DNA of 64,000 bases from Gemmataceae bacterium (GTDB taxonomy: Bacteria; Planctomycetota; Planctomycetia; Gemmatales; Gemmataceae): the NCBI GenBank assembly GCA_003136315.1, contig PLDW01000088.1, forward strand, positions 1-64,000. The letters run 5' to 3'. A program made the position numbers and the translations under genes. Below the pieces are notes generated by a model. It worked only from the letters and a program-made list of their open reading frames with translations. It did not search any database and had not been told where the DNA came from. This document shows positions 1-64,000 of the stretch, piece after piece (the stretch's first letter is position 1; every line of letters begins with the position of its first letter).

Positions 1-252
1 CATGTTGAAAGGGCTGGTCTTCGAACCCCCCGGCAAGCCGATTGCGACTCTCATACAGGAACCTGTTGGTGATCTCCCTTCCCCCGACGTGTCCGCCCTG
101 GTATTCCAGGGCATTTCGACAGCGAACGCGACAGGTTCAGCGGGTTCATGTATCAGGGTGCTCACGCCCCATGCCTGGGCGAAAGCGTGCCCGGCCGGGG
201 ATTTCGGGACCGATCCATTGTAGGCAGAGGTGGAGGGAGAGGCTGGTGTCGC
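1..252. other. Left-edge stretch without a supported gene
   Basis: A short open frame starts at position 2, but it has no family resemblance and no ribosome binding site. I see nothing here that I can call a gene. It could hold the end of a gene that starts outside the window. Confidence 0.4.
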
Positions 253-1473
253 TCAATGCCCCCGGCGGATGTCAGAGGACTGGTACAGGATCTCGATCCG
301 GAACACCTTTTTCGTACGGCAGGTGATTTCCCAGGTCTCCGGGTTGATCCGGACCGGGACATCCATCCTGTGGATGTCGACCGATGTGTGGAAGCCGCGT
401 TCGGAGAGGATATCGATTAACATCCGCAGAGTGTCCGGATCGTCAAGGAGATCGTCTTCGGTATTGATCCTTGCGTGTCCGGTGAACGCATGCGCGCGGA
501 TGATCGGGATCATCTTGCTTTCGATGAACTTCACCACCTGCCCGAACCGCATCGGTTTCTGCTCCTCGTACTCTTCCAGTCGCTCGACGAGTTCCTGTCG
601 GGCGTGCTGGGCGAGTTCGCTGGCGATCGGAATGCCGCGAATGAGGTCGTAGACTTCGGGGCTCAGTTCCAGCGAGCTTTGGTAGGTGAACTCCCGGGTG
701 ATGTTGGCCTGGACCTCCTTCAGGTCGCCCTCGGCATCGATGTAGTGGAAGTGGAAGATTTCCTTGAGCGACTGGAGGGCCTCGAAGGTGCTCTCCTTGA
801 ACGTCTGGTAGCGCTTGCGGCAAAGGTTGGGATCGAGGTCAGTGGGCCGCGGATCTTCGAGGAGTTTGCCGACCCCGGTTTCGCGGACGGTTTTATTGTG
901 GGCGAGGATCTCCATCCCGCGTTTGAGTTGCCGGGCGACGCTGACTTCCTCGCTGACGTAGAGCAGGGCGATCCGGAACATCGGCTTACGGAACTCGCGG
1001 GCGTTGGGACCGTTGCGGTGCTCACCGTGGAGTTTGAGAATCGCGTGGTAAAAGAGCTTGAGACACTCGACCTGGACCTCGGTCCGGGGGAAGCCATCAA
1101 CGATCACCCCGTCGTGGTATTCCTTCTTGAGCAACTCCTCGAAGAGCAGGGTGATGACTTCGCGGTCGCCGACCATCATTCCGGCGTTCTTGATCTCGAC
1201 GGCCTTGGGGCTATTGAGCAGGCTGCTGATGACGATGGCCGGGGCGGTGATGTCGCGGGTCTGTCGGATGAAGGGGGTATTGGTGCCCTTCCCGGCCCCG
1301 GGTGCCCCGCCGAGCCAGATGAATTCGCGTGGGAACCGGAGCTTCGCGCGGCCGATCCGCTCTTCCAGATCCTCCCAGACGCCGGAGAAAATGAGCGGGG
1401 CGTCCTTGATCTCCAGGTCGCCACCCGTGGGAATCGGCTTCGGCCCCGTGTCATCGGGGGTAGGCGCAGCCAT
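253..1473 (-). CDS. Adenylate-kinase-like nucleoside monophosphate kinase with long C-terminal extension
   Basis: The protein (about 406 aa) has a P-loop GAPGAGKGT near residues 56-64 and the DGFPR motif near 126-130. These are the nucleotide-binding and NMP-binding signatures of the adenylate kinase family, which moves a phosphate between ATP and a nucleoside monophosphate in the cytoplasm. Typical enzymes are about 190-230 aa. Here a further 170-200 residues follow that I do not recognise, so the substrate is uncertain and it may not be the housekeeping Adk. The ORF track starts at a GTG at 1485, but GGAGG overlaps that codon and lies 5 nt before the ATG at 1473, so I chose 1473. It stands alone, with no operon partner. 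Confidence 0.8.
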   Translation of the reverse strand: MAAPTPDDTGPKPIPTGGDLEIKDAPLIFSGVWEDLEERIGRAKLRFPREFIWLGGAPGAGKGTNTPFIRQTRDITAPAIVISSLLNSPKAVEIKNAGMMVGDREVITLLFEELLKKEYHDGVIVDGFPRTEVQVECLKLFYHAILKLHGEHRNGPNAREFRKPMFRIALLYVSEEVSVARQLKRGMEILAHNKTVRETGVGKLLEDPRPTDLDPNLCRKRYQTFKESTFEALQSLKEIFHFHYIDAEGDLKEVQANITREFTYQSSLELSPEVYDLIRGIPIASELAQHARQELVERLEEYEEQKPMRFGQVVKFIESKMIPIIRAHAFTGHARINTEDDLLDDPDTLRMLIDILSERGFHTSVDIHRMDVPVRINPETWEITCRTKKVFRIEILYQSSDIRRGH

Positions 1474-1963
1474 CATAGCCTCCACGGGTGCCGGATCGGA
1501 CGCACCTCAGACGAATCGGTCGGGCATCCAGCGAGATCGTGTATCCGGATGTCCAGATATATTGGGTATATCGGAAAGACGGAAGGACGGGTTCCGGGTT
1601 TCCTGCGGCCGGGGGCGTAGTGGTACAGTTTGACCCCGGCTGTCCTGCAGTTGCAACTACTGGTCGCCAAACCGTGCCACTACCCTCCAGCCTGCAACAC
1701 CTCCTATCCTGAACTGAACACCCTCCCACAACGCATCACGCTCCCGTTGGTGGCCGATCTCGCCCCGGAAGGGAATAAGGCTCCGGGTTACGTAGGCCGT
1801 TATCGGTCACTTGGTGCGGTCCGAGTGTGACCTACCTGCGCCACTGAGTCAGCGGACGTTGAATAGGCCTCACGATGCGGTTACTCTCACAAACTGAAGA
1901 ACCCTCTATTCGGCTTCCTTTCCAGATCCGGCCCCGCGTGGCTTCAGTCCTGAGGGACACCAG
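1474..1963. other. Intergenic region between divergent genes
   Basis: About 490 bases separate the divergently read kinase-like and cyclase-like genes. The only structure I see is an AT-rich short inverted repeat, GATATA-TTGGG-TATATC, near 1556-1572. It could be part of a promoter or operator, but there is no direct evidence. Confidence 0.35.
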
Positions 1964-2854
1964 ATGCAACCCGAGAAGTTTGAATTCGGCCGCTCCCGTG
2001 GCGTGGTTTGGGTCTGTGACCTCGTCGGATCATCCCGACACCTGAACAGCCCTGACACGGTGGCCGCGCTGGAAGAGTTTCTGCCGCGGATGCACTGGAT
2101 CGCCAACGTGATTGTGGAGGCGGCCGGAGGGAAATTTATCAAGTGGATAGGCGACGGCTTTCTTGCGTGGTTCGAGACGCCGCTTCATCGAGACCTCGGC
2201 AAGATCGCCGGGGCAGTGTTCGGTGCGGCCTCGGATCTTACCTGCATCGTGAACGTCACGCAGTTGTGCGTGACAACGCCAAAGAGTTTCAAAGTCCGCC
2301 ACGGAATCACGTTTGAACAGGACGCCTTGACCACGACGATCCGCTACCCGACTGGGGTGGATTTCCTCGACCTGATCGGCCGCGCCGTCGTGCTCGCGTT
2401 CCGGCTGTCTGGAGTGCCGGCTGATCACCCCAGCCTCGTCACCGAGAAGATCTTAGTGGACGCCTACAAGCAACTTGACAACCCACACATCAACTTTGGC
2501 AAGTGGAAGCTCAGCGAGGAAGATCTCTTGAAATATTTCAAAGGGGAGAAGCTAGGAACATCATCTCTATACGTGTCGAAGGATAAGAAGCCGGTCGTGC
2601 GGAGCAAGAAGGCGTTCTTGAAGCAGACGAAAGCCCTCATTGCCAAGGTTGAAGACGAGCCTCTACCGGTGACCGACCGAGTAGCGTACGCCCAGCGATT
2701 CGTGGCGGCTATGCACAACGGGCCGCAGTGGTGCCAGGCCGTGATCACCGAGCACTCCCGATTTGTCAAGGAAGAGTTACTGGGCGCTTTGAAAACGGCC
2801 CTGCCACTGCTCGAACAGATACCCGAGAACCCTGACCCAAGCGGCAAGGAGTAG
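1964..2854 (+). CDS. Class III nucleotidyl cyclase-like protein
   Basis: The N-terminal ~190 residues match the class III cyclase homology domain. CDLVGSS carries the first metal aspartate (D19) and KWIGDGFLAWF carries the second (D64) plus a lysine (K60) at the adenine-specifying place. A later DLIG..VVLAFRL segment lines up with the usual D-x-x-G-x-x-VN-x-x-A-R block. It keeps the Asp and Arg, but the transition-state Asn is replaced by Val. The family makes cyclic nucleotides from NTPs, usually as dimers. The C-terminal ~100 residues are unassigned and there is no membrane segment. The ATG follows a GAGGG about 9 nt upstream. The gene converges on a TIR-like gene and lies near an integrase remnant, so it may be an accessory or defence gene. 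The Val substitution leaves catalytic activity open. Confidence 0.75.
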   Translation: MQPEKFEFGRSRGVVWVCDLVGSSRHLNSPDTVAALEEFLPRMHWIANVIVEAAGGKFIKWIGDGFLAWFETPLHRDLGKIAGAVFGAASDLTCIVNVTQLCVTTPKSFKVRHGITFEQDALTTTIRYPTGVDFLDLIGRAVVLAFRLSGVPADHPSLVTEKILVDAYKQLDNPHINFGKWKLSEEDLLKYFKGEKLGTSSLYVSKDKKPVVRSKKAFLKQTKALIAKVEDEPLPVTDRVAYAQRFVAAMHNGPQWCQAVITEHSRFVKEELLGALKTALPLLEQIPENPDPSGKE

Positions 2855-2973
2855 GCTCACCGTATCCCTCGTTATCCGCCAGATCACCAAACCCAGCAAC
2901 ACTACCCAACCGGTAGCTCACAGGAGGCCCGGTCAGCGACGTTGAGGTCAAGGCGGGGACGGGGCCGGTCGGG

Positions 2974-3840
2974 CTATTCGACGGCCCCATCATTTCCGAG
3001 GATGCTGTCATAGAATGGGGTTTGCAAGATTTCCGAAGCCCGCATTGGAAGCACCGTAGGTGCGTTAGAGGGAAGGGCAATCCCAAGTCGTCGAATACAC
3101 TCACGGCCAAGATATGTCCATGTGTAAGCGAGTCCGGACTCTGAGGCGGCAGAGCCACAACGAATCAATCCCAGATCCAGCATCTGAGAAATAGAAAGAT
3201 CTAGCCGGCTCAATATGACATTTTCCTGATTATTCTCCCAAAATTGTAAGTCGTTGGCGTGCCTGATTATCATTTGACGGGAGTAGGAAGAGAGGCGGGA
3301 AAGGGTGTCCTCGACTCGCCCATACTCTCGTGCTAAATGAGTTTGAATCGCCTCCTCCAAACCACCGACAAGGGCTCCAATCGGCAGCGGCTTGGAGGAG
3401 GCGGGAGGAAGATCGAAAGTGAGGGGGAACCGGCGGTTCCGCAGGTCGAAGGGCAGAGATTCGGGACTGCCATAGGCTTTATTCATGATCAGGATTACGC
3501 GATCCCACCCGATCATCGCGGCGGCATACCCCAATTCAAGCATCACGTTTGGGTTCGGTAGCTTCTTCGCCTTCTGTCCCTCTCGGCCTTCTGTCTTGGA
3601 TACGAATGTAACATCAGCTAGAAACAATGCACTGTCGCGAATTTTTCTAAAGATGGTCTCGGTGATTTGGGGTGATCCGGCTTCCCCCAGAGTGTCCTGA
3701 TCGAATCGCGGGGCATCTTCCAACCGCGCCGTACCTGCAACTCGTCGAACAGCTTCAACCGCAGCATCATGGATGATGTCACGGGTTGTCTGGCGAGGCA
3801 AATCACTCTGCCACGAATAGAAAACAACTGGCTGCGACAT
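2974..3840 (-). CDS. TIR-like (FYSWQSD-type) protein with C-terminal winged-helix-like region
   Basis: The N-terminus reads VVFYSWQSDLP, followed by an ADVTFVS strand and PNVMLELGYAAAMIGWDRVILIMN. This is the pattern of bacterial TIR-like / nucleotide-hydrolysing domains found in defence proteins, where the Glu of the xxELGYA block is the expected catalytic residue. The last ~110 residues (SISQMLDLGLI...YTWTYLGRECIRRLG) look like a winged helix. Such proteins typically degrade NAD or bind nucleotides when triggered, but the trigger is unknown here. I chose the ATG at 3840, which has GAAGGGGG upstream, over the GTG at 3864. The gene is tail-to-tail with the cyclase-like gene, 119 bp apart, so the two are not an operon. 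Confidence 0.75.
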   Translation of the reverse strand: MSQPVVFYSWQSDLPRQTTRDIIHDAAVEAVRRVAGTARLEDAPRFDQDTLGEAGSPQITETIFRKIRDSALFLADVTFVSKTEGREGQKAKKLPNPNVMLELGYAAAMIGWDRVILIMNKAYGSPESLPFDLRNRRFPLTFDLPPASSKPLPIGALVGGLEEAIQTHLAREYGRVEDTLSRLSSYSRQMIIRHANDLQFWENNQENVILSRLDLSISQMLDLGLIRCGSAASESGLAYTWTYLGRECIRRLGIALPSNAPTVLPMRASEILQTPFYDSILGNDGAVE

Positions 3841-4062
3841 GGCACCCCCTTCACTTTTTCCCACTCTTCCGAACCGGTTTCACCGGCTCGGATTCTGGTA
3901 CTCCCGTTACATCATAACAACCACAGAATGCTACAGCCCACCTCAGCGCCCGGACGTGTGCGACTTCGGTCACCCTTACCCACCCTCTCCGGCCTGCGGG
4001 GGAAGCTCCAGACCGCGCCAGATGTACCACGTTGCGACGCTACGATAAGGTTGCCACTTCTC

Positions 4063-4225
4063 GGCGAGTGTCACCAACTTCGCCACTCCGTCGCTACGGG
4101 CTTGATCTCGGACGGTGTGCCCTTGTGTGATGTGGCGAAGTTTTGGGGCACCCAGTCGAGACAGTCGTGAAAACGTACTGCCATGTGTCCGGAGTCAACC
4201 CGGTCAATGCTCTGAATCGGCTGCC
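4063..4225 (+). pseudogene. C-terminal remnant of a tyrosine recombinase/integrase, frameshifted
   Basis: One frame reads CHQLRHSVATGLISDGVPL.DVAKFWG, with the HxxR catalytic motif of tyrosine recombinases. After a +1 shift the next frame reads HPVETVVKTYCHVSGVNPVNALNRLP, which supplies the GH and the Tyr nucleophile (KTYCHV). The two pieces join into the normal catalytic C-terminus of a phage-type or XerC/D-like integrase. The rest of the gene is missing, so it cannot work. It marks a past integration next to the cyclase/TIR genes. Confidence 0.6.
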
Positions 4226-4292
4226 AGGTGGGCGAGGGGTGGGCAGGTGGGGTGCTATCGCGTTAAGTGTCTAGCTGGTAAGCAGTTACGCG

Positions 4293-4328
4293 AACGAGCC
4301 CCGGCTCATCCTGAGGCCGGGGCTCGTT
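4293..4328. terminator. Strong hairpin, possible terminator
   Basis: AACGAGCCCCGGC and GCCGGGGCTCGTT form a perfect 13-bp stem around a 10-nt loop. It lies about 105 bp downstream of the minus-strand DUF3467 gene. No U-run follows on either strand, so it may be a plain intergenic palindrome. Confidence 0.4.
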
Positions 4329-4432
4329 GAGGTTCGGCCGGATCGACCGCGGTTACCCCATCCGCGGTGTCGCCGGCCTGTTGTGTCCTGTCTGGGCGCT
4401 GTGGGCCTTCCCCGCACCCCTCCAGCTTCGGA

Positions 4433-4747
4433 TTAGCGCTGGCCGCGGAGGCGGCGGTTCGGGTCGACCTCGATCACTCCGAACGCCTGCTCGTGCCGGG
4501 CGACCACGACCCGTAGCACCTCAGCCAGTTTCTTCGCGGTGACGAAGTTCATCACAAGGCGGTGGCTCAGTTCGATCGGCTCCGGGCCGGTCGGGCCCAT
4601 CACCTGGGAGTACATCCCGAGGTCCAGCAAGACCTCGTCGGGGTTTCCGGTCACCCGGAAGAAGTTCACGTATACCGACGCCATTTCGGCATCGTCGATC
4701 GCGACCTGGATCTGGCCGGGCTGGGCCGGGGTGGGTTCGTCAGGCAT
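4433..4747 (-). CDS. DUF3467 family protein
   Basis: A 104-aa acidic protein that matches the DUF3467 pattern: an N-terminal strand (IQVAIDDAEMASVYVNFFRV), then PDEVLLDLGMYSQVMG, then an SHRLVMNFVTAKKLAEVLRVVVARHE helix. The family is widespread and of unknown function. The start is well placed, with AAGGAAG 6-8 nt before the ATG. It appears monocistronic. Confidence 0.8.
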   Translation of the reverse strand: MPDEPTPAQPGQIQVAIDDAEMASVYVNFFRVTGNPDEVLLDLGMYSQVMGPTGPEPIELSHRLVMNFVTAKKLAEVLRVVVARHEQAFGVIEVDPNRRLRGQR

Positions 4748-4859
4748 GGAAGGCTTCCTTTAAACAGGTGTAGATTGGGGTAACAACGGGTTGGCCGTAC
4801 AAGCGGCCCCGGTCATTTTACGACCCCAAACCGACATGCCCACACGTTTGGCCGGGAAA

Positions 4860-5232
4860 AACTCACTCTCCCACCACATGGACGGCCAACCCATTTCCTC
4901 CCAACGCTTTCTGGAGTTGAATCGGCCACTCCCAAACAGCACGATCGGTCTCCCCAGCCACCCGAATCGTCACTTTCCGAGGCGCGACCAGTGCCACGGC
5001 CTGCGGAAGATCGAGATGATGCAGCACATTCAGTAGCACCGGACCCTGCCGGTGGAGGACGGCATATCCCACAAATCGAGGGCCGACACGCCTGGCTCGA
5101 AGAGGGAGGCATCCAGCACCACGCCCGCCATGTCTCCGGTGCCCTGAAGTGTGAGGGCGAGGCCGATCCTACCCGTCCACTCTCCAGGTGCAAGCCCCTG
5201 GCCGATTGGATAGAGTTGTGGAAGGTGTCTCC
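4860..5232 (-). pseudogene. Possible decayed minus-strand gene
   Basis: Between the DUF3467 and Uma2 genes two minus-strand frames read like protein and join head to tail. One gives PIGQGLAPGEWTGRIGLALTLQG..GVVLDASLFEPG and the other gives GYAVLHRQGPVLLNVLHHLDLPQAVALVAPRKVTIRVAGE. A single shift near 5050 would fuse them. I recognise no family. It may instead be chance open frame in GC-rich DNA. Confidence 0.25.
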
Positions 5233-5245
5233 ACGGAGGTACGCG

Positions 5246-5821
5246 ATGAACCTCGATCTTGAACCCGTCCCCAGTTGCGATACTGTCTCCGAAGAGCCTG
5301 CGAGAGCGATTCAGGAAGAGCGGAAGGGGTGCGAACTGGTCGATGGCATCTGGGTCGAGAAAGCGACTTGCAATCCCGCGGCCATCGTCGAAGGCAGCAT
5401 ACTCAGCAGTATCCAGGGATTCGTTCAATCCCGAAAGCTCGGGCACGTTTTGGGCGCCGATGGCGCATATCGGATGTTGCCGGACCGCCCGAAGTTACTC
5501 CGCAAGCCAGACGTCTCCTTCGTCGCGGCGGGCCGTTTATCTCCGGAGGAGCTGAAGAAAGCGGAGTGGGCGATTGCACCGGATCTGGCGGTGGAAGGGA
5601 TTTCGCCAAACGAGTCCGCCGAAGACCTCGAAACCAAGCTGGATGAGTATCTACGGGCCGGAGTGCGGTTGGTCTGGCTGGTGTACATTCCGACCCGGAA
5701 TGTGTGGGCGTACCGGCCCGACGGGACAGCAAAACGCTACCGGGCCGACGACACTCTCACGGGTGAAGATGTGCTTCCCGGTTTCGCGGTCAAGGTCAGC
5801 GAGTTGTTCGAGGGACTGTGA
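5246..5821 (+). CDS. Uma2 family (DUF820) restriction-endonuclease-fold protein
   Basis: The 191-aa protein has the Uma2 layout: an N-terminal ELVDGIWVEK, PDVSFV with the metal-binding Asp in the middle, then LAVEGISPNESAEDLETKLDEYLRAGVRLVWLVY. The last part is the E-x-x-S-P...K...Y..aGv block of this PD-(D/E)XK fold. These proteins are abundant in cyanobacteria and planctomycetes and their biological role is unknown. GGAGG sits 6 nt before the ATG at 5246, so the longer ORF from 4991 is not used. A GC hairpin lies about 70 bp downstream. Confidence 0.85.
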   Translation: MNLDLEPVPSCDTVSEEPARAIQEERKGCELVDGIWVEKATCNPAAIVEGSILSSIQGFVQSRKLGHVLGADGAYRMLPDRPKLLRKPDVSFVAAGRLSPEELKKAEWAIAPDLAVEGISPNESAEDLETKLDEYLRAGVRLVWLVYIPTRNVWAYRPDGTAKRYRADDTLTGEDVLPGFAVKVSELFEGL

Positions 5822-5889
5822 CCGAGAGGCCCACTCCGGCGGCTCAGGGTGTCAGGCAGGTAATACTCTCCTTGGTATCGCTTGGGGTC

Positions 5890-5913
5890 CGGGCCGCCCT
5901 CTGTGGCGGCCCG
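5890..5913. terminator. GC hairpin downstream of the Uma2 gene
   Basis: CGGGCCGCC-CTCTGT-GGCGGCCCG is a perfect 9-bp stem with a 6-nt loop. No T-run follows, so terminator function is a guess. The rest of 5822-6188 shows no gene. Confidence 0.35.
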
Positions 5914-6188
5914 AGCTTGGCGACCGGCAAAGGTGGGTATTCTTTCTTCTGCCGAACGCCTGGGGGGCTCAGCGGGTTCACGTCTCGGGCAGGCCAGGAG
6001 GCCGTTGCGAACGATCGGGACGATCCTCACGGCCCGAACCATTGAGCGGGCGGGAACGGGTTCGGTGTGGGAGATTGAGCATCAACTCGGGGATCGACGA
6101 GGAGAACGGTTGCCCCCGGCCGGTCGGCCGGTTACGGTATACCAATCGACCCGGCCTCCCACGCCGGGGTTCCTCGAAAGGCGCTGCC

Positions 6189-7916
6189 GTGCCTCGACTC
6201 ATCGTTCTGCGAGGGGTCGACGAGGGGAAGCAGTTCGACCTGTCCGGCCAGGCCGTGACGGTCGGCCGGCACTCGTCGAACGCCGTTGCCCTTCACGACA
6301 CCCAGGTGTCCCGCCGCCACCTGGAGTTACGGCCGGTTCCGACCGGTGGGTATCAGATTTTCGATCTGGGGAGCGGAAACGGAACCCTCGTCAACGGCCA
6401 ACCGGTCCGATCGGCACCGCTAAGGACCGGCGACCAGATCTCTCTGGGCCAGTCGATCCTTCTGTACACCTCCCTCCTGCGAGACTCCCCCGGTGGGGAC
6501 GAGTTAACCGAGCGTGTCCGGCTGCTCAACCGGGGGTCCGACCCGGAAATCCTCTCGGCCATCGTTCGGACGGTCGGGGCGGACGCCGGGAGTCAAATCC
6601 TGTCGCAACCGCAAGCGGCCGGATCGGACTGGCTCAAGGCCCGGCTCGCCGGGTTGGCAGCGCTCTACGAGACGGCGGACGCGGTCAGCCACATCCTGGA
6701 TGTCGACCAGTTGCTTGCGAAGGTGATGGAACTGGTGCTCAAATCGGTGGATGCGGATCATGGGTGCTTCATGCTCCGCGAGGAGACTGGCACACTGGCC
6801 CCAAAGGCGGTCCGCTATCGCGATGGGCTCAATCGACAGGAGGAGCTTGCTGTCAGCCGGACGATCGTCGACTACGTGCTGAAGGAGAACCAGGGGGTGC
6901 TGGTCACCGATGCCCAGACAGACGCCCGGTTCCGGGGTGGCGCGAGCATTCACCGGCACAATATCCGGGAGGCCATCTGCGTCCCGATGAAGGGCCGGCG
7001 GGAGGTTCTCGGGGTGTTGTTTCTCGACACGCAATCGACTCTCAAGCAGTTCGTTTCGGGCGGGAAAGAGCAGGGGAAATTTACCGAAGACCACCTGCAA
7101 CTGGCGAGCGTGATCGCCCACCAGGCCGCCATCGCGGTGGATGAGAGCCGCTATCACCAGGCCCTGGTGAATGCCGAGCGACTGGCCGCGATCGGGCACA
7201 CGATCACGGCGCTGTCGCACCACATCAAGAACATCATGCAGGGGGTTCGATTTGGGGCGGACATGGTACGCACGGCGATGGCCGAGAACGACCGAGACCT
7301 GCTGGGTAAAGGCTGGAAGTTGGTGGAGAAGAACCAGGGCCGGATCGACCAGCTCATCCTCGACATGCTCAGCTACTCGAAAGAACGGGAGCCGTCGATC
7401 GAGCCGACGGACCTGAATGCGTTATGTGTGGATGTCCTGGACATGGTTCGGGGTCGAGCGACTGACCGCGGGGTAACGCTGGAGTGGCGGCCAGGGGCCG
7501 GTGTGGGAGCGGTTCCATGCGACCCGGACGGGATTCACCGCGCGGTGCTGAATATCGTGATCAACGCAATTGATGCAGTCGAGGATCGACCGACCCCGAA
7601 GGTCGGTGTGCAGGCGATTCTGGAACCGGATGGCGCGTGGGTGAAAGTGATTGTGCTGGACAACGGCCCGGGGATTGCGGCCGACAAGGCGGACGACATC
7701 TTCCGGCCATTCGTGAGCACCAAGGGAAGCCGCGGGACCGGGCTTGGGCTCCCGGTGAGCCGGAAGATCCTTCGTGAGCACGGGGGGGATATTGTGGTCC
7801 AGAGCGTACCCGATAAGGGGAGCAAGTTTGTACTCCGTCTGCCGATGAAATCGGCGTTCACCGGCGACCTGTCCGGGACTCAGGTCCACCCGCCTGTTCG
7901 CCCCCCGGCGGAGTGA
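6189..7916 (+). CDS. FHA-GAF sensor histidine kinase
   Basis: Domains in order: FHA (residues 1-97, with GRHSSN, SRRH and LGSGNGTLVNG, the phosphothreonine-binding loops), GAF (about 150-320), then a kinase core. The core has an H-box in ALSHHIKN, an N-box NIVINAIDAVED, a G1 box LDNGPGI and a G2 box GTGLGLP. It is soluble, with no membrane segment. It should autophosphorylate on His in response to a ligand at the GAF domain and may be recruited to phosphorylated partners through FHA, fitting an organism rich in Ser/Thr kinases. The GTG at 6189 begins the FHA strand (PRLIVLRG) and has AAAGG upstream; the ORF from 5574 is too long. No response regulator is adjacent. Confidence 0.85.
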   Translation: MPRLIVLRGVDEGKQFDLSGQAVTVGRHSSNAVALHDTQVSRRHLELRPVPTGGYQIFDLGSGNGTLVNGQPVRSAPLRTGDQISLGQSILLYTSLLRDSPGGDELTERVRLLNRGSDPEILSAIVRTVGADAGSQILSQPQAAGSDWLKARLAGLAALYETADAVSHILDVDQLLAKVMELVLKSVDADHGCFMLREETGTLAPKAVRYRDGLNRQEELAVSRTIVDYVLKENQGVLVTDAQTDARFRGGASIHRHNIREAICVPMKGRREVLGVLFLDTQSTLKQFVSGGKEQGKFTEDHLQLASVIAHQAAIAVDESRYHQALVNAERLAAIGHTITALSHHIKNIMQGVRFGADMVRTAMAENDRDLLGKGWKLVEKNQGRIDQLILDMLSYSKEREPSIEPTDLNALCVDVLDMVRGRATDRGVTLEWRPGAGVGAVPCDPDGIHRAVLNIVINAIDAVEDRPTPKVGVQAILEPDGAWVKVIVLDNGPGIAADKADDIFRPFVSTKGSRGTGLGLPVSRKILREHGGDIVVQSVPDKGSKFVLRLPMKSAFTGDLSGTQVHPPVRPPAE

Positions 7917-7940
7917 AGGGGGTATCGGGGACGTAAGTCA

Positions 7941-8333
7941 TCATGGCGTTGGGAGTATGGGAACCGCGTAGGCCGTTACGAGGGGGTCGACTGTTGCGAG
8001 TGTCAGCCCGTGCTGGAAGGCCTGGGCGATGATTAACCGGTCAAAAGGATCACGATGGAGCGCGGGGAGCCCAGCAAGCGGCGGCATTGCCCCTTCATCG
8101 ATCGGAAGGCTTTCGATCCGGTGGGCCAGTCGCTGTTGGGGGAGGTAGTCTGCCGGAGGTGCTGGAAGTGGGAGTTTGCCGAGTTGGTTCTTGATGATTG
8201 CCTCCCAGACGGAAGCAACGCTCAGGTAGACCTCATTACTGGGATTTTGAATGGCAGCGAGGAACGAAGCCGGAAGCTTGGGATCGGCTGTGATGTACCA
8301 GATAAAGACGTGGGTATCGAGGAGTATCCTCAT
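7941..8333 (-). CDS. PIN-domain toxin of a type II toxin-antitoxin pair (VapC-like)
   Basis: This 130-aa protein starts MRILLDTHVFIWY and ends with a DPFDRLIIAQA block followed by LATVD. Together with the Glu in VWEAIIK, these give the acidic triad/tetrad of PIN ribonucleases, which as toxins cut tRNA, rRNA or mRNA. Its ATG overlaps the stop of the upstream antitoxin gene by 4 nt (ATGA), so the two are translationally coupled. It has normal length for the family and looks intact. Confidence 0.88.
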   Translation of the reverse strand: MRILLDTHVFIWYITADPKLPASFLAAIQNPSNEVYLSVASVWEAIIKNQLGKLPLPAPPADYLPQQRLAHRIESLPIDEGAMPPLAGLPALHRDPFDRLIIAQAFQHGLTLATVDPLVTAYAVPILPTP

Positions 8334-8569
8334 TGGCCCTCGAAATCCCGGAGGGTGCCTTCGGGCAACGGGGCGTCAAAATCTTCAGGCACGATGAACG
8401 TCCCGGCAGCGAGCCCGTACGGGCGGAGATCCATGACACGCAGCGTAACAGGTCGGATTTCGGCGATGGGGCTGTTGTCGCGGACCACAATGACATGTTC
8501 CCCAGCCTCGACTCGATTCAGTAATCCCAGGGGATCTCGCAGGAGATCCTGGACACTCACGCTGTTCAT
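8330..8569 (-). CDS. Phd/YefM-like antitoxin
   Basis: A 79-aa protein: MNSVSVQDLLRDPLGLLNRVEAGEHVIVVRDNSPIAEIRPV matches the Phd/YefM fold, in which a short domain binds operator DNA and the C-terminus neutralises the toxin. I start it at the ATG at 8569, because the 36 upstream residues in the ORF track look non-coding and overlap a repeat. It is first in the operon with the PIN toxin, and such pairs are usually autoregulated by the antitoxin. Confidence 0.75.
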   Translation of the reverse strand: MNSVSVQDLLRDPLGLLNRVEAGEHVIVVRDNSPIAEIRPVTLRVMDLRPYGLAAGTFIVPEDFDAPLPEGTLRDFEGQ

Positions 8570-8682
8570 GCCAGCATTGTAGCTGTCGAACGGCTGCCGA
8601 AGAACACCGATTTCATCTGGGGTATCAGAAGCAAACCTGCGGGGGCGTGTGTACCATCGTATTCGCATCATCGTCACCGTTA

Positions 8683-8730
8683 CCGATGGTATCGCTGCGA
8701 TCTACTCCCCGGCTCATCGCTTCGACCCCT
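8683..8730 (+). repeat. Dispersed palindromic repeat B, copy 1
   Basis: CGATGGTATCGCTGCGATC...CCGGCTCATCGCTTCGACC resembles the copies at 10599-10653 (minus) and 35257-35320 (plus). It is the only structure I see in the 366-bp gap between the antitoxin gene and the next gene. Confidence 0.5.
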
Positions 8731-8935
8731 GTCGCAATGGAATCTGGAACAACCCCCACAACCACCCGCCTTTCCCAGTCGGGTAAATTCCCCCCATCTT
8801 TCGCCCTCCCATCGACACACATGACAATCTCCACTCATCCGGTGATTCGGGATGATCCGATGAACTGGGTAGACACGGACGTTACCCGGGGTCAAGGACG
8901 ACCATCAGGGGACGAGCGAAGCACGGAGGCCAGCC

Positions 8936-10228
8936 ATGTCACGATGGGGATGGAAGCGATGGGCGTGGGGGGTGCTGGCCGGTGCGGCTGTCGCAACCTC
9001 GTCCGGATATAGCGCCGGAGACGACAAGCCAACGGCACCGGAGCTGCCGAAACCAAACGACACCATCACCCTTCGATTTGACGGCCAGCCGGAACAGAAG
9101 GTGACGGTGATCAAGTCCACTCGCAAGCCCGATGGGGCAATCGAGACCGAGGTGAAGGATCCGGCGACGGGACAGACGTTTACGCTGTACGACCCCCCAC
9201 CTGGCACGAAGCCAGAAACCCCCACGAAGCCATCGGGGATGGGATCGAAGCAGACTCCCTCGACAGGTGGCAAGACGACGGCCGGGTCGACCGACACCCC
9301 CACTCCACCCCCAGCCGTCAAGCAGCCAATCCTTCCGCGGGCGAAGCCTCGAACCGACGACCCGCTCACACCGCTCCCCCCGGCGACCGCAGCCACCACT
9401 CCCGACACCCCGCAAGACAAACGAGGGTTGGGGGCACGGCTGTTCGGGAAAGAGCAGCCCAACACACCGGTTGCGACTCCAGCAGCCCCAGCCCCGACAA
9501 CCCCGCCGGCTGAGCCGGCCAAGAAGCCCGGACTGTTTGCGCGAATCTTTGGTCCGAAGAAGTCGGCCACTCCGACTCCGGCAGCGACCACCATGCCATC
9601 GCCAGGGAGGTCGACCAGCCCAGGCACAGCACCGTCTACCCCTAACGTGGGGGGTAGCGTTTCGACCCCTTCGGGCGGGTCAACGACCGACTTGCCCAGG
9701 GCCATGCCGCCAAGGCCGTTCCTCCCACCCACTGCAGCTACCCCTGTGCCAAGCCCGCTGCCGTCGGCCATCCCACAGCCGCCGGCCCCGCCCGCCGGGG
9801 TGCCCATCCCGGCTATCCCTTTGCCCCCTGGCTCATCCCAGTCGATCCGACTACTGACCCCGGGTCAGCCAATCGCGGTGGTCCTCCCGGTGGGGTATGT
9901 TCCCGCGGAGATCGCACTGGCGGAAGACATTCGACCATACGCAACCGCCCTCCAGAGCGCCCTGGCTCCCTCCGCACGGATGACTGCCGCCAAGGGTCTG
10001 GCGGACGGCCGGCACGGATCGAGTGATCAGGTTAAGGGGCTTCTATTCGAGGCCACCCAGACGGATCCGTGCCCGGCCGTCCGTGCGTGCTGTATCGAGC
10101 ATCTGTGCCAGCTCGGGTACTATCACCCAGCCTTCCTCGCCTACCTCCAGAGGTCGGTGAACGATCCCTCCGAGGACGTGAGGGAGGCCGCGAAGGTTGC
10201 GTTGGTGAAGATGTCGCCGAAGCCGTAA
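8936..10228 (+). CDS. Exported Pro/Thr-rich protein with C-terminal HEAT-like repeats
   Basis: An N-terminal signal or anchor (RWAWGVLAGAAVATSSGYSAG) precedes a small domain (residues 35-80). A long Pro/Thr/Ala-rich low-complexity linker follows (about 80-310), with two similar KRGLGARLFGK and KPGLFARIFGPK segments inside it. The last ~110 residues (ALAPSARMTAAKGLAD...AVRACCIEHLCQLGYYHP...DVREAAKVALVKM) look like HEAT repeats. It is probably exported and could act as a surface or scaffold protein. No enzymatic motif is seen. GGAGG lies 8 nt before the ATG. Confidence 0.7.
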   Translation: MSRWGWKRWAWGVLAGAAVATSSGYSAGDDKPTAPELPKPNDTITLRFDGQPEQKVTVIKSTRKPDGAIETEVKDPATGQTFTLYDPPPGTKPETPTKPSGMGSKQTPSTGGKTTAGSTDTPTPPPAVKQPILPRAKPRTDDPLTPLPPATAATTPDTPQDKRGLGARLFGKEQPNTPVATPAAPAPTTPPAEPAKKPGLFARIFGPKKSATPTPAATTMPSPGRSTSPGTAPSTPNVGGSVSTPSGGSTTDLPRAMPPRPFLPPTAATPVPSPLPSAIPQPPAPPAGVPIPAIPLPPGSSQSIRLLTPGQPIAVVLPVGYVPAEIALAEDIRPYATALQSALAPSARMTAAKGLADGRHGSSDQVKGLLFEATQTDPCPAVRACCIEHLCQLGYYHPAFLAYLQRSVNDPSEDVREAAKVALVKMSPKP

Positions 10229-10423
10229 GTTCGGCCGACCAGAGCTGACACCTTGATACAGGAACCCGTTAAGACTGTCGTATATCTGGAAAGATGAATA
10301 GAAGTATAAACGTAATGGCGATGTGTGGTGGGTGATAAGGCGTTGTTGGAGTGTTTTTGCAGCTGGCTTCAGTGGGGCCGGTCCGGGGTCACGGACCCCA
10401 GCTACAGCCGAACCTCCCGCTCA

Positions 10424-10454
10424 CCTGGTTCCCACGCGGGGCGTGGGAACCAGG
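10424..10454. repeat. Palindromic repeat C, copy 1
   Basis: CCTGGTTCCCACGC-GGG-GCGTGGGAACCAGG is a perfect 14-bp inverted repeat. Its core TTCCCACGC/GCGTGGGAA recurs at 21951-21971 and 22084-22108, so it is a dispersed REP-like element. Confidence 0.75.
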
Positions 10455-10516
10455 AAGATGGGAACCCAACGGCGGGAAATCCTGTCGCGTCGAGTGAGAA
10501 GTCACCATTTTTCGTT

Positions 10517-10539
10517 GCCCGGCGGTATCTCCGCCGGGC
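10517..10539. terminator. GC hairpin in intergenic region
   Basis: GCCCGGCGG-TATCT-CCGCCGGGC is a perfect 9-bp stem. It sits 290 bp after the upstream gene and precedes a very AT-rich stretch (10555-10597) that may hold the promoter of the PKD gene. Whether it terminates transcription is uncertain. Confidence 0.35.
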
Positions 10540-10598
10540 AGTGCATTTTACTCAGATAATCATATTTTTATTTAATATTATTATATATAGAATAAAAT

Positions 10599-10653
10599 GA
10601 CCCTGGAATGGTCACAGCGATTAGCCGTTGGTTGAGCGCAGCTCTACCAACGG
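10599..10653 (-). repeat. Dispersed palindromic repeat B, copy 2 (minus)
   Basis: Read on the minus strand, ...GCTGCGCTCAACCAACGGCTAATCGCTGTGACC... matches the copy at 35257-35320 almost base for base, including the trailing TTCCAGGGTCATTT. It lies about 100 bp upstream of the PKD protein gene. Confidence 0.7.
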
Positions 10654-10759
10654 TTGCGGAGATAGTGGCTCCGCGTTTCGTCTTGCCCTGTCCCCCCCAC
10701 CCGGGTATCTCCCCCGAGCGTGGCGGCAACCAGTCGCCCAGAAGAGGGGTGCTTACATC

Positions 10760-12085
10760 ATGGCAGATCCGACTCCAGAGAAAGAAAAGAAGGGTGGGTG
10801 GCTGAAGGCGGCGGTCCTCGGAGTCCTCGGGCTGAGCGGTGGTGCGGCCGGCACCTACGTGACCGCAGTCGTTGAGAAAATTGCCAAGCCCCCACTTCCG
10901 GTCGCCAATTTCGCGGCTTCCACGGACGGGCTCACCCTCACCTGTCAGAACCACGCTTCAGGCGACTCCGGCTGGTGGGACTTCGGGGACGGTAGCCCAC
11001 TGGAGCCGTTCTCCCCCGAGACACCGTCAGTCACCCACGCCTACACCAAGCCCGGCACCTACTCAGTGAAGTTGATCGTCCGGAATTTCACTGCCGACGA
11101 GAACCAGCGGTCGGTGCCGGTCGAGGTGGCGGAGGTGGGTAAGGATGGCCCAAACGCGCCGTCTGTGTCCGACTTCACAATTCGGTCGGTCTCCCCTGTC
11201 GCGGTCGCCCCGGCCACGTTCCGGGTGACCGCCGAAGTCAAGAACGCCGAGCACTGCATCTGGGATTTCGGCGATGGCCGGTTGGAAGTCGCAGACGCGG
11301 GGGGCAAGATCGACCGGCTTGTGACGTTCGAGAAGTCCGGGGCGTTCCTCGTGCAGCTTTTCGTCCACAACGGAAAGCAGGCAGCCAAGCAAGTCAGCAC
11401 AGTGAAAGTGGAGGCACCAGACAACGGGGCACTCACCGCGGTTCTGACAGTGACTGACACCGGGACTCGGACAGAACGGGTCGTACGCAACCCTTCGGTG
11501 GCAATCACGGCCCACAGCGAGAAGGGCACCCCTGAGTTCACGCGAACGGTGATGGCCCGCCCGGGGTTCGTGATCGAGGATGCGGCCCCCGCGATAGCAA
11601 CGGTTGCTGGCATCGCCAACCTGGCCGTCCGGGTGGGGGCCGATGGCACCTCGGCGACCATCTCCGGCCAGTGGACCAACCCGAAACCCGGGGACGCAGC
11701 CAGCGGTTCGGACCACATCATCCCGCTGAAACTGACCGAACGACGGGTGAAGCCGATGCATCCGATTGTCACGATGGTGACCGGACCGCTCCCGACTGTC
11801 ACCGCCACGGGCAAGGCGAGCGTGGCGATTCCGCTGCCGGCTACGCCGCCGGGAATCGACGGGTTCAAGCGAACGATCGCTGTCGAACTCCGCGAAATGG
11901 GTCCAAATGGGAAATCGCTCGTGGTCGCCTCCGGCACCGTGACGGGTCACGACCCGGTTCTGATGAATCTCTCCGCCACCCAGTCCTCTCAGGCCGTCAC
12001 GACCGCTGTCTGGACTGAGGATTTCGTGACGATCACGCATGAACAACGATCGTCCCCGACGATCAAGTTAATCAGCGGTCCATGA
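10760..12085 (+). CDS. Membrane-anchored PKD-domain protein
   Basis: This 441-aa protein has a charged N-terminus, one membrane segment (AAVLGVLGLSGGAAGTYVTAVV, residues 14-36) and two PKD-type beta domains. The first ends WWDFGDGSPLEP...THAYTKPGTYSVKLIVRN and the second has CIWDFGDGRLE...FEKSGAFLVQLFVHN. WDFGDG and the Y/F-x-x-x-G-x-x-x-V-x-L strand are the family marks. A further ~200-residue beta-rich region is unassigned. It is probably an envelope protein that binds other surface components. The ATG at 10760 has GAGGGG 10 nt upstream; the ORF-track start at 10628 lies within repeat B. Confidence 0.8.
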   Translation: MADPTPEKEKKGGWLKAAVLGVLGLSGGAAGTYVTAVVEKIAKPPLPVANFAASTDGLTLTCQNHASGDSGWWDFGDGSPLEPFSPETPSVTHAYTKPGTYSVKLIVRNFTADENQRSVPVEVAEVGKDGPNAPSVSDFTIRSVSPVAVAPATFRVTAEVKNAEHCIWDFGDGRLEVADAGGKIDRLVTFEKSGAFLVQLFVHNGKQAAKQVSTVKVEAPDNGALTAVLTVTDTGTRTERVVRNPSVAITAHSEKGTPEFTRTVMARPGFVIEDAAPAIATVAGIANLAVRVGADGTSATISGQWTNPKPGDAASGSDHIIPLKLTERRVKPMHPIVTMVTGPLPTVTATGKASVAIPLPATPPGIDGFKRTIAVELREMGPNGKSLVVASGTVTGHDPVLMNLSATQSSQAVTTAVWTEDFVTITHEQRSSPTIKLISGP

Positions 12086-12190
12086 GAAGGCCAGTACGAG
12101 CCACTTTCACCGAACCGCGGGAGGCCACCGCAGCGGCAGTGGCTCAACGGCAGTCGTCTCATACGAGAACCGTTGCCGTACCACCATCAC

Positions 12191-12260
12191 GCTCGGCAGG
12201 AGCCTCGCCCTCCCGTTAGACCGATGTTTGCTCCTGGAATGTGACAGCCTCTGCGGGTTC
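12191..12260 (-). repeat. Dispersed repeat A, copy 1
   Basis: About 70 bases, in inverted orientation, closely match 17151-17220: AACCCGCAGAGGCTGTC, then TCCAGGAGCAA, then GTCTAACGGGAG. This explains why two unrelated ORF-track entries begin with nearly the same peptide (MLLECDSLCGF and MLLDYDSLCGL). Confidence 0.7.
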
Positions 12261-12343
12261 AGTTGGGAAGACGAGATGGGGGGAGCAACCGGGGAAGGGG
12301 ATGCCAAAATGGTGGAGTGGTCGATCTGCGTTCACAAAGCCGA

Positions 12344-13306
12344 TCACACCTCCACATCCCAGACGACGACCTGTCCCTTGTCCCCACCTGCGGCGGCCAA
12401 CGACCCGTCTGGACTGATCGCCACGGAGTGGAGTTTCCCGATCCCCCACTTTAACGCACGAATTGGAGAGAGGTTGGCGGTGTCCCAGTATCGGACCTGG
12501 TTACCAGCAACTGTCAGGAGAAACTGTCCTGACGGGTGGATTGCTAACCCCTGGACGTATGCACGTCCAGGAGCAGTAAGTCGTCCCATCTGCCGACCGG
12601 CCACTAAATCCCACTGTTCCAATACACGATTATCCCACGTGAACAGAGTTCGGCCGTTCGGCGCGAATGCCAGCCGGGTGTCGAAGCTCGTCAAGGAGCG
12701 GCCGAGTTCGGCGACGCTCCGGCCGGTATCCCCGTCCCGGAGCACGACAAGCGGTTCAATCCCGGACGCCCCGGCTTCGCGGGTGTCGGCCGTGGCAACC
12801 CTCTCGCCATTGTGGCTGATGGCCACGCCGTTAAAGAACCAGGTTGACTGGTTGAGCAAGTACGGTTCGTCGGGGGCGACTGGCTCGCCGTCCAGGATCG
12901 ACCACATCGCTGCAAACAACCCAGTCGGGCGGACCTCCCAGCATTCGACCCGGTTAAACCCGGCCCCACCGCGGCTCATCACAAGCCGTCCTCCGTCCGC
13001 TGTGAGGGCGAACGAGATCACGTGACGCTCATGCTGGGAACCTGGTGGAGGTGGGATCTCGTGCTCGTCGAGAGGAAGGAGCCTGAATCCGCCCCGGTAG
13101 TCCGACACATGCACCCATCGACCGAGCGGGTCACATACGCAGCCGTAAAGGTAGTTGACCTCGTGCGAGAGGTTGAACGTGTGTGACGAGGTGGTCAGAT
13201 CCCAGGTGTCGTACCCGCCGCTCCCTCCGGCAACGAGGATCCTGCCACCGAGGCCGAACGACACTCCGCCAACCGGCCGGGATTGGGTATTCTGTAAGAT
13301 TCGCAC
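12344..13306 (-). CDS. WD40-repeat protein
   Basis: The 320-aa protein is made of WD40-like blades such as VGGVSFGLGGRILVAGG...YDTWDL, GVAISHNGERVATADT, LAFAPNGRTLFTWDNRVLEQWDL, GLAIHPSGQFLLTVAGNQVRYWDT and SVAISPDGSLAAAGGDKGQVVVWDV. That gives roughly six to seven blades, enough for a propeller. The final VVWDV closes the ring. Such free-standing WD40 proteins are common in planctomycetes and act as interaction scaffolds; the partner is unknown. I start at GTG 13306 because GGAGG lies 7 nt upstream and the propeller begins right there. The ORF track starts at 13384. Confidence 0.8.
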   Translation of the reverse strand: MRILQNTQSRPVGGVSFGLGGRILVAGGSGGYDTWDLTTSSHTFNLSHEVNYLYGCVCDPLGRWVHVSDYRGGFRLLPLDEHEIPPPPGSQHERHVISFALTADGGRLVMSRGGAGFNRVECWEVRPTGLFAAMWSILDGEPVAPDEPYLLNQSTWFFNGVAISHNGERVATADTREAGASGIEPLVVLRDGDTGRSVAELGRSLTSFDTRLAFAPNGRTLFTWDNRVLEQWDLVAGRQMGRLTAPGRAYVQGLAIHPSGQFLLTVAGNQVRYWDTANLSPIRALKWGIGKLHSVAISPDGSLAAAGGDKGQVVVWDVEV

Positions 13307-13395
13307 GGCAGTGCCTCCGCGTTCACAGGCTCCTTTCGACTTGACCGACACATCGAGGCTCTCGACGATGTATCGATGTGTCATGATGCGAATAC

Positions 13396-14610
13396 CTACA
13401 CCCTAGTCGCCAGCGCCAGGGCGAGGCGGCAACCGCTCTCGAATTCGGTGAGATCGACGAACTCCTTGACCGTGTGGATCTCGTTCTGCCCGGCCCCGAA
13501 GGAGACGGTCGGGATGCCGTGCTTGACCATCCAGTTCGCATCCAGCCCGCCGTTGGTCACGCGCAGGTTCGGCTCACGGCCGATGGCTCGGACGGCGTCT
13601 GCGGCTCGTCGCACCACCGGGGCGTCGTCCTTGATCCGGAATGGGACGTAATCGAGCCGGGAGTGAAACGTCACTTTCCCGGGCCGGCCCTCGTGGTCTT
13701 TCACTTTTCCCGCGGCAGCGGTGAACGCGACCTTGAACGCGGCGGTGATCTCACGGACGAACTTCGCATCGTGGCTCCGGCTCTCCCCCTTGACGTGGAC
13801 GAAATCCGTCACCACGTTGGTCGCGTCGCCAGCGCAGCGGCCATCCGCTCCGCCGACCGGCCCGATGTTGCTGGTGCCGAGCTTCTCGCCCTTGACCACC
13901 TTCCCAAACCACCCGCCCTCGTAGACCTCGGCCATCGCCAGGGCGAGGATCATGGTGGCCGAGATGCCCCGCTCCGGGGCGACCCCAGCGTGGGATGCCT
14001 TGCCGCGGATGTCGACCGTCCACCGGTCTGCGCCGATCGCCCCGACAATGATGTCGGCAGCGCAGCGGCCATCGAAGTTGAACCCGACGAGCGGGCCTCC
14101 GAGGTCCGCCGGGTTCAGGTGCTTCGCCCCGAACAGCCCGCTCTCCTCACGAACGGTGAAGAGCAGTGTCAGCGGTGGGTGGGGAAGCTTCTGGCGAGCG
14201 AGTTCGGCCGCGAGTGTCACCAACACTGCGCAGCCGGTCCGGTTGTCGCCGCCAAGGGCGGTGGTCGCCTCGTTGATCACCCGCTTCCCCTGAAGCTTCG
14301 GCTTCGCACCCGCACAGAGGGGGACGGTGTCCATGTGAGTCATAAACAGGACCGGCTTCTCGGTCTTTTTCCCGGTCCCGGGGAGTTTGACGATCAGGTT
14401 CCCTGTCTGGGTGGGTTCAGGGATGCGGGTGTTTGCATCGTCGAAGGTGATTGCCTCTACCGGAACGCCAGCCTCCTTGAGGGCGGCAACAATCTCGCGG
14501 CTGATCGCGCCCTCCTTGCCGGTGATCCCCTCAATGGAGAGAAATCGCATCAGCCGGGCGATGGCAGCTGGGGTGTCGACGACGAATGCGGGCGCGGTGG
14601 CGGGGGGCAT
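13396..14610 (-). CDS. M20-family metallopeptidase (PepT-like)
   Basis: A 404-aa cytoplasmic enzyme with the co-catalytic zinc pattern of M20 peptidases. It has the HMDTVP motif after a LFMT strand, GGDNRTG, the catalytic and metal Glu pair in REESG, an FDG aspartate, and a late HTVKEFVDL histidine. The dimerisation-domain segment IRGKASHAGVAPERGISA is also typical. Length and motif order fit tripeptidase T-like peptidases, which trim N-terminal residues from small peptides. The exact substrate cannot be told from sequence. No frame damage is seen. Its start is the conventional ATG. Confidence 0.88.
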   Translation of the reverse strand: MPPATAPAFVVDTPAAIARLMRFLSIEGITGKEGAISREIVAALKEAGVPVEAITFDDANTRIPEPTQTGNLIVKLPGTGKKTEKPVLFMTHMDTVPLCAGAKPKLQGKRVINEATTALGGDNRTGCAVLVTLAAELARQKLPHPPLTLLFTVREESGLFGAKHLNPADLGGPLVGFNFDGRCAADIIVGAIGADRWTVDIRGKASHAGVAPERGISATMILALAMAEVYEGGWFGKVVKGEKLGTSNIGPVGGADGRCAGDATNVVTDFVHVKGESRSHDAKFVREITAAFKVAFTAAAGKVKDHEGRPGKVTFHSRLDYVPFRIKDDAPVVRRAADAVRAIGREPNLRVTNGGLDANWMVKHGIPTVSFGAGQNEIHTVKEFVDLTEFESGCRLALALATRV

Positions 14611-14728
14611 GGGGGCATCCGGGCGGATGGCTGGGAGTCCGCTGGCCGTTGGGACGGGGTGGGTAGGGAGATGATTGTACGACCGGAGCCGGGTCGATCG
14701 CCACTGGGTGGGAAATGTCGGTCCGTAG

Positions 14729-15169
14729 TCAGCGAAGCCGCAGAAGTTTCTTCATCCGCGCTTCAAGTCGCTTCCAGGTCATCTCGTCTGGAGTCTCGAT
14801 CTCTGGCAGGCTGACCGGGAAGTGGGCCAATCGACCGTCGTCGTCGACCTGCGCGAAGCCGAGTAGGGCCTCGCTCCACGGACCCTGATCAGCTTCGATC
14901 GGCATTCCGAGGAGGCCGCACACCAGATACGCCGATGTCCGGTGCATCACAACGCCCTGGATCTCGACCACCAACCCAACTGGGACAGGCCGGAGGCACT
15001 CCATGTTCAGGACGCGACGGAGCACCAGATTCGCCTGAGGGCCGACATGCTTCCACGCCGTCGCGTACCCGGCTTCCAGCACGAACCGGAGCATCGCTCC
15101 GGCGTACAGCGTGCCGTGGTGGTTCGCATCCGACGGCAATACCAGTTTGTGACTCGCCGTTGTGGACAT
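14729..15169 (-). CDS. Acyl-CoA thioesterase-like hotdog protein
   Basis: The 146-aa protein carries the 4HBT hotdog signature SDANHHGTLYAGAMLRFVLEAGYATAW, in which the short loop and long helix form the acyl-CoA site. It is followed by the beta sheet (VLNMECLRPVPVGLVVEIQGVVMHRTSAYLVCGLLG). It probably hydrolyses acyl-CoA thioesters of unknown chain length. I start at ATG 15169 (MSTTASHK); the 18 residues before it in the ORF track look non-coding. Confidence 0.75.
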   Translation of the reverse strand: MSTTASHKLVLPSDANHHGTLYAGAMLRFVLEAGYATAWKHVGPQANLVLRRVLNMECLRPVPVGLVVEIQGVVMHRTSAYLVCGLLGMPIEADQGPWSEALLGFAQVDDDGRLAHFPVSLPEIETPDEMTWKRLEARMKKLLRLR

Positions 15170-15302
15170 GGACCCATCCGACCGTTTAGGACCAGCGGAC
15201 AAAACCCCTCGTCTGGGAGGCACAGGGGAGTAAAACCGCCCTCCGGCTCCCCCTTCCTTCCTAGGGAAGGGGGTTGGGGGGTTAGGTTCTGTCTGTTCGT
15301 CC

Positions 15303-16934
15303 TTAATTATCGCCTACCGCTGCGGCAGGTGGCCCCATCTGGAGCATTGCCTGAAAGAGTTTCCCGACCTCCGCGCGGTGGGTTGCGTCGTCGTGAAACC
15401 CGGGCACCGGCTTGCGGCTCAAGAGCCAATCATAGTGCTTCCAGCCATACCAGTAAGCAGCAGCGTACTTTCGCACTGGCTCAAATCCCCCCGGACCCAC
15501 TGCCCCCTGCCCGGCCAGGGCGTACTGTGGTGGGCCGTCGAGTGGCTGCAATTCTGTACGCTCCAGTGGCGCGCCGGATTCGTCAAACAGGCCGATTCGG
15601 ACATCACCCCGACCGCGGTGGTACAGGTGCCACTGGAAGTGGATGCCCTCCTCGACATTCAGAGCGCCCTTGAGGCTGTCTCCGCTCATCCACGCGACTT
15701 TCGCCCCCAGTGGAGCGTTCGCTTCGACATAGTGGAGCGCGACCCAGAGCATCGTCGCCCGCGCAGCGAACTTCTCCTGCCGGCCAATGTTTGCAGCGGC
15801 CACGACTGCGATCCCCGCACACACACCGCCCCAGGCTGCCTTCTTCCACACCGTCACCGGTGCTGCAACGAAAGCCGTCAGAAGCAGCCCGAACAGGATG
15901 TCGAGTCCCCATACGGCTGGCATGCTGTACCTCCCCGAGATGATCGTTACCGGGAGGTACATCGCAACCCCACCCAGGAGGAGCATGATCGCGCACGCAA
16001 GGGCTGGACGGGCCGAATTCCGGTTCGCCTTGGCCTCGGGGGCTGAGGACGTGTCTGGGAGTTGGGTACGCCGAGACACTCCCACAGTGATGGCTGCCAG
16101 CACGACACCCACTCCCATGAACTCCGGACTCATTGCCCCTTTGAGAGTGTTCAAGAGCCGACCGAATTGGGCAAGGCTCGGGCCAGGAGTTTCGTACTGC
16201 CCCGGGTGCCAGTGCGTCTTGTAGTGGACGAAGTGGATCGCGGGCATCAGAAGGGTGACCCCCAGCGCCAGGGACCGCCAACCGTTGCGACGCCATGCGT
16301 CGCGGATCGTCAGGCCATCGGGCCACATCCGCAGCACCATCTGGGCCGGGACCAGCGCAGCGAACACGTTCTTACATCCAAGGGCCACCAGAACCGCCAC
16401 CGCTGCCGCGATCTCCCATATCAGCGGTCGGTCGGTCGTAGAAGCCTTACGGGCTGCGACCAACCCGAACAGGGCGTAGGGCATCGCCACCCCTTCCGCG
16501 AGGGTCAAGCTGGTCCAAATTTCGTTGCGGTATGGGTTCCACATGGCCAGTGCTCCGGCCAGGATCGCTGCGATCGGGTGAATCTTGAGTTCCCGCAGGA
16601 GCCAGAGAAACATGCTCGCAGCCAGCCCGGTCCAGAGCAGGCGGCAAATCCGCCAGGAGAGTGGGTCGCCGTCGAACAGATTCGACTGGAGTTGCCAGTG
16701 GATCCACAAAGTCGGGCGGAACGGGCCGAGATGCGCGTAGTTGGCCTGCACCCGCTCCCACCATAGCCCTACGTGCCCGGTCAGAGAACGCCCCTCGACC
16801 GGGTACACGAGGTTCCCATCATCGATAAAATCAAACGGAGTGGCCAGGGTCGGCAGGTAGAGCGCAGCCAGCAGCAACCCGCCAGCAGGAATCCACCACG
16901 GAAAGCGGGAAGCAGGGGGTGACGCGACATCCAT
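15303..16934 (-). CDS. Polytopic membrane protein, glycosyltransferase (GT-C)-like
   Basis: The protein has about ten hydrophobic segments (IPAGGLLLAALYLPTLA, AASMFLWLLREL, IAAILAGALAMW, and others). The first luminal loop has FDFIDDGN, an acidic pair placed like the catalytic Asp/Glu of GT-C enzymes that use lipid-linked sugars. The C-terminal ~150 residues are soluble. It may transfer sugar to a cell-surface acceptor, but the family assignment rests on layout only. The start is uncertain: the ORF runs to 17183, but its first residues lie in repeat A, so I chose the first ATG before the membrane region. No good ribosome binding site is seen there. Confidence 0.6.
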   Translation of the reverse strand: MDVASPPASRFPWWIPAGGLLLAALYLPTLATPFDFIDDGNLVYPVEGRSLTGHVGLWWERVQANYAHLGPFRPTLWIHWQLQSNLFDGDPLSWRICRLLWTGLAASMFLWLLRELKIHPIAAILAGALAMWNPYRNEIWTSLTLAEGVAMPYALFGLVAARKASTTDRPLIWEIAAAVAVLVALGCKNVFAALVPAQMVLRMWPDGLTIRDAWRRNGWRSLALGVTLLMPAIHFVHYKTHWHPGQYETPGPSLAQFGRLLNTLKGAMSPEFMGVGVVLAAITVGVSRRTQLPDTSSAPEAKANRNSARPALACAIMLLLGGVAMYLPVTIISGRYSMPAVWGLDILFGLLLTAFVAAPVTVWKKAAWGGVCAGIAVVAAANIGRQEKFAARATMLWVALHYVEANAPLGAKVAWMSGDSLKGALNVEEGIHFQWHLYHRGRGDVRIGLFDESGAPLERTELQPLDGPPQYALAGQGAVGPGGFEPVRKYAAAYWYGWKHYDWLLSRKPVPGFHDDATHRAEVGKLFQAMLQMGPPAAAVGDN

Positions 16935-17150
16935 GCGCGGCAGTCCACAGGGCGCAGTAGGAGTGGTGTGCCGGTCGCAGGATGCCCAGATGAGCCGGCC
17001 CGCCCGGTCGACAGCGAGATGTTCTACCGCGCTGGGGTTGACCAAGGGAAGCCCAGCTCTGTCGGACGTGTGGGCCAGTGGGCCAGCGTTCCACACCATG
17101 ACAACGCTCGATTTCGACGCAAATCGAATCCCCATTTTCGCCTGATACGG

Positions 17151-17260
17151 TAACCCGCAGAGGCTGTCGTAGTCCAGGAGCAAGTATCAGTCTAACGGGA
17201 GAGCGAAGCTCCTCCCGAGCCTGAGGGAGATGCAGCTCGGCAGGAGCTTCGCTCTCCCGT
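17151..17260 (+). repeat. Dispersed repeat A, copy 2, with long hairpin
   Basis: Positions 17151-17220 match 12191-12260 in inverted orientation. The end of the element is a long palindrome: ACGGGAGAGCGAAGCTCCT (17195-17213) pairs perfectly with AGGAGCTTCGCTCTCCCGT (17242-17260), and CCGAGC/GCTCGG extends it inward. It sits in the gap between the membrane-protein and DUF3050 genes. Confidence 0.8.
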
Positions 17261-17301
17261 GTGTGCATCTAATCGTGCTTCAATCAATGTGACAATCTCA
17301 G

Positions 17302-18099
17302 CTATGTCAACGGCGAACGATGGGGTGATTTTTCCCGCCGGATCACGTCATAAATTCCGTCCCATAAGCCCCGCCGGGCGACAAGACAGCTCACCGCCGT
17401 CTGCTCTGCGACCTGCCAGCGAGACTCATCGGAACCGCAGAGGGACCGGAGGAGCCGGTGCGCCATCGGGCCATGTTGGACCCCGTCTAAACCGATGTGC
17501 CGGTTCAGATAGTACATGAAATCTTCCAACCTGCCTCCCGCTTTCACGTTCAACTCGTCCACGATGCGTTGAAAGACCGCAGGCAGCAGGTCTTCCCGGC
17601 CGAACGTGAACGCTGAAGCGATGGAGCAAATGTCCTTGCAGTCGATGATGTCGAACGTCAGCCCGACGAACTGGCGGGTACATTCGGGAACTCCTGGCGA
17701 TGCAAGAGCAGTGGAGACGGACTTGCATTGGCGAAGTTCGTCCAGGAATCCGTCGATCAGAGCGGTGTTCGCCCCACAGCGGGCCATTGCGCGGCGGTAC
17801 AACTCGAAGTGGCTGGCAAACCCGCCTCTCCCGTCGTCGTCACTCTCCTCGGCCAGAACGATTTCATTGACGAGCCGACAGCCAAGCGGATCAGCGGCGG
17901 GTAGCCACGGAACTTCGGTGCAGCAAAGTCGCCGTTGTAGGGCCTTGAGCAAGGACATGAAGTCCCATACGGCGAAAACGTGGTGCGCCAGGAAGAGGCG
18001 CAACGAGTCCAGCCGATCGATTTCCTGGTAGATGGGATGATTCAGGAGTGCCGACTTGAACGGCCCGAGACGTTCTTGAATGTGTTGAAGCCGATCCAC
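17302..18099 (-). CDS. DUF3050 (heme-oxygenase-fold-like) protein
   Basis: The 265-aa, mostly helical protein matches DUF3050: [38 protein letters not shown] near the N-terminus, a central [15 protein letters not shown], and [22 protein letters not shown] near the end. The histidines ([22 protein letters not shown]) suggest a di-metal or heme-oxygenase-like site, but the role is unknown. I start at GTG 18099, the last start codon before the conserved region; the ORF-track start at 18207 adds an unlikely N-terminus. Confidence 0.75.
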
Positions 18100-18109
18100 C
18101 GTGGTATTC

Positions 18110-18300
18110 TCTTTCTTCAAGTGATTCTTTGAGCAGTTCGTCGTACGATCGGACACGAGCCAAGAGTTGCAGCGTTTTGTCCGTTGGGATTGCTCCCCAG
18201 AAGCCAAACCTTGCCGTCAGGAATGACGCCTCTGAGAATCCGCCGTTGGTCGTCCGGGTGATGCTGCTTTTTGAACCAACCGAGTTCGTCGATCATGACA
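18110..18300 (-). pseudogene. Possible decayed minus-strand gene fragment
   Basis: One frame reads MIDELGWFKKQHHPDDQRRI...[13 protein letters not shown], and a second reads [21 protein letters not shown] just after it. A single shift would fuse them into one plausible polypeptide. No family is recognised. It lies directly upstream of the DUF3050 gene and could be debris of the mobile patch to its right. Confidence 0.25.
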
Positions 18301-18433
18301 CCCTCATCGGTCGATTTTTTCCTCCAGAACTCGATCCAATAAAAGTAAGATAAAAATCTATTTTTCGTTAGAAACGATGTTTGTCGTCACTGCCGTCTGG
18401 GTGAGCCGCTCCAATGCGGTCCGCAGGAGGACG

Positions 18434-18538
18434 TCACCGCTCCATCTTATCACACTGGTCGCGGATCGGGATGTCCGCGAAACTGGCCGCAAAGAGATCG
18501 GGCTGAAAATCACTCTTGAGTGGGAGGCAGCGGGTCAT
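18434..18538 (-). pseudogene. Possible N-terminal remnant of a plasmid replication initiator (RPA-like)
   Basis: The 34-aa open frame ends DLFAASFADIPIRDQCDKMER then stop. This resembles the N-terminal RDxxDxMERP block of plasmid replication initiator protein A as I remember it. Only this fragment is present, so the call is tentative. Confidence 0.25.
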
Positions 18539-18628
18539 GGGTCAAACTTAACGCGTTCATTTGGGGAGGACGAGCAGTTTATCCGGGTCAGGGTGGAACG
18601 GAAACTGCGGATCTGACCTCTGCCACCC

Positions 18629-18735
18629 AGATGTCCATTTCGTAAATCACTGGGCAGTCATACTTCCTGTCCTACCAAGAGCTTACGCATAATGGCTCCG
18701 GTAAGGCTGCCCAAGGACTTATGAAATGGACATCT
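18629..18735. mobile_element. MITE-like element with 29-bp terminal inverted repeats
   Basis: AGATGTCCATTTCGTAAATCAC.. (18629-18657) and its imperfect complement at 18707-18735 pair at 25 of 29 positions around a 49-nt centre. The size and termini fit a small non-autonomous insertion sequence. I see no target-site duplication. It lies just upstream of the retron RNA but does not supply its a1/a2 stem. Confidence 0.5.
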
Positions 18736-18834
18736 AGTTTGTGCAGTTGGAAGCAAGGAAAGGCCCTGGCCTTAGCTACGGGATGCACCCCACCGACCTT
18801 GACACCCAGTCCTCCGTCGTGGAGGATTCCTCCC

Positions 18835-19009
18835 ACCGCGGGGCGGTTCCAAGCACGGCAAACGATCTGGTCGCAAGAGCGGGTCGGATGTCGCTCCGGG
18901 GTTACCCCGGGGGCCTTGCACCACCTGAGTCAGGATGCGCGCGACGGTCCGGGCGCTACCACGCCCATTTTCGTCGCGCTGGACGGGACTCGTTGGACCG
19001 CCCCGTGGT
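18835..19009 (+). ncRNA. Retron msr-msd RNA
   Basis: The ends form a 17-bp a1/a2 stem with one G-U and one bulge: ACCGCGGGGCGGTTCCAA (18835-18852) pairs with TTGGACCGCCCCGTGGT (18993-19009). The base right after a1 is the G of AAGC (18853), where the 2'-5' branch is expected. The msr part has two hairpins: GATCTG/CGGGTC (18864-18885) and CCGGGG-TTA-CCCCGG (18896-18910). The msd part folds into one long hairpin: GAGTC/GACTC (18927-18931 with 18987-18991), then GCGCGACG/CGTCGCGC (18939-18946 with 18972-18979), capped by GGGCG-CTACCA-CGCCC. The reverse transcriptase starts 39 nt downstream, the standard retron order. This is read from sequence by eye, without a folding program. Confidence 0.82.
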
Positions 19010-19047
19010 ACTCTTCACGCCCTCCGCGTGGACGGAATGGGGTGATC

Positions 19048-20184
19048 ATGTCGAAGTTCGACACATTCCGATTTTGCTCGAACCTGGCGGGTGCCCTGCT
19101 GGCAACTCGTTGGATTGAAGATGATCTACGCATCGTCATCCGGAAAATCGCTGTTGATCCACCTATCCGTGTCCCCGGCCTCATCTCACGCATTCTGAAG
19201 CAGTTCCCCACGCGGCCAGAGTTCATGCGATTCGTGATGTACCTTCTCATTGACGACCCTGGCATGAATCGGGCTTTGAACCGTCTGGCCGGGCGGCCGA
19301 ATCCCCCTTACCGTCGCCGCTCAAGACCAAAGCGCCCCCTTGTCATGGGCCAGCCACCTCCTCGACTAGCTCCGCTTGCGATCCCTCCAATCGCATCGGA
19401 AACGGCACTCGCCAACTGGCTTGGGATCTCCGACGGCAAACTTCGTTGGTACGCCGACCTCACTGGTCGGAACCGGAAGCACCCGGCCGGGCCGCTTCGC
19501 CCCTATGGCTACCGCTGGGTGCCGAGACTCCGTGGCCGACCCCGGCTTGTGGAGATTCCGAACGTCGGACTGAAAAGGATCCAGCGGAAGATCCTCGATG
19601 GGCTTTTGAACCACATCCCAATCCATCCGGCCGCGCATGGGTTCTGCCCCGGTCGGTCAATTGTCACAAATGCTGCACCACACTGCGGCAAACAGGTCGT
19701 GCTTCGATTCGATCTGGCCGACTTCTTCCCCAGCGTGCCCGCGGCCCGCATTTTCCGGACGTTCCGAACGGTCGGATATCCGGAAGCCGTCGCACGGTTG
19801 CTCACCGGACTGTGTACGACCCAACTTCCTCGCGACATCTGGGATAACCGCCCGAACCCACCTGTCGACGGGTCCGATCACGCAACCTGGCAACGATTTG
19901 CAGCTCCCCATCTGCCGCAAGGTGCACCGACTTCACCAGCGTTGGCGAACCTTGCGGCCCACCGGCTCGACCGCCGACTCAACCGGCTGGCAGCTCTCGT
20001 CGGAGCCGACTACACCCGCTATGCCGACGACCTCACCTTCTCCGGTGAGGGTGAGTTTGCGCGTCGGACCAAGCGGTTCGCTTTGCTGGTTGCTCGCATC
20101 GTGGGAGACGAGGAGTTCACCCTGAACTTCCGCAAAACGCGGATGATGCGATGCAGCAGTCGGCAACACGTCACGGGGTGGTAG
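19048..20184 (+). CDS. Retron-type reverse transcriptase, interrupted near the C-terminus
   Basis: An N-terminal helical extension of about 100 residues and a PIASETALANWLGIS segment precede the RT fold. RT motifs follow in order: RWVPRLRGRPRLVEIPNVGLKRIQRKIL, HPAAHGFCPGRS, NAAPH (retron region X, NAxxH), LRFDLADFFPSV with catalytic Asp, LPQGAPTSPALANLAA, RYADDLTFSG with the catalytic Asp pair, and finally VTG (retron region Y). The start ATG has GGGGTG 6 nt upstream; the longer ORF from 18721 runs through the msr-msd RNA and is not coding. Just after VTG the frame stops at TGG TAG, whereas the +1 frame continues VVVNARTNVPR, the normal thumb domain. A missing G in the run at 20176-20179 explains this. 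The enzyme as read here would lack its thumb. Confidence 0.85.
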   Translation: MSKFDTFRFCSNLAGALLATRWIEDDLRIVIRKIAVDPPIRVPGLISRILKQFPTRPEFMRFVMYLLIDDPGMNRALNRLAGRPNPPYRRRSRPKRPLVMGQPPPRLAPLAIPPIASETALANWLGISDGKLRWYADLTGRNRKHPAGPLRPYGYRWVPRLRGRPRLVEIPNVGLKRIQRKILDGLLNHIPIHPAAHGFCPGRSIVTNAAPHCGKQVVLRFDLADFFPSVPAARIFRTFRTVGYPEAVARLLTGLCTTQLPRDIWDNRPNPPVDGSDHATWQRFAAPHLPQGAPTSPALANLAAHRLDRRLNRLAALVGADYTRYADDLTFSGEGEFARRTKRFALLVARIVGDEEFTLNFRKTRMMRCSSRQHVTGW

Positions 20185-20393
20185 TGAACGCCCGGACGAA
20201 TGTCCCTCGCGCGACGTTCGACCGATTAAAAGCGGTACTGACCAACTGTGCCCGGCACGGTCCAGGGGATCAGAACCGCGACAACCACCCCGACTTCCGG
20301 GCTCACCTCACTGGGCGGGTGGCTCACGTCGCGTAGGTCAACCCGGCCCGAGGCCGGAAGTTGTGGGCTATCCTTGATCGGATCGCCTGGGCC
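20178..20393 (+). pseudogene. Detached C-terminal thumb of the retron RT
   Basis: This frame carries on from the RT: VVVNARTNVPRATFDRLKAVLTNCARHG...FRAHLTGRVAHVA, then TAG, then VNPARGRKLWAILDRIAWA. Retron RTs normally read ...HVAWVNPARG here, so TAG replaces a TGG Trp codon. Together with the frameshift, the gene carries two separate lesions, which points to decay rather than one sequencing error. Confidence 0.75.
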
Positions 20394-20470
20394 AAACCCC
20401 GCAAGGGTACACCCAGTGATCCAGCGGGTACAATCCCCCCATCCACATCGACCGCCGAAGGACATCGTGA

Positions 20471-21820
20471 ATGGCTGCCACCTCCTCCGATCTGATCGTA
20501 TCGGTTTCCGGCATCCGCGGGATCGTCGGGCAAGGCTTAACCGCCGAGTCCACAACCCGTTTCGCTGCGGCCTTTGGTGCCCACGCTGGCGGGGGGAAGA
20601 TTCTTGTCTCTCGAGACGGGCGACCCAGTGGAGAGATGCTCCGGCATGCCGTCATTGCAGGGTTGCTCAGCGTGGGGTGTACGGTCGAGGACATCGGGAT
20701 CGCTCCGACCCCAACCTGTGGCTTCGCCGTCCGTTTCCTGAGCGCGGCCGGGGCAATCCAGATCACCGCAAGCCACAACCCTGCTCCGTGGAATGGGTTG
20801 AAGATGTTCGGCCCGGATGGAGCGGTACTGAACGCCGAGAACGGTGCGATCGTGAGGGGGTTGTACGAATCGGGTGACTTCCCCCGGGCCGCCTGGGACC
20901 AGACCGGCACTGCACGGGTGCCGCCGGACATGCAGGAGGAGCACACCCGGGTCGCGCTCGATCAGATCAGCGTGGCCCGAATTGCGTCGCAGCAGTTCCG
21001 GGTCTTCCTGGATGCGAACGGAGGGGCCGGGGGACCACTCGGCTCCAAATTACTCGCCGATCTTGGGTGTGCGGTCGTGCAATACGAGTGCGAACCCACC
21101 GGCATATTCACTCACGAGCCAGAACCGACCCCCGCTCACCTCGTGGATGTGGCCCCGTGGGTAAAGCAAAGTGAATCGGCGGTCGGGTTTGTCCTCGATC
21201 CGGACGCCGACCGGCTTGCGCTCATCGACGAGACCGGAACATGCGTGAGCGAGGAAGTGACCCTCGCCCTGGCGGTGAAGTACCGCTTGCGACAGGACCA
21301 GGGGCCGGTGGTGATCAACATGTCCACCTCGCGGATGGTGGACGATGTGGCCCAGGCCGCGGGATGTGCCTGCTTCCGATCAGCGGTTGGGGAAGCGAAC
21401 GTGGTTGGGCTGATGCGAGAGGTGGGGGCGGTGGTCGGCGGGGAAGGGAATGGCGGGGTGATTGATCCTCGAGTCGGGTGGGTCCGTGACCCGTTCATCG
21501 GGATGGCCCTGATTCTCAGCCTGATGGCCGAGGAGGGGAAACCGTTCAGCCAGCTTGTGGCTGAACTCCCCCGGTACGCAATGCTCAAGACGAAGTACAC
21601 ACTCCCCCGCGAGCGACTGCCCGACGCCCTCGACGCGGTGGAACGCCGCTGGCCGGACGCCCGAGTGAACCGGGACGATGGTCTGCGTCTGGACGGGTCC
21701 GACTGGTGGCTCCACGTCCGCGGCAGCAACACCGAACCCGTTGTCCGGGTGATCGCGGAGGCCCCCACCGATGAGCAAGTCCGTGGCCTCTGCGATGAGG
21801 CCGCCGGGGTGATCGGATGA
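20471..21820 (+). CDS. glmM: Phosphoglucosamine mutase / phosphomannomutase family enzyme
   Basis: The 449-aa enzyme carries all four alpha-D-phosphohexomutase signatures: the SGIRGIVG entry loop, TASHNP with the phosphorylated active-site Ser, the magnesium loop DPDADR, the sugar-binding GEGNGGVI and the C-terminal phosphate loop RGSNTEPVVR. It moves phosphate between C1 and C6 of hexose phosphates. Whether glucosamine (GlmM, for cell-wall precursor) or mannose/glucose is the substrate cannot be settled from motifs; GEGNGG differs from the usual GEqSGH of GlmM. The ATG has GAAGGA 9 nt upstream. It immediately follows the retron remnant and looks complete. Confidence 0.8.
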   Translation: MAATSSDLIVSVSGIRGIVGQGLTAESTTRFAAAFGAHAGGGKILVSRDGRPSGEMLRHAVIAGLLSVGCTVEDIGIAPTPTCGFAVRFLSAAGAIQITASHNPAPWNGLKMFGPDGAVLNAENGAIVRGLYESGDFPRAAWDQTGTARVPPDMQEEHTRVALDQISVARIASQQFRVFLDANGGAGGPLGSKLLADLGCAVVQYECEPTGIFTHEPEPTPAHLVDVAPWVKQSESAVGFVLDPDADRLALIDETGTCVSEEVTLALAVKYRLRQDQGPVVINMSTSRMVDDVAQAAGCACFRSAVGEANVVGLMREVGAVVGGEGNGGVIDPRVGWVRDPFIGMALILSLMAEEGKPFSQLVAELPRYAMLKTKYTLPRERLPDALDAVERRWPDARVNRDDGLRLDGSDWWLHVRGSNTEPVVRVIAEAPTDEQVRGLCDEAAGVIG

Positions 21821-21851
21821 TCCTAGGGATAGAAAGAACAACCAAGACTTC

Positions 21852-21940
21852 ATCACGAAATCGCGAAAGACGAAAACACGAAATCGGACTCTTGCTTTTT
21901 TCGCAATTTCGTCTTTCGTGATTTCGTGATTTCGTGATTC
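21852..21940. repeat. Palindromic repeat D, copy 1
   Basis: ATCACGAAATCGCGAAAGACG... is followed by its complement ...GTCTTTCGTGATTTCGTGATT, giving a long hairpin-type repeat. A second copy lies at 22121-22202. Confidence 0.75.
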
Positions 21941-21950
21941 ATTTCCCTCG

Positions 21951-21971
21951 TTCCCACGCTCTGCGTGGGAA
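21951..21971. repeat. Palindromic repeat C, copy 2
   Basis: TTCCCACGC-TCT-GCGTGGGAA, the same core as the elements at 10424 and 22084. Confidence 0.75.
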
Positions 21972-22083
21972 TGCCGTTTTCGACGCTCCGCGTCCTGGCC
22001 TGAACCGACCGCAGGGGTGATCGGTGATTCGGTAGACGTTGTCCCTGGCGTGTTGCCCCACACCCGCGGAGCGGGGGAAGAAC

Positions 22084-22108
22084 GGTTCCCACGCGGAGCG
22101 TGGGAACC
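22084..22108. repeat. Palindromic repeat C, copy 3
   Basis: GGTTCCCACGC-GGA-GCGTGGGAACC, a perfect 11-bp inverted repeat belonging to the same dispersed family. Confidence 0.75.
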
Positions 22109-22120
22109 AGGAGACGATTT

Positions 22121-22202
22121 GATCACGAAACTACGAAAGACGAAATCACGAAATCAGGCATTTGATTTTTTCGCCATTTCGTCTTTCGTCATTTCGTGAT
22201 TC
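22121..22202. repeat. Palindromic repeat D, copy 2
   Basis: GATCACGAAACTACGAAAGACGAAAT... pairs with ATTTCGTCTTTCGTCATTTCGTGATTC. The two D copies sit outside the two C copies at 21951 and 22084, so the whole 21821-22294 gap is a repeat cluster with no gene. Confidence 0.75.
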
Positions 22203-22294
22203 TTTTTTCTTTCGTCGCGGTGGAGCCGAGTTCGTCTTCCCCAGTGACGCGGAATGTGGCACACTTCCGGCTCGACCCGGCAAGGATGCTGACC

Positions 22295-23482
22295 GTGAAC
22301 ACCACCACCGCACCTCCCAAAACCGCACCTCCCGAAACCGTACCCCGGTTCTTACCGGCCGACACCCCCGTTCTCGGCCGGGTGACCGTCGTTATTGCGC
22401 CCCAACCGGTGGAACTCCCGGTCGGCCTCGTCCGCCGACTGTGGCGATTTGCCGACCGGAACCGCACCGTTGTCCTGTTCGCCCTCTTCCTTGTGATCGC
22501 CGATGTCGCTGTCGGGTGGTTCTCACCGGTCTGGGCACGGCACTCCCCTGACGACTATGCAGCGCGCGTGGCTGGGTGTGCCCGAGAACCCCGAGATCTG
22601 GTGTTCGTCGGCGGGTCGCCCGTGTCCGAAGGTATTGACCCTGACAAGATCGCGGGTGTCTCGTGGGCCGGGAAGACACTCGATTCCACCTACGCCCTGG
22701 GCCTGTCGGGTGGCACAACATCGGACTTCTATCACGCGGTTCTTCACGGCTGTCCGACCCCGCCGAGGATTCTCGTCTACGGGATCACGGCCAGCGATCT
22801 GAACGACAGCCGTCACGAACCGCACGGGCCGTACTCGCTGATGACCTGGGGAGATCTTGGCCGCTGGGTCCGACTCCGTCCGGAATCGGCCGAGTGGGTC
22901 ACCCGACACTTTGCGCTGTCACGAGTGGGACAAGCCTCGAACCTGTTTCGCTATCGCCACGGAATCCGGATGTGGGCCACGACTAGCGCGGAGCAGCAAC
23001 TCCCCGGGAGTTGTCCCGAGGCGATACGCGAGGCCGACGAACTCCGCGAACGCTCAGCCGCCCTGGAGAACGGTAACGGCTACGCTCCGGCCCGCGGCTA
23101 TTCGGTCGGCCGATACGATGTGGCCAAGGCCGCCGGGGTCCAGCCGACCGAACTCCCGTATCTCCGAAAATTCCGAACCGGATCGCACCTGAAGTATCTT
23201 CACAAGTTGATCGACTGGTGCGAGGCAGGCGGGACCAAACTCCTCCTGATCGACATGCCCGTGACCGCCGATCTGGAAGCGATCTACCCGAGCGAGTTCA
23301 CCGAGTTCCGGTTGCGACTCGCGGAGGTTGAGCAATCGCGTCCGATCCGTGTGATCCGGGCAACGCGTGAGAGCGTGGGTCTGACCGATGCGCACTACGC
23401 GGACCTGATCCACATGAACCGGGATGGGGCAGTGATCTTCAGTCGGTGGATGCGGGAGACGTTAGCAAAGATGGGACGATAG
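22295..23482 (+). CDS. SGNH-like membrane-anchored protein (AlgJ/AlgX-type O-acetylation partner)
   Basis: The protein has one membrane segment (RTVVLFALFLVIADVAVGWF) and an extracytoplasmic SGNH-like domain. FVGGSPVSEGIDPDKIAG has a Ser in block I, LILIDMPV-type and GITASDLNDSRHEP segments follow, and DLIHMNRDGAVIFSRWM at the end gives the D-x-x-H of block V. It is followed by an AlgI-like acyltransferase, the usual pair that carries acetyl groups to an exported polysaccharide. I chose GTG 22295, which has AAGGA 8 nt upstream; an ATG at 22286 in the same frame is possible. Confidence 0.65.
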   Translation: MNTTTAPPKTAPPETVPRFLPADTPVLGRVTVVIAPQPVELPVGLVRRLWRFADRNRTVVLFALFLVIADVAVGWFSPVWARHSPDDYAARVAGCAREPRDLVFVGGSPVSEGIDPDKIAGVSWAGKTLDSTYALGLSGGTTSDFYHAVLHGCPTPPRILVYGITASDLNDSRHEPHGPYSLMTWGDLGRWVRLRPESAEWVTRHFALSRVGQASNLFRYRHGIRMWATTSAEQQLPGSCPEAIREADELRERSAALENGNGYAPARGYSVGRYDVAKAAGVQPTELPYLRKFRTGSHLKYLHKLIDWCEAGGTKLLLIDMPVTADLEAIYPSEFTEFRLRLAEVEQSRPIRVIRATRESVGLTDAHYADLIHMNRDGAVIFSRWMRETLAKMGR

Positions 23483-23509
23483 TTTACATTATTATATTTC
23501 TCGGTTCCA

Positions 23510-23660
23510 CCCAGGGCGTTGCCCTGGGCTGAGAGATCTCACCCCTTCAGGGTGATGAAGGTTAGACCGAGATCTCCACATCAGTGGGTTTTCAGCCTGA
23601 AAGGCTGAGATTTCTCAGCCCAGGGCAACGCCCTGGGTGGCGATGGGCAACGCCCTGGGT
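23510..23660 (+). repeat. Repeat E, copy 1
   Basis: CCCAGGGCGTTGCCCTGGGC... through CAGCCTGAAAGGCTGAGA... to CAGCCCAGGGCAACGCCCTGGGT, with an extra partial unit GGGCAACGCCCTGGGT after it. Nested palindromes. The same element, in the same orientation, follows two genes downstream at 26798-26985. Confidence 0.85.
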
Positions 23661-23674
23661 GTCGGAGGGCCGCG

Positions 23675-25105
23675 GTGATCTTCGCGAGTAAGGCGTTCTA
23701 CCTCTTCCTCCCGACGGTGCTGGTGCTCTACCATCTGCTCCGCAGGCGGCAGCACAAATACGGAGTGCTCCTCGCAGCGAGCTGGCTCTTCTATGCATGG
23801 CTGAGCCCGCAATACTTGTGGGTGATCGTCCTCTGTACCGTGATCGACTACGCGGCCGGGTTGCGGATCGAGAGAGCGGGCAGCGAGCGTACACGGAAGG
23901 GATGGCTCGGGGTCAGCGTGGCTGCGAACCTCGGGCTCCTGTTCGCATTTAAATACACCACCTTCGTCTACGACAACGCGGTGTCACTGGCACAATTGTT
24001 CGGCGCACCCCTCCACGATCGGACCTGGGAGATTCTGCTCCCCATCGGGATCAGTTTCCACACCTTCCAGGGGATCAGCTACACCGTGGATGTGTACCGA
24101 CGCCAGATCCAGGCAGTCCGAAGTTTCCTCGATTACGCTCTGTTCGTGTCGTTTTTCCCGCAACTGGCCGCCGGGCCGATCGTTCGGGCCGTCGAGTTCC
24201 TGCCACAAATGGCCACGCCCCCGCGAGTGACTGCGCGTCAGGTTGCCGATGGGCTTCATTTCTTCATCATAGGGCTTGTCAAGAAGTTGCTTCTCGCCGA
24301 TCAACTCGACCAGTTGTTCGTCGGCCCGGTGTTCGCCGACCCTGCCGCGTTCGATCCGGCTGCGCATCGCTGGGCGTGTGTGGCCTGGGCCGCTCAGATT
24401 TATTGCGATTTCTCCGGCTACTCGGACATGGCGATCGGGTGCGCAAAGTGGTTCGGCTTCGAGTTGCCGCGGAACTTCCTATTCCCCTACCTGGCCACCA
24501 GTATCTCGGACTTTTGGCGCCGGTGGCATTTGTCGCTCTCCACCTGGCTGCGGGACTACGTCTACTTCCCTCTCGGGGGAAGCCGGGGCAGCGCGGCCCG
24601 GACGTACGCGAACCTGATCGTGGTGTTCATCATGTGTGGGCTGTGGCATGGAGCGACGTGGGCCTGGTTCGTGTACGGCCTGTACAACGGTTTGCTCATG
24701 AGTCTTCACCGCATCTGGGATCGGGCTCTCACGGGCATCCCAGTTGCCGACGCCATCCGATCGACGCGAGCCTGGGCTCTGGTCGCCTGGGCGGGAACTT
24801 TCCTGGCGGTCGCTGCGGGATTGATCCTGATCCGGATGCCATCGTGGGAAGCCGGTGGGATCATGGCCCATTCGCTGCTTGGGTTCGACCTCCTGACCGG
24901 CTGGTCGCGTATGATTCCGGTATGGGTGCCGGTCTTGCTTGTCGTGATCGCTGCGGGCCATCTGGTGGGCGGCTGGCGGGAGAGAGTCGGTCGGACCTTC
25001 GATGTCCCCGCCCCGATTCGGGCCGCCGCCTACGTTGTGGCAGTTGTCCTGCTGGTCACGCTGAGTCCAGGGATCGGGAAGACGTTTATCTACCTGGCGT
25101 TTTGA
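23675..25105 (+). CDS. AlgI-like MBOAT O-acyltransferase
   Basis: A 476-aa integral membrane protein of the MBOAT family with about ten membrane helices. The signatures are clear: LPIGISFHTFQGISYTVDVYRR, FVSFFPQLAAGPIVRAVEFLPQ, FCGYSDMAIG-like DFSGYSDMAIGCAKWFGFELPRNF, SDFWRRWHLSLSTWLRDYVYFPLGGSR and the catalytic-histidine segment MCGLWHGATWAWFVYGLYNG. It should move acyl groups (typically acetyl) across the membrane to a polysaccharide acceptor, with the SGNH-like protein upstream. The start is GTG with GGAGGG 6-8 nt before it. It lies between the two repeat E copies. Confidence 0.92.
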   Translation: MIFASKAFYLFLPTVLVLYHLLRRRQHKYGVLLAASWLFYAWLSPQYLWVIVLCTVIDYAAGLRIERAGSERTRKGWLGVSVAANLGLLFAFKYTTFVYDNAVSLAQLFGAPLHDRTWEILLPIGISFHTFQGISYTVDVYRRQIQAVRSFLDYALFVSFFPQLAAGPIVRAVEFLPQMATPPRVTARQVADGLHFFIIGLVKKLLLADQLDQLFVGPVFADPAAFDPAAHRWACVAWAAQIYCDFSGYSDMAIGCAKWFGFELPRNFLFPYLATSISDFWRRWHLSLSTWLRDYVYFPLGGSRGSAARTYANLIVVFIMCGLWHGATWAWFVYGLYNGLLMSLHRIWDRALTGIPVADAIRSTRAWALVAWAGTFLAVAAGLILIRMPSWEAGGIMAHSLLGFDLLTGWSRMIPVWVPVLLVVIAAGHLVGGWRERVGRTFDVPAPIRAAAYVVAVVLLVTLSPGIGKTFIYLAF

Positions 25106-25157
25106 ATGGTTGTAACCGGTCGGTGCGGGTGTGCCCAGGGCGTGCGAGGGATGTGGG

Positions 25158-26789
25158 ATGGGGCGGTTCCGGTGGCTGTTGCTTGTGGTCCTTGGCAGCG
25201 TGATCGCGGCGACGGTCGGGGTCGGCGTGTGGGCGTTCGGGTTCCGCCAGCCGAGCGGACTTCCAAGACCTCTGACAGTCCCATCCGGTGACCAGGAAAT
25301 CGCCTGGCTGCACAACACCACCGATGGAAGCACCTGGGCGTTGTTCGTGATCGGACTGAAGCGTGCGGAGATGCCCGTCGATGGCGTGCCGAGTGAGTTG
25401 ACGGTCGATGACACGAATGCGTTCCCGGAGCAAACGACACTGGTTCCCGAGGTCGTGCTAAGTCGAGCGGGGTACGCCGGGAAATGCCGGGTCCGGTGGT
25501 ACAAGATCTCAGGCGAAGCATCGACAAGTGACTGGGTGCAGGCTCTGGCTGCCCGCGACCCGGCACCCCTCGCCATTATCGGGGGGGCGACCAGCGACCG
25601 TGCCCACGAACTGGCCCTGGCCCTGGCAAAGCAAACCGAGTGGCATGGAGACCGCCCACTCCTTCTGATTACCACCGCAACAATCGATATCGTTATTACC
25701 GACCAGGATGATCCATCGCACTTCGCGCGTGTTCCGGACCAGCGGTCGCTGGTGGAGGTCTACCCCGGCCGGTCCTTTCGCTTCTGCTTCGGTAACGCCC
25801 AGATGGTACGGGCGGTGACGGAGTTTGTCCTCCAGGATCCGACCCTCCATCCCGGGCCACTCGGGTGGCCTTGGCTCCGCGCAGCGACCGCCGGAGCGGC
25901 CAACGGGTGGGCGGTGCTACCCGCGCTGGCGGACCTCGGTCGCAAGCCGACCGTGTTTCCCCTGGAGTGGCAGGACGACCCGTACTCGGGCGACCTGTAC
26001 AACCAGTTTCGCGAGCACCTGTACGCGGTACTCGGCGGCCACGCTGGGCCATCAAACGCGCCGCGGATCGTACGGGATCCGGCGTTCTCGATCCCGTTCA
26101 GTGTCGGCGGGTTCTCCCGGCCCAACGCCGGAGAAGCCGCAGCCATCCGCGGGATCCTCCGCAACCTCCCTCCTCCCGGGGAACGCTCTCTGATCGTCAT
26201 TCCAACCGTTAGCAACCCGATCCGGCGCATCCTCCTCACCCTTTCCGAGCGAGTGCCCGCGGCCGGCCGACGGCTGGTGGCGATCACTGGCGACGGGGTT
26301 TCGGTCAACACCTTCTACCGGGACGCCGAATGGGCCTGGCCTGCACGGTCGATCCCCATTCCGATCGTCTTCTTCGCCCACGCGAACCCGTTCGCTTGGG
26401 ACACCACCGACGGCCCGCCTCCCCCCCCCGGCTACCGACTGGAGCCGAAGAACTCGACGGAAGATGTGTTACACGCGACCAACATGATGCGGATCGTTGC
26501 GGATGCGATCTTCCCACCGACCGCGTCGGGTCAGTTGTCCCGAATCGCCGACCGGGCGGACGATGTCGCAGCGCGTTTCCACGCCCGCCCGGACAAATTC
26601 TTCGGCGAGCACGGAAACCGCCGCGGCCGCCGAGGTGAGTATGTGGTGGTGCTCCGCCCAACCACCCGCTACGGCGACACGGCGCCGGGCACCCCCCGCC
26701 CGGAATCGACCATCGAGGTCTTCCGCCGGGAAGATGTGGGGAGATGGGTTCGCGTCGGGGTGGTCCCGGTGCTTCAGGAGGTGGAATGA
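25158..26789 (+). CDS. Membrane-anchored periplasmic-binding-protein-like protein
   Basis: A 543-aa protein with one N-terminal membrane segment (RWLLLVVLGSVIAATVGVGVWAF). A large extracytoplasmic part follows that looks like a type 1 periplasmic-binding fold (PLAIIGGATSDRAHELALALAKQ, WHGDRPLLLITTATIDIVITD, and later NPIRRILLTLSERVPAAGRRLVAITGDG). Such domains bind small ligands. The next gene is a histidine kinase with little sensory region of its own, so this protein could be its ligand sensor. The ATG at 25158 has GAGGG 7 nt upstream. No catalytic motif is visible. Confidence 0.55.
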   Translation: MGRFRWLLLVVLGSVIAATVGVGVWAFGFRQPSGLPRPLTVPSGDQEIAWLHNTTDGSTWALFVIGLKRAEMPVDGVPSELTVDDTNAFPEQTTLVPEVVLSRAGYAGKCRVRWYKISGEASTSDWVQALAARDPAPLAIIGGATSDRAHELALALAKQTEWHGDRPLLLITTATIDIVITDQDDPSHFARVPDQRSLVEVYPGRSFRFCFGNAQMVRAVTEFVLQDPTLHPGPLGWPWLRAATAGAANGWAVLPALADLGRKPTVFPLEWQDDPYSGDLYNQFREHLYAVLGGHAGPSNAPRIVRDPAFSIPFSVGGFSRPNAGEAAAIRGILRNLPPPGERSLIVIPTVSNPIRRILLTLSERVPAAGRRLVAITGDGVSVNTFYRDAEWAWPARSIPIPIVFFAHANPFAWDTTDGPPPPPGYRLEPKNSTEDVLHATNMMRIVADAIFPPTASGQLSRIADRADDVAARFHARPDKFFGEHGNRRGRRGEYVVVLRPTTRYGDTAPGTPRPESTIEVFRREDVGRWVRVGVVPVLQEVE

Positions 26790-26797
26790 GCGTTCTC

Positions 26798-26985
26798 AGG
26801 GCGTTGCCCACAGAACCCAGGGCGTTGCCCTGGGCTCAGAGATCTCACCCCTTCGGGGTGAAGACGGTCAGGCTATGATCATCGCATTGGTGGGTATTCA
26901 GCCTGAAAGGCTGAGATCCCTCAGCCCAGGGCAACGCCCTGGGTCCTGTGGGCAACGCCCTGGGTTCTGTGGGCAACACCCTGGG
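26798..26985 (+). repeat. Repeat E, copy 2
   Basis: Same element and orientation as 23510-23660, with the core at 26816-26955 and several extra GGGCAAC[GA]CCCTGGG units on both sides. It separates the binding-protein-like gene from the histidine kinase gene. Confidence 0.85.
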
Positions 26986-27032
26986 ATGGAGGTTTGACGA
27001 CGTGGAATACCACCACCTTGGACATACATGAC

Positions 27033-28730
27033 ATGCCCGCCGACACCCCACCAACCGCCGCTTCTCCGATCGAGCCGAACAATATCGGCCCAGCGCCGCG
27101 GCTTCCGGTGTGGAGGTACGTTGGTCGGCTCGCGCCGCTGATGGTGTGTTGGCTGGGTCTGGTCGTGTGGCTCGGGTGGCTCCTCTATGCACGGGCGAAC
27201 TGGACCCGTCAAACCGACGAGGCCGATATCCGCGAGTGGCTGGCCGAGACCCGGGTGTTCCGGAAATCGCTACCGGAGTTGGTGAAGGAATACGCCGAGA
27301 TCGCCGAAAGTCCGGCTGGCAGGGACGAGGAACGGCTACGGACCAAATACGACGAGATCGAGGCCCACCTGTCGGCCCTGGCCGAACCCACACGCATGTA
27401 TTCTGGGAGGCTCCCGCTCTTCCCGGAGGTGTACTTCCTGGGGATCGAGTACCCAGACCGCGGGCCGCCGACCGGCCGATCAGCGCACCCGGCCTGGTCG
27501 TCGCCCGTCCCTCGCCCCGGGGTCGACGCCAAGGCCAAGGTGCGGGCGGTCCTGTACGCTCCGGGGGACGGCCACGCCGCGATTCGGTGCGAATACGGGG
27601 TCCACACCAACCACCAGTTCGAGGAGGAGCAGAAAACTCGCCGCTCGTGGCAACTCCCGGCTGGTGGGGTTCTGGCACTTGGGTTCGGGCTGACGGGGTT
27701 CGTCGTCTACCGATTCCTCCGGCGGGAGCGACTGCGGGAAGTCCACGGCTGGGAGGTGAAGGTATCCTCCGAACATCGGGAGCGGGAGTTGCTTGCCGCG
27801 CAGGTCCGGCAGCAGGAGGCGGAACGCGAGACGCAGGAACTCAGCTCCAAACTGCTGGCGGGTGAGCTGGAAAAAGCGAAGATCGAGAGCCGGGCGGCAG
27901 AGGCCGAGCGGGCCGCGCTGGAGATGAAATCGCAGTTGTACGCCAGTATCGGGATCATGGCCGGGAGCTACGCCCATAATATCAAAAACCTACTCGTCCG
28001 ACCGAACGACCTGATCGCCCGGTGCATGGATGCGGAGGGTCTTCCCCGCGAGCAACACGGGATGCTGGAAGAGGTGCGGGCCACGCTGGGCACGGTGACG
28101 GAGCGGCTCCAGCAGATCCTTCGGACGGTCCGCCGCGATCCGAACCGGGCCGAACTGACGCGAGTGGACCTGACCGCCCTGCTCCGTGAGACGTACCGAA
28201 CGTGGGGGGAGATGGCCTGGGAGAAGTGGAAGGTCCGGCTGACGGCCGAGATCGCCGACGCCCCGCTGACGGTGAGTGGGGATGTATCGCATCTTCAGCA
28301 GGCGATTGAAAATCTGGTGTTTAACGCCCGTGATGCAACCTTCGAGATGCGAAACCACCTCCGGGAAGGTGCCCGCCGCGCACCGGGCCTGGATGCGGCC
28401 GGTCGGAAGCAGAAACTGATCGAGGCCGCGGCCTGGAAGGGCGAAGTGATCCTCCGCACCCGTCGGGAAGGCGACCGGGCCGTGTTAGAGGTGCAGGACA
28501 ACGGCATCGGGATGTCGGAGGAGGTCCGCCGGGACTGTCTGAAGACGCATTTCACGACGAAGCGTGACAACGCCCTGTATGAGGGTTACAGCGCCGGGAT
28601 GGGGCTGGGGCTCTCGTTCGTGGCGGTCGTCCTGGAGCACCACGGAGCAAGCCTGGAGATCGACTCGGCCCCGCTGCGGGGGGCGATCTTCCGGGTGCGC
28701 ATCCCGCTCGCTGGGAGCGAAGGGGCGTAG
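27033..28730 (+). CDS. Membrane sensor histidine kinase
   Basis: Two membrane segments (LAPLMVCWLGLVVWLGWLLYA and LPAGGVLALGFGLTGFVVYRFL) flank a ~150-residue extracytoplasmic region. A long coiled coil follows (ERELLAAQVRQQEAERETQELSSKLL...), then the phosphoacceptor in GSYAHNIKN, an N-box NLVFNARDATFE, the G1 box VQDNGIGMSEE and the G2 box GMGLGLSFV. It is a complete kinase core that should phosphorylate a response regulator, but none is encoded nearby. The start is uncertain: ATG 27033 is used here, while the ORF track begins at TTG 26994, which sits only 3 nt after GGAGG. Confidence 0.82.
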   Translation: MPADTPPTAASPIEPNNIGPAPRLPVWRYVGRLAPLMVCWLGLVVWLGWLLYARANWTRQTDEADIREWLAETRVFRKSLPELVKEYAEIAESPAGRDEERLRTKYDEIEAHLSALAEPTRMYSGRLPLFPEVYFLGIEYPDRGPPTGRSAHPAWSSPVPRPGVDAKAKVRAVLYAPGDGHAAIRCEYGVHTNHQFEEEQKTRRSWQLPAGGVLALGFGLTGFVVYRFLRRERLREVHGWEVKVSSEHRERELLAAQVRQQEAERETQELSSKLLAGELEKAKIESRAAEAERAALEMKSQLYASIGIMAGSYAHNIKNLLVRPNDLIARCMDAEGLPREQHGMLEEVRATLGTVTERLQQILRTVRRDPNRAELTRVDLTALLRETYRTWGEMAWEKWKVRLTAEIADAPLTVSGDVSHLQQAIENLVFNARDATFEMRNHLREGARRAPGLDAAGRKQKLIEAAAWKGEVILRTRREGDRAVLEVQDNGIGMSEEVRRDCLKTHFTTKRDNALYEGYSAGMGLGLSFVAVVLEHHGASLEIDSAPLRGAIFRVRIPLAGSEGA

Positions 28731-28954
28731 AGGGGGTGAGCGAGAGCCTGAACCAAGCCGACGCAGTGGGAGCAGCGGTGGGGCTGACTGCCCGACAGAT
28801 TCAAAAGGTATTGGCAGAAAACATGATAAAGTAAGACCAAACTGCCGGAATTATCCTATGGCCAGTCAGGAGTGCAACATTTTTCCTTGCCCGCTCCGAA
28901 TCACCTGATGCTAGAGTTCATATGTTCAGTTTCCGACACTCAGGGGTAATTCCC

Positions 28955-29230
28955 GTGACCGACGCATATGTGAGATCTTTTCTCGACTGGCTGACGGCAG
29001 GAGGAGGGCGGGTGGAATTCTCCATTTTCTACCCATCGGGGGCGACGGGCGACAAACCGGATTTCTACCTCAACCGCGAACGGCTGACGTTTGAAAACCT
29101 GAAACAGCAAGAGCTGAGATGGCTGGAGGATACCGGGCAAGAACGTAAGCCGAATACGATCGCGGGGTTGATGCAGCGTTCTCTTCAAACGGTTTTGGAC
29201 AACGGATGCTCCTACCCGCCACGCTCCTGA
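28955..29230 (+). CDS. Small hypothetical protein
   Basis: A 91-aa open frame (MTDAYVRSFLDWLTAGGGRVEFSIFYPSGATGDKPDFYLNRE...) starting at a GTG with AGGGG 9 nt upstream; an ATG at 28922 in the same frame is the alternative. I do not recognise the family. It is followed 12 nt later by a perfect 22-bp palindrome, which supports it being a real transcription unit. Confidence 0.45.
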   Translation: MTDAYVRSFLDWLTAGGGRVEFSIFYPSGATGDKPDFYLNRERLTFENLKQQELRWLEDTGQERKPNTIAGLMQRSLQTVLDNGCSYPPRS

Positions 29231-29241
29231 TTCTGGCTGGA

Positions 29242-29287
29242 AACGAAGAAGCCCAGTTGAGTCCAGACTCAACTGGGCTTCTTCGTT
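29242..29287. terminator. Perfect 22-bp palindrome, probable terminator
   Basis: AACGAAGAAGCCCAGTTGAGTC (29242-29263) and its exact complement (29266-29287) are separated by CA only. It lies just after the small hypothetical gene. There is no T-run beyond TT, so it may act by stem strength alone or be an intergenic repeat. Confidence 0.55.
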
Positions 29288-29412
29288 GGGTGAACTACTG
29301 GGCGAACAAACCATAAGCCCATCGCAAATGAGGGAGTGTGATCTCGCCTTTGCGCCTGAGTCACGAGACAATCGCCGCAATTCGTCGATGAACACGATGA
29401 GGTCAGTTGTCC

Positions 29413-29515
29413 TTACCTCGAAGAGGTTTCACAACAAAGCCCAGAGTCGCGCTTCGCGCACTCTGGGGAACCTTCCGTCTTTATTCTTTTACCGCGAAGC
29501 GGTTATACAAGGTAG
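29413..29515. repeat. REP repeat F, left flank of the RAYT gene
   Basis: TTACCTCGAAGAGG, then AAAGCCCAGAGTCGCGCTTC...ACTCTGGG, then ACCGCGAAGCGGTTATACAAG. Each part is a palindrome. These units are mirrored on the right side of the gene at 29985-30240. Confidence 0.85.
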
Positions 29516-29516
29516 A

Positions 29517-29972
29517 CTAGTCCCACACGTAACGCTCGTCGTATTCGGCATTGTATTTCGCCAACACGCGACGAAATTTCTCCTGGAATGTCTCGGTCTT
29601 GTGGTGCTCTTCTTGATTGGCGATGTAGGCTTTCAGCGCATCGAGATGGCTTGGGCTGATCGAAAACGCCCCGTATCCCTGTTGCCAGTAGAAAGACGTC
29701 AGATCGGGCGATTGTTCCTTGATCCATTTGGACGATTCGCGTTTGAGTTCTCGGATCAGGCCGGGAATCGTAACCGTTTTCCCCTGCTTGCAGAGAATAT
29801 GCACATGGTCCTCGACGCCGCCGACGATCAACGCCGGGCAGTCGAGATTGCGGCATGTGCCGGCCAGATAAGCATGTGCCTTTTCTCGAAAGGCAAGGTT
29901 CTGGAAAAACCGTGCCCTGTTCTTGGTCGAAAACACGAGATGCAAGTAGACTTGCGCGAGTGACTGCGGCAT
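29517..29972 (-). CDS. REP-associated / IS200-like tyrosine transposase (Y1)
   Basis: The 151-aa protein is a Y1 HUH transposase. HLVFSTKNRARFF opens the fold, GGVEDHVHILCK carries the HUH histidine pair, and the late helix DALKAYIANQEEHHKTETFQEKF has the nucleophilic Tyr. Its gene is bracketed by inverted copies of small palindromes (CTTGTATAACCGCTTCGCGGT on one side, the complement on the other), with additional REP units to the right. In RAYT systems the transposase acts on such palindromes in single-stranded DNA. It looks complete and could be active. Confidence 0.88.
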   Translation of the reverse strand: MPQSLAQVYLHLVFSTKNRARFFQNLAFREKAHAYLAGTCRNLDCPALIVGGVEDHVHILCKQGKTVTIPGLIRELKRESSKWIKEQSPDLTSFYWQQGYGAFSISPSHLDALKAYIANQEEHHKTETFQEKFRRVLAKYNAEYDERYVWD

Positions 29973-29984
29973 TGATCAGCCTCC

Positions 29985-30240
29985 CGTCTTGTATAACCGC
30001 TTCGCGGTAAAAAGCTGGGGCAGGCAACCAGCTACCCAGGGTGCGCGAAGCGCGACCCTGGGCTTTCTTGTGCAACCTCTTCGAGGTAGCCGAGGGCAGG
30101 TGATCGATTAACCAGAGTGCGCGAACGCAACCCTGGGTTTTGTTATGTAGCCACTTCGAGGTAATAAAGAGCAGACAACCCTCTACCCAGGGTGCGCGAA
30201 ACGCGACCCTGGGCTTTCTTGTGCAACCTCTTCGAGGTAA
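29985..30240. repeat. REP repeat F, right flank, three units
   Basis: CTTGTATAACCGCTTCGCGGT mirrors the left flank. Three related units follow, each with ...CCCAGGGTGCGCGAA..CGCGACCCTGGG... and (C)CTCTTCGAGGTA, near 30037-30091, 30112-30163 and 30186-30240. The middle one has diverged most. The outer ends, TTACCTCGAAGAGG and CCTCTTCGAGGTAA, are perfect complements, so the whole 29413-30240 element has inverted termini. Confidence 0.85.
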
Positions 30241-30315
30241 GACAACCGACTGACTCGCCTTCACAGGGAATCACGGCGTTTCTATCGCGTCAGTGACGCC
30301 AATCTGCCGCCCCCC

Positions 30316-32175
30316 TCACTCCCCCGGGATCGGCCAGACGTAGCCGAGCCGGCGGATCGCCTTCCGCACCGCGGCGAGATCGGACTCCGGGACGACGAGC
30401 GTCCGGTCCCCGGCCAGGAGACACTTTCCCTTCAACTGTCGGTCGTTGACCAACTCCGCCGCGACGTGTGCATCCGCGCACTCGATCAACCGGGCCGGTC
30501 CGCCGTCCTTGAGTAACTCGACCTTCCGGCGTAGGTCGCTCAGGAACGTCTCGACCGCGGGCGGAATGTCGCCCGCAATTCGGGTCGCCAGGAACTCGGT
30601 CAGCTCCTCGACCCGGCCACCTTGCTCGACCACTCCTCGGATCTTCTCACCTGACAACTTCCATACCATCGGCGATGTTTCGTCGGCGAACCGCTCCAGG
30701 GTCAGCCGGTCCGCAACGGGCGGCGGGTGGGTCGCGACCACGTCCAGGTTCGCCAACACTCGCAGATCGTCTGTGACTTGTGGGGCCGTTGGCCGATATT
30801 CCTCCGCCAGACCCAGACACCACGCCCCCAGCGCATTGATTCGCACGGAGAGCAGTCCGTCGTAGCGGCTGAGGAAGGACAGGTCATCCGCTCCCCAGCG
30901 GCCCCAATAATCACCTCGGGCACCCAGCGGTGAAATGTAGGCCACATCGATGAGCCCGGTTGTCGCTGCGTACTCGAACAAAAACGCCAGGATGTATCGC
31001 CCCTGAATCTGCTGCCAGGTGTCACCGTGGCCGTTGGAGAAGCTCCCGTAACCCTTTTCGCAGAGGTAGAGATCCCAGTAACCCCCATCCCCGGCGGTCA
31101 TCGCAAATTCACGCTCGGTTGCGTGTAGGAACCGCCAGAAGTCGTCGATCTTGAACCACTCACCCGGCGGACAGTCCTTGATCGCTTCAAGGATCACCTT
31201 GCGGCGATTCGCGACCGCGCTCAATCGCGCCTTGCCCTGTCCCTTGATCGCCTCCACCCGCGAGAACTCGTCGAGAAGTGTCGACTTCACCCATGCGGAC
31301 CAGATTTTCTTTAGCGTCGCGGCGGGTGCCTTGCTCAGGGCTTCCCGCCCGGTCGGAGTGAGCTTGAGGATATCGCCGCGCTTCTCGGCGAGTCCCGCGG
31401 CCTGGGCCAACATCGGCCACGCGAACGCCTTGATTGCCAGATCCTCGGGAGGTTCATTTTCGTATACGATCCCGTCCTCGGGGGTGTAGAAATCGCCGCC
31501 GGTCAGCACCCCCGCGACTGCCTTTCGACTGGCATCGGTGGGGGTTTGCTTCTTGTCGGTAACCCGGACCTTGCCAGCATCGATGAGCCGGAGAATCGCG
31601 GCCAGATCGGCCTCGGCCTCGCGGGCCGTCTCTCGAATCCGAACCGGTTCCGGTTCCTCGGGTTCCTTTTGCCCCCAACTCGATCGGGGGAGGGAGTGCG
31701 TGGCCGGCGACTCCGTGGAAGTCTTGATGCGGAATGGGTCTGGGGGTGGGACAAACGTCAGCAGAATCTTCCGGACATCAGTCGGCAAGCAATTGTACTT
31801 GGGAAAGAACAGGACGAGGGGAGTGGGGCGAGATCGCCGCGATTCGGACCAACTGGAGTTCGACTTCCCACTCGATACGGACCAGGATGGTTCCTGGCCG
31901 TACTTGGCCTCGAATGCAATCTCGGAGTAGATGCCGTTCGGGTCGTGGGTCGCCTCGCGGACGGCGAACTGGGCAAGGGGTTCGAGCTGGTCGTAAAGCT
32001 GGCGGACGCGGGCCGGATCGGTCATCGCCCCGACCACAACGGCGACGAGTTCGCCCTTCCTCTTCGGCGGATCGGAGACGAGCATGGCCGCCAGTGGCCG
32101 CAGGCTGTCGACCGTGAGCTCGTCAAACTCCAACTGCGCGGGCAGTGGCCCGCTGTCCTGGCTGCCTCGCGCCAT
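30316..32175 (-). CDS. Helicase-C-3 (XPB/Ssl2 N-terminal-like) domain protein
   Basis: The 619-aa protein ends in LTEFLATRIAGDIPPAVETFLSDLRRKVELLKDGGPARLIECADAHVAAELVND...LLAGDRTLVVPESDLAAVRKAIRRLGY. This matches the domain that accompanies XPB/Ssl2-type helicases (Helicase_C_3) but occurs alone here. There is no Walker box. An earlier winged-helix-like part (residues 240-300) is likely. The role is unknown, perhaps DNA binding or repair. AAGGAG lies 6 nt before the ATG. It sits between two RAYT/REP loci. Confidence 0.7.
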   Translation of the reverse strand: MARGSQDSGPLPAQLEFDELTVDSLRPLAAMLVSDPPKRKGELVAVVVGAMTDPARVRQLYDQLEPLAQFAVREATHDPNGIYSEIAFEAKYGQEPSWSVSSGKSNSSWSESRRSRPTPLVLFFPKYNCLPTDVRKILLTFVPPPDPFRIKTSTESPATHSLPRSSWGQKEPEEPEPVRIRETAREAEADLAAILRLIDAGKVRVTDKKQTPTDASRKAVAGVLTGGDFYTPEDGIVYENEPPEDLAIKAFAWPMLAQAAGLAEKRGDILKLTPTGREALSKAPAATLKKIWSAWVKSTLLDEFSRVEAIKGQGKARLSAVANRRKVILEAIKDCPPGEWFKIDDFWRFLHATEREFAMTAGDGGYWDLYLCEKGYGSFSNGHGDTWQQIQGRYILAFLFEYAATTGLIDVAYISPLGARGDYWGRWGADDLSFLSRYDGLLSVRINALGAWCLGLAEEYRPTAPQVTDDLRVLANLDVVATHPPPVADRLTLERFADETSPMVWKLSGEKIRGVVEQGGRVEELTEFLATRIAGDIPPAVETFLSDLRRKVELLKDGGPARLIECADAHVAAELVNDRQLKGKCLLAGDRTLVVPESDLAAVRKAIRRLGYVWPIPGE

Positions 32176-32196
32176 GATTTGCTCCTTCCCGTCTGC

Positions 32197-32551
32197 CTAT
32201 CCATTATCCCCAACTGCTGCATGTGAGGCCTGACCAAGCCGGGTGCCATGCCCACGGCTTTGCGTGGGCATGAAGGCACTGTGACGAATCAGGAACTTCC
32301 CAGGCACTGGCAACGGTTCCCGATCGATCCGCAGCGGCCCAACACGGATTGCCGAATCATCCGCCGCTAGTGACCAAATCCCGTCCTCCGCTTTCGCATA
32401 CAACCGGCTACGTACAGGATTATTGTGCAGCTACTCGATCTGCCCGAAGGCTGCTTTCATGCCCACGCAAAGCCGTGGGCATGGCACCCGGCTGTAGGAA
32501 ACCTGGAGAGTTTGGTCGGGCTCCGATGCAGAAGCTGTGGGTAATGGATAG
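32197..32551. repeat. Inverted REP pair G around a RAYT remnant
   Basis: CCGGGTGCCATGCCCACGGC... (32239-32274, 36 nt) is an exact inverted copy of 32456-32491, and each copy is itself a hairpin (CATGCCCACG/CGTGGGCATG). The similarity extends outward: CTATCCATTA.CC and CTGCAT reappear, complemented, near 32530-32551. The enclosed DNA contains the transposase remnant described separately. Confidence 0.85.
32276..32455 (-). pseudogene. C-terminal remnant of a REP-associated transposase
   Basis: The minus strand reads QIE-stop-LHNNPVRSRLYAKAEDGIWSLAADDSAIRVGPLRIDREPLP. RAYT proteins typically end ...IEYLHNNPVR.GLV..PEDW.WSSA...., followed by a PLRIDR-like tail, so a TAG has replaced the Tyr codon and the rest of the gene is gone. 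Its position inside the mirrored REP pair fits a dead RAYT/REP locus. Confidence 0.65.
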
Positions 32552-32587
32552 CCGGTCAGCGCAAACCCGCCGAGGGTGGAAGCCGCG

Positions 32588-34162
32588 TCAACTATCGAGC
32601 CCGGCCCCGAAGTCGTCGTCGTCGATCGGTTTCGGGGTGGGTATCAGTCGGGCGGCCGGGACACCAATCGGTGTCGTCTGAGCCAGGGGGGGTGGTGCAG
32701 CCTCGGTCTCGGTGGGTTTCCGTCGACCGCCCCCCCCGGTGCGGGAGGACGCGGCCGTGGTGCGGGTCCGCTTGGGTGCTTCCCCGGCTGGCTTCTCAGT
32801 GGCGGCTGGCTTCGCAGCAGCGGCTGGCTTCGCAGCAGCGGCTGGCTTCGCCGAACCCGTGGATTTGGCGGGTGTACTCGCTTTTGCCGGACCGGCGGAG
32901 CGGGGGGCAGCCGGTGTCTTCGGAGTGGGGGTCGGTTTCGGGACCGCCTTCCGTGGGGAATACGACGGCACCTCGTCAACATCGTCGAACAAGTCAATCT
33001 CGTCGGCCAGAGCCCTGCCGAGCGGCCGATCCTCTTGAGCAGGGGCATCGGGTTCGGGTTCGTCCCTTGGTGGGGGAACCGGCAGCACGGGCGGTCGAGC
33101 GCGAGTTGGCTCAACGGCCGGCGGGCGGCCCCGGGCGGATTCGGTGGCCGGGGTCGGAGTTGGCTGCGTTGCGGGAGCCTGAACTGGGGGGACTGCGGCT
33201 CGGCCGCCCTTTGGCCGGTCCGGCGGAGTTGCCCGGCCACCCGCAGGGAGGGCCTCACGAACTGGTGGGGCAGGGTCGCGGCCTGGTTCCCGCGCCCCAT
33301 TCGCGGGGGGTCGGTCCTTCCGTTCTTCTGGCAGGGGCACCCGGGCCGACTTCGGCGATCCCCCATTCACCGGAAGCGACGGCCCGGCCTTCATCTCCAG
33401 CCCAAATCGGCTGACGATGTACATCCCGCTCCCCTTGTGTTTCTCAATCTCAACCAGCCCGTCTTTCTGGGCGTCTTCCAACATCTCGCTGAACGTGCGG
33501 TAGCCGTAGTACTCTTCGTTGAACGATGGCTTCTTCCGCTTCATCGTGTCCTTCACCATCGATGAGTAGATCACGTCCTTGTTCTCCCGCCGCAGGGCCA
33601 GGAGCGAGTCGAGCAAGAGGGCGAAGACTTTCCGCTTTTTCTCGGGAATCTGCTCGTTCACCGCAACCGGGATGATCGGAGCCCGGTCCAGATCCTCGTA
33701 GTAAATGAACTCGTCGCAATTGTCCCGCAACAGATCGGATGTGGCATCGACGAGCCCCAGCCCAATCACGTGCTTGCCGAGTTCCTTGAGCTTCGACACC
33801 AGGGGGGAGAAATCACTGTCTCCGGAGACGATCACGAACGTGTCGATGTGGTCCTTCGAGTACGCCAGGTCGATGGCATCCACCACAAGCCGGATGTCGG
33901 CCGAATTCTTCCCCGAGACTCCCCGTCGGGGGATCTCCACCAGCTCGATGGCCGCCTCGTGGAGGCCCCCCGTGTACATCCCGAACCGGCTCCAGTCGGC
34001 GTACGCCTTCTTGGCGACGATTTTCCCCTTCTCGACAAGGCGTTCGAGCACCTTACTGATCTCGAACTTGTCCCGGCGATTGTTGAACCCCAGACCCATG
34101 TTCTCGAAGTCGATGAACACGGCCAGTGAGCGCTCGCCGTCCCCGGCCCGGTGCGGTTTCAT
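32588..34162 (-). CDS. NYN-domain protein with LOTUS-like domain and Pro/Ala-rich tail
   Basis: Residues 10-165 form an NYN (PIN-like) ribonuclease fold. SLAVFIDFENMG, KNSADIRLVVDAIDLAY and FVIVSGDSDFSPLVSKLKELGKHVIGLG hold the conserved Asp residues. Residues 180-260 (VFALLLDSLLALRRE...YYGYRTFSEMLEDAQKDGLVEIEKH) resemble the OST-HTH/LOTUS RNA-binding domain often fused to NYN. The remaining half is Pro/Ala/Lys-rich, with repeats of AAAKPAA, and is probably disordered. Such proteins are thought to cut or bind RNA. The ATG start is conventional. Confidence 0.85.
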   Translation of the reverse strand: MKPHRAGDGERSLAVFIDFENMGLGFNNRRDKFEISKVLERLVEKGKIVAKKAYADWSRFGMYTGGLHEAAIELVEIPRRGVSGKNSADIRLVVDAIDLAYSKDHIDTFVIVSGDSDFSPLVSKLKELGKHVIGLGLVDATSDLLRDNCDEFIYYEDLDRAPIIPVAVNEQIPEKKRKVFALLLDSLLALRRENKDVIYSSMVKDTMKRKKPSFNEEYYGYRTFSEMLEDAQKDGLVEIEKHKGSGMYIVSRFGLEMKAGPSLPVNGGSPKSARVPLPEERKDRPPANGAREPGRDPAPPVREALPAGGRATPPDRPKGGRAAVPPVQAPATQPTPTPATESARGRPPAVEPTRARPPVLPVPPPRDEPEPDAPAQEDRPLGRALADEIDLFDDVDEVPSYSPRKAVPKPTPTPKTPAAPRSAGPAKASTPAKSTGSAKPAAAAKPAAAAKPAATEKPAGEAPKRTRTTAASSRTGGGGRRKPTETEAAPPPLAQTTPIGVPAARLIPTPKPIDDDDFGAGLDS

Positions 34163-34284
34163 CCCGTTGCAACCCCTGGAGAGGTTCGTCCTGTGGCGCG
34201 GGAAGGCGGTCAGACACGCCGCCCTCTCCCCTATTGTGCAAAATCCCAGCCAGGGTTGACAATGCGACCCGGTCAGGTTGATTG

Positions 34285-34335
34285 GGCCGGGGAACCGGTT
34301 CCGGGTGGAATAACCCCTTGGAACCGGTTCCCCGG
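34285..34335. repeat. 17-bp inverted repeat upstream of the SDR gene
   Basis: GCCGGGGAACCGGTTCC (34285-34301) and its exact complement (34319-34335) surround a 17-nt centre. A second small hairpin, GCCCGCC-AAAAGTC-GGCGGGC, lies at 34446-34466. They could be a terminator or attenuator for the genes on either side. No other feature is seen in 34163-34493. Confidence 0.5.
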
Positions 34336-34493
34336 CTCGCCCGAACGGCTAAAACAAGAGCACAATGCGGGTCAACGGCCGGCCGGTGAGTGTCGGGCCG
34401 GATGCCCAACGGCACGGATATCGGCCGTCGGGTTCACGCCGCGACGCCCGCCAAAAGTCGGCGGGCACAACGACCTCACCAGGGGGCTCAATC

Positions 34494-35249
34494 ATGGCGG
34501 AGTTGTTCCGATTAGACGGCAAGGTGGCAGTGGTGACCGGTGGCGGGCAGGGAATCGGGGAGGCGATCTGCCAACGACTCTCGGCAGCCGGGGCGAAGGT
34601 CGGTGTGTTCGACATGTCGGCCGACAATGCCTCCCGCGTGGCCAAAGCCATCGACGGGGTGCCACTCATCGGCGACCTGACAAAGGAAGCCGACCTCGAT
34701 CGTATCTTCCGAGAGATCACGACCAAGATCGGGCCAGTCGATATCCTGGTCAACAACGCGGGGGTGGCCAGCCGCAAGGGCCGCGACGTACCGATCTGGG
34801 AAAGTGATCGAGAAGACTGGGAATTCGTCTTCAACATCAACGTAACCGGGCTCGTGTTGTGCTGCAAGGCCGTACTCCCGGGGATGATCGAGCGACGATA
34901 TGGGCGGATCGTGAACATCGCGAGTATCGCCGGGAAGGAAGGCAATCCCAAGATGGGGCCGTACTCCGCCAGCAAGGCAGCGGTGATCGCGCTGACCAAA
35001 TCGATGTCGAAGGAACTGGTCGGGAAAGGGGATATTTGCGTGAACAGCGTCTCCCCGGCGGTGATCCAGACTCCGATCCTGGACCAACTCAGTCCAGAGC
35101 AGATCAAGATGATGCTCAGCAAGATCCCGCTTGGTCGGACCGGAAAACCAGAGGAGGTGGCGGCACTCGTTCACTTCCTCAGCAGCGCCGATTGTAGCTT
35201 CACAACCGGGTTCTGCTTCGACATCAGTGGCGGCCGAGCGACCTACTGA
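34494..35249 (+). CDS. Short-chain dehydrogenase/reductase (SDR)
   Basis: A 251-aa classical SDR: the cofactor loop TGGGQGIG at residues 15-22, the LVNNAG structural motif, the catalytic Ser in NIASIAG, and the YSASK catalytic Tyr-Lys. It is an NAD(P)-dependent oxidoreductase resembling 3-ketoacyl-ACP reductase-like and sugar/alcohol dehydrogenases; the substrate is unknown. I start at ATG 34494, with AGGGGG 8 nt upstream, since the glycine-rich loop must be near the N-terminus. A repeat B copy follows the gene. Confidence 0.9.
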   Translation: MAELFRLDGKVAVVTGGGQGIGEAICQRLSAAGAKVGVFDMSADNASRVAKAIDGVPLIGDLTKEADLDRIFREITTKIGPVDILVNNAGVASRKGRDVPIWESDREDWEFVFNINVTGLVLCCKAVLPGMIERRYGRIVNIASIAGKEGNPKMGPYSASKAAVIALTKSMSKELVGKGDICVNSVSPAVIQTPILDQLSPEQIKMMLSKIPLGRTGKPEEVAALVHFLSSADCSFTTGFCFDISGGRATY

Positions 35250-35256
35250 GCCGCTG

Positions 35257-35320
35257 CCGGTGGTATCGCTGCGCTTAACCACCGGCTAATCGCTGTGACC
35301 CTTCCAGGGTCATTTCGACC
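35257..35320 (+). repeat. Dispersed palindromic repeat B, copy 3
   Basis: CGGTGGTATCGCTGCGCTTAACCACCGGCTAATCGCTGTGACCCTTCCAGGGTC; the palindrome CCGGTGGT...ACCACCGG is well kept. It matches the minus-strand copy at 10599-10653. Confidence 0.75.
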
Positions 35321-35350
35321 TTAGGCACACTGTTTAGCCAACGTAACCGC

Positions 35351-35722
35351 TCAACCCAGCGCATCGAGTTGGGCGATGAGCTTCTTGGGTGCAATGGCCC
35401 GGTAGCTCTCTTCCACCCAGGCGAGGAGCTGGTTGATATCGGGCCGGTCGCCCGGGGAAAGCGTGAGCGTCACCCACCCACTCTTCCCGAGCCCATACCC
35501 GGTCGGCGCTGCGTTGGGCAGGGTCAGTGCTTCGACGTGTGAGGTGGGGAGTTTCACGCTAAACGTCAAGTTGCCTTCGCCAGTGTCTCGCCCGAGTGTG
35601 ACGAAAATCTTCTTGTTCACTTTCGCCACCGATTCGCCCCAGGGGAAGTCCTCGACAGCTCCTGGGAGACGCAAAGCGAACTCGCGGATCGCGTCGGCAG
35701 CTTCCTGTGCCAGGCTCTTCAT
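35351..35722 (-). CDS. MmcQ/YjbR family DNA-binding-fold protein
   Basis: The 123-aa protein has the family layout: an N-terminal helix, LPGAVEDFPWGESVAKVNKKIFVTLG, then LTFSVKLP, GYGLGKSGWVTLTL and a C-terminal LLAWVEESYRAIAPKKL. These proteins have a CyaY-like or double-wing fold; the name reflects one member and the function is unknown. Length and ends are normal. Confidence 0.85.
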   Translation of the reverse strand: MKSLAQEAADAIREFALRLPGAVEDFPWGESVAKVNKKIFVTLGRDTGEGNLTFSVKLPTSHVEALTLPNAAPTGYGLGKSGWVTLTLSPGDRPDINQLLAWVEESYRAIAPKKLIAQLDALG

Positions 35723-35744
35723 GGGTGACTCGGGCTTGAGTGAA

Positions 35745-35861
35745 TCACTTCCCGCAGGTCGGGCAAGTGGAATTGCTGGAGGAGCCGCGGGTACTCTTGC
35801 ACCCAGAAACCCCGCCGATGAGTGCAGCGGCCATCAAGAGACCGAGGAGCAGTTTCTGCAT
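35745..35861 (-). CDS. Very small lipoprotein
   Basis: The 38-aa product is MQKLLLGLLMAAALIGGVSG followed by CKSTRGSSSNSTCPTCGK. The charged start, hydrophobic core and GVSGC lipobox predict a lipidated exported peptide. It ends in a CPTC pair that could bind metal. AAGGGG lies 6 nt before the ATG. It is too short for the ORF track's own start, where it is buried in a longer frame. No function is known to me. Confidence 0.65.
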   Translation of the reverse strand: MQKLLLGLLMAAALIGGVSGCKSTRGSSSNSTCPTCGK

Positions 35862-36176
35862 GAGAGACCCCTTCCCTGGAAAGACCGTCGGTCTTGCCGA
35901 CCGCTCGATCGAATCGCCCACGGACATCGCAAGCGTAGGGGAAGTATCGGAGCACTTTTGGCTGAAGGTGACTGGAAGCCGAGCCGTACCTGACGATGGC
36001 TGGCCGGATCTCCAGATCCGATCGGATCGGCCGAATGTGCTTGAAGAACGGGCTCGGCGGATCGTCACGAACCGGGGAATTCCCGGCCGAACAACACACG
36101 TCCGCACCCAAACGGGGGCACGAAACGCTGCGGTGAGGCGACTTGAAAACCCAGGGCTCACGAAGTGCTCAGGCCG
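35862..36176. other. Intergenic region upstream of the lipoprotein gene
   Basis: No gene seen. A small perfect hairpin (CGGATCT-CC-AGATCCG) lies near 36004-36020, about 140 bp upstream of the lipoprotein start and about 160 bp beyond the pgi stop. Confidence 0.35.
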
Positions 36177-37682
36177 TCAGACCCCCTTGGCAGCGTCGCG
36201 AACTTCCCCCTTCGGCAGGTTGGGGGTGGCTTTGAGGTTCCGCATCACATTCGCCTTGTACGCCTCCACCCCCGGTTGGCCGTAGGGGTTGATTCCCATC
36301 AACCGGGCCTCCACCACCGTCGCCAGCATCAACATCTGAAGCAACTGTCCGATCGAGTGCTCGCTGAGGTGCGGAAGGACGATATCCGCGGTCGGCCTCG
36401 CTGCGTCCGAGTACGCCTCGTTCGTCCCTTTCACCGCTGCATCCAGGATGTCCGGGTAGTTCTTGCGGCTGAACTGATTCAGGTCGTCCTCGTTCCGGTC
36501 GGCCATTCCGATCTGGATCGGTGGGTGCTTGATCTGCTTGACCACCAGGTTGTTGATCACCTTGTCTCGGGTTCCGTCCTGGTGCTGCTGGCCACGGCTG
36601 TGCAGATCCCGCGTCTGGACCACTGTCAGCGGGGTCACGCCCCGGTTGATTTTCCCAAGCGACGCCGCCAGGAGTTGGTCGTACCACCAGCCGACCGACT
36701 CCAGCTTCTTCGACCAGACCGCCATCACCCGGGTCGTCTTCTTCAACTCCTCGGTCATCAAGTGGTTCACGGCTGCGTACTGAAGGACCGGGTTGCGGTC
36801 GAACGGTTCCTCCAGAAATCGCCGGGTCATGGCTGCAGCCCCGAGGAGCAACGCCCGGACATCGAGCCCCATGACTGCGGCTGGAAGGAGCCCGACCGGT
36901 GTGAACACACTGAACCGCCCGCCGATATCGTCGGGAATGGTCAGCAGGTCGTTGTCCGCGTACCCCTCAGCGCGACACAGGTCGCGGAGTTTCCCTTTCG
37001 CTCCCGTGATCGGGACGATCACATTTTTGAGCATCTCCGACTTCGGACCGTAGAATTTCGCCGCCTCGGCTTTCAGTGCGCGGTAGGCAGCGGCCGTCTC
37101 CAGCGTCCCACCTGACTTGCTCACCACCACCACGCCCCAGCGTTCCTCCATCATTTCCGGTTCGACACATGTATTCTCCAGGAGTTCAAACAGATCCTGG
37201 AGCGAGTCGTTGTCAACAGCGTTACCTTCAAAATACACTCGCGGCTTGCCCATTCGGAGCTTGGCCGGCATCTCGTTGTGGTAAGTGTGGCAAAGGGAGT
37301 CGAAGAGGGCTTTGGCCCCGAGATAGCTCCCGCCGATCCCGAGGATCACGACCCGGTCGACATTCTCTTTCAGTCGATTGGCGATCCGGAGGATCTTGCC
37401 GAGATCACTAGCATCTTGCTTGCGACGAAACCCATCGAGTAACTTTTGGGGCAGGTCGATGAAGCCGGGCAGGAGTGGCTGGTCCTTGGGCAGAACATTC
37501 ACAAACTCCCGCTCAGCCGCCACCCGTCCGCGGATCGTCATGGCCCACTGCTTCACGGCCTCGACCCGGTCCGGGTTGAGGAAGTGCTGAGCCTGGAGTT
37601 CCGCAAGTGGGGTCCAGGAGTCGTGCGGCCGGGACAGCAACCGCTGGTACTGGTACTCGATATTCTCGTCGGGCAGTTGCAT
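36177..37682 (-). CDS. pgi: Glucose-6-phosphate isomerase
   Basis: The 501-aa enzyme converts glucose-6-phosphate and fructose-6-phosphate in the cytoplasm. The signatures are GIGGSYLGAKALFDSL, VVVSKSGGTLETAAA (phosphate-binding SIS loop), GGRFSVFTPVGLLPAAVMGLD, QHQDGTRDKV with the active-site His, and the C-terminal SEHSIGQLLQML...NPYGQPGVEAYK with the catalytic Lys. The length is closer to the shorter bacterial forms. It reads away from the phosphoglycerate mutase gene across a 165-bp gap, so two glycolytic genes share a divergent control region. Confidence 0.92.
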   Translation of the reverse strand: MQLPDENIEYQYQRLLSRPHDSWTPLAELQAQHFLNPDRVEAVKQWAMTIRGRVAAEREFVNVLPKDQPLLPGFIDLPQKLLDGFRRKQDASDLGKILRIANRLKENVDRVVILGIGGSYLGAKALFDSLCHTYHNEMPAKLRMGKPRVYFEGNAVDNDSLQDLFELLENTCVEPEMMEERWGVVVVSKSGGTLETAAAYRALKAEAAKFYGPKSEMLKNVIVPITGAKGKLRDLCRAEGYADNDLLTIPDDIGGRFSVFTPVGLLPAAVMGLDVRALLLGAAAMTRRFLEEPFDRNPVLQYAAVNHLMTEELKKTTRVMAVWSKKLESVGWWYDQLLAASLGKINRGVTPLTVVQTRDLHSRGQQHQDGTRDKVINNLVVKQIKHPPIQIGMADRNEDDLNQFSRKNYPDILDAAVKGTNEAYSDAARPTADIVLPHLSEHSIGQLLQMLMLATVVEARLMGINPYGQPGVEAYKANVMRNLKATPNLPKGEVRDAAKGV

Positions 37683-37847
37683 AATGTGATCCCTGGTCGC
37701 TCGTCCCCGCTCCTTCGCCTTGTGCTGCGGCCCGCCCCCCCGGAATTGGTGGGGCGTGGGAAAAGGCCACAGGTCAAGGACTACGGGCTAAAGACGAATC
37801 CTGGAAATACTGTACGTCATACTCGCCGGGCAGTAAACTCTAACCCC

Positions 37848-39053
37848 ATGAACATCCACGAGCTGATTCAGGAACTGCGTGAACCTGCGGACTCGAAAAT
37901 CGTCCTGCTGGTCGCCGATGGCCTCGGCGGGTTGCCGCTGGAATCAGGCGGAAAAACCGAACTGGAAACCGCCTCGACCCCGAATCTGGACGCCGTCGCA
38001 CGGGACGGCGTGACCGGGCTGAGCATCCCCGTTCTTCCCGGAATCACTCCTGGGAGCGGGCCGGGGCACCTGGCCCTGTTTGGCTACGACCCGCTCGAAT
38101 ACCGGATTGGCCGCGGCATCCTGGAGGCCCTCGGAATCAACTTCGCCGTCGGTCCGAAGGACGTGGCGATCCGCGGGAATTTCTGCACCCTCGGGGATGA
38201 CGGAACGATCACCGACCGCCGGGCTGGCCGACCCAGTAACGAGAAGAATGCCGCCGCTGTGGCGAAACTCCGGAAAATCCAGATCCCCGGAGTGGAGCTG
38301 TTTGTCGAACCGGTTCGGGAACACCGGTTCGTGGTCGTGATCCGCGGCGACGACCTCGGTGATCGGGTCAACGACACCGACCCCCAAACGGTCGGGGTCC
38401 ACCCGCTCAAAGCCGAAGGGGCAGACTCTGCGTCCCGCACAACCGCCAGTGCCGTGAACCAGTTCGTCGCACGGGCGGTGGAGGTTCTCAAGGACGAGGG
38501 GCCGACAAATGGGATCACGTTGCGGGGGTTCGCGCGGTTCCCGAAGATCGCGAAATTTGAAGAGGTGTACGGACTGAAAGCCGCCGCGATCGCTGTCTAC
38601 CCGATGTACAAGGGGCTGGCCCGACTGGTCGGGATGGACATTCTGGAGCCGGGGACGACGCTCAAGGGGCAGGTGGAGACGCTCAAGAAGGTCTGGCGCG
38701 ACTATGACTTCTTTTTCTTGCACTACAAGTACACGGATAGCACCGGGGAAGACGGAAACTTCCCGGGGAAGGTGCAGATGATCGAGAAGTTGGATGGGAT
38801 CATCCCGGACATCCAGGCTCTGGGGCCGGACGTGTTGATTGTCACCGGGGACCACTCGACCCCGAGCAAGATGAAATCGCACTCGTGGCACCCTGTCCCG
38901 ACGGTCCTACTCGCGGACACCTGCCGGACAGACGACGTGGAGGAGTTCAACGAGAGCGCCTGTTTGCGAGGCGGCCTGGGTCAGTTCCAGGCCCAGCACC
39001 TGATGCTCCTGGCAATGGCCCACGCCGGGCGGCTCGGCAAATACGGGGCGTGA
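37848..39053 (+). CDS. apgM: 2,3-bisphosphoglycerate-independent phosphoglycerate mutase, archaeal type
   Basis: A 401-aa alkaline-phosphatase-superfamily enzyme. LLVADGLGGLP gives a metal Asp, and PGITPGSGPGHLALFGYDP holds the phosphorylated Ser. HYKYTDSTGEDGNF and VTGDHSTPSKMKSHSWHPVP supply further metal ligands. It interconverts 3- and 2-phosphoglycerate. I start at ATG 37848 because the protein aligns from there; the ORF track begins 134 codons earlier. No Shine-Dalgarno is seen, but TAAACT lies 8 nt upstream, which would suit a leaderless transcript. Confidence 0.88.
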   Translation: MNIHELIQELREPADSKIVLLVADGLGGLPLESGGKTELETASTPNLDAVARDGVTGLSIPVLPGITPGSGPGHLALFGYDPLEYRIGRGILEALGINFAVGPKDVAIRGNFCTLGDDGTITDRRAGRPSNEKNAAAVAKLRKIQIPGVELFVEPVREHRFVVVIRGDDLGDRVNDTDPQTVGVHPLKAEGADSASRTTASAVNQFVARAVEVLKDEGPTNGITLRGFARFPKIAKFEEVYGLKAAAIAVYPMYKGLARLVGMDILEPGTTLKGQVETLKKVWRDYDFFFLHYKYTDSTGEDGNFPGKVQMIEKLDGIIPDIQALGPDVLIVTGDHSTPSKMKSHSWHPVPTVLLADTCRTDDVEEFNESACLRGGLGQFQAQHLMLLAMAHAGRLGKYGA

Positions 39054-39135
39054 ACCCATCCCAGGCCATCCGTTTCCAGCCAGGATCGTTCCAACCCAAA
39101 CCGTGTCTCTCGGCTTCTTCCAGCGACATTGACGC

Positions 39136-39234
39136 ATGGGCCACTTCGTCTACCGCGACCGCACCCTCTTCTGCGAAGACGCGCCTCTGAGTTGGCCACG
39201 GGGTACGCGGGAGGAAAGGGGGTTTATAAGATGA
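39136..39234 (+). pseudogene. Truncated duplicate of the lysA 5' end
   Basis: MGHFVYRDRTLFCED is the first 15 codons of lysA with one amino-acid change; after that the frame runs into unrelated sequence and stops. Positions 39130-39180 match 39990-40040 at 49 of 51 bases. The two copies are 860 bp apart, with two small genes in between. Confidence 0.85.
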
Positions 39235-39259
39235 ACGCATGTCCCGCAGGAGTCGCGCC

Positions 39260-39568
39260 ATGATCGTGACCAAGCCCGAAACCCTGCTCACTATCACTGA
39301 ACACGAAGCCACTCCGGAAGAACGGGCGAGAAACCTGGCGAGACTCGAGGAATTCCGGAAGAACGTCGAGTGGTTCGGGGCTCATGCCACGGAACTCCGC
39401 AACGCTCACGCGGGCCTCTTCGTCTGCATCTTGGGCCAGGAGGCATTCGTCGGGGACGACCCGGTCGAGGTTGTGGCACGGGCAAAAGCGGCGCACCCCG
39501 CGAGCCCGGGCGGGTCGTTCACCATCCGACTCTCCATCCATGAAGGGCCAAAGATTTATGCGGCTTGA
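39260..39568 (+). CDS. DUF5678-like small protein
   Basis: A 102-aa protein. Its C-terminal half (RNAHAGLFVCILGQEAFVGDDPVEVVARAKAAHP) matches the DUF5678 pattern, in which a short beta-hairpin followed by an acidic turn and helix recurs next to aspartic-protease genes. CAGGAG lies 7 nt before the ATG at 39260. Its stop overlaps the start of the next gene by 11 nt, so the two are probably translated together. Confidence 0.6.
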   Translation: MIVTKPETLLTITEHEATPEERARNLARLEEFRKNVEWFGAHATELRNAHAGLFVCILGQEAFVGDDPVEVVARAKAAHPASPGGSFTIRLSIHEGPKIYAA

Positions 39569-39992
39569 GGGCACCTGGGCAATTGATGCCGCTGGAGTCT
39601 CCTGGCCTGTCATCACGGCCGAAGTGCAGGGGGCTGGCGGGGCGTGGATCGAGTGCGAATTCCTCCTCGACACTGGTGCCGAGATCACGGTCATCGCCGC
39701 GAACATTTTCCACCAACTCAGGCTGCCCAGCCTTCCGTCATCGCACGGGCTCCAAGGAGTTGGAGGGACGGTCGGATCGGTGCGAGTCGACACAGTGATC
39801 CGGTTTACCCAGCCCGACGGCACTCATGCGACCGTCCGGAGCCAATTCCACGCTGCACCAGTGCCGGGTACAGTTGAGATGTCCCTCCTGGGGCGAGACA
39901 TCCTCGGGAATTTCGCAGTGATCGTGGACCGGCCCGGGAAGACCATTTGTCTATTGCACGGCAAGCACCGTTATGTCATTCAGGAAACCTGA
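39558..39992 (+). CDS. Retropepsin-like aspartic protease
   Basis: The 144-aa protein has the single-domain aspartic protease signature FLLDTGAEITVIAANIF and later EMSLLGRDILGNFAVIVD, the ALLG-D-like second motif. It should act as a homodimer, each chain giving one catalytic Asp. No signal peptide. It overlaps the DUF5678 gene by 11 nt and its stop is 3 nt before the lysA ATG. The pair lies between the duplicated lysA ends, so it may have arrived as a unit. The start could also be ATG 39540. Confidence 0.75.
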   Translation: MRLEGTWAIDAAGVSWPVITAEVQGAGGAWIECEFLLDTGAEITVIAANIFHQLRLPSLPSSHGLQGVGGTVGSVRVDTVIRFTQPDGTHATVRSQFHAAPVPGTVEMSLLGRDILGNFAVIVDRPGKTICLLHGKHRYVIQET

Positions 39993-39995
39993 CGC

Positions 39996-41285
39996 ATGGA
40001 CCACTTCGTCTACCGCGACCGCACTCTCTTCTGCGAAGACCTTCCCATTCCCGAACTCGCTGCCGAGTACGGGACGCCGCTGTACGTCTACAGCCAGGCC
40101 GCCCTGCTGGGGCAACTCACCGAGATCCAGACAGCGTTCGCTCCGGCGAACCCGATTGTCTGCTACAGCGTAAAGACCAATGGGAACCTGTCACTCTGCA
40201 AGCTCATGGCCGAGCACGGGTCGGGATTCGATGTCACCTCCGGCGGCGAGTTGTACCGTGCCCTCCGGGCCGGATCGAAGGGATCGAAAATCGTCTTCGC
40301 TGGCGTCGGGAAAACCGATGCCGAGATGGCCTATGGCCTGGAAAATGGCGTCTTCCTCTTCAATGTCGAAAGCGAGGGTGAATTACACGCCCTTGGGTCG
40401 GTTGCGAAGTCTCTGGGTGTGAAAGCCCCGGTGGCACTCCGGGTCAACCCGGACCTCCCACCCAAGACCCACGTCAAAACCGACACATCCGTGAAAGGCG
40501 TCAAATTCGGACTCGATATCGAAACTGTCGTCGATGTCGCCAAGTCCGTGGTTGGACACCCGGGACTGGCGGTCGTTGGGCTCCACATGCACCTCGGCTC
40601 GCCCATTCTGAAGGCCGATCCCTACCGCGCAGGCGCTGACAAAGCGGTCACACTGATCCGGGCGTTCCGTACACAGGGTCACGACATCAAATACCTGAAC
40701 ATGGGTGGCGGGTTCGGCATCCATTACCGGAAGCAGGAAGCTCTTCCAGCGGCAGCGTTTGCCGAGGTGATCCTCCCGGCAGTGGAGGAAACGGGCTGTC
40801 AACTGGTTCTCGAACCTGGCCGCTTCATCGTCGGGAACTCGGGTATCCTCGTCAGCCGGGTGGTGTTCACCAAGGGTACAGGCGGCAAGCACTACATCAT
40901 CCAGGATGCCGCCATGAATGACCTCATCCGCCCCACCCTGTACGACTCGTTCCATCGAATCTGGCCGGTCGCCCCCGGACCCGATATTACCGAATGGCCG
41001 GACGACTGTGAGGCGGCGATCCCCGGGACATATCCCCAGGACGTGGTGGGTCCGGTGTGCGAGTCCGGAGACTTTCTGGCCAAGGGCCGGAACCTGCCAC
41101 CCCTGACCCGTGGCGACCTGCTTGCCACCTTCAGTGCTGGGGCATACGGCATGGCGATGGCAAGCAACTACAACAGCCGACTCCGTGCGGCGGAAGTACT
41201 CGTTACAGGCCGCACGCACCGATTGATCCGCCGCCGGGAGACGTTCCGAGACCTTGTCGCGTGTGAAGAGGATTGCTTAACCTGA
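39996..41285 (+). CDS. lysA: Diaminopimelate decarboxylase
   Basis: The 429-aa PLP enzyme (fold type III) makes lysine from meso-diaminopimelate. K60 in CYSVKTN is the PLP lysine, FDVTSGGELYRAL and HMHLGS follow, then GGGFGIHY, the phosphate-binding EPGRFIVGNSG, and the C-terminal VVGPVCESGD...GAYGMAMASNYNSR. It is full length and looks intact. Its ribosome binding site (AGGA near 39983) now lies inside the protease gene, because the native upstream sequence seems to be left at the truncated duplicate at 39136. Expression is therefore likely coupled to the protease gene. Confidence 0.92.
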   Translation: MDHFVYRDRTLFCEDLPIPELAAEYGTPLYVYSQAALLGQLTEIQTAFAPANPIVCYSVKTNGNLSLCKLMAEHGSGFDVTSGGELYRALRAGSKGSKIVFAGVGKTDAEMAYGLENGVFLFNVESEGELHALGSVAKSLGVKAPVALRVNPDLPPKTHVKTDTSVKGVKFGLDIETVVDVAKSVVGHPGLAVVGLHMHLGSPILKADPYRAGADKAVTLIRAFRTQGHDIKYLNMGGGFGIHYRKQEALPAAAFAEVILPAVEETGCQLVLEPGRFIVGNSGILVSRVVFTKGTGGKHYIIQDAAMNDLIRPTLYDSFHRIWPVAPGPDITEWPDDCEAAIPGTYPQDVVGPVCESGDFLAKGRNLPPLTRGDLLATFSAGAYGMAMASNYNSRLRAAEVLVTGRTHRLIRRRETFRDLVACEEDCLT

Positions 41286-41380
41286 ACCGCCGCGCCAAAA
41301 TCGACATAAGAGTGCCCGACCGCCGCCCTGGGCGGGCATCCCACATTGGATCCCATGATCGGCACCAAGAGGACACCCTG

Positions 41381-44308
41381 GTGAGAACCATCCTGTTTCC
41401 CGGAGTGCTCGCCCCCCGGCAGCGTTGGCTCCTCGGGTGCTTGGGGTTCGGGCTGGCACTTGTCATAGTTGTGGCGAACAGCCTACCTGCTGCTGCTCAG
41501 GAGGCGCAGAAGGGGCCACCGCCCAAACCTCAGGAAGTGTTCCAACAAGTCCGGTTACTCATTACGGAGGGGAAGTACGACCTCGCTGCGGTCTTCCTCC
41601 AGGCGTTCGTCGACAGTCCCCGCACCGACGACGATGTGTTCGAGTTGGAGAAGCGTTACGGGACCACCACATTTGTCCAACTTCGGACCATTCCAAAATG
41701 GTCCGACGACATCAAAACCGAGAAGCAAGCTCGGGCAAATACTGAGATCATCGTCAAGTGGGCGACCGAGGCGATCGACAAAGTCCTCAAAAACCCGACT
41801 CGGGTTCAAAAGTACATTCGCAACCTCGGGGCCACCTACGAAGAGAGACAGTACGCGGAGGTGGAACTCCGCCGCACCAGCGATTTCGCCGTCCCCTTCA
41901 TGGCCGAATCGTTCCGCAAGAACCTCGACCCGAAGATCTCGGCAGCGATCCTCGGGACAATTCCCACCCAGGATCATGCATCCGTCGCTGCGTGGCTGGC
42001 CGCACTCGACGGATTGACCCCCGAACAGCAATTCACGGTGATCGCCGCTATCGTCTCCAGGCCGGACGTGTTGTTACTCCTGAACAAGGCACAGACCGAC
42101 TTCGTTCCGTACTTATTGTGGGTTGCTGGCTCTCCTTCAAGCCCGCCGGCCTTTCGGACATTCGCCACTGAGCAACTGCGGATTCTTCTTCCCGGAGCCA
42201 GGAAACTTCCTCCGGAAGCCGTACTCGTTGTCGCCGCGAGGGTTTACGCGGAACAGAGGGCGGTCTACGCCGACGCAGCCGTTAACCCAGACGGGCGGCC
42301 AACGACCGTTCCAGTGTGGATCTGGACGAGTGCCGACGAGAAACTCGTGAAGCAGCCAGTCGTTCCCGCCAGTCAAGCTGACGAATATTTCGGCCTGCGT
42401 TACGCCCGGTGGGCTCTGGAGATCCGGCCCGATTACGAACCAGCCCAGGTACTCGTGATCACGATTGCTACGGAACGGGCAATGGACCGTGGCAAATTTG
42501 GAGATCTGGCCCGGACCGACCCGGCTGTCTACCAGATGCTCGCGACCGCTCCGACCACGGTTCTCACCGACCTGCTTGCCCGGGCGCTCGTCGAGAAGCG
42601 TACGGGTCTGACACTCGCGCTCACCCAGGCAATCGGGGACAGGGCCGAGAAAGCTCCAGCGAGTGCTCCGGATGGGAAACTGTCGCTGCTGGCACGCGGC
42701 CTGGACTACCCAGACCCGCGGGTGCAACTCGCTGCCGCCCACGCCCTCCTCCGAGCCGCTGTCCCGGTGGATCCGAGTCTCAAAATCCGCGTGATCGAAG
42801 TGCTCAGGCGAGCCGCCGCAGCCGACCCCGGAGTTCCCAGCGGAGCCAAGGGGCAGGCCCTCGTCACCGACCCGAATCGACAGCGGGCCGACGCTTCCGG
42901 CGCACTCCTCCGTGGGCTCGGCTACGATGTCGAATTATTCGCCAATGGCCGCGACCTGCTCCGACGAGTCGCTCGGGCCTCCGACTTTGACCTGATTCTG
43001 ATTGACCATCACGTACCCAACCCGGAACTCCCTGACCTCATGGCCCAACTCCAGGCCAACGTCAACACGGCTCGCCGACCGATCATGGTTGTCGCCTCCA
43101 CTGATAACCCTATCCCACCTAGCCTCGACCAGCTCCTCCTCCGCGTGGCAGTTCTCATCGCAGCAACTGAGAGCGATCCAATTGTGATGCCTACCCCGTT
43201 CGTCCCGAACCTCCGACAACCACCCGAAACCCGGGATTCCGAACGTGCGGCGGTGCAGACTCAGCGCGACAACATCTTCCGATCGACCGCTCAGGTCCGG
43301 ATCGACCGACTCCAGCGCGTCGTTGACACTGCCGGACTTGCGTTGACCTCCGATCAGACCTTCCAGCTTCAACTCAGGATCGAACAGGTCACCTACGCAG
43401 CACTTGCAGCCGAGTACCCACTTACTGCCGAGTCGGCACCGCGCACATTCGAGCACGTCGCCCAGCTCCAGAAACAGCTCAGGACCCAACCCTCGGTCCC
43501 AGCTTACACCCGCCGCCTGGGAATCGACCACCTGATGAAAGTGATCGAACGCCTCGAAATCGATGTCGCGAAGGTGAAATACTCTCAGGACAGGTACGAC
43601 GCCCTCCAGAGCCGAGTCGATGCCGAGGCCCTGGGGTTGGTTGTCCAGTCCCCACGCGACCCGTTCATTGAGGCTCGTGTGGCAAGGCTGGTCCGGTCGA
43701 TCCCCGGGGTTCGGGTGATCCCAGAACCCTACTCCAGGGCATGGTTTGAGGCGGACGTGAATGCTGCGTTTGCTGATCCAGCCGACCGGCCTCGCGACCC
43801 GATTGAGAAAAAAGCCGCTGCGAAACTCGCGGTCGGGCTATTGGCCAAGATGGCAACCGGGGAAATACCGGGCTTTGATGTGAAGTCCGCTGCTCCGGAA
43901 CTCATTGCTGCTCTGCGGGTCGATGATCTCACAGACCCTGCACTCCAGGGGGCTGCCCGCCTCCCCTCCGCCGAGGCCCAGCAAGCTCTGATCACTCTGG
44001 CCCTGACCGTTGGTCGCCCCCTTCCCTTCCGTATCAGGGCTGCCGATGCTGCCATCCGTCACGTTCAGGCGAACGGAAAACTGACACCCGATTCCCTGGC
44101 AGGACCGATCGCCACCCAGTCAGGTGCAGAACCCGACCCTGAACTTCGTGGGAAGTTCGGAGTTCTCAAGGGTTTACTGGTGCCGGCTCCGGCAGACTAC
44201 CTCAACAGTCTGAAGACCTATTCCCCACCCTTAATCCCCCCGGCTGCCCCGATGCCCAAGGACGGTGTGGTTCCACCTGCTGGCAAGCCTGAGGAACCCA
44301 AGTCGTAA
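41381..44308 (+). CDS. Large exported helical-repeat protein with an embedded receiver-like domain
   Basis: A signal peptide (RQRWLLGCLGFGLALVIVVANSLPAAAQ) is followed by ~975 residues rich in helical repeats. The middle (about residues 500-600) reads ALVTDPNRQRADASGALLRGLGYDVELFANGRDLL...DFDLILIDHHVPNP...RPIMVVAS. This follows a response-regulator receiver domain strand by strand and keeps the phosphoacceptor-like Asp in LILID. A receiver domain outside the cytoplasm would have no phosphate donor, so it is probably structural. The GTG at 41381 has AAGAGGA 7 nt upstream. An intrinsic terminator follows at 44347. Confidence 0.7.
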   Translation: MRTILFPGVLAPRQRWLLGCLGFGLALVIVVANSLPAAAQEAQKGPPPKPQEVFQQVRLLITEGKYDLAAVFLQAFVDSPRTDDDVFELEKRYGTTTFVQLRTIPKWSDDIKTEKQARANTEIIVKWATEAIDKVLKNPTRVQKYIRNLGATYEERQYAEVELRRTSDFAVPFMAESFRKNLDPKISAAILGTIPTQDHASVAAWLAALDGLTPEQQFTVIAAIVSRPDVLLLLNKAQTDFVPYLLWVAGSPSSPPAFRTFATEQLRILLPGARKLPPEAVLVVAARVYAEQRAVYADAAVNPDGRPTTVPVWIWTSADEKLVKQPVVPASQADEYFGLRYARWALEIRPDYEPAQVLVITIATERAMDRGKFGDLARTDPAVYQMLATAPTTVLTDLLARALVEKRTGLTLALTQAIGDRAEKAPASAPDGKLSLLARGLDYPDPRVQLAAAHALLRAAVPVDPSLKIRVIEVLRRAAAADPGVPSGAKGQALVTDPNRQRADASGALLRGLGYDVELFANGRDLLRRVARASDFDLILIDHHVPNPELPDLMAQLQANVNTARRPIMVVASTDNPIPPSLDQLLLRVAVLIAATESDPIVMPTPFVPNLRQPPETRDSERAAVQTQRDNIFRSTAQVRIDRLQRVVDTAGLALTSDQTFQLQLRIEQVTYAALAAEYPLTAESAPRTFEHVAQLQKQLRTQPSVPAYTRRLGIDHLMKVIERLEIDVAKVKYSQDRYDALQSRVDAEALGLVVQSPRDPFIEARVARLVRSIPGVRVIPEPYSRAWFEADVNAAFADPADRPRDPIEKKAAAKLAVGLLAKMATGEIPGFDVKSAAPELIAALRVDDLTDPALQGAARLPSAEAQQALITLALTVGRPLPFRIRAADAAIRHVQANGKLTPDSLAGPIATQSGAEPDPELRGKFGVLKGLLVPAPADYLNSLKTYSPPLIPPAAPMPKDGVVPPAGKPEEPKS

Positions 44309-44346
44309 TAAGTCAACAACTTCCATCGAGTGCAATGACACCATTC

Positions 44347-44373
44347 AAGCCCACGAAGTCCGTGGGCTTTTTT
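44347..44373 (+). terminator. Intrinsic terminator
   Basis: AAGCCCACG-AAGTC-CGTGGGCTT followed by a run of six T (44368-44373): the classic hairpin plus U-tract at the end of the lysA/exported-protein cluster. Confidence 0.85.
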
Positions 44374-44458
44374 CGTCAACCTCCTGCGCAAGCCACGCCA
44401 GGTCGATCGTTCAAGGGGTGAACCCGGCGGGATTCACCGGGATATCGAGGGTGATTTC

Positions 44459-45241
44459 ATGACCCAGTACTCCACACACTCGTTTGGCCAGCCCTCACTC
44501 ACCGACCTCATGGTCCGGTTCCTCGCGACTCGCTCAGACGCCGCCTCCGGGGCAGCAGTCGAGCCCGCCGAGTGCGAGGTCGAGCCCTACGAAGTGGCCG
44601 CAGGCTTCCGGGTCGATCCACGAGCAACCTGGACCGACGCGATTGCCCCGCTCGCGACTGGCCCAAGCCCAGTTCCGGCCGAATGGTCCTCACTCGTCAG
44701 CCAACCGATGGTCGCCTTCGCAGTCCCCTTGGCGGCCGGAAATTACCCCCAGAGGGTGAAGGATCTTCACCCGCTTCTGACCCGATTCGTGCCATCCGAC
44801 CTGCGACCCTCCGGTGGGGAACTCCCCGTCCTCGGGCTGAGCGGGCTGCGCACCTGGATCGTGCGTGAGGCGAAAAAGCCACAAGCGACCGCCACATTGT
44901 TGGCGGCTGGGGTCGCTCGACTCCTCGGTGAGGTTGATTGGGCCGCGGGGCTTCTGGCCGATGCTGAGAGCCGATGCACAGGCGACCTCCGGGCCACCTG
45001 GGAGAACGAGCACGCCGCACTCCTCTGGCAGCGGGGCGAGGGAACTGCCGCTCTTGCCGCCTGGGAAGCAATGGCCGAATCCCCTCGTGTCCTGTTCAAT
45101 CGCGGGATGGCACTTCTGTTCCTCGCAAAGCCGGCCGAAGCCCGGTCCGCTTTGATGGGTGCTGTCGAGAGCCTGCCGGAATCCAGCGGCTGGACCGAAC
45201 TCGCCCGACTCTACCTGGCGGTTGCCGAAATCCACGGTTGA
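44459..45241 (+). CDS. Hypothetical TPR-like protein
   Basis: A 260-aa protein. The first half (residues 1-120) is unassigned; the second half is alpha-helical with TPR-like spacing (ARLLGEVDWAAGLLADAESR, WENEHAALLWQRGEGTAALAAWEAM, LFNRGMALLFLAKPAEARSALMGAV). No signal peptide or catalytic motif is seen. GAGGGTG lies upstream of the ATG. It starts just after the terminator, so it is its own unit. Confidence 0.6.
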   Translation: MTQYSTHSFGQPSLTDLMVRFLATRSDAASGAAVEPAECEVEPYEVAAGFRVDPRATWTDAIAPLATGPSPVPAEWSSLVSQPMVAFAVPLAAGNYPQRVKDLHPLLTRFVPSDLRPSGGELPVLGLSGLRTWIVREAKKPQATATLLAAGVARLLGEVDWAAGLLADAESRCTGDLRATWENEHAALLWQRGEGTAALAAWEAMAESPRVLFNRGMALLFLAKPAEARSALMGAVESLPESSGWTELARLYLAVAEIHG

Positions 45242-45380
45242 GCCGTCTGCGGAGCTGCTTCTGAGTGCCCTCTCCCGGCCCAATCCCCGGTTCACTGGAG
45301 GGTGGGTCGTTTCGTTTTCCAGCCTGAACTGAGTCTTGCCTCAGGCAGACGCCAGGAAATGGCCTACCACGATCATGCAG

Positions 45381-45445
45381 GGTGCCACGGGCGGCTAGTC
45401 CGCCCGTGTGACGCCTTCACGCGCGGACAAGCCGCCCGTGGCACC
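45381..45445. repeat. Long 65-nt palindrome
   Basis: GGTGCCACGGGCGGC (45381-45395) pairs perfectly with GCCGCCCGTGGCACC (45431-45445), and the inner GTCCGC/GCGGAC with CGTGTGA/TTCACGC extends it into a near-complete cruciform. It lies between the convergent TPR-like and UxaA genes and may serve as a shared terminator, or be another REP family. Confidence 0.7.
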
Positions 45446-45480
45446 CAAGCCCACCAGTAGATTTTCTCTCACCAACTGCC

Positions 45481-47052
45481 TCACAGGGTTGGGCCGATCG
45501 ACCAGGGTGCGAATTCTTCCTCTCCCACGCCATTGATCTCGCTCTTCGTCTGCTCCCCACTCGCCACTGCCAGGATTTTCTCGAAGATTTCGCGACCGAC
45601 CTCAGCTACCGGAGTACCCTCCAGGATTCGTCCGGCGTTGATGTCCATGTCACCAAGCATGTGTTCATAGAGCGGTGTGTTCGTTGCCACCTTGATGGAG
45701 GGGCTGGGCTTGCAGCCGAACACGCTCCCCCGCCCAGTCGTGAACACACACACGTTCGCTCCGCCAGCCACAATCCCAGTCATGCTCACCGGATCGTAGC
45801 CCGGCGTATCCATCACCACAAACCCCTTCGCGGTCACAGGTTCAGCGTACTGGTACACATCCACCATTGCCGTGCTCCCGGCCTTCGCAATTGCGCCGAG
45901 TGACTTCTCGTAAATCGTGGTGAGCCCGCCCTCCTTGTTACCCGGCGACGGGTTGTTATTGATCTCCGCTCCGAAGAGGCTGGTGTACCATTCCCACCAC
46001 TTGATTCGCTCAACCAGCTTCTCGCCGACTGCCTTTGAGACTGCCCGTCGGGTCAGGATATGCTCGGCCCCATAAATCTCCGGCGTCTCTCCCAGAATGC
46101 TCGTCCCGCCCTGCTGGACGATCAGGTCACTGGCCACGCCAAGAGCCGGGTTGGCAGTGACCCCGCTATTTCCATCCGACCCACCACAATTCGTTCCCAG
46201 GATCAGATGCTTCGCCGGAAGCTGAACCCGTCGCATCGCGTTGACACGGGGGAGCATCTCGGCGACGGCCTTGACCCCCGCCTCGACCGTCTTTCCGATC
46301 CCGCCGCAGTCCTGGATGCTCAGACTCAGCGGCTTATTCGGTCGGCCGTTCAACTGGATGAGGTCGAGGTGCTCGGTCTCGATCAGGTGCCCGGCCTGGA
46401 CAATCTCGCATCCGAGCCCGACGAGCAGGTACGCGGCCACATTTGGGTGCCTGGCGAAGCCGGCCAGAGTCCGGTCGAGTTGTTTGTGGTCCGGACCATC
46501 GAACTGCATCCCGCATCCCTGCCGGTGAACGATCGCGACCACCCCATCGACGTTCGGGAAGTCCTTGAGGAGCCCGGCATCCCTCACTCGCTGGGTGATG
46601 TATTTACTGGTGCTGGCCGAGCAGTTCACGGTGCTGATCACAGCGAGGTAGTTCCGCGTCCCGTACCGCAGGTGGGCGGGCCGGTCGGGGCCACGGTCGA
46701 ATCCCATGAACGATCGGTACTCGGCGGGTGGGGGGAGCGGGGCCGGTGTTGCCGAAGCATGCGCGTAATCCCGCTCGAACGACGTGACTTTCACGTTGTG
46801 GACATGGACATGATCACCAGCCGCGATATCGCGGCCTGCGAAGCCGATCACCTGCCCGTATTTGGAGATCGGTTCCCCCTCCCGGATCGGGCGAATGGCG
46901 AACTTGTGCCCCATCTTGATGGCTGCGGGGAGACGGATGGTGGTTCCGTCGACGCGGAGTTCCGCCCCGGTCGGGATCGGCTTGCGGGCAACAGCGATAT
47001 TGTCTTCCGCACGGAGGTGGACGGCGAAATCCGACAGGGGAGCGGCGGACAT
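45481..47052 (-). CDS. Altronate dehydratase family protein (UxaA/GarD-like)
   Basis: The 523-aa protein has both parts of the UxaA family. The N-terminal SAF-like domain (NIAVARKPIPTGAELR...KMGHKFAIRPIREGEPISKYGQVIG) is followed by the catalytic domain (GTRNYLAVISTVNCSAS, IVHRQGCGM, LGTNCGGSDGNSGVTANPALG, GGLTTIYEKSLGAIAKAGS). It dehydrates a sugar acid (altronate, or a galactarate-like acid), probably in hexuronate breakdown. No other hexuronate gene is nearby, so the substrate is open. GAAGGA lies 9 nt before the ATG. Confidence 0.88.
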   Translation of the reverse strand: MSAAPLSDFAVHLRAEDNIAVARKPIPTGAELRVDGTTIRLPAAIKMGHKFAIRPIREGEPISKYGQVIGFAGRDIAAGDHVHVHNVKVTSFERDYAHASATPAPLPPPAEYRSFMGFDRGPDRPAHLRYGTRNYLAVISTVNCSASTSKYITQRVRDAGLLKDFPNVDGVVAIVHRQGCGMQFDGPDHKQLDRTLAGFARHPNVAAYLLVGLGCEIVQAGHLIETEHLDLIQLNGRPNKPLSLSIQDCGGIGKTVEAGVKAVAEMLPRVNAMRRVQLPAKHLILGTNCGGSDGNSGVTANPALGVASDLIVQQGGTSILGETPEIYGAEHILTRRAVSKAVGEKLVERIKWWEWYTSLFGAEINNNPSPGNKEGGLTTIYEKSLGAIAKAGSTAMVDVYQYAEPVTAKGFVVMDTPGYDPVSMTGIVAGGANVCVFTTGRGSVFGCKPSPSIKVATNTPLYEHMLGDMDINAGRILEGTPVAEVGREIFEKILAVASGEQTKSEINGVGEEEFAPWSIGPTL

Positions 47053-47581
47053 CGAGACGGTTCCTTCGGGAAGGGCGTGAACAGCGGCTTCGCTTTCACA
47101 CTACCGGAAACCGACCGGACCGGGCAGAGGAACCGGCCTGGAGCAGCCCCATCGCTCAAGAGGACAAGGGAGAACAAGGGGTTGCCGCACTCGCCCAAAC
47201 TGAAGATCGGAACCGGGCAACTAGCAGGGATCAATCCACCCGGCATCTCCGACCGTATAACTGGAGTGTCGTCGTGGGAGTCAGTGCGATTCACGCAGTT
47301 GGATCTTTCCAACTTCAGCCCCGAGAGCCAGTCCCGTTCAAGCGTTCGGCTCATGGGTTCCGGGAACGTCGCGAAGCAAGCCGCCCCGCCACTCTGCCGA
47401 ACGTCTCGATCCCTAAACCTTGCAAGATCTTGGAGCTTTCTCTCTTTATTTGTTCGGCCTGGCCCATTACAGTTACTTTGCAGCTCATGAGCTCGCAACT
47501 GGCCGGTTGTCGCCGCTGAGTCGAGATTGCGTCAAGTGGATCAAGGACAAGTTGTAGGGGATTTCGGAGGCCGAGATCAAC
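47053..47581. other. Intergenic region upstream of the kinase gene
   Basis: 529 bases between divergent genes with no gene or repeat that I can support; it should hold both promoters. GGAGG near 47563 serves the kinase gene. Confidence 0.4.
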
Positions 47582-50500
47582 GTGAACCCGACACCCAATT
47601 CGGAGCGGACGGTTGCAGCGAGTGCAGACGTCGACCCGGACAAGAGACCCCCCCCACCAACAGATGCCGACCCGGAGACGGAACCAGGGATCTCGCCGAC
47701 CACACCCAAGCCGGTGCGACCGGTTGCCAACCTGAGTGGTCCTGAAGGCAAACCGATCCAGGACACACCGACTGATCCGGCGGGCACGATTGTCCAGCAG
47801 TCTGAAATCGAGGCAATTGATCCGCTCATCAAGGCCATTTGTCCACCCGCAGAGAATGCCCCCGACCCGGCAATCGCTGAATCTCCCGCGTTGCCAGACA
47901 AAGCGGTTTCCCCAGCTGGCCCAGTGGATATCCGACCCGGTCTGAGCACTGGCAACCCGTCAGCAACTCCACTCACGCAGGCGACGATCGAACCCGTCAT
48001 CCCCAATCCCGCGGGGTCGACTGTTCGAGGTGAGGTCCGTCCGGCCAACGGACAGCCCCGCCCTCATGTACCCGGATACCGCCTCATCGAGATCATCGGG
48101 CGCGGCGGGATGGGAGTGGTCTACCGGGCGACCGACCTCGAGCTGAACCGGACAGTGGCCCTGAAAATGGTTATGACAAGCGACCACGCCGGTGATGGCG
48201 TCCGGGTTCGCTTTCAGGAAGAGACCAAGGCTGTCGCCCAACTCCAGCACCCGAACATTGTTCAGATCTTCGAGGTCGGGGAAGTCGATGGGATCCCGTT
48301 CTGCGCGCTGGAGTTTGTACCCGGGGGAAATCTCGCCGCATCCCTGGCTGGCATACCCCAGGATCCGGTCTTGGCCGCTCAGCGTGCCGAAGTTCTGGCT
48401 CGGGCAATGGATGCCGTCCACTCTGCCGGCATCATCCACCGGGATCTGAAGCCGGCGAACGTCCTGCTCGCTGCCGACGGCACGCTGAAGATCACGGATT
48501 TCGGTCTGGCCAAGCGACTGGACGGAGTCTCTGGCTTGACTCTCCACGGGGAGATCCTTGGGACACCAAGTTACATGGCCCCGGAGCAAGCCCTGGGGGA
48601 ACTCGAGCGGATCGGGCCGCTCTCCGATGTCTGGGCTCTCGGGGCGATCTTGTATGAGATGCTCACTGGCCGTCCCCCGTTCCGCGGGACGAGGGTCCAG
48701 GAGACCCTCATCCAGGTCTACACCGAGGATCCGGTATCGATTCGCCTGCTCCAACCCGGGTGCCCGCGAGATCTGGAAACGGTCTGCCTGAAGTGCCTGG
48801 AGAAAGAGCCTGCGAAGCGGTATTCGTCGGCTGCCGCCCTGGCCGAGGATCTGACCCGGTTCCTCGACAATCGCTCGATCCTCGCCCGCCGGGCCGGACC
48901 GGTCGAGCGAACCGTGAAGTGGGCGCGACGGTCACCACTCCGAGCCATGCTGGCCGCGACCTTGGCCATCTGCCTCGGGATGCTGGTGACCATCCTGCTT
49001 CTCAAGTCTCAGGCGGATCACAAGGCTGCCATTGTGGCCCGCCAGGAGGCCGCCCTCAAAGATCACGAACTGGATGAGGCCCGCCGCCATGAGAGTGCCC
49101 GCGCACGGTTTAACAGCCTCTACGCCGAGGCCGAGCAAGCCGCGACGGTTGCCCGTCCCGATGCCGTGACCTGGGAAAGTGTCGTCCGAAGCCTGCAATC
49201 GGCCAACGAGGTGGCCAGGAGCGAGCCCAATGCCTTCACGGAATGGTCTCTCAAGGCATCGGCCGACCGGCTCCTCGCCAGGGCCAATGCGGCTCTGGCA
49301 GATGCCCGTCTGCGAGAAAACGAGCGAGGCAAGCTGACTCGGCTCGGGGAACTGCATGGCGACGCCGTTTTTTTCGCCACCCTGGCCACTGGCCTGGGAC
49401 TCGAGGACAACCTGGAACGTGTCCGCCAGGCTGTCGCCGAGGGCCTGGCCCTCTTTCAAATCGACATCAACGGTGACGGCCCACCTCGGGTCGCACTCGG
49501 GTTTTTCACACCCGACGAACTCCGGACTATGACGTCCCGCTGTTACGAACTTCTGCTCCTCGACGCCCAGGCTCTGACCATGCCTCGGCCCGCCGATAAG
49601 CAGACCGCTGGGGCAATCCGGCAATCCGTTCCGGAAGCCCTTCGACGACTCGACCGGGCCGACCGGTTGCTCTCCGGCACACAGACCCGCAGCGGACTCA
49701 CCCAACGGGCCGAGTATCTGGCAGCGCTGGGCAAGAAAGACGAATCGGAATCGATCGCGTCAAAAGCGGAGGCCACCGCCCCCGTTCTCGCGACGGATTA
49801 TTTCCTGATCGGCTTGGGGCATTACCGCAGGGATGAGTTCAGCAAGGCCACCCCAGCCCTCGTTACCGCACTCCGAGCCGAACGGGGGCATTACGGAGCC
49901 CAATACCTCCTGGCTATCTGTCAGCTCCGAGAAGGTATGCACCTGGAGGCCAAAAACGGCCTGACCCGATGCCTGGAGCAACGACCGGGCTTCATCTGGC
50001 CTCGACTCCTTCGGGCGTCGGCCGAAATGGAGTTAGCCCGCAGGGGGTCAAACACCTATCCGGCCGCACGGGAGGATCTCGATGTCGTCCTTGCCAACCC
50101 GCCTGACGCCGCCGCCCGCTACGTCGCTCTCACCAACCGCGGGGTTCTGGCGATTCACCAGCGTGACTGGGACGCTGCGGTGGCCGACCTGAAGGAAGCG
50201 ATTCGTCAGCTTCCGGACGCCCTCCCAGCGTATATCAACCTGGCGCTCACATACCGGAATCGGGCCGAAGATCCCCGGGTGTTCGCACTGGTCTTCGCTC
50301 CAAGCGGTACATTCGTTTACCAGGCAGCCTTCGCCGAATACCGCCGACAGGCGTTGGATGAATCCATTGCTGTGCTCGACGAGGCCATTCGGCGGCAGCC
50401 GAATGTCTCCCGACTCTATCACGAGCGTGGACGTATCCACCTCCTCCGTGGTGACATCACCCGAGCCCGGGAAGACCTGGCTCATGCAATCGTATCCGCC

Positions 50501-51358
50501 AAAACCCTCGGCTTCATCTCGACCTTGGCGGATGATCTCCTCGATCTCGGCCAATTGATGCATGCCAGCGGCGAATACTCCAATGCTGTCAAGATGTATA
50601 CCGCGATTTTGGATCTCCCCGCCGCCAAGATCGCGGGAGAGAAACGGGCGCTGGCGGCCCGTCAGTTGGCCAACCCACTGATCGCGCTGAAGAAATGGAA
50701 GGAGGCAGCCACAGCCATTGACCTCTACCTGGAATTGACTCCTGTCGCGGAGGGCCAATCGCTGCCGGACGGGCACTCGCGCCGGATGGCCGATGCCCTC
50801 AAGATCCGCGCCCTCATCCACGCCGAGCAGAACGACCTGCGAGCCGCGCTGGATAGCTATACCCGGGCGCTGGGCTTCGTTCGCGACCCGGAGGTGCTGG
50901 TTCTCCGTGGCTGGGCCTACCACGCAATGGGAGCAACGGGGCTGAGTCTGAAAGATTTCGAGGAAGTACTCAGTCTTCGGCCAGGGGATTCAAACGCCCT
51001 TCTGGGCCGGGCAGATGCCCGGGTGAAATCGGGCCAACTGCGTGATGCACTCGCCGATGCCAATGAGGCCCTTCGGAACCTCCCGGCAGATATCCGTTCG
51101 CAAACACGGTTTCGATTGCTGTATAATGCCTCTCGGGTCTTTGCACAACTCGCACAACGCGAGCCGGACCCTGCTGCCGGGGGTCGCCACCTTTCCCGTA
51201 CTGCCGAACTGCTCCGGCAAATCCTGTCCGATAGCCCCCTGGCCGACCGGCCCAGGCTCTGGAAAGATCTCGTTGTGGCCGATCCCGTACTGGGGAAGAT
51301 GAGTCTGACTCCGGCTCTGGCGGGCGTGGCCGCCGAGTTCGGAAACCGTGGTCAATGA
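47582..51358 (+). CDS. Ser/Thr protein kinase with membrane segment and C-terminal TPR-like repeats
   Basis: 1258 aa: a disordered Pro-rich N-terminus (1-160), then a complete PASTA-less Hanks kinase (GRGGMGVVYRA, the Lys in VALKMV, HRDLKPANVLL, DFGLAK, GTPSYMAPEQA). A membrane segment follows (AMLAATLAICLGMLVTILLL), then ~770 residues of TPR-like helix pairs (for example LVTALRAERGHYGAQYLLAICQLREGMHLEAKNGL and WDAAVADLKEAIRQLPDALPAYINLALTYRN). The kinase faces the cytoplasm and the repeats should be outside or periplasmic. It starts at GTG with GGAGG upstream and ends 46 nt before the giant surface protein gene, so the two are likely co-transcribed. Confidence 0.88.
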   Translation: MNPTPNSERTVAASADVDPDKRPPPPTDADPETEPGISPTTPKPVRPVANLSGPEGKPIQDTPTDPAGTIVQQSEIEAIDPLIKAICPPAENAPDPAIAESPALPDKAVSPAGPVDIRPGLSTGNPSATPLTQATIEPVIPNPAGSTVRGEVRPANGQPRPHVPGYRLIEIIGRGGMGVVYRATDLELNRTVALKMVMTSDHAGDGVRVRFQEETKAVAQLQHPNIVQIFEVGEVDGIPFCALEFVPGGNLAASLAGIPQDPVLAAQRAEVLARAMDAVHSAGIIHRDLKPANVLLAADGTLKITDFGLAKRLDGVSGLTLHGEILGTPSYMAPEQALGELERIGPLSDVWALGAILYEMLTGRPPFRGTRVQETLIQVYTEDPVSIRLLQPGCPRDLETVCLKCLEKEPAKRYSSAAALAEDLTRFLDNRSILARRAGPVERTVKWARRSPLRAMLAATLAICLGMLVTILLLKSQADHKAAIVARQEAALKDHELDEARRHESARARFNSLYAEAEQAATVARPDAVTWESVVRSLQSANEVARSEPNAFTEWSLKASADRLLARANAALADARLRENERGKLTRLGELHGDAVFFATLATGLGLEDNLERVRQAVAEGLALFQIDINGDGPPRVALGFFTPDELRTMTSRCYELLLLDAQALTMPRPADKQTAGAIRQSVPEALRRLDRADRLLSGTQTRSGLTQRAEYLAALGKKDESESIASKAEATAPVLATDYFLIGLGHYRRDEFSKATPALVTALRAERGHYGAQYLLAICQLREGMHLEAKNGLTRCLEQRPGFIWPRLLRASAEMELARRGSNTYPAAREDLDVVLANPPDAAARYVALTNRGVLAIHQRDWDAAVADLKEAIRQLPDALPAYINLALTYRNRAEDPRVFALVFAPSGTFVYQAAFAEYRRQALDESIAVLDEAIRRQPNVSRLYHERGRIHLLRGDITRAREDLAHAIVSAKTLGFISTLADDLLDLGQLMHASGEYSNAVKMYTAILDLPAAKIAGEKRALAARQLANPLIALKKWKEAATAIDLYLELTPVAEGQSLPDGHSRRMADALKIRALIHAEQNDLRAALDSYTRALGFVRDPEVLVLRGWAYHAMGATGLSLKDFEEVLSLRPGDSNALLGRADARVKSGQLRDALADANEALRNLPADIRSQTRFRLLYNASRVFAQLAQREPDPAAGGRHLSRTAELLRQILSDSPLADRPRLWKDLVVADPVLGKMSLTPALAGVAAEFGNRGQ

Positions 51359-51404
51359 ACGGACGTGATCGTCGTTTCTCTCCGCTCAAGAGTTGGAGGC
51401 GATC

Positions 51405-54400
51405 GTGGCCAAACACACGTACTGGTTCTCACAAGACCCGTTCTCCGAGGTTCAGAACCGGACCGAATTACTGCTGGAGGATCTGGAGAACCGGCTGCCG
51501 CCGGCCGCTCATACACTCGTCGCGGCCAGCACGGCAGCAAACACTCTGACCTTGGGAGCCTTGAACACCGCGGAAGCATCTGGCGAGATTGCCACGGCCG
51601 ACGAGCAAGATCTGTACCGGATCCAACTGGGCATCGGTGATCGGTTAACTGTGGCCGTCACCGCTCAGTTGGCCGGAAGCGGACTCGAACCCGTTCTCAG
51701 AGTGTTCTCGGAATACGGCCAGGAGTTGGCCATTGATAATCAGGAGGGAGGCGACCCTCAGCTTACCTTCCAGGCGAATGCTCCCGGTGACTACTTCGTC
51801 GGCGTCTCATCTGCTGGAAACAGTCAGTACAATCCCACAGTTTCTGATAGCGGTAGCACGGGGACGACCACCGGTACCTACACACTCGACCTGGCCGTCA
51901 AGAAGAATCAGCCATTACAGTCCGACCTGGCCGGTTCCTCGTTCCGACTGGCCCAGACCACGGCTGCATGGGGAGACACGGTTCTGGCCTCGTTCAACAT
52001 CGAGAACCGGGGAGGAGCGAACGCCGGTGCTTTCAGCGTGCAGTTGTACGTCTCACCGGACCCGAACATCAATCCGTCGAACTCGACACCCCTGTTGGCG
52101 ACCCCCCTCGCGATGGATGGTCTGACCGCCGGGTCGAAATGGTCGGTGGAAGGACTGGCACTCACATTGCCCACGGGCCTGGGCACACTCAAATCCGGCC
52201 CTGTTTACATCGGACTGCGCATTACGCTCACCAACCCAGGCCAGGACAGCGGAACCTCGGACAAGGGCGGCGTTCATCGTGGCGAGGACTTCGAGTCCTT
52301 GACGATCGTGACACCCGTCTCCACGAATGTGACCGATCTGGCTCAGGCCGACCCGGACTTGAACATCCGCCTCAACGGGACATTGGGCGTCAATCAGTCT
52401 GAGCGATACCAGTTCACAATCAGCCAGACTCTGGGAGCCGGGCAGTTCACCGCGACGGCTCAGCCTACCTCGAACAACTCGTTTTTGCCTCAACTGGCAC
52501 TCTACGGGGGCGCGGAAGGGCAGACGTTGTTGGTCCAAACTCAGGGCGAGATCGATAACCCCAGTGCGACTCTCTCCCAGTACATTCAACCCGGGACGTA
52601 CTTCCTGAGCGTGAGCAGCGACCAGACGGGGAGCTATCAGCTCACGACCACGATGACGGCAGCGAGTTCGGTGTTGCAGACCGTCCCAACTGGTCCCGGC
52701 CCGTCTGCCATCGCGGTGGGAGACATCAACAACGATGGCGACCTCGACCTCGTGGTCGCCGACAGCACCTTTGGCAAGGGCAACACACTCAGCATCCTGA
52801 TGGGCAACGGCAATGGCACCTTCCTGCCGACACAGACCGTGACCGTCGGCCGAGACCCTGTCGCAGTGGCCATCGCTGATCTCAACGGCGACGGCAAGCC
52901 CGACCTCGTCGTGGCAAACGAAGAGGATAACACTGTCGGGGTGTTGCTGGGCAACGGCAATGGCACGTTCCAGCCCATGCAAACGTATGCCGTGGGCCAC
53001 CAACCGAGCAGTGTGGCGGTGGCCGACCTCACTGGCAATGGCATTCTCGACATTGTGGTCGTCAACACCGCTGATGACACTGTTGGAGTGCTGCTGGGTA
53101 ATGGCAACGGCACGTTCCAACCCATGCGAACGTATGCCGTGGGCCACCAACCGAGCAGTGTGGCGGTGGCCGACCTCAACGGCGATGGTATCCCTGACAT
53201 CGTGGTCGCCAACACCGGCTCCAATACTGTTGGGGTTCTGCTGGGCGAGGGTGATGGCACTTTCGGCTCCATGCATTCCTTCCCTGTGGGCGAGAAACCG
53301 AGCAGTGTGGCGGTGGCCGACGTCACTGGCAATGGCATCCTCGACATCGTTGTCGCCAACTCCGGCGATAATACCGTTGGGGTGCTTTTGGGAAAAGGAG
53401 ACGGCACCTTCGCGATGCAATCGCAGTATTCCGTGGGAACGCAACCGCTCTCCCTGGTGGTGGCGGACATCAACGACGATGGTAAGCCCGATATTGTGGT
53501 CAGCAATAACAATAATACAGTCAGCTATTTGTTTGGCAATGGCGATGGTACCTTCGCAACACAACAGACCTCTCAATTACCGCAAAATTCTTCCGCGGTG
53601 GTGGTGGCGGACATCAATGGAGATGGCAACCCGGACCTCATCGCCACCGACTCCGGTTCTGCGGGTCAGCCTGGCTCCGGCATCAGTGTCCTGCTGGGGA
53701 ACGGGGACGGCTCATTCCAGAGTCAACCTGTTCTGCCGGTTGGAGTTGGGCCAGTCTCGCTGGCAGTCGGAGACTTCAACGGCGATGGCCGTCCCGATGT
53801 CGCCGTGGCCAGTGTGGGCAGTCAAGAGGTGACGGTGGAACTGGGCAATGGTGATGGCACTTTCTCGCCACAGACACCGATACACGTCGGGAATCGACCG
53901 ATGGCTGTTGCGACAGCCGACCTGAACAACGACGGCCGTGCCGACCTCGTCGTTGCCAATTTTGATGACAATACCGTCGGTGTCATGCTTGGCAATGGGG
54001 ATGGCACCTTCCGGCCCGAGGTGACATACCCGGTCGGGCTGGGGCCTTGCTCACTGGTGCTGGCCGATCTCACTGGCGACGGCATCGACGACATCGTGGT
54101 CGCTAACAATGGCGACGGCACGGTGGGAGTCCTCCTGGGCAATGGTGATGGCACCTTCCAGCCCATGCGAGCCTACACTGTCGGGGCTGGCAATCCGACC
54201 GATCAGGCGGGGCTACTTCCTGGCCCTGGCCCGATTAGTGTGGCGGTGGCGGATGTGAATGGCGACGGGATACCGGACATCCTCGTTGCCAACGATCAGG
54301 ATAGCTCGGTGGATGTCCTACTGGGAGAAGGTCATGGCACATTCCAGCCCCAGCAAATCATCCCACTGCTCGATCAGCCCAGCGCGTTGGCGGTCGCCGA

Positions 54401-57400
54401 CGTTAATGGCGACGGGAAGACGGATATCATCGTCGTCAATTCCGGTGCCAGCACAGTTGGAGTGCTGTTGGGCAACGGGAACGGGACTTTCCAGACCCAG
54501 CGAATCTTCGGCGTGGGTCAAGATCCGCAGGCGGTGGCAATGGCCGATGTGAACGGTGACGGCCTGCCCGATCTGGTGGTCACGAACTCGAAAGACGACA
54601 CCGTCTCCGTGTTGCTGGGATTGGGCAATGGAGACTTCCAGAACCAACGCATTTTCGACGTCGGCCAAGACCCCTTGCCAGTCGTTGTGGCGGATCTCAA
54701 CAAGGACGGCAAGCCGGATATACTGGTCGGGAATTTCGGCGACAATACGCTCACTGCCCTTCTCGGGAACGGTGATGGGACATTCACGATAGCAACGGCA
54801 ACGAATAGTGCTCAGGTATCCAACACACCGTATCTGGTCGATCTCACCGGAGCAGTCGATTCGACCGGCCAACCGATTCTCGACAGCGTCATTCTCGATA
54901 GCGCAGGGAACATCCTTTTCCGCCAGGGTCTGCCTGGTGGCAGCAACCAGTTTGAGCCCCCTGTAACACTCAACCCGACTCGTTCCGCCCAGGACGTGGC
55001 TCCGCTCCAGACTTCATCAGGCTGGGTCGTTGCCGCAGCCGACTCCGCACCGGATCCGAATCTGTCAACACCCGGTCATCTGGTCTACACGATTTCGCTG
55101 TATAATGTCACCCTGAGCGGGAAGGTGAACCCACCCACAATCGCCTTATCCACATCGCTCGTGCCGACACAAATCTTTGCTGCCGATCTGAGTGGTGACG
55201 GTCGCGATGGCGATCTGGTGATCGCCAACTCTCTCAATAATAGCATTCAGGTTGCCATCCAGCAGCCCGATGGAACATTCGGCTCCCTCCTCACACTGTC
55301 GACCGGGGACGATCCTTCCGACGTTACCTTTGCCGATGTCAACGGAGATGGCTTGACGGATATCATCGTCACCAATCAAGCTTCTGGTGATGTCAGTATC
55401 TTTCTCAACGACAATAATCATTCATTTACCACCAGTGAACGCATTCGTGCTGGCAGTAGCCTCTCCGATATTAATACTTCATCAACGATCACGACTGTCG
55501 CTGGTAACAAGTTTCAGAATTATTTTGGGGACGGTGGGCTAGCCACTGACGCGACCCTGAACAATCCAGTGGGGATCGCAGCTGATAGCCAAGGTGACCT
55601 ATACATCACTGATTATTCCAATAACGTGATCCGTGAAGTGCTCGCTGGGACGGATATTATCAAGACTGTCGTCGGAACGGGGTCGGCCGGGTACGCTGGC
55701 GATGGTGGCCCAGCGACGTCGGCTCTGCTATCCGGTCCGGAGAGTGTGGCGCTCGATGCTGCTGGGAACCTGTACATCAGCGACACCAATAACAATGTGG
55801 TTCGTGAAGTCATCGCCAAAACGGGCATTATCGAGACCGTCGCCGGATCAGGAGTAGCCGGGTATTCTGGAGATCACGGACTGGCCACGAATGCCGAGCT
55901 GAACGGGCCTTCGGGAATCGCGGTCGATGATTCGGGCAACCTGTACATTAGCGACACCAACAACAATGTCATCCGTGAGGTGGCAGTCGGCACGGGAGTG
56001 ATCACCACTGTCGCGGGGACGGGAGTTGCAGGGTATTCCGGGGATAGTGGCCTTGCCACCGCGACCGAGTTGGACGGGCCGCTAGGGATCGCGGTTGATG
56101 GCTCAGGTAACCTGTACATTGCCGATACCTTCAACCATCTGGTTCGTGAGGTGGCAGTCGGTACAGGACTGATCACCACTGTCGCCGGGACGGGACTGAT
56201 TGGGACTCCTAATGACGGTCAACTGGCTACCGATGCCGAGCTATTGCATCCAGAGTGCCTGGCAATTGATCAGGCAGGTAACCTCTATATCTCTGACATA
56301 TTCACAAATATGATCTATGAGGTGTCGGCAGCAACACAGGTCATTACAATTGTCGCTGGAGCAGGGCCACAAGGGTACACTGGTGACAACGGACCCGCCA
56401 CCGCAGCCTTGTTGAGCGCTCCGGTCGGTGTCGCGTTAGATGGTTTCGGTAATCTCTACATTGTCGACAATGGCAACAATGTGATTCGTGAGGTGAACGC
56501 CGCGTCGGGGATCATTACGACTGTGGCTGGGACCGAATCCCATGAGTACTCTGGGCTGCCCGTGCTGGCGACTTCGGTCGTGCTCAGCTCTCCGGGATCA
56601 GCCGTGGTCGATAGCCACGGGAACTTGTACATCGCCGATTCCACTAACAATGTGATCCGTGAGGTCGCGGCTGAAACGGGTATTATCACCACGATCGCCG
56701 GAAATGGAATCGCCGGGTACTCGGGAGATGGAGGGCTTGCCACCGCAGCCGAACTGAATGATCCTGATGGTGTCGCAGTCGACAGCGACGGGAATGTTTA
56801 CATCGCCGATAGTTTCAATAACGTGATCCGCATGGTGGCGGCCGGGACAGGAATCATCACAACGATTGCCGGGACCGGGCCAAATAACGCCGGATATTCC
56901 GGTGATGGTGGGCCAGCGAATTTGGCCGAGTTGAATGGTCCGGAAAGTGTCACCATTGATAGTGCCGGGAACCTGTACATCGCTGATAGCTACAACAATG
57001 CGGTCCGTGAGATCGCGGCCAACACAGGGATTATCACCACTGTCGCCGGGATCGATGTTGATGGGATAGGAGTTGCAGGGTATTCCGGTGACGGTGGACC
57101 CGGGATCTCGGCCGAGCTAGACAATCCGGAAGGAGTCGCCGTCGATGCTGCCGGGAATCTGTACATCGCTGATAGCTTCAACAATGCGGTCCGTAAGGTC
57201 TCAGCCGAGACAGGAATCATCACCACTGTCGCCGGGACGGGAGTTGCAGGGTATTCCGGCGACGATGGACCCGCGACCTCGGCCGAGTTGAATAACCCCG
57301 AGGGAGTTGCAGTCGACGCTTCCGGAAACCTGTATATCTCGGACTTCTCCAATAACCGCATCCGTCGAGTGGCGGCGCAAACTGGCATTATCACCACATT

Positions 57401-59972
57401 CGCTGGGACTGGAACACTCGGTTATTCAGGAGATAATGGACCCGCAACCTCGGCCATGTTCAGTTTTCCGGAAGAGATTGCGGTCGATGCTGAGGGAAAC
57501 CTGTACATTGCCGACTCCTTCAACAACGTCATCCGGAAGGTCGCGACGGCTCAGACCTCGATTTCTTCGCTGGCCGTGTCTGCCAGCCTGACAACCGGCA
57601 ACTTCACAGGCCGCGGCAACGACGATCTGCTTGTGGTCAACCGCGGTGCCCACTCCTTCTCGATTCTGGCCGGTAACGACAGCGGCGAGTTCGCGAGTCC
57701 CCAGGCCGCGTTGACCACTTCCACCAGCGATGGCCTTTCGATCAACGACGATCCTGGCCCGGTGGTGGCGGGGGAGTTCAACAGCCTTGATGGGGGCTAT
57801 GCCCACAGTGCTGGCCAGGAGGATGTCGCCATCCTGATGGAAGATACCGGCGAGGTCTGGATCTTCACCAACACCGGCAACGGCACCTTCGAACATACTG
57901 ATACCATCCCGGTCGGCCTGGGAGCCACCGGGCTGTCCCTCGTCAGTGGCTCGGAGCCCGGCCTGTACGATCTTCTCGTCGGCAATCAGTCCGGCGATAT
58001 CCTTCAATTGATCGGCACCGGCGACGGCACCTTTCAGCCGCCTCCGTCGCTCACCGGCAACAGTGCTCCGATCGCTGTCCAGAAGGTGGGCAGTGCGAAC
58101 ACCCCTGTCGCCCTGGTCGCGAATCAACAGGCCAACCTCGTCACCCTGCAATCGACGACCAACGGTTCGACATACTCCTCAGTCCAGACGCTCACAACCA
58201 CTAATCCCAGCGCTCAACTGGCACCCGGAGACGTGAAGTTTGCACTTCTTGACAAGGGCAGCACCCTGCCCGATGCCATCGTTATCGCCAGCGGCAGCAA
58301 CAGCCTGCTTGTCTATCGAGCAACCGGCCTCAACACTGCGGGCGATCCCATCTATGCCCAACCTGTCAGCTACTCCGTCGGCACCGACCCGGTGGATGTG
58401 ACGATTGCAGACATCAACGGCGACGGCATTCCCGATCTGCTCATCGCCAATAAGGGCTCCAACGACATCTCCGTCCTGTTCGGTAGTGACAATAGCAGCG
58501 GCGATTGGGTTGGCGTCCCGGGGCCGCGTCTCAAATCAGCCGGTGCTGGCCCCCTCTCCGCCAACCTCGTCGCGAACCCGAGCAGTCCAGGGGGCTACGA
58601 TCTGGCAATCACCAACCAGGATGGCACTGTGGACCTTCTGCCCGGACGAGGGCAGGGTTTCTTCGACGACCGCAGCCCGCAGATACTCAGCCTCGGCACG
58701 ACTTTGTCCCAGCCTCCGACCTTGATCCCCGGCACCTCCATCGCTTACGCAGTGTCGAGTACTGGCTTGCTGATGCGGTTCGATATGAGCGATCTGAACG
58801 CCCCTGCGACCATCCTCCCCGGTCAGGAAGGTGTGCTGGCCGCCCAGCTCATCAATGCCAGCGAGATCGTCGAGGTCCGATCTGGGGGGATCGTCAATGA
58901 GGTTGATACGACCACAGGCAGCGTCGTGTCGGCACTCTTCCCCCAGAATGGCCTTCCTCTCTTGCCCAGCTCCCTGGCCCTCCTTGAGACGGATTCGGGC
59001 CTGGAAGCCCTGGTCACCGCCGAGAATTCCAACACAATCTATGAGTTCCGAGCCACATCCACCGGCATCGGCGAGCCCGTCACGGTGGAGATCGGGCAAG
59101 ACTTCACCCCGGTGGGCTCTTCGCTGGCACTGGCATCCACCCTGTTCACCACAACGTCGGTGCCAGGGGGATCGGGACCAGCACCTGCTGGACCAGCGTT
59201 CAACACTCTGCTCACCGCCTCGGCCACAGGAGTTGACCCCGGGTTACTGGCTCGCATTGGAGGACTGTCTGACGAGACCGTGGTTCTGCCCAAGGGCGAG
59301 CAGCTACTGGCCAGCCTGAAGCTTGACTTTGAAGGGCTCGCCTTCAGCAACGGTCCCGATCCGCTCGTAGCCGACAGTCCAACCGTCCCCACGACGCGAG
59401 ACGGGGTGCTCACGGGTACGACTGAGGCTCTGGAAAGACTGGTCGAGGCGGTCCAGGGCGGCACCTGGCCCGAGACCGTTCCAGGCATGTCGTCACCTGC
59501 CAAGAAGACTGACTTGTTGGAGCAACTCCTCGACTCCCTGCGGACCTTGCCGCAAGAAGGCAAGCGACCCACCCCTCCAGGCGAACAATCCCCGGATGAG
59601 CCTGAGGGCAACGACTCGCAAGTCGACTCAATCGCAGCCGTTGTCGGCTCCGTGATCAACACAGACCAAGCTCCCCGATCCACGACGGACGAGACCGAGG
59701 TGAGCCCACCCGTGCAATCGCCTGATTCTCGACCGATCAGCGACAAGGATGCTTTCGAAGCCCTGACTCACGGAGTCGAGGTCGGACCGCATCAACCCGA
59801 AGCCGTGGACTTTGGGAGTTCTCGGGTAACGCACTGCTTCAATGATCAGAGCGGAGATGAGGAAGTTGTGTTCGCATCATTGCTACTGTTCTCCCCCGCG
59901 CTTGTTCCTCACGAGCGGTCTCGAAGGGGGTCGATGCTCTTGAGCAGTTGGATCCGCGATAACAATTACTAA
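51405..59972 (+). CDS. Giant surface protein with FG-GAP/VCBS and NHL repeats
   Basis: 2855 aa. An N-terminal LLLEDLENRLPPA motif recalls the LExLExRxxPA signal of exported planctomycete proteins. Next come pre-peptidase C-like and CARDB-like beta domains (about 50-420). About fourteen FG-GAP repeats follow (430-1150; VAVADLNGDGIPDIVVANT type, with Ca-binding DxNxDGxxD loops) plus two more near 1250-1330. Twelve NHL-type repeats of ~56 residues (GNLYIADSFNNVIREV...GIITTVAGTGVAGYSGDGGPATSAELN) then fill the next ~700 residues. More FG-GAP-like sequence and an acidic C-terminal tail end the protein. It is probably an adhesin or matrix component. GTG 51405 has GGAGG 5 nt upstream. Confidence 0.85.
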   Translation: MAKHTYWFSQDPFSEVQNRTELLLEDLENRLPPAAHTLVAASTAANTLTLGALNTAEASGEIATADEQDLYRIQLGIGDRLTVAVTAQLAGSGLEPVLRVFSEYGQELAIDNQEGGDPQLTFQANAPGDYFVGVSSAGNSQYNPTVSDSGSTGTTTGTYTLDLAVKKNQPLQSDLAGSSFRLAQTTAAWGDTVLASFNIENRGGANAGAFSVQLYVSPDPNINPSNSTPLLATPLAMDGLTAGSKWSVEGLALTLPTGLGTLKSGPVYIGLRITLTNPGQDSGTSDKGGVHRGEDFESLTIVTPVSTNVTDLAQADPDLNIRLNGTLGVNQSERYQFTISQTLGAGQFTATAQPTSNNSFLPQLALYGGAEGQTLLVQTQGEIDNPSATLSQYIQPGTYFLSVSSDQTGSYQLTTTMTAASSVLQTVPTGPGPSAIAVGDINNDGDLDLVVADSTFGKGNTLSILMGNGNGTFLPTQTVTVGRDPVAVAIADLNGDGKPDLVVANEEDNTVGVLLGNGNGTFQPMQTYAVGHQPSSVAVADLTGNGILDIVVVNTADDTVGVLLGNGNGTFQPMRTYAVGHQPSSVAVADLNGDGIPDIVVANTGSNTVGVLLGEGDGTFGSMHSFPVGEKPSSVAVADVTGNGILDIVVANSGDNTVGVLLGKGDGTFAMQSQYSVGTQPLSLVVADINDDGKPDIVVSNNNNTVSYLFGNGDGTFATQQTSQLPQNSSAVVVADINGDGNPDLIATDSGSAGQPGSGISVLLGNGDGSFQSQPVLPVGVGPVSLAVGDFNGDGRPDVAVASVGSQEVTVELGNGDGTFSPQTPIHVGNRPMAVATADLNNDGRADLVVANFDDNTVGVMLGNGDGTFRPEVTYPVGLGPCSLVLADLTGDGIDDIVVANNGDGTVGVLLGNGDGTFQPMRAYTVGAGNPTDQAGLLPGPGPISVAVADVNGDGIPDILVANDQDSSVDVLLGEGHGTFQPQQIIPLLDQPSALAVADVNGDGKTDIIVVNSGASTVGVLLGNGNGTFQTQRIFGVGQDPQAVAMADVNGDGLPDLVVTNSKDDTVSVLLGLGNGDFQNQRIFDVGQDPLPVVVADLNKDGKPDILVGNFGDNTLTALLGNGDGTFTIATATNSAQVSNTPYLVDLTGAVDSTGQPILDSVILDSAGNILFRQGLPGGSNQFEPPVTLNPTRSAQDVAPLQTSSGWVVAAADSAPDPNLSTPGHLVYTISLYNVTLSGKVNPPTIALSTSLVPTQIFAADLSGDGRDGDLVIANSLNNSIQVAIQQPDGTFGSLLTLSTGDDPSDVTFADVNGDGLTDIIVTNQASGDVSIFLNDNNHSFTTSERIRAGSSLSDINTSSTITTVAGNKFQNYFGDGGLATDATLNNPVGIAADSQGDLYITDYSNNVIREVLAGTDIIKTVVGTGSAGYAGDGGPATSALLSGPESVALDAAGNLYISDTNNNVVREVIAKTGIIETVAGSGVAGYSGDHGLATNAELNGPSGIAVDDSGNLYISDTNNNVIREVAVGTGVITTVAGTGVAGYSGDSGLATATELDGPLGIAVDGSGNLYIADTFNHLVREVAVGTGLITTVAGTGLIGTPNDGQLATDAELLHPECLAIDQAGNLYISDIFTNMIYEVSAATQVITIVAGAGPQGYTGDNGPATAALLSAPVGVALDGFGNLYIVDNGNNVIREVNAASGIITTVAGTESHEYSGLPVLATSVVLSSPGSAVVDSHGNLYIADSTNNVIREVAAETGIITTIAGNGIAGYSGDGGLATAAELNDPDGVAVDSDGNVYIADSFNNVIRMVAAGTGIITTIAGTGPNNAGYSGDGGPANLAELNGPESVTIDSAGNLYIADSYNNAVREIAANTGIITTVAGIDVDGIGVAGYSGDGGPGISAELDNPEGVAVDAAGNLYIADSFNNAVRKVSAETGIITTVAGTGVAGYSGDDGPATSAELNNPEGVAVDASGNLYISDFSNNRIRRVAAQTGIITTFAGTGTLGYSGDNGPATSAMFSFPEEIAVDAEGNLYIADSFNNVIRKVATAQTSISSLAVSASLTTGNFTGRGNDDLLVVNRGAHSFSILAGNDSGEFASPQAALTTSTSDGLSINDDPGPVVAGEFNSLDGGYAHSAGQEDVAILMEDTGEVWIFTNTGNGTFEHTDTIPVGLGATGLSLVSGSEPGLYDLLVGNQSGDILQLIGTGDGTFQPPPSLTGNSAPIAVQKVGSANTPVALVANQQANLVTLQSTTNGSTYSSVQTLTTTNPSAQLAPGDVKFALLDKGSTLPDAIVIASGSNSLLVYRATGLNTAGDPIYAQPVSYSVGTDPVDVTIADINGDGIPDLLIANKGSNDISVLFGSDNSSGDWVGVPGPRLKSAGAGPLSANLVANPSSPGGYDLAITNQDGTVDLLPGRGQGFFDDRSPQILSLGTTLSQPPTLIPGTSIAYAVSSTGLLMRFDMSDLNAPATILPGQEGVLAAQLINASEIVEVRSGGIVNEVDTTTGSVVSALFPQNGLPLLPSSLALLETDSGLEALVTAENSNTIYEFRATSTGIGEPVTVEIGQDFTPVGSSLALASTLFTTTSVPGGSGPAPAGPAFNTLLTASATGVDPGLLARIGGLSDETVVLPKGEQLLASLKLDFEGLAFSNGPDPLVADSPTVPTTRDGVLTGTTEALERLVEAVQGGTWPETVPGMSSPAKKTDLLEQLLDSLRTLPQEGKRPTPPGEQSPDEPEGNDSQVDSIAAVVGSVINTDQAPRSTTDETEVSPPVQSPDSRPISDKDAFEALTHGVEVGPHQPEAVDFGSSRVTHCFNDQSGDEEVVFASLLLFSPALVPHERSRRGSMLLSSWIRDNNY
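55490..57560 (+). repeat. Twelve tandem NHL-coding repeats
   Basis: DNA-level repeats of about 165-180 nt, each with GGGAACCTGTACATC.. and ..GGGTATTCCGG, inside the giant surface gene. Neighbouring units are similar enough to suggest recent duplication or gene conversion. Confidence 0.85.
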
Positions 59973-60211
59973 TCTATGATTTATGAAATTCAGTGGGTTT
60001 GCCAGTTGCAGCCTGACGAGATCGATGGTGGGCTATCAGAAGCAAGTTAAACAAGTTGAATATCGGAAATTATTTTACCAGTTGCAGTTTGAATTAAACC
60101 TCCAACAAAGTAAAGGGAGCGCAGTTGTTGCGTACGCCCGTGTCGGTCGCTACATTGGGGCGATTCCCATCGATTCCCCGCTTCTGTCGAGTTGATCGGC
60201 AGGGATCAGAC
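59973..60211. other. AT-rich intergenic region
   Basis: No gene that I can support; the small ORF at 59983 has no family or ribosome site. CCAGTTGCAG occurs twice (near 60001 and 60079). It probably holds the promoter of the glycosyltransferase gene. Confidence 0.35.
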
Positions 60212-62533
60212 ATGGTGACGAAGATCGAGGATCGCCAGATGACACCCAGTCCAGACGGCTTGCCGCTCGTCTCGTGCATCATGCCGACTTGCGACCGTCG
60301 GAAGTTCGTGCCGCGGGCGATCCGCTATTTCCTGCACCAGGACTACCCCAAAAAGGAACTGATCGTTGTCGATGACGGTGCCAGCTCGGTTGGCGACCTG
60401 CTGCCTGATGACCCCAGACTTCGCTACTTCCGCCTGCCGCAGCGGGCGACGGTTGGGGCCAAACGTAACTTCGCCTGCGAGCAAGCTGCCGGCACGCTGA
60501 TCGCGCACTGGGACGACGATGACTGGCACGCACCGCGCCGGCTTCGTATGCAGGTCGAAGCGATGCAGCGTGCCGGTGCCGATCTCTGCGGGCTCAGGAC
60601 GCTTCTCTTCTATGACACCCGCACCTGCCGGGCCTGGCGATACACCCACCCGGAAAGCCAGCGGCCCTGGCTGGCTGGCAGTTCTTTGCTCTACACCCGT
60701 GCCTTCTGGGCCAACCACCGTTTCCCTCCGATCAATATCGGTGAGGACAGCCAATTCGTCGCTCATGCCGAACCCGGGCGGCTGGTCAGCATGCCGGATT
60801 TCACCGTCCATGTCGGCATCATTCACGATCAGAACGTGAGCCCCAAGCACACGGGTGGAGCCTGGTGGCACCCGCACCCTGTCGAGGACATCGGCCAGGT
60901 GGTGGGTGAAGATCTGGCCGATTACCAACGAGCTTCGACCGAGCCTTCGGCACCGACAGCGGTCGACCCGCCGCTTCGCAATGTCTTCGCCTGCCTATTC
61001 CACGAAAGCCCTGAGTGTGTCGTCGATCTGGTACGCAACCTGCGTCACCTGGACCCCACCTCGTCGGTGGTGCTTTACAACGGCAGCAAGAACCCTCGTT
61101 TGCTTGAGGGCGTGTTCACGTCCGATCGCAACGGGGCGGAGATCCACCCGACGCCGCAGCCAGTGGAGTGGGGCCACCTCCACAACTTTGCCATCGACTG
61201 CATGCGATTTGCGCTGGAACGTGGTCCGTTTGACACCCTCACGATTGTCGATTCCGACCAACTGGCACTGCGTCCAGGCTATTCGGCCAGGCTGGCGGAA
61301 TTCTTCGCCAGCAATCGTGACGTCGGGATGCTCGGCAACTCAGCGGGAAAGCTCCCCCCGAACACGAACATCCCTGCCGCTCGATTCGCCTACGCCGAGA
61401 CAGACCATTGGCGACCGTTTGTCCGCCGTTTCCCCGATGGTGAGGCGAAATTCGTCCACTGGAGCTTCTGGCCCACGACCGTTTTTACCGCCGACGCGGC
61501 CCGTGGTCTGGTCAAGTTGTTCGACGAGGACGAGCAGTTGCAGCAGATCGTGCGAACTTCGCGCATCTGGGCGACCGAAGAGGTGATCCTGCCGACGCTG
61601 GTGGCACTGTTGGGGTTCCGGATCGCTGCCAGCCCGTTCAGCTACGACTTTGTGAAGTTCCGCACACCGTACTCGGTTCAGCAACTCAACCACGCGATGA
61701 ACCGGGCCGATGTGTTCTGGGCCCACCCTGTGCCCCGCCGCTATGATGACCCGTTGCGCATGCACGTCCGCGAGCAATTTCACGACTACACCGCGGTGGC
61801 GACGACCACCCCAGAGCCGCCCGGCCCGCATCCAGTTTCGCACCAGCCAACGACTGCGGGGCCACACCTCCCCAAAGTCGCTGCATCCAATGGGCCGGGG
61901 CCGCCACCGTTTCTGCTGTCGCGGCCCATTCTGGCGCGGATGCGTGCTGTCGAGGGTTGGCTCGATGACGACGAGGCCGACCTACTCCTGGGCACGACCG
62001 TGCGGGCTCTGGTTGATGTGCCGGAGGCGTCTGCGGTCGTCGAGGTCGGCAGCTACTGCGGCCGGGCCACGGTCATCTTGGGTGCGGTTGTTCGCGCCGT
62101 CCGGCCGTCGGCACGTGTCTGGGCGGTGGACCCTCATGACGGCAAGATCGGCGCGGTCGGCCGGTACGTCAAGACCAGCGGTACGCTGGAAAAGTTGAAG
62201 GCAACCATCGCTGCCGCTGGCCTCTCCAATGTGGTCGAGATCGTCTGCTCTGCTGCGCCTCAACTGCCCTGGCAACAGCCGATTGCCTTGCTTGTGATTG
62301 ATGGCCTGCACGATTACACCAGTGTCTCGCAGGATTTCTACCACTTCGAGCCGTGGCTGGCCGACAATGGATTTGTAGCCTTCCACGACTACGCCAGCTA
62401 TTACCCGGGTGTTGTGGCTTTCGTCAACGAGCGGCTGGCAGGCGGCGGGTATTGTAAAGAGCAGAGTGTCAATAGCATGATCGTGTTGCAAAAGCAGCCG
62501 CAGCAGGCGAAGGATTCCGGAAGAGCCTCGTAA
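60212..62533 (+). CDS. Three-domain glycosyltransferase-methyltransferase fusion
   Basis: 773 aa. Residues 10-230 are a GT-A family 2 domain (VSCIMPTCDRRKFVPRAIRYFLHQ, VDDGASS, and the metal-binding HWDDDDW). The middle ~260 residues (VFACLFHESPECVVDLVRNLRHL...TIVDSDQLAL) look like a second sugar-transferase domain, but I cannot name the family. The last ~200 residues are a class I SAM methyltransferase (AVVEVGSYCGRATVILG, VWAVDPHDG, LLVIDGLHDYTSVSQDF, GFVAFHDY). It probably builds and modifies a surface glycan. ATG 60212 has CAGGGA 8 nt upstream. Confidence 0.82.
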   Translation: MVTKIEDRQMTPSPDGLPLVSCIMPTCDRRKFVPRAIRYFLHQDYPKKELIVVDDGASSVGDLLPDDPRLRYFRLPQRATVGAKRNFACEQAAGTLIAHWDDDDWHAPRRLRMQVEAMQRAGADLCGLRTLLFYDTRTCRAWRYTHPESQRPWLAGSSLLYTRAFWANHRFPPINIGEDSQFVAHAEPGRLVSMPDFTVHVGIIHDQNVSPKHTGGAWWHPHPVEDIGQVVGEDLADYQRASTEPSAPTAVDPPLRNVFACLFHESPECVVDLVRNLRHLDPTSSVVLYNGSKNPRLLEGVFTSDRNGAEIHPTPQPVEWGHLHNFAIDCMRFALERGPFDTLTIVDSDQLALRPGYSARLAEFFASNRDVGMLGNSAGKLPPNTNIPAARFAYAETDHWRPFVRRFPDGEAKFVHWSFWPTTVFTADAARGLVKLFDEDEQLQQIVRTSRIWATEEVILPTLVALLGFRIAASPFSYDFVKFRTPYSVQQLNHAMNRADVFWAHPVPRRYDDPLRMHVREQFHDYTAVATTTPEPPGPHPVSHQPTTAGPHLPKVAASNGPGPPPFLLSRPILARMRAVEGWLDDDEADLLLGTTVRALVDVPEASAVVEVGSYCGRATVILGAVVRAVRPSARVWAVDPHDGKIGAVGRYVKTSGTLEKLKATIAAAGLSNVVEIVCSAAPQLPWQQPIALLVIDGLHDYTSVSQDFYHFEPWLADNGFVAFHDYASYYPGVVAFVNERLAGGGYCKEQSVNSMIVLQKQPQQAKDSGRAS

Positions 62534-62690
62534 CAGCTCTCGTGCCTCGAAATAGCCGTTCGGTGTGAGGTTCCACTTTATTGATATCTGGCTACAATAA
62601 CTGTCAATGGTTCGGTGGCTGGTTGTTACATGAGAAATATATATTAATAGATTGTGAGATACCAGCACTAATAATTAAGAACAAATATAC
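62534..62690. other. AT-rich spacer between convergent genes
   Basis: Much lower GC than most of the window (for example AAATATATATTAATAG). No gene or clear terminator hairpin. Confidence 0.4.
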
Positions 62691-63353
62691 TTATAATGAT
62701 GCGAGAAAATCAATAAATCGATCCTGTGGGTTGCCATTCATTGTATAATATTTATCTGTATGTGGTTCGCCGCCATTGGAAACGAGTGATTTAATTTTCG
62801 CCCCCCCCCGTTTAAACAACCATTGTTCATAGAGGAATCGATTTGTGTCGATTGTCGGCTTCGGCAGCCCCCGAATCCATGCTGCAGTTGACCACCAGAA
62901 ATTACCACCGAAGATTGGCCCAAAGACTGGGTGAACGATGTGGCAAAATCCAGCGATGTCGAATTGCTGCAGATCTTCGACCCTCTGTTGCCAGTCGACG
63001 AGAATCGCGTGATTCATTGCCCATCGCCATTTGGTAGCATAAATACCTTTCAGCGTAACATTCTTGCCGTGAAAATAAACTATACTATGATTTTCAGTGC
63101 TAGTATCGCAGAATTGCTTGAGCGATGATAATGCTGAATATTCATAATAGTTTTCTTTGGACCAGTGAACGGTCAAATGTACACCTGCGGAGCCAGCTAG
63201 ATATCGCAATTCATTCGCTGCTTCCTCAGATGATTCCACGAGATGCGCCTCAATGCGGCCAGGAAATTGAGCTTTTCTGATAGTAATCAATTGTTCAGCC
63301 GCGATGTCAAACCAGTTATTTTTTTGCCAAAGAGTCCAGAATGCCATAATCAT
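62691..63353 (-). CDS. Hypothetical glycan-synthesis protein
   Basis: 220 aa, no signal peptide. The stretch IVYFHGKNVT...KWRWAMNHAILVDW...FDIAGFCHI...FGPIFGGNFWWSTAAWIRGLPKP recalls proteins found in polysaccharide and surface-glycan clusters. I recognise no catalytic motif. Its ATG overlaps the stop of the next gene by 4 nt (ATGA), so they form an operon. Base composition is AT-rich compared with its neighbours. Confidence 0.55.
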   Translation of the reverse strand: MIMAFWTLWQKNNWFDIAAEQLITIRKAQFPGRIEAHLVESSEEAANELRYLAGSAGVHLTVHWSKENYYEYSALSSLKQFCDTSTENHSIVYFHGKNVTLKGIYATKWRWAMNHAILVDWQQRVEDLQQFDIAGFCHIVHPVFGPIFGGNFWWSTAAWIRGLPKPTIDTNRFLYEQWLFKRGGAKIKSLVSNGGEPHTDKYYTMNGNPQDRFIDFLASL

Positions 63354-64000
63354 GCAAGTGCCCTCCGGAATATTGCAAGCAGACGTGAATTACCGTTAAG
63401 AAACTCATTCTCAGACTGACTGTTTAACCATCCTCGGAGCGTGTGAAAAGAAGTCATGAAGCCGAATGAGCGAAAAGGGCCGATATCATCTTGAGTATCA
63501 GGCTGCTTCGTGAACCAATGAGGATCATTTACCGTGTGAGGCGATATGAGATGCGTCGGGATCTCCATCCAATTACACCACTCATTACGCCGGAATGCAT
63601 AGCCAATTGCATCCGAGGCCATGGCGAGCCAGGGCAAATTCTTGCCGTGGAGGCGAGCTTGGGCAAGAGCATAATCCGCAGCTGTATGCAAGAGCTTGGA
63701 CCCTTTCGATGCAACAAAAAAATTATCCATCCAGTTTCCGCCCCATTCTTTGAAACCGACAAAGTCGAAATTACTTGTAGCTAGTTGTGCCAACCCCTCC
63801 AAGGAGCGGAAGCAGATAAAATCCATGTCTAACCACATGCCGCCAACGGCAGCTATGAACGCCTTCCTGATCCAGTCGACTCGGTGCGTTACATAGATTC
63901 CATCCAACTCGCGCGGAATTGGACCAAGAATATCTTCAACATCTGCACGGGATAGAACGATAGTACGTGGATTATGTTGGATTATCGATTTGAGACATAA
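63350..64000 (-). CDS. Glycosyltransferase of the DXD sugar-binding (GT32-like) family, partial
   Basis: The reading frame is open to the window edge, with no stop in the last 31 codons, so the N-terminus lies outside. THRVDWIRKAFIAAVGGMWLDMDFICFRSLEGL contains the GG.W.D.D metal- and sugar-nucleotide-binding motif. The remaining sequence has the acceptor-side helices typical of these enzymes. It is coupled to the next gene by an ATGA overlap and shares its low GC. Confidence 0.7.
   Translation of the reverse strand, partial: LCLKSIIQHNPRTIVLSRADVEDILGPIPRELDGIYVTHRVDWIRKAFIAAVGGMWLDMDFICFRSLEGLAQLATSNFDFVGFKEWGGNWMDNFFVASKGSKLLHTAADYALAQARLHGKNLPWLAMASDAIGYAFRRNEWCNWMEIPTHLISPHTVNDPHWFTKQPDTQDDIGPFRSFGFMTSFHTLRGWLNSQSENEFLNGNSRLLAIFRRALA

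Follow-up and report, generated by a model that had tools for sequence, protein, structure and literature searches.

An untyped stand-alone retron of a Gemmataceae bacterium and the break in its reverse transcriptase gene

In Retron-Eco1 (Ec86) the ncRNA with its a1/a2 pairing precedes the reverse transcriptase (RT) gene. The system has an effector gene, and its RT is devoid of an N-terminal domain of the kind described below. Myxobacterial retrons have been reported to carry an N-terminal extension of the RT and to be inherited vertically (PMC6868368), and Retron-Mxa1 (Mx162) and Sa163, which are covered by the PADLOC model RT_XIII, are the representatives considered here. PADLOC also contains the models RT_other and RT_outgroup for retron RTs, which are silent on the ncRNA, the neighbours and the function. 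In addition, stand-alone retrons are present in Pyxidicoccus caerfyrddinensis (locus L090), Burkholderia, Acidobacteriaceae and Nocardioides, which have the ncRNA directly upstream of an open RT frame of about 430-450 aa. Among the papers searched, none contained both "retron" and "Gemmata".

A stretch of 64,000 nucleotides from a Gemmataceae bacterium, called the window in the following, contains a locus with the same order of ncRNA and RT and the same a1/a2 pairing as Ec86. It had been described from the letters alone as a retron with a complete msr-msd RNA that recalls the Mx162 type. The present analysis led to a different picture. With a probability of roughly 0.85 the locus is a vertically inherited chromosomal retron of an untyped clade, composed only of ncRNA and RT, which was recently inactivated in this genome. 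It belongs to the same clade as the stand-alone retrons mentioned above and shares with them the kind of N-terminal domain, but it differs in its genomic neighbours and in its truncated RT. The best PADLOC models for this clade are RT_other and RT_outgroup; both are PADLOC names, and the place of the clade in the retron classification is known through these names alone.

The RNA part of the locus is located on the forward strand. The minimum free energy (MFE) fold of a 251-nt segment had an energy of -135.6 kcal/mol (z = -4.8), which was not reached by any of 200 dinucleotide shuffles. It matched the anatomy that the first-pass annotation had proposed for positions 18835-19009, i.e., an a1/a2 stem, a branch site, two msr hairpins and a nested msd hairpin. 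In this fold the a1/a2 stem contains 15 uninterrupted pairs between a1 (18835-18849) and a2 (18995-19009). The a1 strand leads into the motif CCAAGC (18849-18854), the AG of which does not vary among the 17 aligned loci; by analogy to known retrons (PMC6868368) G18853 is the predicted branching guanosine. The first msr hairpin (18856-18893) varies in sequence among the relatives, yet a hairpin is found at this place in most single folds. The second msr hairpin (18894-18912, CTCCGGGGTTACCCCGGGG) is the most conserved element, with 99.3% of the alignment cells paired and two-sided changes in six of its eight pairs. The msd hairpin (18939-18979) is built of an outer stem (18939-18947/18971-18979) and an inner stem (18951-18955/18962-18966) in the MFE fold.

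Upstream of the RNA a putative promoter could be recognized (18799-18827), consisting of TTGACA (18799-18804), a spacer of 17 nt and the weak -10 motif GAGGAT (18822-18827), which would place the transcription start near a1. Nearly all Gemmataceae copies have a TTGAC box at a distance of about 35 nt upstream of a1. The box also precedes 26 of 66 copies of other groups, compared to an expectation of 1.1. This recurrence ahead of a1 points to a promoter with a transcript that may start at a1. Just upstream of the putative promoter lies a MITE-like element (18629-18737, about 109 bp) with the inverted ends AGATGTCCATTTC ... GAAATGGACATCT, which has about a dozen copies in the genome, most of them 81-88% identical. 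Elsewhere in the window, about three copies of a 76-bp unit form a tandem array that overlaps a frame with low GC3 (30020-30268), and 147-bp tandem repeats are found within a frame of 2859 codons (52926-53437).

The conservation of the RNA was analyzed with an alignment of 17 loci of the Gemmataceae family that was blind to structure. In 24 of the 35 consensus pairs both partners had changed while the pairing was kept. Of the cells, 93.2% were paired, compared to 80.8% in the shuffled control and 39-47% with a slid partner. The consensus helix 1, which represents the a1/a2 stem, had two-sided changes in eight of nine pairs, so that the pairing is conserved in related genomes by compensatory changes. 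The helices 4 and 5, which form the msd hairpin, were paired in 95% of the cells and showed covariation in eight of 13 pairs. A covariance model trained on the same 17 loci matched the window at 18834-19014 with 156 bits and found the ncRNA in 20 of 95 genomes of the family. A retron-type RT was matched in 53 of these 95 genomes, with up to seven matches in one genome of a relative. Besides the window, the 95 genomes contain about 18 loci with an RT of the same kind, nearly all of which are accompanied by the upstream ncRNA.

The covariance model was also applied to the loci of 80 related RTs from Planctomycetes, Acidobacteria, Burkholderia and relatives, myxobacteria and Actinobacteria. It detected the ncRNA directly upstream of about 75 of them. 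All of these cross-phylum loci except L083, which is a record of a training locus, had been absent from the training set (79 of 80), and therefore the search represents an independent test of the model. A model built from the relatives thus not only works within the family, but generalizes to other phyla. It did not find an ncRNA beside the four further RTs that are encoded in the genome of the window. Rfam yielded no match above the gathering score in the window and none with E<=10 for the ncRNA region. At one locus (L176, G006:C17) the ncRNA was found about 0.9 kb past the 3′-end of the RT gene and on the opposite strand, rather than upstream.

The RT gene starts with an ATG at 19048, 39 nt downstream of a2, and its frame extends to 20184 on the forward strand (378 aa). 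An N-terminal extension covers residues 1 to about 110 and is followed by fingers and palm up to the VTG motif. The motifs NAxxH (as NAAPH), YADD and VTG are all present, and both they and the start position had been read correctly before. The protein is a member of the Pfam family RVT_1. In PADLOC it scored best with RT_other (1e-113), followed by RT_outgroup, while an intact relative reached 1e-156; these models span nearly the full length of the protein and include a part of the N-terminal extension. The closest solved structure, both by sequence and by fold, is the Ec86 RT. An assignment to the RTs of group II introns or of diversity-generating retroelements (DGRs) was not supported, because the intron maturase model TIGR04416 gave only 50 bits at a cut-off of 300, and because retron structures ranked first in the fold search, with intron and DGR relatives far lower. 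The RT thus scored best with retron models and far above those of group II introns. The locus combines an msr-msd RNA with a1/a2 pairing beside the RT gene with an RT of the retron clade that has NAxxH, YADD and VTG. Its identity as a retron is supported by the covariance model, the compensatory changes in a1/a2 and the RT scores.

The intact orthologues were 42-70% identical to one another's reference in the alignment. About 80 N-terminal residues were predicted to form a confident domain of five helices, with a mean pLDDT of about 87-98 per block. Although the identity is low, conservation of this helical domain extends across phyla. It did not match any Pfam family or any fold in the PDB (best E 4.8).

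The presence of a long N-terminal extension and the absence of an effector gene from the flanks, both of which had been noted in the first-pass annotation and were borne out, had also given rise to the proposal that the retron is of the myxobacterial Mx162 type. Both traits are indeed common to the two systems, and Pyxidicoccus has a member of the window clade as well (L090). In light of the published traits (PMC6868368) the analogy holds for the N-terminal extension and for vertical inheritance. It does not extend to the RT clade, and the N-terminal regions are unrelated. The sequence which we take to be the Mx162 RT was checked by its match of 86% to the Pyxidicoccus RT L163. It is 53% identical to an RT encoded at a separate locus of the same genome (L004, G000:C218), which is best matched by PADLOC RT_XIII and represents the Mx162 orthologue of this organism. 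In contrast, L006, an intact relative of the window RT, aligned to Mx162 with only 36% identity and only in the RT domain, and the window clade prefers the models RT_other and RT_outgroup. An assignment to the Mx162 type is hence hardly credible, and the placement in the RT_other/RT_outgroup clade was retained. Altogether, four further retron-type RTs were found in the genome: L002 (G000:C371:9242), L003 (C371:30460), L004 (C218:9246) and L005 (C7:33225), of which the first three scored best with RT_XIII and L005 with RT_III-A.

That the retron is complete could not be upheld for this genome. The RT frame ends with RQHVTGW* at 20184, directly after the VTG motif. A codon alignment with L006, which stems from the same genus, revealed a deletion of one base at 20172-20178, where the window reads GTCA-CGGGG and L006 reads GTCACCGGCG. 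The region after VTG continues in the -1 frame as an out-of-frame remnant of the thumb (20178-20399, forward strand; VVVNARTNVPRATFDRLKAVLTNCARHGPG and so on), which additionally contains a TAG at 20334-20336. The end coordinate of 20393 in the first-pass annotation took in this remnant, but left the break unmentioned. The tails are intact in the 15 other complete orthologues that were aligned; in L006 the frame is open and the thumb region begins at about residue 377. Due to the frameshift and the TAG the RT of the window has lost its thumb. This weakens the case for a functional retron, but not that for a retron ancestry.

Downstream of the break most of the differences to L006 still fall on third codon positions (14/7/31), and residues specific for the window are only mildly in excess (27 to 16), which is too weak to assume accelerated decay of the RT. 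This pattern means either that the loss happened recently or that the draft is erroneous at both lesions. The latter possibility, in which the organism has an intact retron and the frameshift and the TAG arose by sequencing or assembly, would fit to the position of the deletion next to a run of G, to a draft of 524 contigs and to an RT sequence with little sign of long decay. However, two independent lesions of different kinds, an indel and a stop, would have to be located in one gene, while the neighbouring glmM is intact, and so are other long frames in the window with as many as 2859 codons. Furthermore, independent decay has occurred in other members of the family (G023, G091 and G093). 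The two different lesions and the intact glmM favour a real loss, and errors in the draft were judged to be an unlikely explanation. The copy in the window is thus likely to be a recently inactivated retron, i.e., a recent pseudogene.

The RT gene is also broken in G023. In G093 a retron has been reduced by deletion (L175, G093:C80:18497-18672, minus strand), and all that is left of the RT is a C-terminal scrap directly at the ncRNA. In G091 (L009, G091:C1141) the RT is intact and the msd hairpin is missing from the ncRNA, which could be due to a deletion or to a hairpin that collapsed during assembly.

The recent inactivation would be only apparent if programmed -1 frameshifting and read-through still allowed the RT to be expressed, or if the ncRNA were served in trans by another RT. 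The GGG at the break could re-pair in the -1 frame, and four other retron-type RTs would be available in the genome. On the other hand, every other aligned orthologue is in frame through the break point, and the TAG would still follow downstream. The other RTs are members of different clades, and the ncRNA model found nothing beside them. Such a rescue appears very improbable, and loss of the RT is the preferred reading.

The gene downstream of the retron and outside of it is glmM, encoding phosphoglucosamine mutase (20471-21820, forward strand; TIGR03990 above cut-off). In 11 of 19 Gemmataceae loci it lies directly behind the retron in the same orientation. In several other loci, including that of the closest relative, it is not adjacent although the available sequence would be long enough to reveal it. 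The distances of the RT cores were correlated with those of GlmM (r = 0.82), and none of 5000 permutations reached this value. This co-divergence indicates that the retron was inherited vertically in the Gemmataceae, with repeated decay and losses. Convincing remnants of the ncRNA were not found upstream of glmM in relatives that lack the retron, and glmM was the only widely recurrent neighbour among the Gemmataceae loci. Clustering of the neighbouring ORFs of the 80 cross-phylum loci did not uncover a conserved effector neighbour, but only lineage-specific neighbours, e.g., transporters in Burkholderia. An effector gene or a fused effector domain, as expected for tripartite retron defence, was thus not found. 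A search of plasmid and phage collections revealed no place covering 80% of the RT protein in either of them.

Judged from these sequence features, the intact relatives most likely follow the standard route of msDNA synthesis. Their ncRNA would have a promoter of its own and would fold through the a1/a2 pairing, and cDNA synthesis would be primed from the 2′-OH of the guanosine in the AAGC motif that follows a1, while the RT thumb would hold the near-invariant hairpin CCGGGGTTACCCCGG. The product would be a branched msDNA, the DNA part of which is predicted to be a hairpin of about 65-75 nt. In the genome analyzed here the RNA is intact and the thumb has been lost via the frameshift and the nonsense codon, so that this copy most likely makes no msDNA and does nothing at present. 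For the intact members, the part of the missing effector may be played by the N-terminal domain, which is the most plausible candidate, albeit with low confidence. It is tempting to speculate that the clade represents a domesticated retron with a role other than phage defence mediated by an effector, in which the ncRNA and the RT are passed on vertically at a single chromosomal site beside glmM and the helical N-terminal domain, which has no known fold, replaces the effector and links msDNA to a cellular task, but this idea is rather doubtful.

Taken together, a well-supported msr-msd RNA can now also be assigned to the Planctomycetes, and the covariance model unites RNAs of at least five phyla into one family, which is not contained in Rfam. 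The copy in the window is a caution, because its RNA looks perfect and its enzyme is broken. The Gemmataceae contain a lineage of retrons without an effector that is inherited vertically and has been lost repeatedly, and thus the role of an effector-less retron should be testable in the intact relatives.
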